Assembly (NCBI RefSeq): GCF_900102015.1
Contig: NZ_FNAT01000014.1
Span: 1-52,633, forward strand
From: Limimaricola pyoseonensis
GTDB lineage: Bacteria > Pseudomonadota > Alphaproteobacteria > Rhodobacterales > Rhodobacteraceae
Reading direction: 5' to 3'
DNA length: 52,633 nucleotides
Part shown: positions 1 to 52,633 of the stretch, piece by piece
Layout: each line of letters opens with the position of its first letter
Numbering within the stretch: the stretch's first letter is position 1
Made by a program: the position numbers and the translations under genes
The notes under the pieces: generated by a model
The model's input: the letters and a program-made list of their open reading frames with translations, nothing else
What the model was told of the DNA's origin: nothing
Database searches by the model: none

Positions 1-2
1 TC

Positions 3-32
3 GAACCTCTGCACATCGTCCCGGCCGGCTAG
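3..32 (+). CDS. Possible 3' tail of a gene entering from the left edge
   Basis: The first bases can be read as a short open tail ending E-P-L-H-I-V-P-A-G-stop, with the TAG inside a small inverted repeat (GTCCCGG at 18-24, CCGGGAC at 35-41) that could be a terminator. Nine codons are too few to identify a family, so this may be chance. It is recorded only because the next convincing gene starts 400 bases further on. Confidence 0.2.
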   Translation, partial: EPLHIVPAG

Positions 33-453
33 GACCGGGACAGTCATCCGTCTTGTGCTTCAGATCTCATAAGAGAACCGAAAGCCGTCCAAGACGGTGA
101 AGCTGACATCTCATCATCGGCCGAAGCCTAGAGACGCGATACACAGACGTTGATCCATCGAAATGAACCCGTGACCGCCCGCATATCTCTTCAGATACTC
201 GCGATGTCAAAGAGCCAACGGAAGAACATCAAAACCAGGCGCCCTAACTCGCGGCGCCCCGCCCTGCCTCATCTTCCGAAGCCCAGCAGCACCTCAGCGC
301 CGCCGGTGAGGGGCTATCTAGGGATGGGGGCTGCGAGTCGCAACAGCAAAAATGCCGGTTCGTCGAAAAAACTTCATCTGCCCGGATCGCGAGCCGGGAC
401 AAGCCCGGCTTCGGCCTTGCATGATGGGGGTTCGGGCGCGCGTCGCCCGCCCT
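33..453. other. Intergenic stretch without a recognisable gene
   Basis: This 421-base stretch has no reading frame with credible protein character. The open frames crossing it are Arg/Pro/Ser-rich and continue into the antisense of the dehydrogenase gene. It is somewhat less G+C-rich than its surroundings. I see small dyads such as CCGTC-CAA-GACGG near 86-97, but no tRNA, other RNA or mobile-element signature. Confidence 0.5.
392..410 (-). terminator. Candidate terminator of the glp operon
   Basis: AGCCGGG, a 5-base loop and CCCGGCT form a hairpin about 45 bases past the dehydrogenase stop in the direction of transcription. A T6 run follows, but some 20 bases further on, so this is not a textbook intrinsic terminator. 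Confidence 0.4.
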
Positions 454-1596
454 CTAGAGGCTGCGTTCGAGGATGGCGCAGAGCGTGGCGTCGTCGAGAT
501 CGTGCGGATTGCCCTTCATCGAGGAGCTGGTCCGCGACTCGGCGGCGAGTTCGGGAATCGCGTCGGCGGTCACGCCCATCGCGCCAAGCCGCGGCAGGCC
601 CCAGCCGTCGATCCGCGCGGCCAGCAGGTCGGGCGCGTCGCCCGCCCCGCCCAGCGCGGCGCGCAGCCAGCCCTCGACCTCGTCGTAGCGCGACAGGTCG
701 GCCCCTGCCCGCCCGGCCGCCGCGCGGTTGGCGCGCAGCACCTCCGGCAAAAGCCGGCCGCAAAGCGCGCCATGCGCCGCGCCGGTGCGCCCGCCGAGCA
801 CGCCCGCGAAGCCGTGCACCGCGCCGAGGCCGGCATTGGCCAGCGCCAGACCGCCCGCGAGGCTGGTGAAGGCCAGATCGCCGCGCGCGGCCGGATCCTC
901 ACCCTGCATCAGCCGCGCCAGCGCCTGCAGCCCGCGCGGGATCGCGGCGCGGCAGATCGCGTCGGTGAGCGGGTTGGCGCGGCGCGACAGGTAGGGCTCG
1001 ATCACCTGCGTCACGGCATCGAGGCCGGAGGCGAGAGTGACGGCGCGCGGCGCGTCGTCGGTCAGAGCCGGGTCGACGATCGCGAGGTCGGCCAGCATCC
1101 GGTCGTCGCGCAGGCTGACCTTGCGGCCGTGATCGGGCAGCGCGATCACCGCGTTCTTGGTGACCTCCGCCCCGGTGCCGGCGGTGGAGGGCAAGGCGAT
1201 GAAGGGCAAGGGCGGCGCCTCGAGCGGGCGCCCCTCCCCCACCACCTCGAGATGGGCGAGCGCGCCGCGCGGGGCGGGGACCAGAGCGGCCACCGCCTTG
1301 CCGAGATCGAGGACCGAGCCGCCGCCGACGGCCACGACGACCTCGGCCCCCGCCTCCCGGGCCTGCGCCACGGCCGCTTCGAGCTGCGGCAGCGTCGGCT
1401 CGCCCTTCGCCCGAATCTCGACCACCTCCGCGCCGCCCGCGCGCAGATCTTCGGCGAGCCGGTCGGCGAAGGCGACCGAGCCGCCGCGGACCAGAACGAC
1501 GCGACCTCCATGCGCCCGAACGGCCGCGGCGGCCTCGGCGGCGCGGCCGCGGCCGAAGGCGATGCGCCCGACGGTCAGGAAGTCGAAGCCGGTCAT
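454..1596 (-). CDS. Iron-type (group III) alcohol dehydrogenase family protein
   Basis: This 380-residue protein has the Fe-ADH fold signatures: a dinucleotide-binding [10 protein letters not shown] around residues 91-100, the [13 protein letters not shown] segment near 134-146, and metal-site blocks near 190-280. Of the four usual ligands (Asp196, His200, His263, His277 in FucO), Asp193, His261 and His275 are present. The second ligand is Gln197, and the usual His four residues after the third ligand is Gly265. The start ATG overlaps the glpK stop (ATGA), so it is the last gene of the glycerol operon. It may act on a glycerol-derived alcohol or aldehyde such as dihydroxyacetone or glyceraldehyde, but the substrate and metal are inferred only. 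Maleylacetate reductases share this fold and are an alternative. Confidence 0.85.
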
Positions 1597-3080
1597 GCCT
1601 GCTGGGCCGCGGCCACCGCGCGCTTCCACGCGGCGTAGCGCTCTTCGCGGGCGCTCTCCTCCATGGCCGGCGCGAAGTTGCGCTCGAGCTTCCAGGCCTT
1701 CGCGAAGCCGTCCATGTCCGGGTAGAGCCCGGCCTCCTGGCCGGCGAGCCAGGCCACGCCCAGCGCGGTGGTCTCGGTGATCTCGGGCCGGTCGACCGGC
1801 GCGCCGATGATGTCGGCCAGGAACTGCATGGTCCAGTCGCTGGCGCTCATGCCGCCGTCGACGCGCAGCGTCGCGCGCTCGGCCTCGCCCCGCCAGTCGG
1901 CGCGCATCGCCTCGAGCAGGTCGCGGGTCTGGTAGCCGACGCTCTCCAGCGCGGCGCGCGCGAACTCCTTCGGGCCGGAGTTGCGGGTCAGGCCGAAGAC
2001 GGCGCCCCGGCACTCGGCGTTCCAGTAGGGCGCGCCGAGCCCGGTGAAGGCCGGCACCATGACCACGCGCTGCGTGTCGTCGGAGGCCTCGGCCATGGCC
2101 TGTGTCTCGGAGGCCTTGGAGATCAGCCCTAGCCCGTCGCGCAGCCACTGCACCACGGCGCCGGCGATGAAGATCGAGCCCTCGAGCGCGTAGGTCGGCT
2201 TGCCGTCGAACTGGTAGGCGACGGTGGTCAGCAGCCGGTTCTCGGAGCGCACCGGCGTGTCGCCGGTGTTCAGCAGCGCGAAGCAGCCGGTGCCGTAGGT
2301 GGATTTCAGCATGCCGGGCGCGAAGCAGGCCTGGCCGAGCGTCGCCGCCTGCTGGTCGCCCGCGACGCCGAGGATCGGGATCTCGGCCCCGAGATGTTCG
2401 GCCGCGGCCGTGCCGAAGGCGGCGGCGCAGTCCTTCACCTCGGGCAACATCTCCATCGGGATGTCGAGCATGCCGCAGATGGTGCTGCTCCAGCAGCCCT
2501 TGTGGATGTCGTAGAGCATGGTGCGGCAGGCATTGGTCGCGTCGGTGACATGCGCCCGCCCGCCCGTGAGGTTCCAGATCAGCCAGCTGTCGACCGTGCC
2601 GAACATGAGCTCGCCCCGGCGGGCGCGGTCGCGCGCGCCATCGACATGGTCGAGGATCCACTTGAGCTTGGTGCCGGAGAAATAGGGGTCGATGATCAGG
2701 CCGGTCTTGGCGGTGACGGTCTCCTCCTCGCCGCGCTCGCGCCAGTCGCGGCAGAACTGGGCGGTGCGCCGGTCCTGCCAGACGATGGCGTTGTGCACCG
2801 GCCGGCCGGTGTCGCGCTCCCAGACCAGCGTGGTCTCGCGTTGGTTGGTGATGCCGATGCCGGCGATGTCGGCCGCCGCGAGCCCCGCGCGCTCCAGCGC
2901 CTCGCGGCAGACGCGCAGCGTGCAGCCCCACAGGTCGTCCGGGTCGTGCTCGACCCAGCCGCTGTCGGGGTAGTGCTGCGGAAACTCCTCCTGCGCCACC
3001 GCGACGATCTTCATGTCGCCGTCGAAGAGAATGGCGCGGCTCGACGTGGTGCCCTGGTCGATGGCGAGGATGTGGGTCAT
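1593..3080 (-). CDS. glpK: Glycerol kinase
   Basis: This ATP:glycerol 3-phosphotransferase makes sn-glycerol 3-phosphate from imported glycerol. Its 495 residues match the family length. The N-terminal phosphate-binding motif DQGTTSSR lies at residues 8-15, followed by the typical GWVEHDP segment. The second domain has the GTGCF, GSIF and DGGMSASDW blocks characteristic of FGGY kinases. A GAGGGACC ribosome site precedes the ATG. It lies downstream of the ABC importer genes and its stop overlaps the dehydrogenase start, so phosphorylation is co-expressed with uptake. Confidence 0.97.
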
Positions 3081-3101
3081 CGGTCCCTCTTGATGTCTGA
3101 A

Positions 3102-3129
3102 GCCGCGGGCGGGGGATCCCGCCCGCGGC
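3102..3129 (-). repeat. Strong hairpin between glpV and glpK
   Basis: A 12-bp perfect stem (GCCGCGGGCGGG) with a 4-base loop lies in the gap between the binding-protein gene and glpK. No T-run follows on the minus strand. It is probably an mRNA-stabilising or partial-attenuation element that lets the binding protein be made in excess; that role is inferred from position. Confidence 0.6.
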
Positions 3130-3165
3130 GATGCTTCGGTCCGGTCGGACGCTAGGTGCTGCGGA

Positions 3166-4890
3166 TCACTGCTGCCAGGACTGGATCAGCTCCTCGTAGG
3201 CGATGGTCTGCGGCTCCTCGTCCTCGTTGTCGAGCTTGGCCTTCGGCGCGCCCGGCTGGTCGAGCCAGTATTGCGGGTCCTGCTCCTCGTTCATGACCGG
3301 GCCGAGATCGCCCTGGATGCCGGCGCGCTCGAGCCGCTCGAGCACCTGCTCCTGCTGCTCGCAGAGGCTGTCGAGGGCTTCCTGCGCGGTCTTGGCGCCC
3401 GAGGACGCGTCACCGATGTTCTGCCACCAGAGCTGCGCGAGCTTGGGGTAGTCCGGCACGTTGGTGCCCGTGGGCGACCAGCGCACGCGGGCCGGCGAGC
3501 GGTAGAACTCGACCAGGCCACCCAGCGAGGGCGCACGCTCGGTGAAGCTCTCGTGGTCGATGGTCGACTCGCGGATGAAGGTCAGGCCGGCGTGGCTCTT
3601 CTCGACATCGACGGTCATCGAGGTGACGAACTGGGCGTAGAGCCAGGCCGCCTTGGCGCGGTCCACCGGGGTGGATTCCATCAGCGTCCAGGAACCCGCG
3701 TCCTGGTAGCCGACCTTCATGCCCTCTTCCCAGTAGACGCCGTGCGGGCTGGGCGCCATGCGCCATTTCGGGCTGCCGTCCTCGTTCAGCACGGCGCGCG
3801 CGCCCTCGTTCACCATGTCGGCGGTGAAGGCGGTGTACCAGAACATCTGCTGCGCGATCTGGCCCTGGGCCGGGATCGGGCCGGACTCCGAGAAGGTCAT
3901 GCCCGCGGCGGCCGGCGGCGCGTAGTTCTGCAGCCAGTCGGTGTATTTCTCGATCGCGTAGACGGCGGCCGGCGAGTTCGTCGCACCGCCGCGATCGACG
4001 CAGGAGCCGACGGGCTGGCTGTTCTCGTTGACGCGGATGCCCCATTCGTCGACCGGGATGCCGTTCGGCTCGCCGACGTCGCCCATGCCGGCCATCGACA
4101 TCCAGGCGTCGGTGAAGCGCCAGCCGAGCGAGGGGTCCTTCTTGCCGTAATCCATGTGGCCGAAGACCTCGCCCTCGACGCCCATGTGGCTCATGTCGCG
4201 GCCGGTGAAGAAGGCGGCGATGTCCTCATAGGCCGACCAGTTGACCGGGACGCCCAGCGGGTAGCCGTACTCGGCCTCGAAATCCGCCATGTTCTTCTCG
4301 TCCGAGAACCAGTCCTGGCGGAACCAGTAGAGGTTGGCGAACTGCTGGTCGGGCAGCTGGTAGAGCTTGCCGTCCGGGCCGGTGGTGAACTCGAGCCCGA
4401 TGAAGTCGTCGAGGTTGAGGTTGGGGTTGGTGACGTCGGCGCCCTCGCCCTCCATCCAGTCGGACAGGTTGCGCGCCTGCTGGTAGCGCCAATGCGTGCC
4501 GATCAGGTCGCTGTCGTTGATGTAGGCGTCGTAGATGTTCTCGCCCGACTGCATCTGGGTCTGCAGCTTCTCGACCACGTCGCCCTCGCCGATCAGGTCG
4601 TGGGTGACGTTGATGCCGGTGATCGCGGAGAAGGCCGGGGCCAGCACGTTGGCCTCGTACTCATGCGTGGTGATGGTCTCCGACACCACGTTGATGTCCA
4701 TCCCGGCGAAGGGCTGGGCGGCGTCGACGAACCACTGCATCTCGGCCTCCTGCTCCTCGCGCGTGAGGGCGGAGCGCTCGATCTCCTCGTCGAGGAACTG
4801 GATCGCGGCCTCCATGTCGGCCATGGCGGGGCCGGCGAAGAGGCCGAGCGCGAGGCCCAGCGCGGTGGTGGACTTGTAGATCGGGTTCAT
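3166..4890 (-). CDS. glpV: Glycerol ABC transporter substrate-binding protein
   Basis: This 574-residue periplasmic binding protein of the large sugar/polyol type has a signal peptide ending at Pro-Ala-Met-Ala (cleavage after about residue 24). The mature part contains an [11 protein letters not shown]-type N-lobe and long polyol-binding-protein segments. Order and length match GlpV of the GlpSTPQUV glycerol importer known from Rhizobium leguminosarum. The ATG follows an AGGGAGGAAACC ribosome site. It is encoded after the permeases and glpU and before glpK, and is followed by a stable hairpin, in keeping with high expression. Confidence 0.9.
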
Positions 4891-4954
4891 TGGTTTCCTC
4901 CCTGAAACGAACCTCTTATACCCGGCGCCACCCTCCCCGGCGGCGCCGATACCG

Positions 4955-5227
4955 TTACACCCAGCGAAACACCGCCGCGGCGAAGACGAGACAGACGACG
5001 AGCGCCCAGTACTGCGCGGCGTCGACCAGGCCGAGCCAGGCCAGGTTGATGAAGGCCGAGCCCAGCAGCGTGATGAAGAGCCGGTCGCCGCGCGTGGTCT
5101 CGATGCCCAGCGCGCCGGTGCGCGGGGTCTCGGGGAACCGCGCCGCGAGCAGGGTGAAGATCACCAGCAGCGCGGCGATCGTGCCGAAGAAGATCGCGGT
5201 CGGGACCGTCCAGGCCATCCATGCCAT
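4955..5227 (-). CDS. glpU: Small membrane protein of the glycerol importer (DUF2160)
   Basis: Using the ATG that begins Met-Ala-Trp-Met-Ala-Trp, this is a 90-residue protein with two or three hydrophobic helices (about residues 7-30 and 50-88) and a short polar loop rich in Thr and Arg. The longer open frame upstream has a non-membrane, Arg-rich beginning and is rejected. It matches the DUF2160 protein GlpU in size, topology and position between glpQ and glpV. It is required for or associated with glycerol uptake in the rhizobial system; its mechanistic role is unknown. Confidence 0.85.
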   Translation of the reverse strand: MAWMAWTVPTAIFFGTIAALLVIFTLLAARFPETPRTGALGIETTRGDRLFITLLGSAFINLAWLGLVDAAQYWALVVCLVFAAAVFRWV

Positions 5228-5240
5228 GTCGTCTCTCCTC

Positions 5241-7002
<1,762 letters not shown>

Positions 7003-7003
<1 letters not shown>

Positions 7004-8097
7004 CAGGCGGCCCTCCCCTGCGCCCGCTCCGGCGCCACGCGCCAGTCGTCGGAATAGACGTTGATCGCCTCCGGCTCGAAGCGCAGCCGGTCGGCCCCGG
7101 CGGGCACCGGCTGGCCCTCGTCGAGAATGGCGTTGGCCACCGTGCCGCCGACATCGAGCCGGACGATCTTGTGGCGGCCGACATCCTCGACCCGCAGCAC
7201 GCGGGCCGGCACGCCCTCGCCTCCCGCCTCGAGCCGCACGAATTCGGGCCGCACGCCGATCTGCGACCGCCCGCCCACCGGGGCGTAGCTCGCGCCCAGC
7301 GCCACCTCGGCGCCGTTCAGCCGCGCCGTGCCGCCCGAGATCTCGGCGTCGAACAGGTTCATGCCGGGCGAGCCGATGAAGAAGCCGACGAAGGTGTGCT
7401 CGGGCCGCTCGAACAGCTCCTGCGGCGTGCCGATCTGCACCACGCGGCCGTCATGCATCACCACCACCTTGTCGGCGAAGGTCAGCGCCTCGGTCTGGTC
7501 GTGGGTGACGTAGATCATGGTGTGGCCGAAATCGTGGTGCAGCTGCTTGAGCTGCGTCCTGAGCTCCCACTTCATGTGCGGGTCGATCACGGTGAGCGGC
7601 TCGTCGAACAAAAGCGCGTTGACGTCCTCGCGCACCATGCCGCGGCCCAAGGAGATCTTCTGCTTGGCGTCGGCGGTCAGCCCGCGCGCCTTGCGCCGGA
7701 GCTGGTCCTCCATGCCGATCATCGCCGCGATCGCGTTCACCCGCTCGGAGATGTAGGCCGGGTCGGCGCCGCGGTTCTTGAGCGGGAAGGCGAGGTTCTC
7801 GCCCACGGTCATGGTGTCGTAGACCACCGGGAACTGGAACACCTGCGCGATGTTGCGCTCGGCCGTGGGCGCGTCGGTGACGTCGCGGCCGTCGAACAGG
7901 ATGCGCCCGCGCGAGGGGCGCAACAGCCCCGAGATGATGTTCAGGAGCGTGGACTTGCCGCAGCCCGAGGCGCCCAGGAGCGCGTAGGCCTCGCCGTCGA
8001 CCCAGTCGTGGTTGAGCTCCTTCAGCGCCCAGTCGTCGTCCTTCGCGGGCTGCGCCAGGTAGGAATGCGCGAGGTTGTCGAGCGTGATCTTGGCCAT
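7003..8097 (-). CDS. glpT: Glycerol ABC transporter ATP-binding protein GlpT (degenerate signature motif)
   Basis: This 364-residue nucleotide-binding subunit has a C-terminal regulatory (TOBE-like) domain. Walker A GASGCGKST is at 42-50, the Q-loop Gln at 88, Walker B ALLFDE at 161-166 and the switch histidine His199 in YVTHD, all intact. The ABC signature, normally LSGGQ, is LTADAKQ (140-146). The start Met-Ala-Lys lies 1 base after the glpS stop; a longer frame overlapping glpS is rejected. It should pair with GlpS, as in the rhizobial importer. The signature defect means it cannot complete the partner's ATP site in the usual way. Confidence 0.93.
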
Positions 8098-8098
8098 G

Positions 8099-9187
<1,089 letters not shown>

Positions 9188-9219
9188 GTTTCTCCTCCCC
9201 GGTGCCGCGCGCCTCCTCC

Positions 9220-10824
9220 TCAGGCGTGCCGCGCGGCCCTCTCTCCCTGCATCCATTCGTCGAGCGCGGCGACCTGCTCCCTCGTCAGCCGCAGCCCAAG
9301 CTTCGATCTGCGCCAGACCACATCCTGTGCGGTCCGAGCGTATTCCTTTTCCCTGAGCCAGGCGACCTCGGCCTCGGTCAGCGTCGCGCCGAAATCGCGG
9401 CCGAGATCGGCGGCCTCCTTGGCGTCGCCCAGGATCGCGCGCGCCTCGGTGCCGTAGGCCCGCACCAGCCGCCGCGCCCAGCGCCGGTCGAGGAACGGGT
9501 GCTCGGCCTCCAGCCGCTCGATCAGCGCCTGCACGCCGTCGACGGGAAAATCGCCGCCCGGCAGCGCGACGCCGGCGGTCCAGGCGCCCTTCTGCGTCTC
9601 GAAGAACGGCACGATCTTCTCCAGCGCGCTCTCGGCGAGGCGGCGATAGGTGGTGATCTTGCCGCCGAACACGTTGAGCACCGGCGCGCCGCCGGTCGCG
9701 TCGACCTTGAGCGTGTAGTCACGCGTCGCCGCCGTGGCGGAACTCGCCCCGTCGTCATAGAGCGGGCGCACGCCGGAATAGGTCCAGACGATGTCGTCGC
9801 GGGTCACCGGCTTCTCGAAATATTCGCTCGCGAAGCGGCAGAGATACTCCTGCTCCTCGGGCGTGCATTCGGCCGGGGTGGCCGGGTCGGGGTGGTCGGC
9901 ATCGGTGGTGCCGATCAGCGTGAAATCGGTCTCGTAGGGGATCGCGAAGATGATCCGCCCGTCGGTGCCCTGGAAGAAGTAGCACTTGTCGTGGTCGAAC
10001 AGCCGCTCGGTGACGATGTGGCTGCCGCGCACGAGGCGCACGCCCTCGCGCGCCGGCACCTCGATCGCGCCCTTGAGCAGGTCGCCGACCCAAGGACCGC
10101 CAGCATTGACCAGCATCCGCGCCCAGTGGGTGCGGCGCGCGCCGGTCTCGCGGTCCTCGACCTCGATCTCCCACAGGTCGCCCGTGCGGGTGGCGCGCAG
10201 CACCTTGGTGCGGGTCAGGATCGTGGCGCCGCGCGCTTCGGCGTCGCGGGCGTTGAGCACCACGAGGCGCGAATCCTCGACCCAGCAGTCGGAATACTCG
10301 TAGGCGGTCTCGAATTTCGGCTTGAGCGGCGCGCCGGCCGGGTCGCGCTTGAGGTCGACCGTGCGGGTCCCGGGCAGGATCTTCCGGCCGCCGAGATGGT
10401 CGTACATAAAGAGGCCGAGCCGGATCAGCCAGGCCGGGCGGCGGCCCTTCATCCAGGGCATCACCGTGTTCAGAAGCTTCGAGGTCGGCGTCTCGCTCTC
10501 GAAGCGCATGGAATGATGGTAGGGCAGCACGAAGCGCATCGGCCAGGAGATGTGCGGCATCGCGCGCAGCAGCGTCTCGCGCTCGATCAGCGCCTCGCGC
10601 ACCAGCCGGAACTCGAAATATTCGAGATAGCGCAGGCCGCCATGGAACAGCTTGGTCGACGAGGACGAGGTCGCCTGCGCGAGATCGTTCATCTCCGCCA
10701 GCGTGACCGACAGGCCCCGCCCGGCGGCGTCGCGGGCGATGCCGCAGCCATTGATGCCGCCGCCGATCACGAAGAGATCGGTCACCGCCCCCGATGCCTG
10801 CGCTTCCGCCACTGCTTCCGCCAC
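9220..10824 (-). CDS. glpD: Glycerol-3-phosphate dehydrogenase (FAD, aerobic)
   Basis: This membrane-associated flavoenzyme oxidises sn-glycerol 3-phosphate to dihydroxyacetone phosphate and passes electrons to quinone. The FAD-binding motif FVIGGGINGCGIARDAAGRG lies close to the N-terminus. Further GlpD blocks are SSSSTKLFHGGLRYLE, NAGGPWV and FGGKITTYR, and an extra C-terminal domain is present. I chose the GTG start (534 residues) because GGAGG lies five bases before it. A TTG at 10866 would add 14 residues but has a poorer ribosome site. It is the first gene of the operon, divergent from glpR. Confidence 0.93.
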   Translation of the reverse strand: MAEAVAEAQASGAVTDLFVIGGGINGCGIARDAAGRGLSVTLAEMNDLAQATSSSSTKLFHGGLRYLEYFEFRLVREALIERETLLRAMPHISWPMRFVLPYHHSMRFESETPTSKLLNTVMPWMKGRRPAWLIRLGLFMYDHLGGRKILPGTRTVDLKRDPAGAPLKPKFETAYEYSDCWVEDSRLVVLNARDAEARGATILTRTKVLRATRTGDLWEIEVEDRETGARRTHWARMLVNAGGPWVGDLLKGAIEVPAREGVRLVRGSHIVTERLFDHDKCYFFQGTDGRIIFAIPYETDFTLIGTTDADHPDPATPAECTPEEQEYLCRFASEYFEKPVTRDDIVWTYSGVRPLYDDGASSATAATRDYTLKVDATGGAPVLNVFGGKITTYRRLAESALEKIVPFFETQKGAWTAGVALPGGDFPVDGVQALIERLEAEHPFLDRRWARRLVRAYGTEARAILGDAKEAADLGRDFGATLTEAEVAWLREKEYARTAQDVVWRRSKLGLRLTREQVAALDEWMQGERAARHA

Positions 10825-10901
10825 CTGGACCTCCAGCTTTCCGACCCGGCTTTCCGACTTGGGCAAACCTTGGACCCGGGACCGGATTCGCGCAAGCAGA
10901 A

Positions 10902-10945
10902 TTTTCGATTCTTTTCGCTTCGAACATCTTCGAACGCGCTCGAAC
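10902..10945. promoter_or_regulatory. Candidate GlpR operator: 10-bp-phased repeats in the glpD-glpR intergenic region
   Basis: TTTTCG begins at 10902 and 10912, TTCGAAC at 10919 and 10929, and CTCGAAC at 10939. All share a 10-bp period, one helical turn. TTCG-3-CGAACAT resembles the core of the E. coli GlpR operator (TTCG-4-CGAACAT). The array lies about 80 bases upstream of the glpD start and 135 bases from glpR. GlpR binding is inferred. Confidence 0.6.
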
Positions 10946-11035
10946 CCCGCCCCGCCGCCGGATCGCGGGGTTCATTCCGGAAATCGCGCAAGGCGCGCCA
11001 TCGCGACATTCGTTTTGCGCGCGGCGCGTTGCAAA

Positions 11036-11054
11036 TCGCGCATATTCGCGCATA
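11036..11054. promoter_or_regulatory. Direct repeat just upstream of glpR, possible autoregulatory site
   Basis: The 9-mer TCGCGCATA occurs twice with a 10-bp period, ending 24 bases before the glpR ATG. This would place a bound regulator on or just after the glpR promoter. No clear -35/-10 pair is visible, so the role is uncertain. Confidence 0.4.
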
Positions 11055-11078
11055 GTGGTCGCAAGCAGGGGAGAGCCG

Positions 11079-11840
11079 ATGTCGCAAAGCTTCCGACAAC
11101 CCGAGATCCTCGAGATCGCCCGGCGCGAGGGCAAGGTCACGGTCGAGGGGCTGGCCGAGCATTTCGGGGTGACGCTGCAGACCATCCGCCGCGACCTGAC
11201 AGAGCTGGCCGAGGCCGGCCGGCTCGACCGGGTGCATGGCGGTGCGGTGATCCCCTCGGGCACCGCCAATATCGGCTACGAGCACCGCCGCGGCCTGAAC
11301 CTGCCCGCCAAGACCGCGATCGCCGCGGCCTGCGCCCGCGACATCCCCGACAATGCCTCGGTGTTTCTCAACATCGGCACCTCGACCGAGGCGGTGGCCC
11401 GGTCGCTGCTGCGCCATCGCGGGCTGATGGTGGTGACCAACAACATGAACGTGGCGAACATCCTGGTCGAGAACCCCGATTGCGAGGTGATCGTCACCGG
11501 CGGCACGCTCCGGCGCTCGGATGGCGGGCTGGTCGGCTCGCTCACCACGCAGGTGATCGGGCAGTTCAAGTTCGACCTCGCGGTGATCGGCTGCTCGGCG
11601 CTCGACGAGGAGGGCGACCTGCTCGACTTCGACATCCAGGAGGTCGGGGTGAGCCAGAGCATCATCCGGCAGTCGCGCCGCACCGCGCTGGTCGCCGACC
11701 ATTCCAAGTTCCAGCGCAGCGCGCCGGCCCGGATCGCCTCGCTCAGCGAGATCGACCGCTTCTACACCGACCGCCCCCTGCCCGAAGCGCTGGCCCGCGC
11801 CTGCGCCGACTGGGGCACGCAGGTCGTCCAGCCCGACTGA
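11079..11840 (+). CDS. glpR: DeoR-family transcriptional repressor of the glycerol operon
   Basis: This 253-residue regulator has an N-terminal DeoR helix-turn-helix (about residues 4-55; VEGLAEHFGVTLQTIRRDLT) and a C-terminal sugar-phosphate sensor domain with the NIGTSTEAVA, VTNNMNVANIL and VTGGTLRRSDGGLVG blocks. The ATG follows GGGGAG at good spacing. The open frame extends far upstream, but that part lacks family character. It is divergent from glpD and expected to be released from DNA by glycerol 3-phosphate, as known for GlpR. Confidence 0.93.
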   Translation: MSQSFRQPEILEIARREGKVTVEGLAEHFGVTLQTIRRDLTELAEAGRLDRVHGGAVIPSGTANIGYEHRRGLNLPAKTAIAAACARDIPDNASVFLNIGTSTEAVARSLLRHRGLMVVTNNMNVANILVENPDCEVIVTGGTLRRSDGGLVGSLTTQVIGQFKFDLAVIGCSALDEEGDLLDFDIQEVGVSQSIIRQSRRTALVADHSKFQRSAPARIASLSEIDRFYTDRPLPEALARACADWGTQVVQPD

Positions 11841-11904
11841 GCGCCGCTGGCCAGCACGTCCGCGCCGCGATAGGAGGCGACAGCCGAAGCCGCGGAAACA
11901 CCCC

Positions 11905-12552
11905 ATGCTCCCGAGACCGCCCCGCGCGCTGCTGCGCACATTCCTCGTCATTGCGCTGGTCGCCGCGGCCGTCGCCGCGGCGCTGTGGCTGCGGGCGCTG
12001 TCGCTCGACCTCGCCGCGCAGGGCCGGACGGGCATGGTCGGCTTCGCGACGGCGGGGATGCTGCTGCTCTACGCGCTGCTCCTGGCGCTGCCCTTCGTGC
12101 CCGGCGCGGAGATCGGCGCGGCCCTGCTGGTCGCGCATGGCGCGGCGGCGGCGCCCTTCGTCTGGGGCGCGACGCTGCTGGGCCTCGGGCTCGCCTACGC
12201 CGCCGGGCGCGCGCTCTCGACGCCCGCGGTCTGCGCTTGGCTCGCGGCGCGCGGCTGGCACCGCCTCGCCGAACTGCTGGAGCCGGTCTCCTCGCCCGAG
12301 GCCCGGCTGGCGCAGCTCGAGGCGCGGGCGCCGCGCTGGCTCGGCCAATGGGTGCTGCGGCGGCGCTACCTGCTGCTGGCCGCGCTGCTGAATCTGCCGG
12401 GCAACAGCATCCTGGGCGGCGGCGGCGGCATCCTGATGGCGGTCGGCGCAAGCCGCCTGTTCCGGCCGCTGCCGCTCCTGCTGACGCTGGCGCTGGCCAC
12501 CGCGCCGCTGCCGCTTCTGGTGATGCTGATGGGCCCCGGCCTGATCCGCTGA
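11905..12552 (+). CDS. VTT/DedA-like integral membrane protein
   Basis: This 215-residue protein has about five hydrophobic segments: one at residues 10-30, a pair around 48-100, and a C-terminal pair from about 158. PFVPGAEIGAALL in the first half and a glycine-rich NLPGNSILGGGGG loop in the second resemble the re-entrant motifs of the VTT (TVP38/DedA/SNARE-associated) family, though the match is not strong. It lies 64 bases after glpR, so read-through is possible. Transport or lipid-scramblase roles are known for some VTT proteins; the function here is unknown. Confidence 0.65.
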   Translation: MLPRPPRALLRTFLVIALVAAAVAAALWLRALSLDLAAQGRTGMVGFATAGMLLLYALLLALPFVPGAEIGAALLVAHGAAAAPFVWGATLLGLGLAYAAGRALSTPAVCAWLAARGWHRLAELLEPVSSPEARLAQLEARAPRWLGQWVLRRRYLLLAALLNLPGNSILGGGGGILMAVGASRLFRPLPLLLTLALATAPLPLLVMLMGPGLIR

Positions 12553-12598
12553 CGAATCCGTCTCGGCCGGGCCCGGACAAGGGCCCCAGACAGACGAA

Positions 12599-12617
12599 AG
12601 GCGCCCAATGGGCGCCT
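12599..12617 (-). terminator. Hairpin terminator behind tRNA-Arg
   Basis: AGGCGCCC, a 3-base loop and GGGCGCCT form a stem that, on the minus strand, is followed by TTTC. It begins 24 bases past the tRNA 3' end and could also help end plus-strand transcription from glpR and the membrane-protein gene. Confidence 0.6.
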
Positions 12618-12640
12618 GTTCGGTCGATCAGGTAGGGAAG

Positions 12641-12717
12641 TGGCGGACTGGGGAGGATTCGAACCCCCGACCCCTTGATTCGTAGTCAAGTACTCTATCC
12701 AACTGAGCTACCAGTCC
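12641..12717 (-). tRNA. tRNA-Arg (anticodon ACG), CCA encoded
   Basis: Read on the minus strand, the cloverleaf is complete. The acceptor stem is GGACTGG/CCAGTCC, followed by discriminator G and an encoded CCA. The D-arm is GCTC...GAGT. The anticodon stem CTTGA/TCAAG holds the loop CTACGAA, and the T-arm has GGGGG-TTCGAAT-CCTCC. Anticodon ACG should be deaminated to ICG and read CGU, CGC and CGA arginine codons. Confidence 0.95.
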
Positions 12718-12823
12718 GCTGTAGAGTGAGGCTCATCTACCGCCCGGGATCGGCGGGCGCAAGGGGCCGAAAGCGGGTTTTTCCGAAAAATCGCCCCGCA
12801 CCCGCCCTGCCGTGGCGGCAGGC

Positions 12824-14227
12824 TCACTGCGCGGCCGCCGCGGCCGCGCCGGGGGCGCTGCGCGGCAGGCAGATCGCGAACTCGGTGCCGCTCTCGTCCG
12901 AGCGCCACAGCTCCAGCCGGCCGCCATGGCCGCGGATCAGCTCGGCCGCGATTGCAAGGCCGAGCCCGGTGCCGCCCTTGGCCACCTTGCCGCGGAAGGC
13001 CGAGAACAGGTGCTCGCGCGCCTTGGGCGGCAGGCCCGGCCCGGTATCGGCGACGTGGATCCACCAGGCGTCGTCCTCCTCGCGCGCCGAAAGCGTCACC
13101 CGCCCCGCCCCGCCGGTGGCGGCGATGGCCTGTCGCGCGTTGCGCACGAGGTTCGACAGCACGCGGTAGAGCTGCTCGGAATCGGCGCGCAGCGTCAGCC
13201 CGGCCGGCACCTCCTCGACGAACTCCACCTGCTCCGCCCCCGTCGCCAGACGCTCGGCATCGACCACGTCGGAGACCAGCTGCGACAGCTCGACCCGCGC
13301 CAGCCGCGGCGGCGGCTCCTCGGCGCGGCCGAAGGCCAGCGTCGATTCGCACAGGTTCACCGCCCGGCTGATCGAGCCCACGAGCTTCGGCGCCATGCGC
13401 TTGACCAGCGGATCCTCCGAGCTCTCCAGCCGGTCGGCGAAGAGCTGGGCCGAGGTCAGGATGTTGCGCAGGTCGTGGCTGACCTTGGCCACCGCGCCGC
13501 CGAGCTGGGCCAGCCGGTCCTTCTGCCGCAGCGCGCCGGTGAGCTGGGTTTCCATCGCCTGCAGCGCGGTCTCGGCCTCGCGCAGCTCGCGCAGGCCCGC
13601 GCGCGGCGCGATGATCCGGCGCGCATCCTCGGGCGCGTCGGCATAGCTCTGGATCTGCGCCACCACGCTCTTGATCGGCCGCACGAGGAAGGTCTGCACC
13701 GCCGCGAAGAGAAGCGCCGCCGTCACCACCGAGATCACCGCCGAGAGGATCAGGATGCGCAGGCCGTAATCGAGCATCTCGGCGCGCAGGTCGCCCTGCT
13801 CCATCGTCACCTCGATCAGCAGCCCGCCCTGCTGCACCGGGTCGCCGATCACCCGGATGATCCGGTTTTCGGGGTCGAACAGCACGTCCATCGCGTCGCG
13901 GATCAGCGTCAGCGGCGAGACGCCGCGCAGATCGTGGGTGGCGTGGATCGGCGCCGGGATCGGCGAGGCGAGCGCGAGCTGGCGCACCTCGTCGCGCCTG
14001 AGCACGACGTTGAACACGCCGGCATTGTCGAGAAGCTCCGCCTCCAGCTCGGCATCGATGCTGTCGGAGGCCAGAAGCGCGAGCGAGGCGATCTGCGCCC
14101 GCTCAAGCCGCAGCTCGAGATAGTCCTGCCGGAACCGCGCAACCGAGGGCACGAAGATCAGCACCTCGGCCAGCATCACGAAGACCGTGGTGAGAATCAG
14201 GAATCGGCCGGAGAGCGTGTTCAGCAT
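12824..14227 (-). CDS. Membrane sensor histidine kinase
   Basis: This 467-residue kinase has TM1 at about 8-28, a periplasmic sensor of about 125 residues, TM2 at 157-179 and a HAMP region (180-232). The dimerisation/phosphoacceptor motif VSHDLRN carries His251. A HATPase domain follows with N-box NLVRNARQAI, G1 DTGPGLP and G2 GGTGLGLAIA. The ATG is preceded by AGGGAA; a longer frame that overlaps the upstream gene is rejected. It follows the flavin reductase gene by 32 bases, so it is probably co-transcribed with the TVP38/reductase pair. No response-regulator gene is adjacent. The signal is unknown. Confidence 0.92.
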   Translation of the reverse strand: MLNTLSGRFLILTTVFVMLAEVLIFVPSVARFRQDYLELRLERAQIASLALLASDSIDAELEAELLDNAGVFNVVLRRDEVRQLALASPIPAPIHATHDLRGVSPLTLIRDAMDVLFDPENRIIRVIGDPVQQGGLLIEVTMEQGDLRAEMLDYGLRILILSAVISVVTAALLFAAVQTFLVRPIKSVVAQIQSYADAPEDARRIIAPRAGLRELREAETALQAMETQLTGALRQKDRLAQLGGAVAKVSHDLRNILTSAQLFADRLESSEDPLVKRMAPKLVGSISRAVNLCESTLAFGRAEEPPPRLARVELSQLVSDVVDAERLATGAEQVEFVEEVPAGLTLRADSEQLYRVLSNLVRNARQAIAATGGAGRVTLSAREEDDAWWIHVADTGPGLPPKAREHLFSAFRGKVAKGGTGLGLAIAAELIRGHGGRLELWRSDESGTEFAICLPRSAPGAAAAAAQ

Positions 14228-14259
14228 CAGGTTCCCTTCGCCGCGCGCGCGGCGCCGGA

Positions 14260-15678
14260 TCAGGGCACCCAGCGCTGCACCGTCCGCACGGTTTTCTTCA
14301 CCCATTCGTTATCAAACAGGCTGGCGCTGAAATAGTTGCCCGCGGCCCTTTTGTTGATTTCACCCAACGTCGGATAGGGCAGCACCGCGCCGGCGATCTT
14401 GGAGAGCTTGGTGCCAGACGCGATGGCGATGGCCCAGACGCCGATCAGGTTGCCCGCCTCGGCCCCGAGAATCGTCGCGCCGACGGGCCGGCCCTTCACC
14501 GCCATCAGCTTGAGCATCCCCTCGGTGCGGCCCTCCGCGATGGCGCGGTCGTTCTCGTCGAAGCCCGCGCGGATCACCTTCAGCGCGTCGCCATGCACCT
14601 CGCGCGCCTGCGCCTCCGTGAGGCCGACCTGCGCGAGGCCGGGGTCGGTGTAGGTGGCCCAGGGCAGATGCGCGGTCTTCGCCTTCGACGGCAGGCCGAA
14701 CAGGATGGAGCGGATGATGACCCCGGCATGGTAGCCCGCCACATGGGTGAACATCAGCCCGCCCGCGGCGTCGCCCACCGCGTAGACCTTGCGGTTCGAC
14801 ACGGAGCGCAGGTCGTCGCCGACGGTGATGCCCTTCCCGTCATGTTTCACGTGAGCCACGTCGAGCCCGAGTCCGTCGGTCACCACCTCGCGCCCGACCG
14901 CGAGCAGCAGGTGGCTGCCCTCGAACCGGCCCTTGGAGGTCTCGACAGTGATCGCACCGGCCTCGCCCGAGACGGAGGTGACCTGCGCCTCCTCCTCGAT
15001 GCGGATGCCCTCGTCGCGCAGCATCGACAGCAGCTCGCCCGCCAGCTCCGGGTCGTCCTTGCCCAGCGCCTTCGCGCCCTCGATCACCGTGACCTCGCAG
15101 CCCAGCCGCCGATGCGCCTGCGCCATCTCGATGCCGATCGGGCCGCCGCCGACCACCAGCAGGTGGCGCGGCTTCTCGCGCAGATCGAAGATGCTCTCGT
15201 TTGTCAGGAAAGGCACCTCGCCGATGCCCTCGATCGGCGGCACCAGCGGCCGCGAGCCGGTGGCCAGCACGAAGCGCCGCGCCCGGATCGTGGTGTCGCC
15301 GGCCTGCATCTCGTCGGGCGAGGTGAAGCGCGCATGCTCGCGGATCACGGTGACGCCGAAGCCCTCGTAGCGCTCCTGCGAATCGACCGGCGCGATGGCG
15401 GCGATGGTGCGCGCGACATGGTCCTTCACCGCGGCGAAGTCGATCTCGGGCTCGGCCGGGGCGATGCCGAGCTTGGCGCCCTTGGTCAGCGCATGCGCCT
15501 GCTTGGCCGCGGCGAGCATCGCCTTGGAGGGAACGCAGCCGCTGTTGAGGCAGTCGCCGCCCATCTCGCCCTTCTCGATCAGCACCACCTTCGCGCCCAT
15601 TTGCGCAGCACCAGCGGCCACGGACAGCCCGCCGGAGCCCGCGCCGATCACGCAGACGTCACACTTGATCAGACTCAC
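14260..15678 (-). CDS. MerA/dihydrolipoamide dehydrogenase-like FAD disulfide reductase
   Basis: This 472-residue pyridine-nucleotide disulfide oxidoreductase begins with a GTG five bases after AAGGAGG; the GTGA overlaps the stop of the TVP38 gene. The FAD motif GAGSGG is at 12-17, the redox-active CLNSGC at 43-48, the NAD(P) site VVGGGPIGIE in the middle and AVGDAAG at the second FAD contact. Near the C-terminus, the position of the His-Glu dyad of lipoamide dehydrogenase reads YPTLGE, a Tyr as in mercuric reductases. The C-terminal Cys pair of MerA is absent. Fusions of TVP38 domains to this reductase type are known, supporting a joint role. The substrate is unknown; neither true mercury reduction nor lipoamide use is supported. 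Confidence 0.88.
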   Translation of the reverse strand: MSLIKCDVCVIGAGSGGLSVAAGAAQMGAKVVLIEKGEMGGDCLNSGCVPSKAMLAAAKQAHALTKGAKLGIAPAEPEIDFAAVKDHVARTIAAIAPVDSQERYEGFGVTVIREHARFTSPDEMQAGDTTIRARRFVLATGSRPLVPPIEGIGEVPFLTNESIFDLREKPRHLLVVGGGPIGIEMAQAHRRLGCEVTVIEGAKALGKDDPELAGELLSMLRDEGIRIEEEAQVTSVSGEAGAITVETSKGRFEGSHLLLAVGREVVTDGLGLDVAHVKHDGKGITVGDDLRSVSNRKVYAVGDAAGGLMFTHVAGYHAGVIIRSILFGLPSKAKTAHLPWATYTDPGLAQVGLTEAQAREVHGDALKVIRAGFDENDRAIAEGRTEGMLKLMAVKGRPVGATILGAEAGNLIGVWAIAIASGTKLSKIAGAVLPYPTLGEINKRAAGNYFSASLFDNEWVKKTVRTVQRWVP

Positions 15679-16424
15679 AGGGCCTCCTTGCGGCCCTTCA
15701 CGGCCTTGATGACGAGGGGAAGCGCCGACAGCGCGGCGAGGCCGAGCAGCGGCAGAAGGATATGCGGCTCGAAGACGATGCCGAGATCGGGCGTCTCGCC
15801 GGCGGCGAAGACCGCGCCGAGACCGGCGCCGACCGAGGTGAAGACCAGCGCGCCCGGCGCGATGCCGAGGAAGGTGGTGACGACGAAGGGCACGAGGCCC
15901 ACGCCGACCAGCGCCGGCAGCAGGTTGGCCACGAAGAACGGCACCACCGGCAGCAGTCGCAGCAGGAACAGCATCGACCACTGGTTCTCGTGGATGCCGT
16001 CCTTGATCTTCTTCAGACGCCCTTCGGAGGTGTCCATGCCGCGCGACAGCCGGTTGCCCAGCCCCGCGCGCGCGGCGAGGAAGATGAGCACCGCGCCGAC
16101 CCCGGCCCCCGCGACGTTGAACACAACGCCCGGAAAGGTGCCGAAGAGAAAGCCGCCGGTGAGCGTCGCCACCGTCGCGCCGGGCAGCGAGAAGGCGACG
16201 ATGACCACGTAGGCCGCCACGAATCCGGCCACCGCGGCGGCGTAGTTCGCGTCGCGCCAGGCCAGCAGCGCCTCGCGGTTGTCGCGCAGGGTCTCGAAGC
16301 TGAGCACGTCGCGCAGCACGACTGCCCCGACCAGCGCCACCGCGCCGATCACCAGGATCGGCAGGTAGCGCGCCCAGCCGGGCTTTCGCGCCTCCTCCGA
16401 TTCGTCCGCGATCTCGATGCTCAT
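15675..16424 (-). CDS. TVP38/TMEM64 (VTT) family inner-membrane protein
   Basis: This 249-residue membrane protein has about six hydrophobic segments. It carries the VTT-domain hallmarks: FSLPGATVATLTGGFLFG, the GAGVGAVLIFLAAR glycine-rich helix, and RLLPVVPFFVANLLPAL, followed by GIAPGALVFTSVGAGLG. The second in-frame ATG is chosen because GGAGGCGGGAG lies just before it. It overlaps the reductase start by four bases. The family is linked to membrane lipid scrambling or trafficking in eukaryotes; its bacterial role is poorly defined. Confidence 0.9.
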   Translation of the reverse strand: MSIEIADESEEARKPGWARYLPILVIGAVALVGAVVLRDVLSFETLRDNREALLAWRDANYAAAVAGFVAAYVVIVAFSLPGATVATLTGGFLFGTFPGVVFNVAGAGVGAVLIFLAARAGLGNRLSRGMDTSEGRLKKIKDGIHENQWSMLFLLRLLPVVPFFVANLLPALVGVGLVPFVVTTFLGIAPGALVFTSVGAGLGAVFAAGETPDLGIVFEPHILLPLLGLAALSALPLVIKAVKGRKEAL

Positions 16425-16560
16425 CTCCCGCCTCCGCATTGCATGTCCCGACAGACATGCCGTGCCGGGTGCGGCGCGGACAGCCCCCCTCGCGGGGTCT
16501 TGATTCCAGCTTCAGGACTGTAACATGGCGCCGCCTTGCGCGAATCCGCGCCACGCCGCG

Positions 16561-16589
16561 TTGACAGCCCGCGCCCGTCCCCTTATGGC
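16561..16589 (+). promoter_or_regulatory. Sigma-70 type promoter for rpmH-rnpA-yidD
   Basis: A perfect -35 TTGACA is followed after 17 bases by TATGGC as a -10 (TTATGG at 16 bases is an alternative). It lies about 75 bases before rpmH, the first gene of the plus-strand operon. The rest of the 241-base divergent region shows no further gene or clear dnaA-type motif. Confidence 0.65.
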
Positions 16590-16665
16590 ACGGGCTTCGA
16601 ATGATCCCTGGCCCCTGATCCGGCGAACGGCGGACGGCGCGGCCCCCAGGCATGGAGACAGCGCA

Positions 16666-16800
16666 ATGAAACGCACGTTCCAACCCTCCAACCGTGTCCG
16701 CAAGTCGCGTCACGGCTTCCGCGCCCGCATGGCCACCAAGGCCGGCCGGAAGATCATCAACGCCCGCCGCGCGCAGGGCCGCAAGGTGCTCAGCGCCTGA
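16666..16800 (+). CDS. rpmH: Ribosomal protein bL34
   Basis: The 44-residue, extremely basic protein matches the bL34 consensus from end to end ([20 protein letters not shown], then the [15 protein letters not shown] region). It opens the classic rpmH-rnpA-yidD arrangement. No dnaA gene is next to it, so this locus is not evidence for the replication origin. Confidence 0.98.
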
Positions 16801-16805
16801 TTCCC

Positions 16806-17228
16806 TTGCCAGAGGCATCGGAACAGACCCCCGTGGCCGGCAGCGATGCCGCCGCGCCGGGGTCTTTCGGCGTGTCCGAGAGCGGCGCGCCGATGGAGAA
16901 GCTGCGCAAGCGCCCCGATTTCCTGCGCGCCGCCCGCGCGCTCAGGCAGGGCACGGCCGGCTTCCACCTGCAGGCCCGTCCGCGCGAGGACGGCCATGAG
17001 GTCGTGCGCGTGGGCTTCACCTGCTCCAAGAAGGTCGGCAACGCCGTGGCGCGCAACCGCGCCAAGCGGCGTCTGCGCGAGATCGCCCGCAAGGTGCTGC
17101 CAGCCAAGGGGCGGCCCGGATGGGACTACGTGCTGATCGGCCGCGCCGAGGCCACGGCGGCGCGCGAGTTCGAGCAGATGCTGCGCGACCTCGACTGGGC
17201 GCTGCGCCGCGTCCATTCGCAGAAATGA
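16806..17228 (+). CDS. rnpA: Ribonuclease P protein component
   Basis: The protein subunit of RNase P helps the RNA subunit cleave tRNA 5' leaders. The RNA-binding signature [16 protein letters not shown] and the preceding RVGFTCSKK are present. The TTG start lies 5 bases after the rpmH stop and gives 140 residues, with an N-terminal extension rich in Ala, Pro and Ser. An ATG at 16893 would give 111 residues starting Met-Glu-Lys-Leu-Arg. Neither has a strong ribosome site. I prefer TTG because of its coupling to rpmH, with modest certainty. Confidence 0.93.
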
Positions 17229-17446
17229 CCCCGCTGGCGCGTCTCTTCGCGCTGCCGGTCCGGGCCTACCGGCTCACCTTCTCGCCGCTGGTCGGCCATG
17301 GCTGCCGCTTCCACCCCAGCTGCTCGGCCTACGCGCTCGAGGCGCTGGAGAAGCACGGCGCGTGGCGCGGCGGCTGGCTGACGCTCAGGCGGCTGGCGCG
17401 CTGCCACCCCTGGGGCGGCAGCGGCATCGACAACGTCCCCGACTGA
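17225..17446 (+). CDS. yidD: Membrane protein insertion efficiency factor YidD
   Basis: The 73-residue YidD protein has the hallmark [18 protein letters not shown] motif with its conserved cysteines, and [14 protein letters not shown] near the C-terminus. It overlaps rnpA by four bases (ATGA). YidD is a peripheral membrane factor that assists YidC; the yidC gene lies about 3 kb further on. Confidence 0.95.
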
Positions 17447-17950
17447 TCACTGCTCGAGCGCGATGACGCCGCAGGCGATGCGCTCACCCGCCTCGGCATC
17501 GGCGTAGTAGGTGTCGGGCTCCATGTGGATGATGATCGCCGAGCCGTCCTCGTCGAACAGCGTGTTCGGCGCGTCGGGCGCCATCGACACCCGGTCGGTG
17601 AACATGTCGGCATTCACCTCCATCTCGGCATCGGCGTAGATGTTGGGCATGTCGCCGGCATGCGGCCCCGCCTCGTTCTGGAAGCCGTGCTCGGCGCCGT
17701 CGGGGTCGAAATGACCGCCCGCAGCTTGGAAGTCGTCGCCGCAATCGCCGGTCTCGTGGATGTGGAAGCTGTGCCCGCCCTCGGGCAAGTTGGTGATGCC
17801 CAGCGTCAGCAGCACGCCGTTCGGCGTCTGGGTCATGGCCACCGTGCCCATGGCGGTGCCGTCGATACCGGTCATCTCGGTCACGGCCTCCTGGGCCAGG
17901 GCGGCGCCGGGCAGCGCGGCCAGCGCCGCGCAGATCGTCAGGGTCTTCAT
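17447..17950 (-). CDS. sodC: Periplasmic Cu/Zn superoxide dismutase
   Basis: A 167-residue secreted enzyme with a signal peptide ending near Ala-Leu-Ala (about residue 19). The metal-ligand motifs of SodC are visible: [11 protein letters not shown] (two copper His plus the disulfide Cys), [15 protein letters not shown] (bridging and zinc region with His-x-x-Asp) and IIIHMEPD. The C-terminal GERIACGVI has the active-site Arg and the second disulfide Cys. It detoxifies periplasmic superoxide. Its stop codon abuts the yidD stop with no base between, so the two transcripts must run into each other. Confidence 0.94.
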
Positions 17951-18091
17951 GAAAGCCTCCTCGCGGGAATCGTCGGCGGCCCGAGACCGCCCTTCCCGGG
18001 GGCAACGATCCCCGTCCCCCCGCGTTCCCGTGACTTTTCTTGCGCGCCGTCTCGTGGCATAGCCCCGCCGTTCCCGCGAAAGGCCCCGGTC

Positions 18092-18958
18092 ATGCTCGAC
18101 GACGTCGAAGACGACATCCACCCGCTGTTCCACGGCGCGCCCAAGACCACCGAGTTCCGCAAGCTGCGCAAGCGGATCATCCGCGACACGCGCGAGGCGA
18201 TCGAGACCTACGGCATGGTCGAGCGCGGCGCGCGCTGGCTGGTCTGCCTGTCGGGCGGCAAGGACAGCTACACGCTTCTGGCCGCGCTGACCGAGTTGCA
18301 ATGGCGCGGCCTGCTGCCGGTCGAGATCCTGGCCTGCAACCTCGACCAGGGCCAGCCGAACTTCCCCGCGACCGTGCTGCCCGAGTTCCTGCAGAAGATG
18401 GGCGTGCCGCACCGGATCGAGTACCAGGACACCTATTCCATCGTCATGGACAAGGTGCCGCAGGGCCGGACCATGTGCGCGCTGTGCTCGCGGCTGCGCC
18501 GCGCCAACCTCTACCGCATCGCCCGCGAGGAGGGCTGCTCGGCGGTGGTGCTCGGCCATCACCGCGACGACATCCTCGAGACCTTCTTCCTCAACCTGTT
18601 CCACGGCGGCAAGATCGCGACCATGCCGCCCAAGCTGGTCAACGACGAGGGCGACCTCTTCCTCTACCGGCCGCTCGCGCATGTCGCCGAGGAGGACTGC
18701 GCCCGATTCGCCGCGGCGATGGACTACCCGATCATCCCCTGCGACCTCTGCGGCAGCCAGGACGGGCTGCAGCGCCAGCAGATCAAGCAGCTGCTCGACC
18801 AGTGGGAGAAGAACAGCCCCGGCCGCCGGCAGAAGATGTTCACCGCGCTGTCGAACATCCGGCCCAGCCACATGCTCGACCCCAAGCTCAACGATTTCAC
18901 CGCGCTGATGCGGGCCGTCGGTGCCGACAATTCGAACGAAGACGGACCGCTTCGTTAA
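18092..18958 (+). CDS. ttcA: tRNA 2-thiocytidine biosynthesis protein TtcA
   Basis: A 288-residue ATP pyrophosphatase that introduces 2-thiocytidine at position 32 of some tRNAs using an iron-sulfur cluster. The PP-loop SGGKDS is near residue 53. The two Cys pairs expected for the cluster and chemistry are CALC and [23 protein letters not shown] is the family's central block. It is divergent from sodC, with 141 bases between the starts. Confidence 0.95.
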
Positions 18959-19035
18959 CACCCTGCCAAGCCCGCCTTCCTAGCCTGTCAGGCGAGTCGG
19001 GTCGTGGGCCGCCCGGCTGATCGGATGGAGGGCCG

Positions 19036-20568
19036 ATGCCGAGACGGGTTCAATTGGGCAGCCGCCTCGCGGGCGGTGTCGCGGGGCTGCGGCGAACGGC
19101 GACGCTGGCCATGGTGCCGCTGCTGCTGATCATGGCGCTGGTCGCGGGTGGCGGCTGGGCCGCCTGGTGCATCGCGCTGGCGCTGCCCTTCACGATCGCG
19201 GCCGCGGTGCAGCGGCCGATCCTGCAGCGCAGCCGCGACACCGACCGGCTGACCGGGCTGGGCGGCCGGCAGGCGCTGGTCGCGGCGCTCGACGCGGCGC
19301 TGGCGCGCGGCACCGGCCGGCCGCGGACCACCGCCGCGATGGTGATCGAGATCGACGGCTTCAAGCTGCTCGAAGAGCGTTACGACCACCGGGCGGTCGA
19401 GCAGATCCTGCAGGCCACCGGCGAGCGGCTGCGCGACTGCCTGCGCGAGCGCGACACCGCCGCCCGGCTCGAGGGCTGCTGCTTCGGCGTCGGCCTGTCG
19501 ACGGCGCGGCGGCTGGACCTCGAGACCGCGATCCAGATGGCCAGCCGCCTGCAGCGCGCCCTGTCCGAGCCGATCGCGCTCGACGGTCTGCGGGTGCATC
19601 CTTCTGTCTCCGTGGGCTTCGCGCTGGCGGCGCGGCTCGAGGCGCCGCGCGGCGAGGATCTGGTGCAGGCGGCGACGCTTGCGATGATCGAGGCGCAGCG
19701 CGCCGGCCCCGGCGCGATCCGCAGCTACTCCGAGTCGATGCAGGCCCGCATCACCGCCCGCAACAGCCTCGCCGACGAGATCGCCGCCGCGCTCGACCGC
19801 GGCGAGATCTCCGCCCATTTCCAGCCGCAGATCTCCGGCAGCACCGGCGCGGTCACCGGCGTCGAGGCGCTGGCGCGCTGGCACCACCCCGAGCGCGGGC
19901 TGATCCCGCCGGCCGAGTTCATCCCGGCGCTCGAGCAGGCCGGGCTGATGGGCCGGCTGGGCGAGCTGATGGTGCAGGACGGCCTGAACGCGCTGCGCCT
20001 TTGGGATGCCTCGGGGCTGGCGGTGCCGCGGGTCGGCGTCAACTTTAGCCGCCACGAGCTGGCCGACCCGCAGCTGGTCGAGAGGATCGCCTGGGAGATC
20101 GACCGCTTCGGGCTGGAGCCGGGCCGGCTCGCCGTCGAGGTGCTGGAGACCGTGGTGGCCGACCGCGCCGACGACATGGTGATCCGCAACCTCGCCGGGC
20201 TGGCGCGGCTGGGCTGCTGCCTCGACCTCGACGATTTCGGCACCGGGCACGCCGCCATCACCTCGATCCGCCGCTTCTCGATCCAGCGGCTGAAGATCGA
20301 CCGCTCCTTCATCACCCGGATCGACGCCGATGCCGAGCAGCAGAAGATGGTCTCGGCGATCCTGACCATGGCCGAGCGGCTGGGTCTCGCCACGCTGGCC
20401 GAGGGGGTCGAGACCGAGGGCGAGCGCGAGATGCTCTCGCGGCTCGGCTGCGACCACCTGCAGGGCTTCGGCATCGCCCGGCCGATGCCGCGCCAGGACA
20501 CGGCCGACTGGATCCGCGCCCGCCAGTCGACGGCGCCGATCCCGATACGGCCGCGACAGGCGCTGTGA
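19036..20568 (+). CDS. Membrane EAL-domain phosphodiesterase with a degenerate GGDEF domain
   Basis: This 510-residue protein has two N-terminal membrane helices (about 23-38 and 41-57), a GGDEF-fold domain (about 68-230) and an EAL domain (about 245-500). The GGDEF site reads EGCCF (146-150), so it should not make c-di-GMP. The EAL domain keeps the catalytic signature: VEALARW (277-279 EAL), EVLET, DLDDFGTGHA, LKIDRSF and EGVET. It is therefore probably a c-di-GMP phosphodiesterase with a regulatory GGDEF-like domain. A GGAGGG ribosome site precedes the ATG. It stands alone between ttcA and yidC. Confidence 0.9.
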   Translation: MPRRVQLGSRLAGGVAGLRRTATLAMVPLLLIMALVAGGGWAAWCIALALPFTIAAAVQRPILQRSRDTDRLTGLGGRQALVAALDAALARGTGRPRTTAAMVIEIDGFKLLEERYDHRAVEQILQATGERLRDCLRERDTAARLEGCCFGVGLSTARRLDLETAIQMASRLQRALSEPIALDGLRVHPSVSVGFALAARLEAPRGEDLVQAATLAMIEAQRAGPGAIRSYSESMQARITARNSLADEIAAALDRGEISAHFQPQISGSTGAVTGVEALARWHHPERGLIPPAEFIPALEQAGLMGRLGELMVQDGLNALRLWDASGLAVPRVGVNFSRHELADPQLVERIAWEIDRFGLEPGRLAVEVLETVVADRADDMVIRNLAGLARLGCCLDLDDFGTGHAAITSIRRFSIQRLKIDRSFITRIDADAEQQKMVSAILTMAERLGLATLAEGVETEGEREMLSRLGCDHLQGFGIARPMPRQDTADWIRARQSTAPIPIRPRQAL

Positions 20569-20730
20569 CGCCACGCGCCCGATTCCGCGCCCCGCGCCTT
20601 CCGAACAAGGGCGAAAAGGGCCTAAGGACGCCCCGCATCCGCGCGCCGGCACCGTGAAACCGCTTGACCTTCGGGGCCGTGGAGGGTTGAACCGCCACTG
20701 ACCTTTTTCCGGCGATCCGAGGCGGCTTTC

Positions 20731-22566
20731 ATGGACGATCAGAACAAGAACCTGATCCTTGCGACGGTGCTCAGCCTGGTGGTGATCATGGGCTGGTTCC
20801 TGATCTTCCCGCCCGAGGAGCAGGCCCCCTCGCCCGAGATCGACGAGGTCTCGACCGCACCGACCGAGGATCTCGGCCCCGGCACCACCGGCGACGCCGT
20901 GCCCGGCAGCGCGGTCGGCCAGGCCGCCCCGGTGGCGCAGGAGGCGCCGCGCGTCGAGATCGAGACCCCGAGCCTGACCGGCTCGCTGTCGCTGCGCGGC
21001 GGCCGGATCGACGACCTCTCGCTCGCCGGCTACCGCGAGACGCTCGACCCCGACAGCCCGCTGGTGCGGCTGCTCTCGCCGGTCGGCTCCGACACGCCCT
21101 ACTACGCGCTGTGGGGCTGGGCCCCGGTCGGCGGCGAGGCGGGCCCGCTGCCCGGCCCCGACACCGTCTGGTCGCTGGAAAGCGGCGAGACGCTGACCCC
21201 CGACAGCCCGGTGACCCTGGCCTGGGACAACGGCGAGGGCCTGATCTTCCGCCGCACCGTCTCGGTCGACGAGAAGTTCATGTTCGACGTCGAACAGACG
21301 GTCGAGAACACCACCGATGCCAGCGTCACCCTCGCCCCCTACGGCTTCGTCGCCCGCCATGGCGAGCCCGACACGCAGGGCTTCTTCATCCTGCACGAGG
21401 GCGTGGTGCGGATGACCGACGGCACGCTCGAGGAGATCGACTACTCCGACATGCCCGATCTCGAGCCCGACGCCCGCGGCGCCGGCCGGGTCGACGTGGC
21501 CGAGGTCGCCTCCGACGGCTGGACCGGCTTCACCGACAAGTACTGGATGACCACGCTGATCCCCGAGCCGGGCACGCCCTTCCGCTCGGTGGTGCGCTAT
21601 TCCGACCGCTCGGAGATCTACCAGACCGACAGCGTCTCCCCGGCCGTCGAGATCGCACCCGGCGCCACCGCCGCCTCGGCCACCCGGCTCTTCGCCGGCG
21701 CCAAGGAATGGGAGGCGATCCGCGGCTACCAGAACGATCTGGGCATCGACGGCTTCGTCGACTCGATCGACTGGGGCTGGTTCTTCTTCCTGACCAAGCC
21801 GATCTTCATGCTGCTGCACTTCCTCAACGGGCTGATCGGCAACATGGGCTGGGCGATCGTGGCGCTGACGCTGATCCTCAAGGCGATCGTCTTCCCGCTG
21901 GCCTACCGCTCCTACGTCTCGATGGCGAAGATGAAGGAGCTGCAGCCCGAGATGGAGGCCCTCAAGGAGCGCGCCGGCGACGACCGGCAGGAGCTGCAGA
22001 AGGGCATGATGAAGCTCTACAAGGACAACAAGGTGAACCCGGCCTCGGGCTGCCTGCCGATCCTGCTTCAGATCCCGATCTTCTTCTCGCTCTACAAGGT
22101 GATCTTCGTCACCATCGAGCTGCGGCACGCGCCCTGGTTCGGCTGGATCAACGACCTGTCGGCCCCCGACCCGTCCTCGATCCTGAACCTGTTCGGCCTG
22201 CTGCCCTTCAACGCGCCCGACCCGGCGAGCCTCTTGGCGATCATCTCGCTCGGCGTGCTGCCGATCCTGCTCGGCATCTCGATGTGGCTGCAGCAGAAGC
22301 TGAACCCGGCCCCCACCGACCCGACCCAGAAGATGGTCTTCGCCTGGATGCCCTGGGTGTTCATGTTCATGCTCGGCAACTTCGCCAGCGGCCTGGTGCT
22401 CTACTGGATCACCAACAACGTGATCACCTTCGTGCAGCAATACGCGATCATGCGCAGCCACGGCGCTAAGCCCGACGTGTTCGGCAACATCCGGTCCGGC
22501 TTCAAGCGCAAGCCCAAGCCCGCCGAGGCCAAGGCCGCCAACACCTCGCGGAAGCCCAAGAAGTGA
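20731..22566 (+). CDS. yidC: Membrane protein insertase YidC
   Basis: A 611-residue Oxa1/YidC insertase with an N-terminal anchor helix (about 7-26), an acidic Pro/Thr linker and a large periplasmic domain. The C-terminal five-helix core starts around residue 350 and includes the conserved membrane-cavity Arg region KAIVFPLAYRSY and the NPASGCLPILLQIPIFFSLY block. The C-tail is Lys-rich. Its stop overlaps the engB start by four bases (GTGA). The 162-base region upstream has TTGACC-type hexamers but no convincing -10. Confidence 0.97.
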   Translation: MDDQNKNLILATVLSLVVIMGWFLIFPPEEQAPSPEIDEVSTAPTEDLGPGTTGDAVPGSAVGQAAPVAQEAPRVEIETPSLTGSLSLRGGRIDDLSLAGYRETLDPDSPLVRLLSPVGSDTPYYALWGWAPVGGEAGPLPGPDTVWSLESGETLTPDSPVTLAWDNGEGLIFRRTVSVDEKFMFDVEQTVENTTDASVTLAPYGFVARHGEPDTQGFFILHEGVVRMTDGTLEEIDYSDMPDLEPDARGAGRVDVAEVASDGWTGFTDKYWMTTLIPEPGTPFRSVVRYSDRSEIYQTDSVSPAVEIAPGATAASATRLFAGAKEWEAIRGYQNDLGIDGFVDSIDWGWFFFLTKPIFMLLHFLNGLIGNMGWAIVALTLILKAIVFPLAYRSYVSMAKMKELQPEMEALKERAGDDRQELQKGMMKLYKDNKVNPASGCLPILLQIPIFFSLYKVIFVTIELRHAPWFGWINDLSAPDPSSILNLFGLLPFNAPDPASLLAIISLGVLPILLGISMWLQQKLNPAPTDPTQKMVFAWMPWVFMFMLGNFASGLVLYWITNNVITFVQQYAIMRSHGAKPDVFGNIRSGFKRKPKPAEAKAANTSRKPKK

Positions 22567-23222
22567 CCGGCCCGCAGATGAGCTTTCCCGAGGCCGCCCC
22601 GCCCGCGCCCGAAGAGGCCGAGGCGGGGCGGCTTCTGTTCGCGGGCGAGGTCGAGTTCCTCAAGGGCGTGGTCGCCATGGCGGGCCTGCCGCCCGCCGAC
22701 CGCGCCGAGGTCTGCTTCGCCGGCCGCTCGAACGTGGGCAAGTCGACGCTGATCAACGCGCTCACCGGCCGCAAGGCGCTGGCGCGGGCCTCGAACACGC
22801 CGGGCCGGACGCAGGAGATCAACTTCTTCACCGCTGCCGAGAGCCACTACATCGTCGACCTGCCGGGCTACGGCTATGCCAACGCGCCGGTCGCGGTGGT
22901 CGAGAAGTGGCAGCGCCTGCTCAAGCAGTATCTCTCGGGCCGCCCCACCCTGCGCCGGGCCTTCGTGCTGATCGATGCGCGCCACGGCGCCAAGAAGGTC
23001 GACGAGGAGATCATGACGCTGCTGGACCGCGCCGCCGTGCCGTTCCAGGTGGTGATGACCAAGACCGACAAGGTGAGGAAGAGCGACCTCGAGCACAGCC
23101 TCGGCCTGACCCGCGCCGCGCTTGCCCGGCACCCCGCCGCCTTCCCGGAGCTGGTGCTGACCAGCTCGGAAAAGGGCGAGGGAATCGAGACGCTCCGTGC
23201 CATCATCGCGGGGCTGGGCTGA
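22563..23222 (+). CDS. engB: Ribosome-biogenesis GTPase EngB (YsxC/YihA)
   Basis: A 219-residue GTPase with G1 GRSNVGKST, G3 DLPGYG, G4 TKTDK and a G5-like TSS. It supports large-subunit assembly. The GTG start overlaps the yidC stop. An ATG 15 bases later (Met-Ser-Phe-Pro) is an equally plausible start, and neither has a strong ribosome site. Confidence 0.95.
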   Translation: MTGPQMSFPEAAPPAPEEAEAGRLLFAGEVEFLKGVVAMAGLPPADRAEVCFAGRSNVGKSTLINALTGRKALARASNTPGRTQEINFFTAAESHYIVDLPGYGYANAPVAVVEKWQRLLKQYLSGRPTLRRAFVLIDARHGAKKVDEEIMTLLDRAAVPFQVVMTKTDKVRKSDLEHSLGLTRAALARHPAAFPELVLTSSEKGEGIETLRAIIAGLG

Positions 23223-23245
23223 CAACCACCTGACAGGGGCCTCTG

Positions 23246-24139
23246 ATGAGGACGCAGAACATGGACCGAGACTGGATCGCCACCGCCAAGACGCTCTCAG
23301 AGGCCCTGCCCTACCTGCAGCGCTACTCGGGCGCGATCGTGGTGGTGAAGTTCGGCGGCAACGCCATGGGCGACGCCGACGCGATGGCCGAGTTCGCCCG
23401 CGACATCGTGCTGATGCGGCAGGTCGGCGTGAACCCGGTCGTGGTGCATGGCGGCGGGCCGATGATCAACGAGATGCTCGGCAAGCTCGGCATCAAGTCC
23501 GACTTCGTGCGCGGCAAGCGCGTCACCGACAAGGCCACGGTCGAGGTGGTCGAGATGGTGCTGACCGGCCTCGTCAACAAACGCATCGTGCAGGCGATCA
23601 TGGACGAGGGCGGCCGCGCCGTGGGTCTCTCGGGCAAGGATGACGACCTGATGGTGGCCGAGGCCGACGACCCGGAGCTGGGCTTCGTCGGACGCCCCGT
23701 GGAGATGAACGTGCAGGTGCTGCGCGACCTCTTCGCCGCCGGGATCATCCCGGTCGTGGCGCCAGTCGCCACCGGCATGGACCCGAACGAAACCTTCAAC
23801 GTCAACGGCGACACCGCCGCCGGCGCCATCGCCGGCGCGCTCGAGGCCGACCGGCTGCTGCTGCTGACCGACGTGGCCGGCGTCAAGGACGCCTCGGGCA
23901 ACGTCGTCACCCAGCTCACCCCCGAGCAGGTCCGCCAGATGACCGAGGACGGCGTCATCGCCGGCGGCATGATCCCCAAGACCGAGACCGCGCTCGCCGC
24001 GCTCGAGAAGGGCGTGCGCGCGGTGGTGATCCTCGACGGCCGCCTGCCCAACGCCTCGCTCCTGGAGCTCTTCACCGAGCATGGCGCGGGCTCGATCATC
24101 CGCTCGACCGAGAGCCGGGTGAAGCCGCGGGGGGCGTGA
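23246..24139 (+). CDS. argB: Acetylglutamate kinase
   Basis: A 297-residue amino-acid kinase that phosphorylates N-acetylglutamate, the second step of arginine synthesis. The motifs [41 protein letters not shown] and [14 protein letters not shown] are all present. Length and N-terminal helix fit the arginine-feedback-inhibited hexameric class. An ATG five codons later is an alternative start. It follows engB by 23 bases. Confidence 0.96.
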
Positions 24140-24141
24140 AC

Positions 24142-24627
24142 ATGCGCCGCCTCGTCCTGATCCGTCACGCCAAGTCGGACTGGGGGGACGAAGGCACGCG
24201 CGACCACGACCGTCACCTCGCCGAGCGCGGCCGCCACGACGCGCCGCGCATGGGCGCCTGGCTGCAGGCGCAGGGGCTGGTGCCCGGGCTGGTGCTGTGC
24301 TCGACCGCGACGCGCACCCGCGAGACTCTGGCGCTGATGCTGCCCGAATGGGCGGAGCAGCCGCAGGTCGAGCACCGCGCCGAGCTGTACGCCGCCGCCC
24401 CCGCGACGCTCCTCAAGGCCGCCCGCGAGAGCGGCGCCGAGAGCGTGGCCCTCGTCGCCCACAACCCCGGCATCGGCGCGCTGGCCGCGCAGATGGCCGT
24501 GGCCGCGCCCGAGCATCCGAAGTTCCGCCGCTACCCCACCGCCGCGATCACCGTGCTGGAGTTCGACGAGGCGATGGCCGCCGGGCGCGGCCGGGTGCTG
24601 GCCTTCGCGGTGCCCAAGGACCTCTAG
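24142..24627 (+). CDS. SixA-like histidine phosphatase
   Basis: A 161-residue member of the histidine-phosphatase superfamily. The catalytic motif LIRHAKSDW is at residues 6-14, the second conserved arginine lies in STATRTRETL, and VAHNPGI carries the second His. This short form resembles SixA, which removes phosphate from phosphohistidine proteins. I start at the ATG after GGGGG rather than a GTG overlapping the argB stop. It is the last gene of the yidC-engB-argB run. The substrate is not proven. Confidence 0.87.
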   Translation: MRRLVLIRHAKSDWGDEGTRDHDRHLAERGRHDAPRMGAWLQAQGLVPGLVLCSTATRTRETLALMLPEWAEQPQVEHRAELYAAAPATLLKAARESGAESVALVAHNPGIGALAAQMAVAAPEHPKFRRYPTAAITVLEFDEAMAAGRGRVLAFAVPKDL

Positions 24628-24774
24628 GGCGCCGCCACCGGTCTTTCTCTCCAACCCTCGCCCGGGTGCTGCCCAGCCCGCCACAAGACGCGCCTCGCGG
24701 CCCGACTCGATCCCCGTTGCGAACAGCACGGACTGCCGGCGGCCGCCGGGGCATGATGGTCCGCGCCATGAGAA
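24628..24774. other. Intergenic region between converging operons
   Basis: No gene or RNA is recognisable in these 147 bases, which separate the plus-strand argB group from the terminator of the minus-strand amino-acid importer. Confidence 0.5.
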
Positions 24775-24802
24775 AGGGGCCGGTCCCTTCGGACCGGCCC
24801 CT
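24775..24802 (-). terminator. Rho-independent terminator of aapJQMP
   Basis: A perfect 12-bp stem, AGGGGCCGGTCC with a 4-base loop, lies 28 bases past the aapP stop and is followed on the minus strand by TTTCT. It separates this operon from the converging argB group. Confidence 0.85.
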
Positions 24803-24830
24803 GCCCCGCATCCCGATCGAGCGCACGGGC

Positions 24831-25634
<804 letters not shown>

Positions 25635-25644
25635 GGCGCCCTCC

Positions 25645-26961
25645 TTACTTGTGGCCGCGCTGGAGCTTCTTCTCCAGGTACAGCGAATAGCGGGACATGC
25701 TGAAGCAGCAGATGAAGAACAGGAGCCCGATGAAGACGAAGAGCTCCCAGTAGATGCCGTTCCACTCGGTGGTGGCGCGGATCGCGTTCGACAGGCCGAT
25801 CGGGTCGAAGAGACCGATGAACACCACCAGCGTCGTGTCCTTGAACAGGCCGATGAAGGTGTTGACGATGCCCGGGATCGAGATCTTGAGCGCCTGCGGC
25901 AGGATGATCAGCCGCATCGACTGCCAGTAGGACAGGCCGAGGCTGTCGGCGCCCTCGTACTGGCCCTTGGGAAGCGCCGCGAGACCGCCGCGCACCACCT
26001 CGGCGATGTAGGCGGCCGCGAACAGCGTCACCATGATGATCACGCGCAGCATCAGGTCGAAATTGGTGCCCGGCGGCAGGAAGTAGTTCAGCAGGAGCGA
26101 GGCGGTGAACAGCCAGACGATCAGCGGCACGCCGCGGATGATCTCGATGAAGCCGACCGACACCTTGTTGATGATGAACAGGTCCGACTGCCGGCCCAGC
26201 GCCAGCAGGATCCCCAGCGGCAGCGACAGGATGATCGCCGCGATGCCGATGATGAAGGACAGCATGAAGCCGCCGAAATCCTGCGAGGGCACGTATTCGA
26301 TGCCGATCCCCACGACCTGCTCCAGCTCGCGCGCCAGCGGCCCGGCGGTGTAGAACCAGTAGACGATCGGCAGCGCCGCCGAGACGATGGCGGCCACCAG
26401 CGTGCCGGCCATCGGCGCCAGCGCCCGCCACGCCGCCCAGCCCAGCACGAAGCCGAGGGCCACCGCGACCGGGAACCAGGCCGAGCCGCCCCAGAGCAGC
26501 CAGAACATCACGAAGGGCGAGACGGCGGTGAACCACAGCGCGCCGCGCGGCACCTGCGCGAACAGCACCGGCGCGATCGCCGCGAGGAAGATGACCAGCG
26601 CCAGCACCGGCCGCCAGTAGAGCTCGGACGGGTAGAAGCCGAACATCAGCTGCTGCCAGCGGTCCACCAGCACCGCCCAGCAGGCGGCGGAGGCGCCCTC
26701 GCCCAGCGTGGCGTCGCGGATCTCGCGGCACTCGCTCAGCGAGCCGGCGTTCCAGATGCCGCTCACCACCCAAGGCAGCGTGTGCGCCAGCGCCCAGTAG
26801 ATCACGTAGAGCGAGACCAGCGTCAGCACGATGTTGAACCAGCCCGAGAACAGGTTCTCGCGCAGCCACAGGATCGCGCCGCGATTGCTGACCGGAGGCT
26901 CGGCCTGCGGCAGCATGGTCTCGCGGACATAGGAGACGGTCTGGGAATGCGTGTCCGACAT
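25645..26961 (-). CDS. aapM: General L-amino-acid ABC transporter permease AapM/BztC
   Basis: A 438-residue permease, close in length to Rhodobacter BztC. An N-terminal block with a first helix (about 43-65) and a Cys-containing periplasmic loop is followed by several helices. The conserved His/Glu/Gln-type permease domain lies after about residue 225. The coupling loop includes [31 protein letters not shown]. It starts one base after the aapQ stop. Confidence 0.95.
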
Positions 26962-26962
26962 C

Positions 26963-28489
26963 TCAGCGCTCCTTCAGCTTGACGCTGGAATTGTAGACGT
27001 TCATCGCGCCCGAGATGACGAGGCTGGTCACCAGGTAGAACAGCCCCAGCAGCAGCATCCCTTCCAGCTCCTTGCCGGTCTGGTTGATGGTGATGCCGCC
27101 CAGGGTCGAGCGCACGTCCATGTAGCCCACCGCGATCGCCAGTGACGAGTTCTTGGTGAGGTTGAGATATTGCGAGATCATCGGCGGGATGATCACCCGC
27201 AGCGCCTGCGGCAGGATCACGAGGCGCATGGTGCGCGAGGGCTTGATGCCCAGCGCGAAGGCCGCCTCGGTCTGGCCCTTCGACACCGACAGGATGCCGC
27301 CGCGCACGTTCTCGGCGATGAAGGCGCCGGTGTAGAGCGACAGCGCCAGCCACAGCGCGATCAGCGAGTTCCTGAGCTGCAGCCCGCCCTCGAAGTTGAA
27401 GCCGCCGAGGATCGGCCGCTCGAACTCGACAGGGTTGCCGCGCGTGATGGTGTCGCTCAGCGCCACGGCGCCGGCCGGCACGCTGGCCGCGATGGTCGAG
27501 GCCGGCAGCGACAGGATGTTGCAGCGCCCGGCCTCGGCCGCGGCGATCGCCTCGGCGCCGTCGGCGACCGGGACGAGGTTGAAGCGCAGGTCGTTGGCCC
27601 GCATCAGCCGGCGCAGGTTCAGCGACTCGGTCGAGAAGGGCACGGTGCAGGCGTTGATCGCCTGCTGCGAGCCCGCGTAATCGGCCAGCGTCATGCCCTC
27701 GCTCGCGCCCGTGGCGAGCACCGGCTGGACCTGGCGGCCCGAGGTCAGCGACAGCGCGAGGAAGGCGACCGTGACCGGCACCAGGAGCAGGCCCAGCGTG
27801 CCCCAGCCGATCGGCAGGATGCGCCCGGTCTGTTCCTGCGTCCTGTGGGCGTAGCGGCGCCAGAAGAAGATCGCGACCAGCGACAGCAGCAGCACGGCGA
27901 GCAGGATGCCCGCGCCCGCGCCCCAGAACGGCGCCGGGATGAAGACGCCGCGATTGGTGATGGCGACCGTGTCGCCGAGGATCATCGCGGCGTCGCCGCC
28001 CTCGCGGAAGTCGCGCGGCTGCGGCGTGGCCTCGGTCATCAGCGCGAAGATCAGCAGGATCCACAGCAGCAGCGGGATGTTGCGGAAGCCCTCGACATAG
28101 ACCGCCATCAGCTTGGCGATGAGCCAGTTCTTCGACAGCCGCAGCACGCCCGCCAGCACGCCGATCACGGTGGCCAGCGCGCAGCCCAGAACGGCGACGA
28201 GCAGGGTGTTGAGGATGCCGACCAGCGCGGCGCGCGCATGGCTCGAGGTGCTGTCGTATTCGACCAGCCGCTGGTTGATGTCGTAGCCCGCGCGCTGCCC
28301 GAGGAACCCGAAGTCGAAGTCCTTGCCCAGAGCCTGCAGGTTGGCGACGGTGTTCGACACCAGCCAGCTCAACCCCAGCATCAGCGCGATGAAGGCGATC
28401 ACCTGGATCGTGAGGGAGCGGTAGCGGGTGTCGTAGATCAGCTGGCTAGGGTGAAACCCCGCCTTCGGAGGTTCCGAGGTCGTCGTCAT
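26963..28489 (-). CDS. aapQ: General L-amino-acid ABC transporter permease AapQ/BztB with an embedded binding-protein-like insert
   Basis: This 508-residue permease is about 100 residues longer than the roughly 400-430 expected. The first part (helices near 28-48, 86-115, 123-150, 190-210 and 229-248) and the C-terminal permease domain (from about 360, with GQTEAAFALGIKPSRTMRLV) are normal. Between them, residues about 262-355 form a hydrophilic insert. Its segment 290-334 aligns without gaps to residues 156-200 of AapJ from this operon, for example LNLRRLMRANDLRFNLVP against LNLADFFRNNNMSYEPVP, and AGRCN against AGACD. The alignment position is lobe 2 of the binding protein. By topology the insert should be periplasmic, facing AapJ. 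The frame is uninterrupted, so it is a real extra domain rather than a frameshift. Confidence 0.92.
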   Translation of the reverse strand: MTTTSEPPKAGFHPSQLIYDTRYRSLTIQVIAFIALMLGLSWLVSNTVANLQALGKDFDFGFLGQRAGYDINQRLVEYDSTSSHARAALVGILNTLLVAVLGCALATVIGVLAGVLRLSKNWLIAKLMAVYVEGFRNIPLLLWILLIFALMTEATPQPRDFREGGDAAMILGDTVAITNRGVFIPAPFWGAGAGILLAVLLLSLVAIFFWRRYAHRTQEQTGRILPIGWGTLGLLLVPVTVAFLALSLTSGRQVQPVLATGASEGMTLADYAGSQQAINACTVPFSTESLNLRRLMRANDLRFNLVPVADGAEAIAAAEAGRCNILSLPASTIAASVPAGAVALSDTITRGNPVEFERPILGGFNFEGGLQLRNSLIALWLALSLYTGAFIAENVRGGILSVSKGQTEAAFALGIKPSRTMRLVILPQALRVIIPPMISQYLNLTKNSSLAIAVGYMDVRSTLGGITINQTGKELEGMLLLGLFYLVTSLVISGAMNVYNSSVKLKER

Positions 28490-28591
28490 GATATGGTCCC
28501 CGTTGGTCCCCTCGCCCGGTTGTCGCGCCGGTTGCTCCGGCTGCGCCCGTCGATGGGGGCGGCGCGTGTCGCGCCGTGTTCGGTGTTGGTG

Positions 28592-28617
28592 GGGAGGGGC
28601 GGCGCACCGCCCCTCCC
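28592..28617 (-). repeat. Stable hairpin between aapJ and aapQ
   Basis: An 11-bp perfect stem, GGGAGGGGCGG with a 4-base loop, begins 8 bases after the aapJ stop, with no T-run. Hairpins at this place commonly protect the binding-protein part of the mRNA; that is the inferred role. Confidence 0.65.
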
Positions 28618-28624
28618 GGTCAGG

Positions 28625-29644
28625 TTAGCGGAACGGCGGCGCGTAGATCAGGCCACCATTGGTCCACTGCGCGTTCAGGCCGCGCGCCAGACCGATCGGG
28701 GTGTTCTCGCCGATGTTCTTCTCGAAGATCTCGCCGTAGTTGCCGCCGGCGGCGATGGCCTTCTTGGCCCAGTCGCTCTCGAGGCCGATCATCGCGCCGA
28801 GCTCGCCCTCGGTGCCGAGAAGGCGGTTCACCTCGGGGTTGGAGCCCGGGGCGGCGGCCAGCTCGTTCACGTTGGCCGAGGTCACGCCGTACTCTTCCGC
28901 AGCGATCAGCGCGTTGAGCGTCCAGCGGACGATGTCGGCCCACTCGTTGTCGCCATGGCGCACCAGCGGCCCGAGCGGCTCCTTGGAGATGATCTCCGGC
29001 AGGATCACGTGGTCGGCCGGGTTCTCGAAGGTGGCGCGGGTGGCGGCCAGGCCCGAGGCGTCGGTGGTGTAGGCGTCGCAGGCACCGGCGAGGTACTGCT
29101 GCTGGCCCTCGGCGTTGGTCTCGATCGGCACCGGCTCGTAGCTCATGTTGTTGTTGCGGAAGAAGTCCGCGAGGTTGAGCTCGGTGGTGGTGCCGGTCTG
29201 GATGCAGACGGTGGCGCCGTCCAGATCCTTGGCCGAGGAGACGCCCAGCGCGGTCGGGACGATGAAGCCTTGGCCGTCATAGTAGTTCACGCCGACGAAA
29301 TCGAACTTGAGGTCGGTGTCGCGCGAGAAGGTCCAGGTGGTGTTGCGGGCCAGCATGTCGATTTCGCCCGAGGCCAGCGCGGTGAAGCGGGTCTGGCCGG
29401 TGGTGGGCACGAAGTTCACGGCGGTCGGGTCGTCCAGCACCGCGGCGGCCACGGCGCGGCAGACGCTGACGTCGAAGCCCTCCCAGACGCCGTTGGCGTC
29501 GGGGGCGCCGAAGCCGGCGAGGCCCGTGACCACGCCGCAGTTCAGCTCGCCGCGCTCCTTGACCTCGTCGAGCGTGGCGGCCTGCGCCGCTCCGGCGACG
29601 AGACCGGTGACGGTCAGGGCGCCGAAGAGTACGGATTTCTTCAT
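28625..29644 (-). CDS. aapJ: General L-amino-acid ABC transporter substrate-binding protein
   Basis: This 339-residue secreted binding protein (BztA in Rhodobacter) has a signal peptide ending Ala-Gln-Ala-Ala near residue 22. Lobe 1 contains GELNCGVVTGLAGF and the ligand-contact block TALASGEIDMLARNTTWT. Lobe 2 spans about 139-228, with VCIQTGTTTELNLADFF and AGACDAYTTDASGLAA. Return to lobe 1 follows around RHGDNEWADIVRWTLNAL. The ATG follows GGAAGAGG. It is the first gene of the operon. Confidence 0.96.
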   Translation of the reverse strand: MKKSVLFGALTVTGLVAGAAQAATLDEVKERGELNCGVVTGLAGFGAPDANGVWEGFDVSVCRAVAAAVLDDPTAVNFVPTTGQTRFTALASGEIDMLARNTTWTFSRDTDLKFDFVGVNYYDGQGFIVPTALGVSSAKDLDGATVCIQTGTTTELNLADFFRNNNMSYEPVPIETNAEGQQQYLAGACDAYTTDASGLAATRATFENPADHVILPEIISKEPLGPLVRHGDNEWADIVRWTLNALIAAEEYGVTSANVNELAAAPGSNPEVNRLLGTEGELGAMIGLESDWAKKAIAAGGNYGEIFEKNIGENTPIGLARGLNAQWTNGGLIYAPPFR

Positions 29645-29725
29645 GTTTACCTCTTCCTGAGTTCCACGCCCGCTTTGCCCGCGAACGCATTCTTATGGAC
29701 CGTCCGGAGACGGCAGAGAGATGCG

Positions 29726-29742
29726 GGGGCCGCTGCGGCCCC
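29726..29742 (-). repeat. Hairpin in the aapJ leader region
   Basis: GGGGCCGC and GCGGCCCC are separated by one base, 82 bases before the aapJ ATG. A TTGACC hexamer lies about 35 bases further upstream on the minus strand without a good -10. The palindrome could be a protein-binding site or a leader hairpin; nothing decides between them. Confidence 0.35.
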
Positions 29743-29786
29743 GACGGGCACAGTTGGGCAACAATTGCATGTCAGGTCAAGGGTCG

Positions 29787-29808
29787 CGCCCGGCGGGGCC
29801 GCCGGGCG
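29787..29808 (-). terminator. Hairpin after the ATP12 gene
   Basis: An 8-bp stem CGCCCGGC/GCCGGGCG lies 31 bases past the stop of the ATP12 gene. No T-run follows, so this is a weak candidate terminator for the crcB-rluC-HAD-ATP12 operon. Confidence 0.4.
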
Positions 29809-29838
29809 GAACGCTGCGGAACGGCGCGGGGCGCCGCG

Positions 29839-30552
29839 TCAACGGGCCGCGAGCAGGTTCCAGAAGCGGGCCGCGTCGAGGAAGGCCGCGCGCTTCACCG
29901 CGGCCATGGCCTGCGCCTCCTCGTCCTCGCCCCATTGCTCGATCTGCCAGTCCTCGTCGAGCCGCGACAGCCGCCAGGCCTCCTCCGGCGCGAGCCGGTC
30001 CTCGACCACGGCGAGCGCCAGCACCAGAGAGCCCGACAGCGCCACGAGGTCGTGGAACGCGGCCAGCCGGAACGGGTCGAGCGCCTCGACCGGCGCGGAG
30101 AGCCGCGCGAGATCGTCCTGCGCCTGCTCGACCGGCATCACGCCGGCCGCGAGCTTGAGCCGCGCGCCATGCGCCTCGGCCACCCAGTCGAGCAGCGGGT
30201 CCCACTCGGCGGTCTGGCGGGCGGCCAGCTCGGCCGGCATCTCGGCGCGGTAGCACAGCAGGTCGGAGCCGCCATAGGCGGCCAGCATCCCGGCCACGGC
30301 GGCGCGCTGCGGGCCGACCTTGTCGATCGCCGAGTTGGCGGTGCGGGTGACCGGCATCGCGCCGGGATCGATCCGCTCCTCCTGCCGGTCCCATTCCTCG
30401 GCCACGGCCTGCGCCAGCGCCTCGGTCGGCAGCACCAGCAGCGCCTTGGCCGGGGTGCGCACGGGCCGGGCGTCGAGCAGCACCTGCCAGCCGCCCTCGA
30501 CCGGCGCGGTGGTGGCGGTTTTCCAGAAGCGCTTGGCCTTCCATTCGCTCAT
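29839..30552 (-). CDS. ATP12-family F1-ATPase assembly chaperone
   Basis: A 237-residue protein of the ATP12 chaperone family, found in alphaproteobacteria and mitochondria, where it assists incorporation of the F1 alpha subunit. Typical features are the WKAKRFWKTATTAPVEGGW start, LDARPVRTPAKALLVLPTEALA, WDRQEERIDP and SDLLCYRAEMP. It overlaps the upstream HAD gene by four bases (ATGA). Its role in assembling ATP synthase here is inferred from family membership. Confidence 0.9.
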   Translation of the reverse strand: MSEWKAKRFWKTATTAPVEGGWQVLLDARPVRTPAKALLVLPTEALAQAVAEEWDRQEERIDPGAMPVTRTANSAIDKVGPQRAAVAGMLAAYGGSDLLCYRAEMPAELAARQTAEWDPLLDWVAEAHGARLKLAAGVMPVEQAQDDLARLSAPVEALDPFRLAAFHDLVALSGSLVLALAVVEDRLAPEEAWRLSRLDEDWQIEQWGEDEEAQAMAAVKRAAFLDAARFWNLLAAR

Positions 30553-31223
30553 CGCGTCGTCTCCATGAGCTGGTCGAGCGCGCCCGGCAGGGCGGCCCAG
30601 TCGTGAATGATGCGGTCGGCGCGCAGGCCCGCGGCGGGCTGGTAGCCCCAGCCGACGCCGATCGAGGCGACGCCGGCGGCGCGCGCCATGTCGATGTCGA
30701 AGCCGGTGTCGCCGATCATCACGGCGCGCGTGGGCGCGACGCCGGTGTCGGACAGCGCGGCCCGGATCATCGCCGGGTTCGGCTTCGAGGGGTGGTCGTC
30801 CGCGGTCTGGCGGCTGGCGAAGACGCCCTCGAGCCGATGCGCCGCGATCAGCCGGTCGAGCCCGCGCCGCGACTTGCCGGTGGCCACGGCGAGCAGCGTC
30901 CAGGGCTCGGCCGCCAGCCGGTCGAGGGCCTGGCGCGCGCCGGGGTAGAACGGGCTCGAATCGGGCCCGTGCGCCTCGCGCAGCCCGGCATAGGCCTCGC
31001 AATAGGCGGCGATCATCCGGGCGCGGCGCCCCTCCTCCGCGTCGGGCGCGAGGCGGGCGAAGGTCTCGGGCAGCGACAGCCCGACGCCCGAGAGCACCTC
31101 CTCGCGCCCCGGCGCGGCCAGCCCCTCGGCCGCGAAGGCCGCTTCCATCGCCGAGAGGATGTCGCGCTGGCTGTCGACCAGCGTGCCGTCGACGTCAAAG
31201 ATCACCAGCCGCAGTTCGGTCAT
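30549..31223 (-). CDS. HAD-superfamily phosphatase (Gph-like)
   Basis: A 224-residue haloacid-dehalogenase-type hydrolase. Motif I DVDGTLVDS supplies Asp10 and Asp12, motif II falls in AVATGKSRRG, motif III is KPNPAM and motif IV is MIGDTGFDIDMARAAG. The cap lies between motifs I and II. Phosphoglycolate or another small sugar phosphate is a likely substrate, but this cannot be read from the sequence. It is coupled by four-base overlaps to the pseudouridine synthase before it and the ATP12 gene after it. Confidence 0.9.
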   Translation of the reverse strand: MTELRLVIFDVDGTLVDSQRDILSAMEAAFAAEGLAAPGREEVLSGVGLSLPETFARLAPDAEEGRRARMIAAYCEAYAGLREAHGPDSSPFYPGARQALDRLAAEPWTLLAVATGKSRRGLDRLIAAHRLEGVFASRQTADDHPSKPNPAMIRAALSDTGVAPTRAVMIGDTGFDIDMARAAGVASIGVGWGYQPAAGLRADRIIHDWAALPGALDQLMETTR

Positions 31224-32278
31224 GCGTCGAACTCGTCCGGGTCGAACGGGTCCATCGGCGCGTCGCGTGTGTCCCAGCCGAAGAAGTCCCAGGTCCGCTC
31301 CATGTGCTCGGGCAGCGGCGCCACGATCTGCAGCACCGCCTTCGTGACCGGGTGCTCGATCTTCAGCGAGCGGGCATGCAGGTGCAGCTTGCGGTCGATC
31401 TCGGCGCCCAGACCCGCGCCCCAGCCGTCGCCGAGGTTCTCCTGCCCCGAGCCGCCATACTTGCCGTCGCCGATGATCGGGTGGCCCAGCTCGGCCATGT
31501 GGGCGCGCAGCTGGTGCGTGCGGCCGGTGACCGGCACCAGCGCCATCCACGAGACCCGCTGGCCGAGCGCGCTCAGCGTCGCGAAATCGGTCACGGCGCG
31601 CTTGGCGCCGGGGGTGCCGGCCACCTCGGCGGGGTGGACGCACTGCATCTTCTCGCCCTCGCCGCCCTTGCCGTGGCCCGGCGCCTTGACGAGGCCGTAC
31701 TTGATCGTGCCGGCCTTGGGATGCGGCGCGCCGGCAACGGCGGCCCAGTAGATCTTGCGGGTCTCGCGGTGCTTGAGGTTCTCGACCAGTCCCTTGGCGG
31801 CGGTGCGGGTGCGCGCCAGCAGCAGCACGCCCGAGGTGTCGCGGTCGAGCCGGTGCACGAGGCGCGGCTTGTCCTCGAAGCCGTCGCGCAGCGCCTCGGC
31901 GAGACCGTCGACATGCTTGGCCACGCCGGAGCCGCCCTGCGTCGCCAGGCCGGCGGGCTTGTTGATCGCGATGATGTGGTCGTCGCGGTAGATCACGCAG
32001 CCGCGGATCATCTCGGCGTCCTTCTTCGAGACCGTGAAGCGGTCCACCGGACGGCTCTCGACCTCGTGCGGCTCGGGGATCGGCGGCACGCGCACGCTCT
32101 GGCCGACCTCGAGCCGGGTGGCGGGCTTGACGCGCCCGCCCTCGACCCTGAGTTCGCCCTTGCGGCACATCTTCTCGATCCGGGTCTGCACCAGATGCGG
32201 AAAGCGCCGCTTCAGCCAGCGGTCGAGCCGCTGGTCGCCCTCGTCCGGGCCCACGGTGATGGTCTGCACGCCGCTCAT
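31220..32278 (-). CDS. rluC: RluC/RluD-type 23S rRNA pseudouridine synthase
   Basis: A 352-residue RluA-family enzyme. An S4 RNA-binding domain (about 15-75; DRWLKRRFPHLVQTRIEK) is followed by the catalytic domain with HRLDRDTSGVLLLART, where the Asp is the catalytic nucleophile, and GRTHQLRAHMAELGHPI. AAGGAG precedes the ATG, and the gene overlaps crcB. RluC is preferred on operon habit; RluD is possible because motif reading alone does not separate them. Confidence 0.88.
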   Translation of the reverse strand: MSGVQTITVGPDEGDQRLDRWLKRRFPHLVQTRIEKMCRKGELRVEGGRVKPATRLEVGQSVRVPPIPEPHEVESRPVDRFTVSKKDAEMIRGCVIYRDDHIIAINKPAGLATQGGSGVAKHVDGLAEALRDGFEDKPRLVHRLDRDTSGVLLLARTRTAAKGLVENLKHRETRKIYWAAVAGAPHPKAGTIKYGLVKAPGHGKGGEGEKMQCVHPAEVAGTPGAKRAVTDFATLSALGQRVSWMALVPVTGRTHQLRAHMAELGHPIIGDGKYGGSGQENLGDGWGAGLGAEIDRKLHLHARSLKIEHPVTKAVLQIVAPLPEHMERTWDFFGWDTRDAPMDPFDPDEFDA

Positions 32279-32628
32279 GAGAGGCTCCTTGCGATCCAGA
32301 GACCCGAGGCGCAGGCCCCGAGCGAAAGTATGACCGACCCCGACGCATAGGCCAGCGCCGCCCCGGCGCGGCCCGCCTCGACCAGCCGCAGCGTGTCGAG
32401 CGAGAAGGCCGAAAAGGTGGTGAAGCCGCCCAGCAGCCCGGTCACCAGCAGCGGGGCCAGAAGACCGCCCCGCCCCGACAGCCCCACCCAGAGCGCCCCG
32501 ATCGCCAGCGACCCCGCGACGTTGACCGCGAGCGTCCCCAGCGGAAAGGCGAGGGCCTGCCCGACCAGGAACCGCAGGCTCGCGCCCACCGCCCCGCCGA
32601 GCGCCACGAATGCGAGGGATGTCATCAT
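32275..32628 (-). CDS. crcB: CrcB/Fluc fluoride channel
   Basis: A 117-residue protein with four membrane helices, the length of one Fluc subunit, which works as an antiparallel dimer to export fluoride. The signature GGFTTFSAFSLD, with its Phe-rich fluoride path, and the GxxxxAxLRF start are present. It heads the crcB-rluC-HAD-ATP12 operon. I looked for a fluoride riboswitch in the 134 bases upstream and saw none. Confidence 0.93.
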   Translation of the reverse strand: MMTSLAFVALGGAVGASLRFLVGQALAFPLGTLAVNVAGSLAIGALWVGLSGRGGLLAPLLVTGLLGGFTTFSAFSLDTLRLVEAGRAGAALAYASGSVILSLGACASGLWIARSLS

Positions 32629-32762
32629 CCGCGCTGTCTCTTTGGGCCTGCGCCGCTTGTCAAGCGGCGCGCCGGCCCGGCCCGCGTCCCGCCGCCCCTG
32701 CGCCGTGATAGGATGACGATGCCGACCCGATTCCGGCCCGGCGGCAGCGAGAAGGAGACGCC

Positions 32763-33059
32763 ATGGGATTGCTCGTCGAATACAGCCTGAAGGAGGGCCA
32801 GTCGGACGCGCAGGAGCGCGCGCTGCGGGACCTCGTCGCGGGGCTGCGCGAGGAAGGGACCGAGGGCTTCAGCTATACCGGCTACGCCACCGACGACCCG
32901 GCCCGCTTCATCGGCCTGTTCGAGTTCGAGGACGACGCGGCCAAGCAGCGCTTTCTCGACAGCCGGGCCTTCGCGGCCTACCGCGACGGTGCCAAGGCCC
33001 GCTTCACCGCGCCGCCGGGCAGCACGCCCATCCGCCGCGTGGCCTCCACGCGCGACTGA
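32763..33059 (+). CDS. Small antibiotic-biosynthesis-monooxygenase-like protein
   Basis: A 98-residue protein with a beta-alpha-beta pattern of the dimeric ferredoxin-like (ABM/quinol monooxygenase) fold: MGLLVEYSLKEGQ, an amphipathic helix, GFSYTGYATDDPARFIGLFEFEDDAAKQRFLDS. GAGAAGGAGACGCC gives a strong ribosome site. It is a single gene facing the other way from its neighbours. Substrate and role are unknown. Confidence 0.75.
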   Translation: MGLLVEYSLKEGQSDAQERALRDLVAGLREEGTEGFSYTGYATDDPARFIGLFEFEDDAAKQRFLDSRAFAAYRDGAKARFTAPPGSTPIRRVASTRD

Positions 33060-33069
33060 GACCGCCGCC

Positions 33070-34446
33070 TCAGCCGTCCTCGCCACGCCTGCGCTTCTCG
33101 CGCAGGCCGGCGAAGAACTCGACCCGCTTCTTCAGCTCGCGCTCGTGGCCGCGGTCGACGGGCAGGTAATAGACCCCGCGCCGCATACCTTCGGGGAAGT
33201 AGTCCTGCCCCGAGAAGGCGTCCTCGGCATTGTGGTCGTAGGCGTAGCCCTTGCCGTAGCCCTGGTCCTTCATCAGCCGCGTCGGCGCGTTGAGGATGTG
33301 CTTGGGCGGCGGCTCCGAGCCGGTCTTCTTCGCCTCGGCCATCGCCGCCTTGAAGGCCGCGTAGCCGGCGTTGGATTTCGGCGCGAGCGCGAGATAGGTC
33401 ACCGCCTGCCCCAGCGCCAGCTCGCCCTCGGGGCTGCCCAGCCGCTCGTAGGTTTCCCAGGCGTGCAGGCAGATGGTCTGCGCCTGCGGGTCGGCCAGGC
33501 CGATATCCTCGACCGCCATGCGGGTGATGCGCCGCGCGAGGTAGCGCGGATCCTCGCCCCCCGTCAGCATCCGCGCCAGCCAGTAGAGCGCGGCGTCGGG
33601 GTCCGAGCCGCGAACCGACTTGTGCAGCGCGGAGATGAGGTTGTAGTGCTCGTCGCCCGACTTGTCGTATTTCGCCGCCCGCTTGGTCAGCCGCGATGTC
33701 AGCGCGTCGACGCCCATCTTCACGTCGGTCTTCCAGGCCGCCACCTGCTCGATCAGGTTCAGAAGCGCCCGGCCGTCGCCATCGGCCATCTCGAGCAGCG
33801 CCTCGCGCGCCATGCCGTCGAGCGGCAGCGCCCGGCCCAGCTCCTTCTCGGCGCGCTGGGCGAGGCGTTCGAGATCGGCGAGGTCGAGCCGGGTCAGCAC
33901 CAGCACCTGCGCGCGGCTGAGCAGCGCGGCGTTCAGCTCGAACGAGGGGTTCTCGGTGGTGGCGCCGACCAGAAGGATCGTGCCGTCCTCCATGTGCGGC
34001 AGGAAGCCGTCCTGCTGCGCCTTGTTGAAGCGGTGGATCTCGTCGACGAAGAGCAGCGTCCCCCGCCCCTGCCGGCGGCGCAGCTTGGCGGCCTCGAACA
34101 CCTTCTTGAGGTCGGCCACGCCGGTGAAGATCGCGCTGATCTGTTCGAAATGCAGGTCGGTCGCGTCGGCCAGCAGCCGTGCGATGGTGGTCTTGCCGAC
34201 CCCGGGTGGCCCCCAGAACACCAGCGACGACATCGTTCCCGAGGCGAGCATCGCGCCCAGCGGCGCCTCCGGGCCGAGCACCTGGCCCTGGCCGATCACC
34301 TCCTCGAGTGTCCGGGGCCGCAGCCGGTCGGCCAATGGCCGCGGCGCCCCGTCCGGCACGCTCTCCCGCGCCGTGGCCGACGCGGCGGCCCGTGGCGCGG
34401 CGCGCTCTATGCCGGACTCTGGGATGTTGTCGAACAGATCGGCCAT
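33070..34446 (-). CDS. rarA: Replication-associated recombination ATPase RarA (MgsA)
   Basis: A 458-residue AAA+ clamp-loader-like protein acting at stalled forks. Walker A is GPPGVGKTT, Walker B LLFVDEIHRFN, sensor 1 GATTENPSFELNAALLSR. The C-terminal tetramerisation and DNA-binding part includes SVRGSDPDAALYWLARML, GGEDP and the final LPxxxR-like stretch. No ordinary Shine-Dalgarno precedes the ATG. The short upstream region holds an inverted repeat and a DnaA box. Confidence 0.96.
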   Translation of the reverse strand: MADLFDNIPESGIERAAPRAAASATARESVPDGAPRPLADRLRPRTLEEVIGQGQVLGPEAPLGAMLASGTMSSLVFWGPPGVGKTTIARLLADATDLHFEQISAIFTGVADLKKVFEAAKLRRRQGRGTLLFVDEIHRFNKAQQDGFLPHMEDGTILLVGATTENPSFELNAALLSRAQVLVLTRLDLADLERLAQRAEKELGRALPLDGMAREALLEMADGDGRALLNLIEQVAAWKTDVKMGVDALTSRLTKRAAKYDKSGDEHYNLISALHKSVRGSDPDAALYWLARMLTGGEDPRYLARRITRMAVEDIGLADPQAQTICLHAWETYERLGSPEGELALGQAVTYLALAPKSNAGYAAFKAAMAEAKKTGSEPPPKHILNAPTRLMKDQGYGKGYAYDHNAEDAFSGQDYFPEGMRRGVYYLPVDRGHERELKKRVEFFAGLREKRRRGEDG

Positions 34447-34502
34447 GACACCATATCTAGTGCAACTGTGGATAAGTGCAAAGAGAGAACGGTGTCATGG
34501 CC
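34441..34502. promoter_or_regulatory. Perfect DnaA box inside a 12-bp inverted repeat upstream of rarA
   Basis: GGCCATGACACC and GGTGTCATGGCC form a 12-bp inverted repeat with a 38-base centre; one arm includes the rarA start codon. In the centre TTATCCACA (minus strand, at 34467-34475) matches the DnaA-box consensus in all nine positions, and AGTGCAA occurs on both sides of it. The stretch fills almost all of the 70 bases between luxI and rarA. Confidence 0.6.
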
Positions 34503-34516
34503 TTGCCGGCCGGGCG

Positions 34517-35107
34517 TTAGTGCATCTGGGTCGAGAAGTCGATCCACACGGCCTGATAATCGATGCCGCCCATGTTCATGACGCGGCCGGCCGGGTCCAT
34601 CTCGAGCTGGCAGCGCCCGGCCCAGCGATTCCAGTTCGACGGCAGCAGCGCGACCATCCGGCGAATGCCCTCCTCGCGCGAGGTGCGCAGCATCTGCATC
34701 ACCAGCCGCATCCGCACCTTCTGGCGCACCGCGGCGGGGATGTCGCGCGCGACGAAGCCGCGCGTCACCTCCCAGGTGCCTTCCTTCACCGGCGCGTCGG
34801 AGAAGAGCAGGTCCGACGGGATCGACTCGAGCAGGCCGCGCTGCGCGTCGCGGATCATGTAGCTGTAGATGCCGCAGCGGGCGGTGGTGGGCGTCATCCG
34901 GACGCCGGCCAGCACCTGCCCGGCATCGTTGTGCACGGCCACCCAGCGCGAGACCGGGGTGTCGTACTGGTCGTACTCCATCCCCATGGTCTCCGGCAGG
35001 TCCCAGCGATTCTTGAGGATGAAGGATTCCCGGCGGGCGCGAAGGATGTTCGCAAAAAGCTCGCCGTGATTGTGCATGTTCGCGAAGGACAACGTGGTGC
35101 TGTGCAT
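34517..35107 (-). CDS. Acyl-homoserine-lactone synthase (LuxI family)
   Basis: A 196-residue autoinducer synthase. The invariant LuxI-family residues are all present at correct spacing: Arg25, Phe29, Trp35, Glu44, Asp46, Asp49, Arg70, Glu113 and Arg116. It uses S-adenosylmethionine and an acyl-ACP or acyl-CoA to make an N-acyl homoserine lactone; chain length cannot be told. GGAGAAGCGACC precedes the ATG, and the gene lies 57 bases after luxR on the same strand. Confidence 0.95.
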   Translation of the reverse strand: MHSTTLSFANMHNHGELFANILRARRESFILKNRWDLPETMGMEYDQYDTPVSRWVAVHNDAGQVLAGVRMTPTTARCGIYSYMIRDAQRGLLESIPSDLLFSDAPVKEGTWEVTRGFVARDIPAAVRQKVRMRLVMQMLRTSREEGIRRMVALLPSNWNRWAGRCQLEMDPAGRVMNMGGIDYQAVWIDFSTQMH

Positions 35108-35164
35108 GGTCGCTTCTCCGGGCGGGGTGAGTGGTGGACCCGTCAGCCGCCCGCGGGAAGAGAC

Positions 35165-35776
35165 CTAGAGCAGCCGGTAGTCGCGCGCCCGCTGGATCGC
35201 CTCGGCCGTTGTCCGGGCGAGCAGCGTGGTCCGCGCCGAGGCCAGTCGGGCCTTCAGCGCGCTCTCCGAGATATGGAGCTTCGCGGCGGCAGCTGCGTGT
35301 CGGTCCCCCTCGGCGATCAGCCTCAGAGCCTCGATTTGAGCGTTCGTCAGTGACTTCGGGGGCTCGGTGATGTCGTGCAGATGGCTGATGAGGCTCTTGA
35401 AGGCCTCTATCTCGTCATCCGTGAACTCGCGATCCTCCCGCGACGCGGAAGCGATCGTGCGCGATTTCATCGGGCCGCAGGACACGGCCAGACCGTACAC
35501 CATGCCGAATTCGCGAGCCTGTCCGAGAATGTCGAACGGGTCGGGAATCTCAATCTCGCTCCAGCGCGTCGATCCGGTCGTACTGAACCCCCAGGCGATG
35601 ATCGGATCTCGGAGCGCGTAGGCCTCCTCTGTATATCTATCGGTCCATCCCTCGGGGTAGGTCTGATAGCTCAGCAGCGGCAGGGCGAAGCGGATGTGCA
35701 GGGCGAAGAAGAAGCCGCCCGGCGCTAGGCTCGCCAATTTTCGCGTCTGAAGATCAATACCAGCTCTAAGAGACAT
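35165..35776 (-). CDS. LuxR-family quorum-sensing regulator, short N-terminus
   Basis: This 203-residue regulator is about 35-40 residues shorter than usual, and an in-frame stop 7-9 bases upstream excludes a longer start. The autoinducer-binding residues Trp44, Tyr48, Asp57, Pro58 and Trp72 are at TraR-like spacing. A C-terminal LuxR helix-turn-helix begins at LTNAQIEALRLIAEG, where the usual Glu of LTxRE is Gln, and continues ISESALKARL. What is missing is the N-terminal helix before the ligand pocket. It is paired with luxI and presumably senses its product. Codons and flanks are more A+T-rich than in neighbouring genes, hinting at separate ancestry. Confidence 0.9.
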   Translation of the reverse strand: MSLRAGIDLQTRKLASLAPGGFFFALHIRFALPLLSYQTYPEGWTDRYTEEAYALRDPIIAWGFSTTGSTRWSEIEIPDPFDILGQAREFGMVYGLAVSCGPMKSRTIASASREDREFTDDEIEAFKSLISHLHDITEPPKSLTNAQIEALRLIAEGDRHAAAAAKLHISESALKARLASARTTLLARTTAEAIQRARDYRLL

Positions 35777-35801
35777 GACTTTTTAGACAGTTATCCGAGT
35801 G

Positions 35802-35816
35802 TTCGGTCAATCCGAA
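35802..35816 (-). promoter_or_regulatory. Candidate lux-box-like palindrome upstream of luxR
   Basis: TTCGG-TCAAT-CCGAA is a palindrome whose minus-strand reading contains TTGACC, a possible -35. TCTAAA stands 17 bases downstream as a possible -10, which would give a nearly leaderless luxR mRNA. The overlap of operator and -35 would suit autoregulation. No classical lux box was recognised. Confidence 0.4.
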
Positions 35817-35879
35817 TATGGCCGAAAAATGGCGAAGTCCGGGAGGTTGCAGTAAGGATGCCACAGCAACGAAACGCAA

Positions 35880-35907
35880 AACGCCCCGCCTGTCGAGGCG
35901 GGGCGTT
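35880..35907 (-). terminator. Rho-independent terminator of the ribosomal alpha operon
   Basis: AACGCCCCGCCT with a 4-base loop forms a perfect 12-bp stem followed by TTTT on the minus strand. It lies 26 bases after the rplQ stop, at the end of the whole ribosomal cluster. Confidence 0.93.
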
Positions 35908-35933
35908 CATGGCGTCGCGTCACCTTGCGGCGA

Positions 35934-36353
35934 TCACTCCTCGGCGGCGTCCTCGGCCTCGAGGCGGGCACGGTCGGCGGCGCCCTTGGCGTCGACGTCG
36001 CGGTCGACGAATTCGATGATCGCCATCGGCGCCATGTCGCCGTAGCGGAAGCCGGCCTTCAGCACGCGGACATAGCCGCCCTGACGCTCGGCGTAGCGGG
36101 GCCCGAGCACCTCGAACAGCTTGGCGACATGCGCGTCCTGCTTGAGCTGCGCCGCGGCTTGGCGGCGGGCGTGCAGGTCACCGCGCTTGCCGAGCGTGAC
36201 GAGCTTCTCGATCACGCGGCGCAGGTCCTTGGCCTTGGGCAGCGTGGTCTTGATCTGCTCGTGCTCGATCAGCGAGCCGGCGAGGTTCGAGAACAGCGCC
36301 TTGCGGTGCTCGTGGGTGCGGTTCAGGCGGCGGTAGCCACTTCCATGACGCAT
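35934..36353 (-). CDS. rplQ: Ribosomal protein bL17
   Basis: 139 residues with the universal [20 protein letters not shown] start and a conserved body. The acidic C-terminal tail ([15 protein letters not shown]) is an extension common in alphaproteobacteria. It is the last gene of the alpha operon. Confidence 0.98.
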
Positions 36354-36433
36354 TGGGTCTTCCTTTCAGCGTTTTGCTTTGTCCGGCGGCCGATGCGTGT
36401 CGACCGCTCTCCTTGGGGCGGGATGCCCGGTGC

Positions 36434-36453
36434 GGGGAGGGTCGCCCCTCCCC
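36434..36453 (-). repeat. Hairpin between rpoA and rplQ
   Basis: GGGGAGGG/CCCTCCCC stem with a 4-base loop, 8 bases past the rpoA stop, lacking a T-run. It may limit or protect the downstream rplQ part of the message. Confidence 0.5.
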
Positions 36454-36461
36454 TGCGGATC

Positions 36462-37478
36462 TCAGAACTGGTCTTCGAACTTCTTGGCCAGCTCTTCGAT
36501 GTTGTCCGGCGGCCAGTCCTCGACGTCCATGCCGAGATGCAGGCCCATGCCCGAGAGCACTTCCTTGATCTCGTTGAGCGACTTGCGGCCGAAGTTCGGG
36601 GTGCGGAGCATCTCGGCTTCGGTCTTCTGGATCAGGTCGCCGATATAGACGATGTTGTCGTTCTTCAGGCAGTTCGCCGAGCGCACCGAAAGCTCGAGCT
36701 CGTCGACCTTCTTCAGCAGCAGCGGGTTGAACTCGAGACCGTCGTCGAGCGCGCCGGCCGAGGCCGACTCGGGCTCGTCGAAGTTGACGAAGATCGACAG
36801 CTGGTCCTGCAGGATGCGGGCGGCGTAGGCCACCGCGTCCTCGGGGGTGATCGAGCCGTCGGTCTCGACCTTCATGGTCAGCTTGTCATAGTCGAGCACC
36901 TGGCCCTCGCGGGTCGGCTGCACGTCGTAGGAGACCTTCTTGACCGGCGAGTAGATCGCGTCGATGGCGATCATGCCGATCGGCGCGTCCTCGGGCTTGT
37001 TGCGGTCGGCCGCGACGTAGCCCTTGCCGGTGTTGACGGTCAGCTCCATGTAGAGCGACGCGCCGTCGTCGAGGTGGCAGATCACGTGATCCTTGTTGAG
37101 GATCTCGATGCCCGCGCTTTCGGAGATGTCGCCGGCGGTGACCACGCCGGGGCCGGTGGCCTGGACGGAGAGACGCTTGGGGCCCTCGACATCCATGCGG
37201 ATGGCGACGCCCTTGAGGTTCAGCACGACATCGGTGACGTCTTCGCGCACGCCCGAGATCGAGGAGAACTCGTGCAGCACGTTGTCGATCTGGACGGAGG
37301 TGATCGCGGCGCCCTGCAGCGAGGACATCAGCACCCGGCGCAGCGCGTTGCCCAAGGTCAGGCCGAAGCCCCGCTCAAGCGGCTCGGCCACGACGGTGGC
37401 CTGACGTGCCGGATCGTTGCCCGGCCGGACGTCGAGCTGCGTCGGCTTGATCAGCTCGGCCCAATTCTTGTGGATCAT
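36462..37478 (-). CDS. rpoA: RNA polymerase alpha subunit
   Basis: 338 residues. The N-terminal assembly domain has [22 protein letters not shown], a linker follows, and the C-terminal DNA/activator-contacting domain has [29 protein letters not shown] and [14 protein letters not shown]. The start Met-Ile-His-Lys-Asn-Trp follows GGAGGGACGC; the longer frame upstream is rejected. Confidence 0.98.
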
Positions 37479-37548
37479 GCGTCCCTCCATTCCTGTCCGT
37501 GCTCCATGGTCCCGAAGAGCCGGACGCCCGAGGTTTCTAAATGACGGA

Positions 37549-37576
37549 CCGGGGCCGCGCAAATGCGCAGCCCCGG
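37549..37576 (-). repeat. Hairpin between rpsK and rpoA
   Basis: CCGGGGC and GCCCCGG enclose a GCGC-AAAT-GCGC top with one mismatch, just past the rpsK stop. No T-run follows on the minus strand. It could be a processing or partial-attenuation element. Confidence 0.5.
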
Positions 37577-37591
37577 CAAGCTTCTGACGGA

Positions 37592-37984
37592 TCAGACGCG
37601 GCGGCGCTTCGGCGGGCGGCAGCCGTTATGCGCGATCGGCGTCACGTCGCGGATCGAGGTGATGTTGAAGCCGACGGCGGCGAGGGCGCGCAGCGCGCTC
37701 TCGCGGCCCGAACCGGGGCCCTGCACCTCGACCTCGAGGGTCTTGACACCGTGCTCCTGGGCCTTGCGGCCCGCATCCTCGGCGGCGAGCTGGGCGGCGT
37801 AGGGAGTCGACTTGCGCGAGCCCTTGAAGCCCATCGTGCCGGCCGACGACCAGGAGATCGCGTTGCCCTGCACGTCCGAGATCAGGATCTTGGTGTTGTT
37901 GAACGAAGAGTTCACATGCGCCACGCCGGCGGCGATGTTCTTGGAGACCTTCTTCTTGCCTCCGCGACGGGTATCACGTGCCAT
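37592..37984 (-). CDS. rpsK: Ribosomal protein uS11
   Basis: 130 residues with [39 protein letters not shown] and the C-terminal [15 protein letters not shown] typical of uS11. It lies 12 bases after rpsM. Confidence 0.98.
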
Positions 37985-37996
37985 CGAAGCGCCTCC

Positions 37997-38365
37997 TTAT
38001 TTCTTCTTGCCGGCAATGGCCTTCGCGGGGCCCTTGCGCGTGCGTGCGTTGGTGTGGGTGCGCTGGCCGCGGACCGGCAGGTTGCGGCGGTGGCGCAGGC
38101 CACGGTAGCAGCCCAGATCCATCAGGCGCTTGATGTTCATCTGGGTCTCGCGGCGCAGGTCGCCCTCGACGGTCAGGTTGGCGTCGATGTGCTCGCGGAT
38201 CGCCAGCACTTCGGCGTCGGACAGATCGTTGACCCGGCGGGTCACGTCGATGCCGACGGCTTCGCAGATCTGGCGGGCGGTGGTGTCACCGATGCCGGTG
38301 ATGTAGGTCAGGGCGATCGGAACCCGCTTCGCAGTCGGGATGTTCACGCCGGCAATACGTGCCAC
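37997..38365 (-). CDS. rpsM: Ribosomal protein uS13
   Basis: 122 residues, starting with GTG after [47 protein letters not shown] and a Lys-rich tail identify uS13. It is first in the rpsM-rpsK-rpoA-rplQ unit. Confidence 0.98.
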
Positions 38366-38385
38366 GTTAAGCGTCCTTTCGTTGC

Positions 38386-38411
38386 GGCTCCGTAATGCCG
38401 GAGCCTTTTTT
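38386..38411 (+). repeat. Hairpin with T6 on the plus strand inside the rpsM leader
   Basis: GGCTCCG, a 6-base loop, CGGAGCC and then six T look like an intrinsic terminator on the plus strand, although all neighbouring genes are on the minus strand. On the minus strand it is simply a hairpin about 20 bases before the rpsM start. A second stem, GGCCCGG/CCGGGCC, lies at 38421-38439. Confidence 0.6.
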
Positions 38412-38572
38412 CACAACTGAGGCCCGGAAGGTCCGGGCCGCATCTGTCAAGGTGGTTCGCGTCGGTCACGGGGGCGACCCGTTCACCGATGCGAAATGAT
38501 TCCCGTTCGGGATGGGGCTGTCTATGGGCTGGCGGGCGAAGGGTCAAGCCCCCCGCCCCGCCGCCCGGGGCC

Positions 38573-39234
38573 TCAGGCCCGCTCGGTCTCGCGGCCCAGC
38601 ACCTCGGCCAGCTCCGCGGCCACGTCCTCGATCGGCGCGAGGCCGTTGACCGAGCGCAGCTCACCCTTGGCGTGGTAGTAGCCGATCAGCGGCGAGGTCT
38701 GCTTGTAATAGGCCAGAAGCCGCGTGCGCAGCGCGTCCTCGTTGTCGTCGGCGCGGCGGGTGAACTCGGTGTTGCCGCAGGTGCCGCACTTGCCGTCGGC
38801 CGGGATCGGCCGGGTGGTGTCGTGGTAGACCTCGCCGCAGCTGGCGCAGGTCGCCCGGCCGGTGATCCGCGCCACCAGCACCTCGTCGTCGACCCGCATC
38901 TCGATCGCGTGGTCGAGGCTCTGGCCCAGCTCCGAGAGCAGCTCGGCCAGCGCGTCGGCCTGCGCCAGCGTGCGCGGGAAGCCGTCGAAGATGTAGCCGC
39001 CCGAGGCCTGGCCCGAGGTCAGCTTCTCGCGGATCAGGCCGATGACGATCTCGTCGGTGACCAGCTCGCCGCGATCCATCACCGCCGCGACCCGCTGGCC
39101 CATCTCGGTGCCCGAGGAGCGCGCCTCGCGCAGCATGTCGCCGGTGGAGAGCTGGACCATGCCGCGCTCCTCGACCAGCCGCTTGGCCTGCGTGCCCTTG
39201 CCGGCGCCCGGCGGTCCCAGAAGAATGATGTTGG

Positions 39235-39238
<4 letters not shown>
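38573..39238 (-). CDS. adk: Adenylate kinase
   Basis: 221 residues catalysing ATP + AMP to 2 ADP. The P-loop is GPPGAGKGT and the AMP site STGDMLREA and FDGFPRT. The LID domain carries four cysteines (CASC and CGTC), so a zinc-binding LID is expected. The start overlaps the secY stop (ATGA), the usual secY-adk arrangement. The 207 bases after it hold two hairpins and a TTGACA on the minus strand (38445-38450) without a good -10. Confidence 0.97.
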
Positions 39239-40608
<1,370 letters not shown>

Positions 40609-40629
40609 CGGGGCTCTCTTGTCATGTCA

Positions 40630-40663
40630 GCGCCGCCGGACCGGGGTTTCCGGTCGGCGGCGC
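40630..40663 (-). repeat. Very stable hairpin between rplO and secY
   Basis: GCGCCGCC/GGCGGCGC continues after a one-base bulge as GACCGG/CCGGTC, giving 14 pairs around a 5-base loop in the 105-base rplO-secY gap. No T-run follows on the minus strand. It would strongly shape the mRNA ahead of secY. Confidence 0.65.
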
Positions 40664-40713
40664 GGGGAACATTCGGTGACGGAGGCCGGGAGCGCAAGGC
40701 CCCCGGCGACCGA

Positions 40714-41190
40714 TTATTCGGCAGCGGCCGCCGGCGCGGTGACGGTCAGCTTGCCGCCGGCCTTCTCCACGGCCTCGACCGCGCCCTTCGAGGCGCCGGT
40801 CACGGCGATGTCGGCCTTGGCGCTGAACTCGCCCTTCGACAGCACGCGGATGCCGTCGCGCTTGCGGCGCACCAGGCCGGAGGCCACGAGCGCGTCCTCG
40901 GTGATCTGCTGGGCGGCGTCGATCTTGCCGGCGTCGATGAACTTCTGGATCAGGCCCAGGTTGACGATGGCATAGCGCTTGCGGTTCGGGACGTTGAAGC
41001 CACGCTTCGGCAGGCGCTGGTAGAGCGGCATCTGGCCGCCCTCGTAGCCCTTGATGGCCACGCCCGAGCGGGATTTCTGACCCTTGATGCCGCGGCCGCC
41101 CATCTTGCCGAGGCCGGAACCCGGGCCGCGGCCGACGCGCTTGGCTTTCTTGGCGGCGCCATCGTTGTCGCGCAGTTCGTGCAGTTTCAT
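40714..41190 (-). CDS. rplO: Ribosomal protein uL15
   Basis: 158 residues, [44 protein letters not shown] and RLPKRGF mark uL15. AAGGAGAAGCGAC precedes the ATG. It is separated from rpmD by the DUF1326/DUF2182 pair rather than following it directly. Confidence 0.97.
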
Positions 41191-41309
41191 GTCGCTTCTC
41201 CTTGTGCCGGATGTGCCCCCCAGCGACGGATGGGACAAACGCGGCTTCATGTGACGGATTCGGGCCCGTTCGGGCCACCGGCGGCGTATACGATCCCCGG
41301 GCCGAGGAT
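41191..41309. other. rplO upstream region
   Basis: These 119 bases hold a GGCCCG-TT-CGGGCC palindrome (41263-41276) and the rplO ribosome site. If transcription from the S10-spc promoter is reduced by the terminator after rpmD, a promoter for rplO-secY-adk should be here or further upstream. I could not find a convincing -35/-10. Confidence 0.4.
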
Positions 41310-42128
41310 TCAATAGCCCCGGGCCGCGGCCAGGAGCACCGCCAGCCCCGCCGCGACCAGCCCGGCCCCGAGCCAGCGGCCGAAACCGGGCCCGCGCGGC
41401 GCCAGCTTCTCGGCCAGAACCACCAGCGCCAGGCCGGCGATCCACCACAGGTTCATCACCCCGCCCGCGAACAGCAGCACCATCAGCGCCCAGCAGCAGC
41501 CGAGGCAGTAGCCGCCATGGCCGAGCCCGGTCAGCAATGCGCCCCGGACGCCGCGCGCCCTGTGCCGCAGCAGCCAGTCCACCGGCGACCGGCAATGGCG
41601 CAGGCAGGCCCGCTTGGCCGGGGTGAACTGCCACAGGCCGGCCCCGAGCAGCATCGCGCCGGTCAGAACCGTGCTGGCGCTCGCCATGCCGGGCCCCAGA
41701 AGACCGCTTGCGGCAAGGCCCCATTGCGCCGCCGTGGCCGCGAGGCTGAAGCCGAGCCAGGCCAGCAGGTAGCCCGCCACGAAGACCGCGGCGCCGGCGA
41801 AGGGCGCGGCCCCCGTCGCGCGCCGGTTCAGCGCGGCGGCGAGCAGCACCACCGGCGCGGCCGAGGGCAGCATCATCGCCGCCATCATCACCCACCACAT
41901 GGCGAGCATCATGGCCGCGTGCCCCGCGCTCCAGCCGTGGCCTGCCATGGTCATCCGCGCCATGCCGTCGCCGAGGCCGGGCGTCATGGCCGGCGCGGAC
42001 GCCGGCATGCCCGGCCCCGCCAGCGTGTAGGCCCAGGCAAGGCCGGTCAGCGCGGCGAGAAGCGCGAGGCAAAGCGCGCGTTCATGCCGCAGCAGCTCGG
42101 CGACCGGGTCCGGGGCGGTCTCAGCCAT
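41310..42128 (-). CDS. DUF2182 Met/His-rich integral membrane protein
   Basis: This 272-residue membrane protein has about seven hydrophobic helices. Around residues 75-125 it is very rich in Met, His and Trp ([18 protein letters not shown], then a [10 protein letters not shown] stretch). Later come ACLRHCRSP and [13 protein letters not shown], the typical DUF2182 blocks. The family has been described as a predicted metal-binding membrane protein; copper would suit the residues, but that is inference. The ATG overlaps the DUF1326 stop by 8 bases, so the two genes act together. A longer frame antisense-like at the N-terminus is rejected. Confidence 0.85.
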
Positions 42129-42759
42129 GCACGACGCCGCGGCCGGAATGGCGCAGCTGGTTGAACTGGCCGTAGCTGTCGGAGAGATCGAGGGCGATGG
42201 CGCTGTCGGGGCCGCTGCGCGTGCTGGCGCTGCCGATCTCGGCGGTCTCAAACTCGATGCCGCCGGGGATCTGGATCCGCACCCGGTGCTCGCCGTCGGA
42301 ATGCGGCGGCTTGATCGGGCGGCCGGTGCCGTCGATCACGCCGGGGATGGTGACATGCGCCCGGCGGGCGGCGATGTCGAGATCGATCTCGATGGGGAGG
42401 TAGAGCGTCGGATGCAGCGTGTCGGACATGGTCCGGTACACCCACCAATGCGTCGCGGCCTCCTCGGTCTCGCCGCCCTGCAGCACCTGCTCGAGCGCGG
42501 CGCGCTGGTCGGGCTCGGCGCGGGCGTCGATCACCGCCTGCAGCTCGCCGCCGCCCTCGAAGACCGGGCCGGGCCAGGCATAGAGCAGCGCCACCTTCAG
42601 CCCGTCGAGCCGCGTGTCGCCGAAATGGCCGCGGTCGATCCGCAGCGCCTCGAAGCCCCGGCAATGGCCGTGGGTCGGCAGGTCCTCGAACTGGCAGGGA
42701 CAGCCATAGGCGCAGTTGCAGTTCGAGAAGGACTCGCCTTCGACATACCAATCGATCAT
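42121..42759 (-). CDS. DUF1326 protein with an N-terminal C-x-C-x3-C-x-C motif
   Basis: A 212-residue soluble protein with no signal peptide. Four cysteines lie in NCNCAYGCPCQ (Cys14, Cys16, Cys20, Cys22), followed by THGHC with Cys33, a likely metal-binding site. The rest is a beta-rich domain (ALRIDRGHFGDTRLDGLKVALLYAWPGP, then VIDGTGRPIKPPHSDGEHRVRI). This matches the DUF1326 family, whose biochemical role is not settled. It is translationally coupled to DUF2182 and sits between rpmD and rplO. Confidence 0.85.
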   Translation of the reverse strand: MIDWYVEGESFSNCNCAYGCPCQFEDLPTHGHCRGFEALRIDRGHFGDTRLDGLKVALLYAWPGPVFEGGGELQAVIDARAEPDQRAALEQVLQGGETEEAATHWWVYRTMSDTLHPTLYLPIEIDLDIAARRAHVTIPGVIDGTGRPIKPPHSDGEHRVRIQIPGGIEFETAEIGSASTRSGPDSAIALDLSDSYGQFNQLRHSGRGVVHG

Positions 42760-42883
42760 GGCAGCGCTCCCCTAGCGGCCGCCATGCCCCATGCGCCGGG
42801 CGGCGCGGCGGGGGCCGGGCGGGTCGCGCCGGCCTCCGGCCCGCATCATAGCAGCGCCGCGCGAGTCGCGGGAGCACAAGCGA

Positions 42884-42915
42884 AAGGGGCGCCGCGGTTG
42901 CCCGCGACGCCCCTT
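42884..42915 (-). terminator. Hairpin terminator after rpmD, inside the spc operon
   Basis: AAGGGGCG/CGCCCCTT and CGCGG/CCGCG stems with one mismatch form a 13-bp hairpin 20 bases past the rpmD stop, followed on the minus strand by TTTC. It should stop part of the transcription from the upstream ribosomal genes. Confidence 0.7.
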
Positions 42916-42934
42916 CCCTGCGCTGAGCCGTGGC

Positions 42935-43120
42935 TCAGGCCTTTTCCTCGATGATCTGCACCAGGTGCGGGATCGAGTTGACCATGCCGCGCACCGAGGG
43001 GGTGTCCTCGAGTTCGCGGGTGCGGTTCATCTTGTTCAGCCCGAGACCCTTCAGCGTGGCCCGCTGGACGGCCGGGCGGCGGATCGGCGAGCCGATCTGC
43101 TTGACGACGATGGTTGCCAT
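42935..43120 (-). CDS. rpmD: Ribosomal protein uL30
   Basis: 61 residues, [26 protein letters not shown] is the uL30 core. It lies 11 bases after rpsE. Confidence 0.96.
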
Positions 43121-43131
43121 GTCCGGTCTCC

Positions 43132-43689
43132 TCAGGCTTCGGCCGCTTCCGGCGCAGCCTCTTCGGGCTTGCGCAGGATGTCGGCGACCTTCTTGCCGCG
43201 ACGCTGGGCGACCGAGCGGGGCGACTGCTCCTGCTTCAGCGCGTCGAGCGTGGCGCGGATCATGTTGTACGGGTTCTGCGAGCCGAGCGACTTCGAGACC
43301 ACGTCGTGCAGGCCGAGCATCTCGAACACCGCACGCATCGGGCCACCGGCAATGATGCCGGTACCCGCCGGGGCGGTGCGCAGCACGACGCGGCCCGCAC
43401 CATGGCGGCCCTCGATGTCGTGATGCAGGGTCCGGCCCTCGCGCAGCGGCACCCGGATCAGGTTCCGGCGCGCCTGCTCGGTGGCCTTGCGGATGGCCTC
43501 GGGGACCTCCTTGGCCTTGCCCTTGCCGAAGCCCACGCGGCCCTTCTGGTCGCCGACGACGACGAGCGCCGCGAAACCGAAGCGCTTGCCGCCCTTCACG
43601 GTCTTCGACACCCGGTTGATCGCCACGAGACGATCGGCGAATTCCGGGTTCTCGTCGCGATCGCGGCGACGGTTGTCACGTTCTGCCAT
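43132..43689 (-). CDS. rpsE: Ribosomal protein uS5
   Basis: 185 residues. The double-stranded RNA-binding part and the [32 protein letters not shown] and [16 protein letters not shown] blocks are intact. The C-terminal tail is Glu/Ala-rich. Confidence 0.98.
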
Positions 43690-43700
43690 CTCTCGTCTCC

Positions 43701-44060
43701 TCAGATCTTCAGGCCGGCGTCACGCGCCGCATCCGCGAGCGCCTTGACACGGCCGTGGTACAGGAAGCCGCCACGGTCGAAGTAGGCTTCGGTGATACCG
43801 GCCTTCTTCGCGCGCTCGGCGATCGCCGCACCGATCTTGGCGGCCGCCTCGACGTTGTTCTGGCCGAGGACGCCGAGATCCTTCTCGAGCGTCGAGGCCG
43901 CGGCGAGGGTGACGCCGTTGACGTCGTCGATCAGCTGGACGCTGATGTTCTTGTTGCTGCGGTGCACGGAGAGCCGGGGACGGCCCGCGTTCACCTTGCG
44001 CAGCTTGCTCCGGACGCGCTGACGGCGCTTCAGGAACAGTTCCCGTTTGCTGTTTGCCAT
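43701..44060 (-). CDS. rplR: Ribosomal protein uL18
   Basis: 119 residues, with [20 protein letters not shown] near the centre and [20 protein letters not shown] at the C-terminus, binding 5S rRNA. Confidence 0.98.
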
Positions 44061-44071
44061 TGTTCGCGTCC

Positions 44072-44605
44072 TTACTTCTTCTTGCCTTCCTTGCGGAAGA
44101 TGAACTCGCCCTTATAGCGGATGCCCTTGCCCTTGTAGGGCTCGGGGGCACGCCACTCGCGAATGTTCGCCGCAACCTGACCAACCTGCTGCTGATCGAT
44201 GCCCTCGATCACCACCTCGGTGGGCTTGGGGGCGGTCACGGTGACGCCTTGCGGCACCTCGAAGTTCACGTCGTGGCTGTAGCCGAGCGAGAGCTTCAGC
44301 GTGTTGCCCTGCATCTGGGCGCGGTAACCCACACCCTGGATTTCGAGCTCCTTGCGGAAGCCGTTGGACACGCCAGTGACGAGGTTCTGCACCATCGAGC
44401 GGGTCATGCCCCACTGCTGGCGCGCGCGCTTGGACAGCCCGCGCGGAGTGATGGTCACCGCGTCGTTCTCGACCGCGAGCGTGATGTCGTCGGTCGCGGT
44501 GAAGCTGCGCGACCCTTTCGGGCCCTTCACTTCGACCGTCTGGCCGGAGACGTTGGCGGTCACGCCGCTGGGCAGAGCGACCGGGCGTTTGCCGATACGA
44601 GACAT
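44072..44605 (-). CDS. rplF: Ribosomal protein uL6
   Basis: 177 residues, [22 protein letters not shown] and the C-terminal [16 protein letters not shown] signature. Confidence 0.98.
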
Positions 44606-44619
44606 TATCCGGGCCCTCC

Positions 44620-45012
44620 TTAGAATACCGTGCAGAGCACTTCGCCGCCGACATTGGCGGCACGGGCGTTGGCATCCGACATCACACCCTTGGGGGTGGA
44701 GACGATGGAGACGCCGAGGCCCTGGCGCGGGGACGGCAGGTCCTTGACGCTCATGTAGACGCGGCGGCCGGGCTTGGAGACGCGCTGCAGCTCGCGGATC
44801 ACCGGGGTGCCCTCGTAGTAGCGCAGGCTGATCTCGATCGCCGGGTGGCCGTCCTTGCCGGTCACCTTCTCGTAGCCGCGGATGTAGCCCTCGTCGGCCA
44901 GCACGTCGAGCACCCAGGCGCGGAGCTTGGAGGCGGGCGTGAGGACGGTGGACTTGTGACGCATCTGCGCGTTGCGGATGCGGGTCAGCATATCACCGAT
45001 AGGATCGTTCAT
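44620..45012 (-). CDS. rpsH: Ribosomal protein uS8
   Basis: 130 residues, [15 protein letters not shown] start and the [20 protein letters not shown] signature at the C-terminus. Its binding site on spc mRNA is the classical feedback element in E. coli; I did not identify one here. Confidence 0.98.
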
Positions 45013-45025
45013 CTCTGGACCCTCC

Positions 45026-45331
45026 TTACCAGCTCGACTTGACCATGCCGGGGATTTCCCCGTTCGAGCCGAGCTCGCGCAGCATGATCCGGCTGAGTTT
45101 CAGCTTGCGGTAGTAGGCGTGCGGACGCCCCGTCAGCTGGCAGCGGTTGTGAAGACGGGTGGGCGAGCTGTTGCGCGGCAGTTCGGCAAGCTTCAGGTTC
45201 GCCTTGAAGCGCTCTTCCACGGGCTTGTCTTTATCGTTCGCGATGGCCTTCAGCTCGGCGCGCTTGGCGGCGTATTTCGCCACCAGACGCTCGCGCTTCT
45301 TCTCGCGTTCGATCATGGATTTCTTGGCCAT
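45026..45331 (-). CDS. rpsN: Ribosomal protein uS14 (zinc-independent long form)
   Basis: 101 residues, lacking the four-Cys zinc ribbon of the short form (a single Cys in [19 protein letters not shown]). This is the standard proteobacterial type. Confidence 0.97.
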
Positions 45332-45352
45332 ATCTCTCTTTCCTCCCGCGGA

Positions 45353-45915
<563 letters not shown>

Positions 45916-45916
<1 letters not shown>

Positions 45917-46221
45917 CAGATCGCGTCCCCGGTGGTCTTGGCGAAGCGGACCTTCTTGCCGTCTTCCTCGCGGAAGCCGACGCGGGTCGCCTTGCCGTTG
46001 GCATCGACGATGGCCAGGTTCGACAGGTCGATCGGCATCGCCTTCGGCTGGCGGCCGCCCTGCTCGGTCTGGCTCTGCTTGACGTGGCGGATGGCGACGT
46101 TCACGCCCTCGACCACGGCCTTGCCGGCCTTGGGATCAACCGACTGGATCTCGCCCTGCTTGCCCTTGTCCTTACCGGCGAGCACGACGACCTTGTCGCC
46201 CTTGCGGAGTTTGGCAGCCAT
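45916..46221 (-). CDS. rplX: Ribosomal protein uL24
   Basis: 101 residues, [20 protein letters not shown] (KOW motif) at the N-terminus. One-base overlaps on both sides couple it to rplN and rplE. Confidence 0.98.
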
Positions 46222-46589
46222 TACAGCACCTCCGGCGCGAGCGAGATGATCTTCATGAAGTTCTTCGCGCGCAGCTCACGAACCACCGGCCCGAAGATAC
46301 GGGTGCCGACCGGCTCGTTGTTGTTGTTGAGGATCACGGCCGCGTTGCGGTCGAACCGGATCGAGGTGCCGTCTTCGCGACGGACCTCCTTGGCGGTGCG
46401 CACGACGACGGCCTTGCGGACGTCGCCCTTCTTCACGCGGCCGCGCGGGATCGCTTCCTTGACCGACACCACGATGATGTCGCCCACGGACGCGTAACGG
46501 CGGTGCGAACCGCCGAGGACCTTGATGCACTGCACCCGGCGTGCGCCGGAGTTGTCAGCGACATCCAGATTGGTCTGCATCTGGATCAT
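46221..46589 (-). CDS. rplN: Ribosomal protein uL14
   Basis: 122 residues, [17 protein letters not shown] and [13 protein letters not shown] are diagnostic. The stop TAA shares a base with the rplX ATG. Confidence 0.98.
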
Positions 46590-46615
46590 GGGTTACTCCC
46601 GACCTTTGGGGGGCT

Positions 46616-46633
46616 CTGGGGCCTTGTCCCCAG
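46616..46633 (-). repeat. Short hairpin between rpsQ and rplN
   Basis: CTGGGG/CCCCAG stem with a 6-base loop in the 68-base rpsQ-rplN gap, without a T-run. It is probably an mRNA structure of minor effect. Confidence 0.35.
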
Positions 46634-46657
46634 GGTTTCGTTGAGGGGGCGTCCGCC

Positions 46658-46888
46658 TTATTCGGCGATCACTTCCCAGCGCTTGGTCTTCGACTTCGGC
46701 GCACACTCCTGGATGCGGACGATGTCGCCCACGTTGAAGGTGTTCGCTTCGTCATGCGCCCGGTACTTCTTCGACTTCCGGACGGTCTTCTTCAGAACCG
46801 GATGGGTGAAGCGCCGCTCGACCGACACGGTGACGGTCTGGGCGTTCTGGTTCGAGGTCACGACGCCTTGCAGGATGCGTTTGGGCAT
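46658..46888 (-). CDS. rpsQ: Ribosomal protein uS17
   Basis: 76 residues, [20 protein letters not shown] and [21 protein letters not shown] identify uS17. It lies 4 bases after rpmC. Confidence 0.97.
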
Positions 46889-46892
46889 GGGC

Positions 46893-47108
46893 TCAGGCCT
46901 CCGTGCCGGCGGCTTCGGCCGCCTTCTGGTTCAGAATGGTGTTCACGCGCGCGACGTCGCGACGGACGAGACGCATGCGTGCGGTGTTCTCGAGCTGGCC
47001 GGTGGCCTGCTGGAAGCGCAGGTTGAAGGCCTCTTTCTTCAGGTCTGCGAGCTGCTCGCGGAGCTGGTCCGCGGTCTTGTCGCGCAGTTCCTTGGCATGA
47101 AGCGCCAT
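46893..47108 (-). CDS. rpmC: Ribosomal protein uL29
   Basis: 71 residues, two-helix bundle with [26 protein letters not shown]. It is preceded by AAAGGAC and a long structured leader rather than directly by rplP. Confidence 0.96.
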
Positions 47109-47127
47109 GTGGCTGTCCTTTCGACAT

Positions 47128-47174
47128 CACCGGAAGGCCCCCGTCAGTAAGAAAGGGTCACCCTGATTCCGGTG
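47128..47174 (-). promoter_or_regulatory. Nested inverted repeats in the rpmC leader
   Basis: CACCGGAA (47128-47135) pairs with TTCCGGTG (47167-47174), and within the loop AGGGT-C-ACCCT forms a second palindrome. A further CTAGG/CCTAG dyad lies at 47177-47201. The structure would fold just before the rpmC ribosome site and could be a ribosomal-protein feedback site or a regulatory leader of a secondary promoter. Confidence 0.45.
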
Positions 47175-47269
47175 GACTAGGTGAATGAGCGCTGTCCCTA
47201 GACGACATGGCCCGGGGATGCAAACGGAATCTCCGCCCGCCGCCCTGTGGCGGTCCGGGGCAAAGAAAC

Positions 47270-47297
47270 GACCCCCGCCGGTCGCCCGGCGGGGGTC
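47270..47297 (-). terminator. Hairpin terminator between rplP and rpmC
   Basis: A perfect 12-bp stem GACCCCCGCCGG with a 4-base loop, 37 bases past the rplP stop. On the minus strand GTTTCTTT follows. It probably ends or reduces transcription of the upstream S10 block. Confidence 0.75.
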
Positions 47298-47334
47298 TTG
47301 TTCGGCTGTCGGGACCGGCGGCCCCAGGACCGGA

Positions 47335-47748
47335 TTACCAGTCCTCGCGGACCACGGTGCGGGTCTTGATCGGCAGCTTCATCGCGGCCAGGCGCAGCGC
47401 TTCGCGCGCGACCGGCTCGCTGACGCCGTCGATCTCGAACATCACCCGGCCCGGCTTGACCTTGGCCGCCCAGAAGTCGACCGAGCCCTTGCCCTTACCC
47501 ATCCGGACTTCGGTGGGCTTGGAGGTCACCGGCGTGTCCGGGAAGATCCGGATCCAGACCCGGCCCTGACGCTTCATGTGACGGGTCAGGGCGCGGCGCG
47601 CGGCTTCGATCTGGCGGGCGGTGATCCGCTCCGGCTGCAGGGCCTTCAGGCCGTAGCTGCCGAAATCGAGGTTGAAGCCGCCCTTGGCTTCGCCGTGGAT
47701 CCGGCCCTTGTGCTGCTTGCGGAACTTTGTGCGCTTCGGCTGAAGCAT
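47335..47748 (-). CDS. rplP: Ribosomal protein uL16
   Basis: 137 residues, [16 protein letters not shown] start, [22 protein letters not shown] and [20 protein letters not shown] are typical of uL16. Confidence 0.98.
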
Positions 47749-47760
47749 GTCTCGCCCTCC

Positions 47761-48468
47761 TTACCGGCGGCCGCCGGCGCCGCGGGGCACGGGGCCCTCC
47801 TGCAGCTCGGCCTGTTTGCGGTCACGCGCCTGCGGATCATGCTCCATGATCTCGCCTTTGAAGATCCAGACCTTGATCCCGATGATGCCATAGGGGGTCT
47901 CGGCTTCGGAGAGCGCATAGTCGATGTCGGCGCGCAGCGTGTGCAGCGGCACGCGGCCCTCGCGGTACCACTCGGTGCGCGCGATCTCGGCACCGCCGAG
48001 GCGGCCCGCGACGTTGACGCGGATGCCCAAGGCACCCATGCGCATCGCGTTCTGCACGGCACGCTTCATGGCGCGGCGGAACGACACGCGACGCTCGAGC
48101 TGCTGGGCGATCGACTCGCCGACCAGCGCGGCGTCGAGCTCGGGCTTGCGGACCTCGACGATGTTGAGGTGCAGCTCCGAGGAGGTCAGCTTCGACAGCT
48201 TGTTGCGCAGCACCTCGATGTCCGCGCCCTTCTTGCCGATGATGACACCGGGACGGGCGGCGTGGATCGTCACCCGGCACTTGCGGTGCGGGCGCTCGAT
48301 GATCACGCGGCTGACGCCGGCCTGCTTGGCTTCCTTCTTGATGAACTTCTTGATCGCGATGTCTTCAAGAAGGAGGTCGCCGTAGTCCTTGGTGTCGGCG
48401 TACCAGCGGCTGTCCCAGGTCCGGTTGACCTGGAGCCGCATGCCGACGGGGTTGACCTTGTTACCCAT
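47761..48468 (-). CDS. rpsC: Ribosomal protein uS3
   Basis: 235 residues, [20 protein letters not shown] start, KH domain with [14 protein letters not shown] and C-terminal [21 protein letters not shown]. The ATG shares a base with the rplV stop (TAATG). Confidence 0.98.
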
Positions 48469-48848
48469 TAGGCTTGCTCCTCGACCTGACGGACCTTGAT
48501 GGTGAGTTCCGAGAACGGCTTGACGATCTTGCCGAACCGGCCACGGGCCCGCGGACGGCCGCGCTTCATGACCAGGTTCTTGCCGACGAAGGCCTCGGCG
48601 ACCACCAGCTCGTCGACGTCGAGATTGTGGTTGTTCTCGGCGTTCGCGATCGCGGACTGCAGGCACTTCTTGACGTCGCCGGCGATCCGCTTCTTCGAGA
48701 AGGTCAGGTCCGAAAGGGCCTTCTCCACCTTCTTGCCGCGGATCATCGCCGCGACGAGGTTGAGCTTCTGCGGGCTGGTGCGGAGCATCCGGGTCTTCGC
48801 CATCGCCTCGTTGTCGGCGACGCGGCGGGGATTTTTGTCCTTGCTCAT
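48468..48848 (-). CDS. rplV: Ribosomal protein uL22
   Basis: 126 residues, [20 protein letters not shown] and the loop/C-terminal [13 protein letters not shown], which lines the exit tunnel. Confidence 0.98.
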
Positions 48849-48851
48849 GGC

Positions 48852-49130
48852 TTACTTCCGCTTCGCTTTCTTGTCGGCGGCGTGACCGTAATAGGTCCGG
48901 GTCGGCGCGTATTCACCGAACTTCTGACCGATCATGTCTTCGCTGACGTTGACGGGGACGTGCTTGTGACCGTTGTACACGCCGAAGGTCAGGCCCACGA
49001 ACTGGGGCAGGATCGTCGAACGGCGCGACCAGATCTTGATCACTTCGTTGCGGCCGGACTCGCGCGACGCTTCGGCTTTCTTAAGCACGTAGGCGTCGAC
49101 GAAAGGGCCTTTCCAAACAGAACGAGCCAT
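48852..49130 (-). CDS. rpsS: Ribosomal protein uS19
   Basis: 92 residues, [19 protein letters not shown] start and [13 protein letters not shown] near the C-terminus. It lies 3 bases after rplB. Confidence 0.98.
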
Positions 49131-49133
49131 GTG

Positions 49134-49976
49134 TTAACGGCCTTTCTTGCGAGCGTGGCGCGAGCGAAGGATGAGCTTCGACGACGCCTTGTTCTTGTCA
49201 CGGGTGCGGGCACCCTTGGTCGGCTTGCCCCAGGGGGTCACGGGGTGGCGGCCGCCCGAGGTCCGACCTTCACCACCGCCATGCGGGTGGTCGATCGGGT
49301 TCATCGCGACGCCGCGCACGGCGGGACGCTTGCCGAAGTGGCGGGTGCGACCGGCCTTGCCGATGTTCTGGTTCGAGTTGTCGGCGTTCGAGACCGCGCC
49401 GACCGTCGCCATGCACTCCTGGCGGACGAGACGCAGCTCGCCGGAGGAGAGACGGATCTGGGCGTAGCCGCCGTCACGGCCGACGAACTGGGCGTAGGTG
49501 CCCGCGGCGCGCGCGATCTGGCCGCCCTTGCCGGGCTTCATCTCGATGTTGTGCACGATCGTGCCGATCGGCATGCCCGAGAAGGGCATCGCGTTGCCGG
49601 GCTTGATGTCGACCTTCGCGCCGGCCACGACCTTGTCGCCGATCGAGACGCGCTGCGGCGCCAGGATGTAGGCCTGCTCGCCGTCCTCGTACTGGATCAG
49701 GGCGATGAAGGCGGTGCGGTTCGGGTCGTATTCGATCCGCGCGATCACAGCCGGCATGTCCAGCTTGGTGCGCTTGAAATCGACGATCCGGTAGAGGCGC
49801 TTGGCGCCGCCACCACGGCGGCGTGCGGTGATACGTCCGGTGTTGTTCCGGCCGCCCGACTTGGTCAGACCCTCGGTGAGGGCCTTGACGGGGCGTCCTT
49901 TCCAAAGCTCCGAACGGTCGATCAGCACCAGCCCGCGCTGGCCAGGCGTCGTCGGCTTGTACGACTTGAGTGCCAT
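49134..49976 (-). CDS. rplB: Ribosomal protein uL2
   Basis: 280 residues, [20 protein letters not shown] start, [21 protein letters not shown] and the peptidyl-transferase-proximal [17 protein letters not shown] block with its conserved His. Confidence 0.99.
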
Positions 49977-50000
49977 GCTTTGTGTCTTCCGTTGCTTTGC

Positions 50001-50068
50001 GGGCCCATCGGGCCCGGTCGTTGAAGGGCCCCGAAGGTCCCCGGTGAAAAAGGGCCCCGAAGGTCCCC
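50001..50068 (-). terminator. Tandem hairpins with T5 between rplW and rplB
   Basis: A 19-base direct repeat AAGGGCCCCGAAGGTCCCC occurs at 50024-50042 and 50050-50068. On the minus strand each copy can fold around a TTCG tetraloop, and the first copy met by polymerase is followed by five T. A third palindrome GGGCCC-ATC-GGGCCC (50001-50015) lies nearer rplB. Confidence 0.6.
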
Positions 50069-50082
50069 TGCGGTCAAAAGGA

Positions 50083-50108
50083 GCGGCCCCGGACGAATCC
50101 GGGGCCGC
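50083..50108 (-). terminator. Hairpin terminator just after rplW
   Basis: An 11-bp perfect stem GCGGCCCCGGA with a 4-base loop, 17 bases past the rplW stop, followed on the minus strand by TCCTTTTG. It is probably a partial terminator or processing site within the S10 operon. Confidence 0.6.
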
Positions 50109-50125
50109 GCCGATGGGTCCTGCTA

Positions 50126-50422
50126 TTAAAGACCCGTGGAGACGTCAATGCTGTTGCCCTCTTCGAGGGTCACATAGGCCTTCTTGACGTCCTTGCGGGT
50201 GCCGAGATTGCCGCGGAACCGCTTGGTCTTGCCCTTGGTCACGACGGTGTTCACCGACTTGACCTTGACGTTGAAGAGGGCCTCGACGGCCTCCTTGATC
50301 TGCGGCTTGGCGGCGTCGATCGACACCTCGAAGACCACCGCGTTGGCCTCGGAGGCCAGGGTCGCCTTCTCGGTGATGACCGGCTTGCGGATCACGTCGT
50401 AATGTTCGGGTTTCGCGCTCAT
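50126..50422 (-). CDS. rplW: Ribosomal protein uL23
   Basis: 98 residues, [19 protein letters not shown] and [19 protein letters not shown] are typical. The start overlaps the rplD stop by four bases (ATGA). Confidence 0.98.
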
Positions 50423-51036
50423 TTCAGGCGAGCCTCCAGAGCTTCGACCCCCGCCTTCGTGAGCACCAGCGTGTCACTGCGCAGGATGTCGTAGACGTTG
50501 GCGCCCATCGAGGGCAGCACGTCCAGGTTGGCGATGTTGCGCGCGGCCTGGGCGAAGCCCTCGTTGACCGCGGCGCCGTCGATCACGAGCGCCCGCTTCC
50601 AGCCCAGGTTCGCGACCTGCTTGGCCAGGGCCGAGGTCTTGCCCTCGGACTCGGCCGTGTCGATCACGACCAGCTCGCCCGCCTTCAGCTTGGCCGACAG
50701 CGCGTGCTTGAGGCCGAGCTTGCGGAACTTCTTGGGCAGGTCGTGCTCGTGGCTACGCGGGGTCGGGCCCTTGTAGACGCCACCGTGACGGAAGATCGGC
50801 GCCTTCTTGGAACCGTGGCGCGCGCCACCGGTGCCCTTCTGGCGGTAGATCTTCTTGGTCGAGTAGCTGACCTCCGAGCGGCCGAGCGTCGAATGCGTGC
50901 CCTGCTGGGCACGCGCCCGCTGCCACCGCACAACGCGGTGCAGGATGTCGGCGCGCGGCTCGAGACCGAAGATCGCCTCGTCGAGCTCGACCGAACCGGC
51001 GCTGGCGCCGTCCAGCTTGATCGCGTCAGCCTTCAT
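50419..51036 (-). CDS. rplD: Ribosomal protein uL4
   Basis: 205 residues, with [39 protein letters not shown] as the conserved core (residue region about 43-83). The ATG lies inside the end of rplC, an 11-base overlap, with GGAGG in front. Confidence 0.98.
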
Positions 51037-51763
51037 TGTTCTCGCCTCCTTCAGCGGATTCCGCCGCGGCCTCGCCGGCCGTCATCTGGCTGCGCAGCGC
51101 GGCCGGGAAGACCACGTTCTCAGCCAGCGGCTTCTTCACGGCGTCCTTGACCGTGACCCAGCCGCCCTTGTTGCCGGGCACGGCGCCCTTGACCATGATC
51201 AGGCCGCGCTCGGGATCGGTCTTGATCACCTGCAGGTTCTGCGTGGTGACGCGGACCGCGCCCATGTGGCCGGCCATCTTCTTGCCCTTGAACACCTTGC
51301 CGGGGTCCTGGCACTGGCCGGTCGAGCCGTGCGAGCGGTGGCTGATCGACACGCCGTGCGAGGCGCGCAGGCCGCCGAAGTTGTGCCGCTTCATGGCACC
51401 GGCGAAGCCCTTACCGATCGAGGTGCCCGACACGTCGACGAACTGACCTTCGAAGTAGTGGTTGGCGACGATCTCCTCGCCGACCTCGATCAGGTTCTCG
51501 GGGGCGACGCGGAACTCGGCGACCTTGCGCTTGGGCTCGACCTTGGCGGCGGCGAAATGGCCGCGCATCGGCGCGCTCACGCGCTTGGCCTTGGCGGCGC
51601 CGGCGCCGAGCTGGACGGCGGTGTAGCCGTCACGCTCGACCGTGCGCTGCGCCACGACCTGCAGGTTGTCGAGTTGCAGCACGGTCACCGGGACCTGCTT
51701 GCCGTCCTCGAGGAACAGGCGGGTCATGCCCACCTTCTTGGCGATGACTCCGGAACGCAACAT
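51026..51763 (-). CDS. rplC: Ribosomal protein uL3
   Basis: 245 residues beginning [17 protein letters not shown] after GGGAGGTGACT; an upstream GTG lies on the ribosome site and is rejected. [20 protein letters not shown] and [17 protein letters not shown] are diagnostic. The Glu/Ala/Gly-rich tail overlaps rplD. Confidence 0.98.
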
Positions 51764-51774
51764 AGTCACCTCCC

Positions 51775-52089
51775 TCACACCTTGATTTCGACGTCGACGC
51801 CGGCAGCGAGGTCGAGCTTCATCAGCGCGTCCACGGTCTGCGGGGTCGGGTCGACGATGTCGAGCAGGCGCTTGTGCGTGCGGATCTCGAACTGGTCGCG
51901 CGACTTCTTGTCGATGTGCGGACCACGCAGAACCGTGAAGCGCTCGATCTTGTTCGGCAGCGGGATCGGTCCGCGGACCGAGGCGCCGGTGCGCTTGGCG
52001 GTGCTCACGATCTCCGCGGTGCTGGCGTCCAGCACGCGATAGTCGAAAGCCTTGAGCCGGATGCGGATATTCTGGCTTTGGGCGGCCAT
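51775..52089 (-). CDS. rpsJ: Ribosomal protein uS10 (NusE)
   Basis: 104 residues, [18 protein letters not shown] start and the [35 protein letters not shown] block. AAGGGGAAAACC precedes the ATG; a TTG five codons earlier is less likely. It opens the S10 operon, 11 bases before rplC. Confidence 0.98.
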
Positions 52090-52120
52090 GGTTTTCCCCT
52101 TCAAGGGTTCGGGTCGAGAG

Positions 52121-52147
52121 GTGGGCCGGGCCTCATGCCCGGCCCAC
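52121..52147 (-). repeat. Hairpin in the rpsJ leader
   Basis: GTGGGCCGGGC/GCCCGGCCCAC stem with a 5-base loop, 32 bases before the rpsJ ATG and past the tuf terminator. It is without a T-run and may be part of a regulatory S10 leader. Confidence 0.5.
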
Positions 52148-52170
52148 GTCGGACCCGTCGTAAAAGTGGT

Positions 52171-52196
52171 GCGGGGCGGGCGCGAACCCGCCCCGC
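52171..52196 (-). terminator. Hairpin terminator after tuf
   Basis: GCGGGGCGGG/CCCGCCCCGC, loop of 6, 26 bases past the tuf stop, followed by ACCACTTTTAC on the minus strand. It separates tuf from the S10 operon at least partly. Confidence 0.65.
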
Positions 52197-52221
52197 GGCG
52201 ACGACCTGAAAGGGGTCGTCG

Positions 52222-52633
52222 TTACTCGATGATCTTGGCGACGACGCCGGCGCCGACGGTGCGGCCGCCTTCACGGATGGCGAAGCGCAGGCCGTCTTCC
52301 ATGGCGATCGGGGCGATCAGCTCGACGTTGAACTTCAGGTTGTCGCCCGGCATCACCATCTCGGTGCCTTCCGGCAGCACGACGGTGCCGGTGACATCGG
52401 TGGTGCGGAAGTAGAACTGCGGCCGGTAGTTGGCGAAGAACGGGGTGTGGCGGCCGCCCTCCTCCTTGGTGAGGATGTAGGCCTCGGCCTCGAACTTGGT
52501 GTGCGGCTTGACCGAGCCGGGCTTGCACAGCACCTGGCCGCGCTCGACGCCCTCACGGTCGACGCCGCGCAGCAGCGCGCCGATGTTGTCGCCCGCCTCG
52601 CCGCGGTCGAGCAGCTTGCGGAACATCTCGACG
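52222..52633 (-). CDS. tuf: Elongation factor Tu, C-terminal part (cut by window edge)
   Basis: The last 137 residues or so of EF-Tu: [44 protein letters not shown] and [13 protein letters not shown] at the end. This covers the end of domain 2 and domain 3. The GTPase domain lies beyond the right edge. Position before rpsJ matches the str-S10 junction. Confidence 0.98.

Follow-up and report, generated by a model that had tools for sequence, protein, structure and literature searches.

An AapJ-type lobe-2 domain embedded in the AapQ permease of Limimaricola pyoseonensis and its relatives

The amino-acid importer permease AapQ of Limimaricola pyoseonensis carries within its chain a domain that is almost certainly descended from lobe 2 of an AapJ-type binding protein, while a complete free AapJ is encoded in the same operon. 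Taken jointly, this descent and a role as a tethered, ligand-free mimic of lobe 2 at the channel mouth, serving docking or capping, make up the reading that we tentatively favour.

The window, i.e., the whole stretch of DNA analysed (52,633 nucleotides of contig NZ_FNAT01000014.1), comes from a 3.9 Mb genome, and the closest relatives of its AapQ, among the best 80 of 567, are those of Limimaricola. Four adjacent genes on the minus strand follow the order aapJ-aapQ-aapM-aapP from 29644 to 24831 (Table 1), the last of which we take to be aapP from its ATPase motifs and its place among the genes. AapQ passes the Pfam model PF00528 (59.9 bits, cut-off 26.4) and the NCBIfam model TIGR01726, the HEQRo 3-TM domain (53 bits, cut-off 42.2). 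For the AapJ of the window the top NCBIfam model is TIGR01096, at 229 bits, which is below its cut-off of 256.

Table 1. Positions in the window of the importer genes, the embedded segment and the residues compared with AapJ.
Feature	Positions	Strand	Basis
aapQ, amino-acid ABC importer permease, 508 aa, insert-bearing	26963..28489	minus	ORF
Extra aapQ segment, residues about 248-351, embedded AapJ-type lobe 2	27437..27748	minus	AapQ and AapJ comparison, model
aapJ, binding protein, 339 aa, upstream of aapQ	28625..29644	minus	ORF; PF00497 53.3 bits, above cut-off
AapJ lobe 2, residues about 126-226, counterpart of the insert	28967..29269	minus	hhalign; boundaries set by us
aapM, partner permease, 438 aa, without such an insert	25645..26961	minus	ORF; PF00528 87.8 bits
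aapP, ATPase subunit, 267 aa	24831..25634	minus	ORF and position
Codon of insert Cys281, equivalent to AapJ Cys147	27647..27649	minus	alignment
Codon of insert Cys323, equivalent to AapJ Cys189	27521..27523	minus	alignment
Codon of Pro329, at the AapJ Asp195 position	27503..27505	minus	alignment

A sequence-only reading of this DNA had put AapQ, at 508 residues, some 100 residues above expectation, and this surplus is borne out by a median of 405 among 63 AapQ that lack the added segment. The 63 belong to a set of 86, consisting of the best 80 of 567 candidates from a contig scan for AapQ relatives, the window sequence and five later finds; the set was chosen by similarity and its proportions are not those of a survey. 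Within it the segment is present in 17 of the best 80 of 567 and in 23 of the 86, carriers being 508-596 residues long (n=23) and non-carriers 395-479 (n=63). Between fixed flanks the loop measures 127-215 residues in carriers against 21-26 in non-carriers, with no intermediates among the 86. In the short forms the end of a hydrophobic stretch leads directly into the GFNF-region motif, at which the carriers rejoin; the surplus of the window AapQ accordingly spans about residues 248-351, or roughly 104 residues, with borders accurate to a few residues. The surplus does lie in a single loop, as first proposed, but not between residues 262 and 355, its borders being slightly more N-terminal; the nucleotide span first given, 27425-27706, falls mostly inside 27437-27748. 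The window AapQ shares 64-76% identity with seven short AapQ of the alignment. In two carriers, L033 and L090, the lobe is itself extended by roughly 45-85 further residues, charged and rich in Ala.

The insert resembles AapJ in its second lobe. As a single pair, the insert and the AapJ of the same operon share 23 identities over 75 residues in BLASTP (E 2e-7), and when the residues of the window insert were shuffled 400 times the score reached at most 49 against the real 77. The inserts were then compared by hhalign with 26 AapJ rows (alignment A4), which were picked by us among those found and two of which are identical over lobe 2, giving a probability of 94, an E of about 1e-7 and a score of 51.3. 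Chance resemblance is excluded by the controls on that score: 200 column shuffles of the profile had a mean of 12.5 and a maximum of 20.3, the reversed profile scored 13.0 (probability 0.17) and an AapM profile 10.6 (probability 0.06). Against AapJ lobe 2 alone the insert scored 49.8 (probability 95.8, E 7.8e-9), and against lobe 1 alone 21.3 (probability 4.2, E 0.0098), which is just over the shuffle maximum. It is thus lobe 2, and not both lobes of a whole binding protein, that the insert matches, and alone it cannot make a normal two-lobed binding site. The gapless match of AapQ 290-334 to AapJ 156-200 that first drew attention to the loop is real and widens to 281-334 against 147-200, at an offset of 134 and with both cysteines included. 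Of the two flanking matches put forward with it, PAGAVALSDTI against PADHVILPEII appears in the BLASTP alignment beyond a gap, and D-Y-A-G against D-L-D-G is unaligned in the multiple alignment.

Wider searches led to the same family. By phmmer, the window segment had one match among all PDB chains, 4z9n (E 0.068), an AapJ-type protein of Brucella ovis; insert profiles found 4z9n at 1.7e-5 (17 inserts) and 5.1e-6 (21 inserts), the next PDB matches being at 0.013, a designed barrel, and 0.13. An insert profile run against 4538 open reading frames of at least 80 residues from the window and the loci gave 138 matches at E up to 10, comprising 29 AapQ (23 distinct, six being the same genes met again in another collection) and 109 AapJ, and nothing else. 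With a profile built without the five Limimaricola-group inserts, the AapJ of the window was still recovered (E 0.0017, nominal database of 100000). Single inserts reached p below 0.01 against this AapJ in 11 of 23 cases, 12 missing that level, and the similarity to AapJ spans about 55-80 of the 121-122 profile positions, the ends resting on the structure model. Alignment A1 omits L033, alignment A5 omits L033 and L090, and in alignment A3 three entries, L083, L085 and L086, are near-certain second copies of L006, L011 and L010 by length and identity.

The sequence-only reading had tied its case to a significant profile match with binding-protein families; this was obtained with AapJ profiles and with the solved AapJ-type protein, while PF00497 (SBP_bac_3) matched none of 17 inserts at E up to 1. 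Pfam found no family in the window insert and, across the 17, eight families with one member each (top E 0.0087) and no binding protein among them, and NCBIfam gave one match for the window segment, to an unrelated family (E 0.089). That an unrelated alpha/beta loop came to look like AapJ by chance or convergence is scarcely credible: the Pfam results, the 12 weak single comparisons and the likeness of type II lobes to other alpha/beta folds speak for it, but the profile controls, the confinement of non-AapQ matches to AapJ, the double cysteine register and a common top match by sequence and fold all speak against it.

The cysteine register is strict, every one of the 23 inserts and of the 26 AapJ rows having both cysteines at a constant offset of 134, and Cys281 and Cys323 of the insert probably form a disulfide. 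The pair is missing from two other family-3 binding proteins of the source genome that align to AapJ, two further family-3 proteins of that genome giving no alignment, and it is present in twelve AapJ-type sequences from eleven loci in other families of the class. Residues of the ligand site have fared differently. Lobe 2 gives part of the ligand site in family-3 binding proteins, and AapJ Asp195, presumably a ligand contact as in related proteins, is found in all 26 AapJ rows and in one of 23 inserts, where Pro takes its place in 16. AapJ Glu155 is kept in none of the 23, and T152 in five, with Thr or Ser at that place in 16. With Asp195 kept in a single insert, ordinary ligand capture is unlikely.

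Structure prediction agreed with the sequence comparisons. The AlphaFold2 model of AapQ (31 rows) has a whole mean of 73.2 and a pTM of 0.58, and a model of the insert only (21 sequences) has a mean pLDDT of 74.5 and a pTM of 0.58, i.e., both are of middling overall confidence. Within the full-length model the blocks of the insert have a pLDDT of 83-86, one block having 73, and strands and helices alternate from residue 254 to 327, followed by a strand at 341-349. In Foldseek the whole AapQ model matched two chains of the amino-acid importer 4yms ahead of 4z9n (3e-4) and numerous binding proteins. The insert-only model placed three 4z9n chains on top of the PDB matches (E 9.5e-6 to 8.2e-5, TMq 0.57-0.62), the best with E 9.5e-6, TMq 0.62 and 3.0 A over 105 columns, so that the best PDB match is the same by sequence and by fold. 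MltF at rank 4 and ATP phosphoribosyltransferases at rank 11 of this list mean that the fold alone would not name the family, whereas the sequence does. An alpha/beta lobe, which had been expected of any predicted structure, is seen in both models, and the insert is predicted to fold as an alternating beta-alpha lobe of the AapJ type. The original suggestion of a binding-protein lobe inside the channel subunit is therefore upheld as homology to an AapJ-type lobe 2 by BLASTP, hhalign and the fold model together. The insert stands between predicted helices at 227-249 and 374-401, the former of which has an Arg-containing turn (about 211-223) at its opposite end, and in the model it lies just before the helix leading into the EAA coupling loop; these predicted helices and the positive-inside rule suggest that it is periplasmic.

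Mapped across AapQ homologues, as had also been proposed, the insert is patchy within the family. The insert profile matched in 349 of 394 genomes of the family, by an AapQ in at least 11 of them, and 383 of the 394 had no AapQ insert match among the matches listed, whether or not aapQ is present. Nineteen further loci taken from the family matches hold AapJ, or in one case a close paralogue (58% identity), and the other family matches listed appear AapJ-like by their listed open frames and ranges. Across the class 191 of 385 genomes matched, at least five of the 385 being of the window's own family, and a match to the whole insert occurred in the window genome only; AapJ lay at the match in the fourteen other matched genomes of the class that were inspected. 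In four genomes of other families (G673, G725, G591 and G706) the AapJ matches lay in very long open frames that might have been fusions; each proved to be an AapJ match ending a long stop-to-stop frame on its C-terminal side, and no fusion was evident. Two contigs, L027 and L028, are labelled as a Deltaproteobacteria MAG and have Rhodobacteraceae-like aap genes; they are probably misassigned bins.

Other insertions were seen in the relatives. In seven of 11 picked AapM (L026, L030, L033, L034, L038, L039 and L062) an extra 182-366 residues follow the site equivalent to residue 218 of the window AapM; judged by eye, these inserts are rich in Ala and Glu and look like coiled coils. The AapM of L031 and L042 have a 51-residue insert after position 114 and an 18-residue one after 218. 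The AapQ of L044 and L078 have Gly/Ala/Ser-rich low-complexity inserts in another loop, before the first extra transmembrane helix.

The suggestion that the lobe was probably copied from aapJ does not survive in the form of a local copy. The window insert is 67-71% identical to the inserts of four Limimaricola loci compared with 31% for the AapJ of its own operon (75 residues aligned), and the inserts form one family apart from every AapJ used. All inserts were split from all AapJ used in tree 1 (23 inserts; 100/99), where the bootstrap had not settled, and again in tree 2 (19 inserts and 12 of the 26 AapJ rows, with L033, L090, L011 and L012 left out; 100/100), where the inserts fell outside the Rhodobacteraceae AapJ clade (99/98) and the two outgroup proteins were placed apart from each other. 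Both trees rule out a recent copy of the local aapJ, with the caution that they use 96 and 87 columns, that AapJ is very conserved and that the insert branches are long. On the permease backbone with the insert removed, carriers are scattered and 11 changes are needed in both trees, well supported branches forcing at least 10 in the careful tree (43 of the 86 rows, chosen by us, with 20 of 23 carriers; L002, L004 and L033 left out) and five in the quick tree (n=86), in which the carriers L008 and L009 fall among short Amylibacter forms. Carriers as a single permease clade were rejected (AU p 9.5e-7), which rules out vertical descent within such a clade. The best fit is a single origin from an AapJ-type lobe that was later lost, or exchanged between genomes, repeatedly; the lobe may instead have been captured repeatedly and independently, the alignment being short and the branches long.

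Once present, the insert has been kept under constraint, which supports the joint reading: it is in frame in 23 proteins, with both cysteines in all of them, and its dN/dS was 0.18-0.78 in 11 pairs, i.e., below 1 in all 11, although one pair, L002-L004, includes codons upstream of the likely start. The embedded lobe, tethered and ligand-free at the channel mouth, would steer AapJ onto AapQ-AapM via weak contacts, as a docking or capping module with a role comparable to that of the MalF P2 domain. MalF P2 is a large domain on the periplasmic side that interrupts one of the two permease subunits; its fold differs from that of the AapQ insert, and we know of no descent of P2 from a binding protein. 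A docking or cap role is weakly favoured because, according to titles cited in PMC3150292, the P2 domain of the maltose importer contacts MalE and because, according to PMC11065425, the docked domain of OpuA is contacted by one TMD residue per subunit, each at a different lobe, and unliganded binding domains of GlnPQ compete for docking. Residue 144 of the Rhizobium AapQ is described in PMC2978685 as affecting transport rate, in passages unrelated to any insert. Counting against docking, 63 of the 86 AapQ (the best 80 of 567 and six more) have no insert, and a fast-changing insert beside a near-constant AapJ (mean column identity 38% in 21 rows vs 82% in 26 rows) speaks against an extensive specific contact surface between the two.

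A serious, if less probable, rival to the docking reading is that the lobe is a dispensable ornament, which landed in a tolerant loop and stays folded only because misfolding harms the permease. Its patchy spread over carriers that are no single clade, with the many forced changes on both trees, fits this account, as do a dN/dS of the insert above that of the rest of AapQ in 11 of 11 pairs and the unrelated inserts in two other AapQ and in the AapM of relatives. The lack of intermediate loop lengths among the 86 AapQ, the invariant cysteines and the dN/dS below 1 throughout stand against it.

It is unlikely that the insert acts as a surrogate lobe, packing on lobe 1 of docked AapJ in competition with AapJ lobe 2, prying AapJ open and speeding release. 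Homology to lobe 2 and not lobe 1, the replacement of Asp195 with the predicted fold retained, and a sequence position just before the helix to the coupling loop would suit such a part, but lobe-2 residues fixed in AapJ, namely T152 and E155, have largely or wholly been lost from the inserts though AapJ as a whole is strongly conserved. Similarly improbable is a lobe-swap step in which the embedded lobe trades places with lobe 2 of AapJ in its docked state, opening AapJ and passing the amino acid to the channel; we know of no other importer with such a release step. Direct amino-acid binding, at a low-affinity second site or as a gate sensor, had been among the first suggestions, next to a docking decoy, and is very improbable: the contribution of lobe 2 to the ligand site in this family and the frequent Thr or Ser at the T152 place speak for it, but the insert has no lobe 1, and the loss of Asp195 and Glu155 makes a ligand-binding site unlikely.

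The domain shares with AapJ/BztA-type family-3 proteins such as 4z9n the lobe-2 sequence, the cysteine register and the predicted fold, and differs in lacking lobe 1, in having lost Asp195 and in being embedded in a membrane protein. Its host sits between aapJ and aapM like the AapQ/BztB-type permeases of 400-odd residues, whose loop counts 21-26 residues against at least 127 in carriers. In GlnPQ and OpuA the binding domains sit at the chain end. Binding-protein material on the permease polypeptide is common to these importers and AapQ, but theirs are complete, ligand-binding domains, while the AapQ insert is half a protein, internal to the chain, with a free AapJ still encoded. The covalent link between binding and membrane domains in GlnPQ and OpuA is described in PMC8025302 and PMC11065425.

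Whole binding domains fused to importers are thus already known. Titles and abstract openings, with the subscription literature mostly outside their reach, yielded no description of half a binding domain inside a permease beside a free complete copy, and to our knowledge this arrangement is undescribed. Should the lobe dock or open AapJ, comparing naturally paired carrier and non-carrier permeases would test directly what the outer loops contribute in type I importers.
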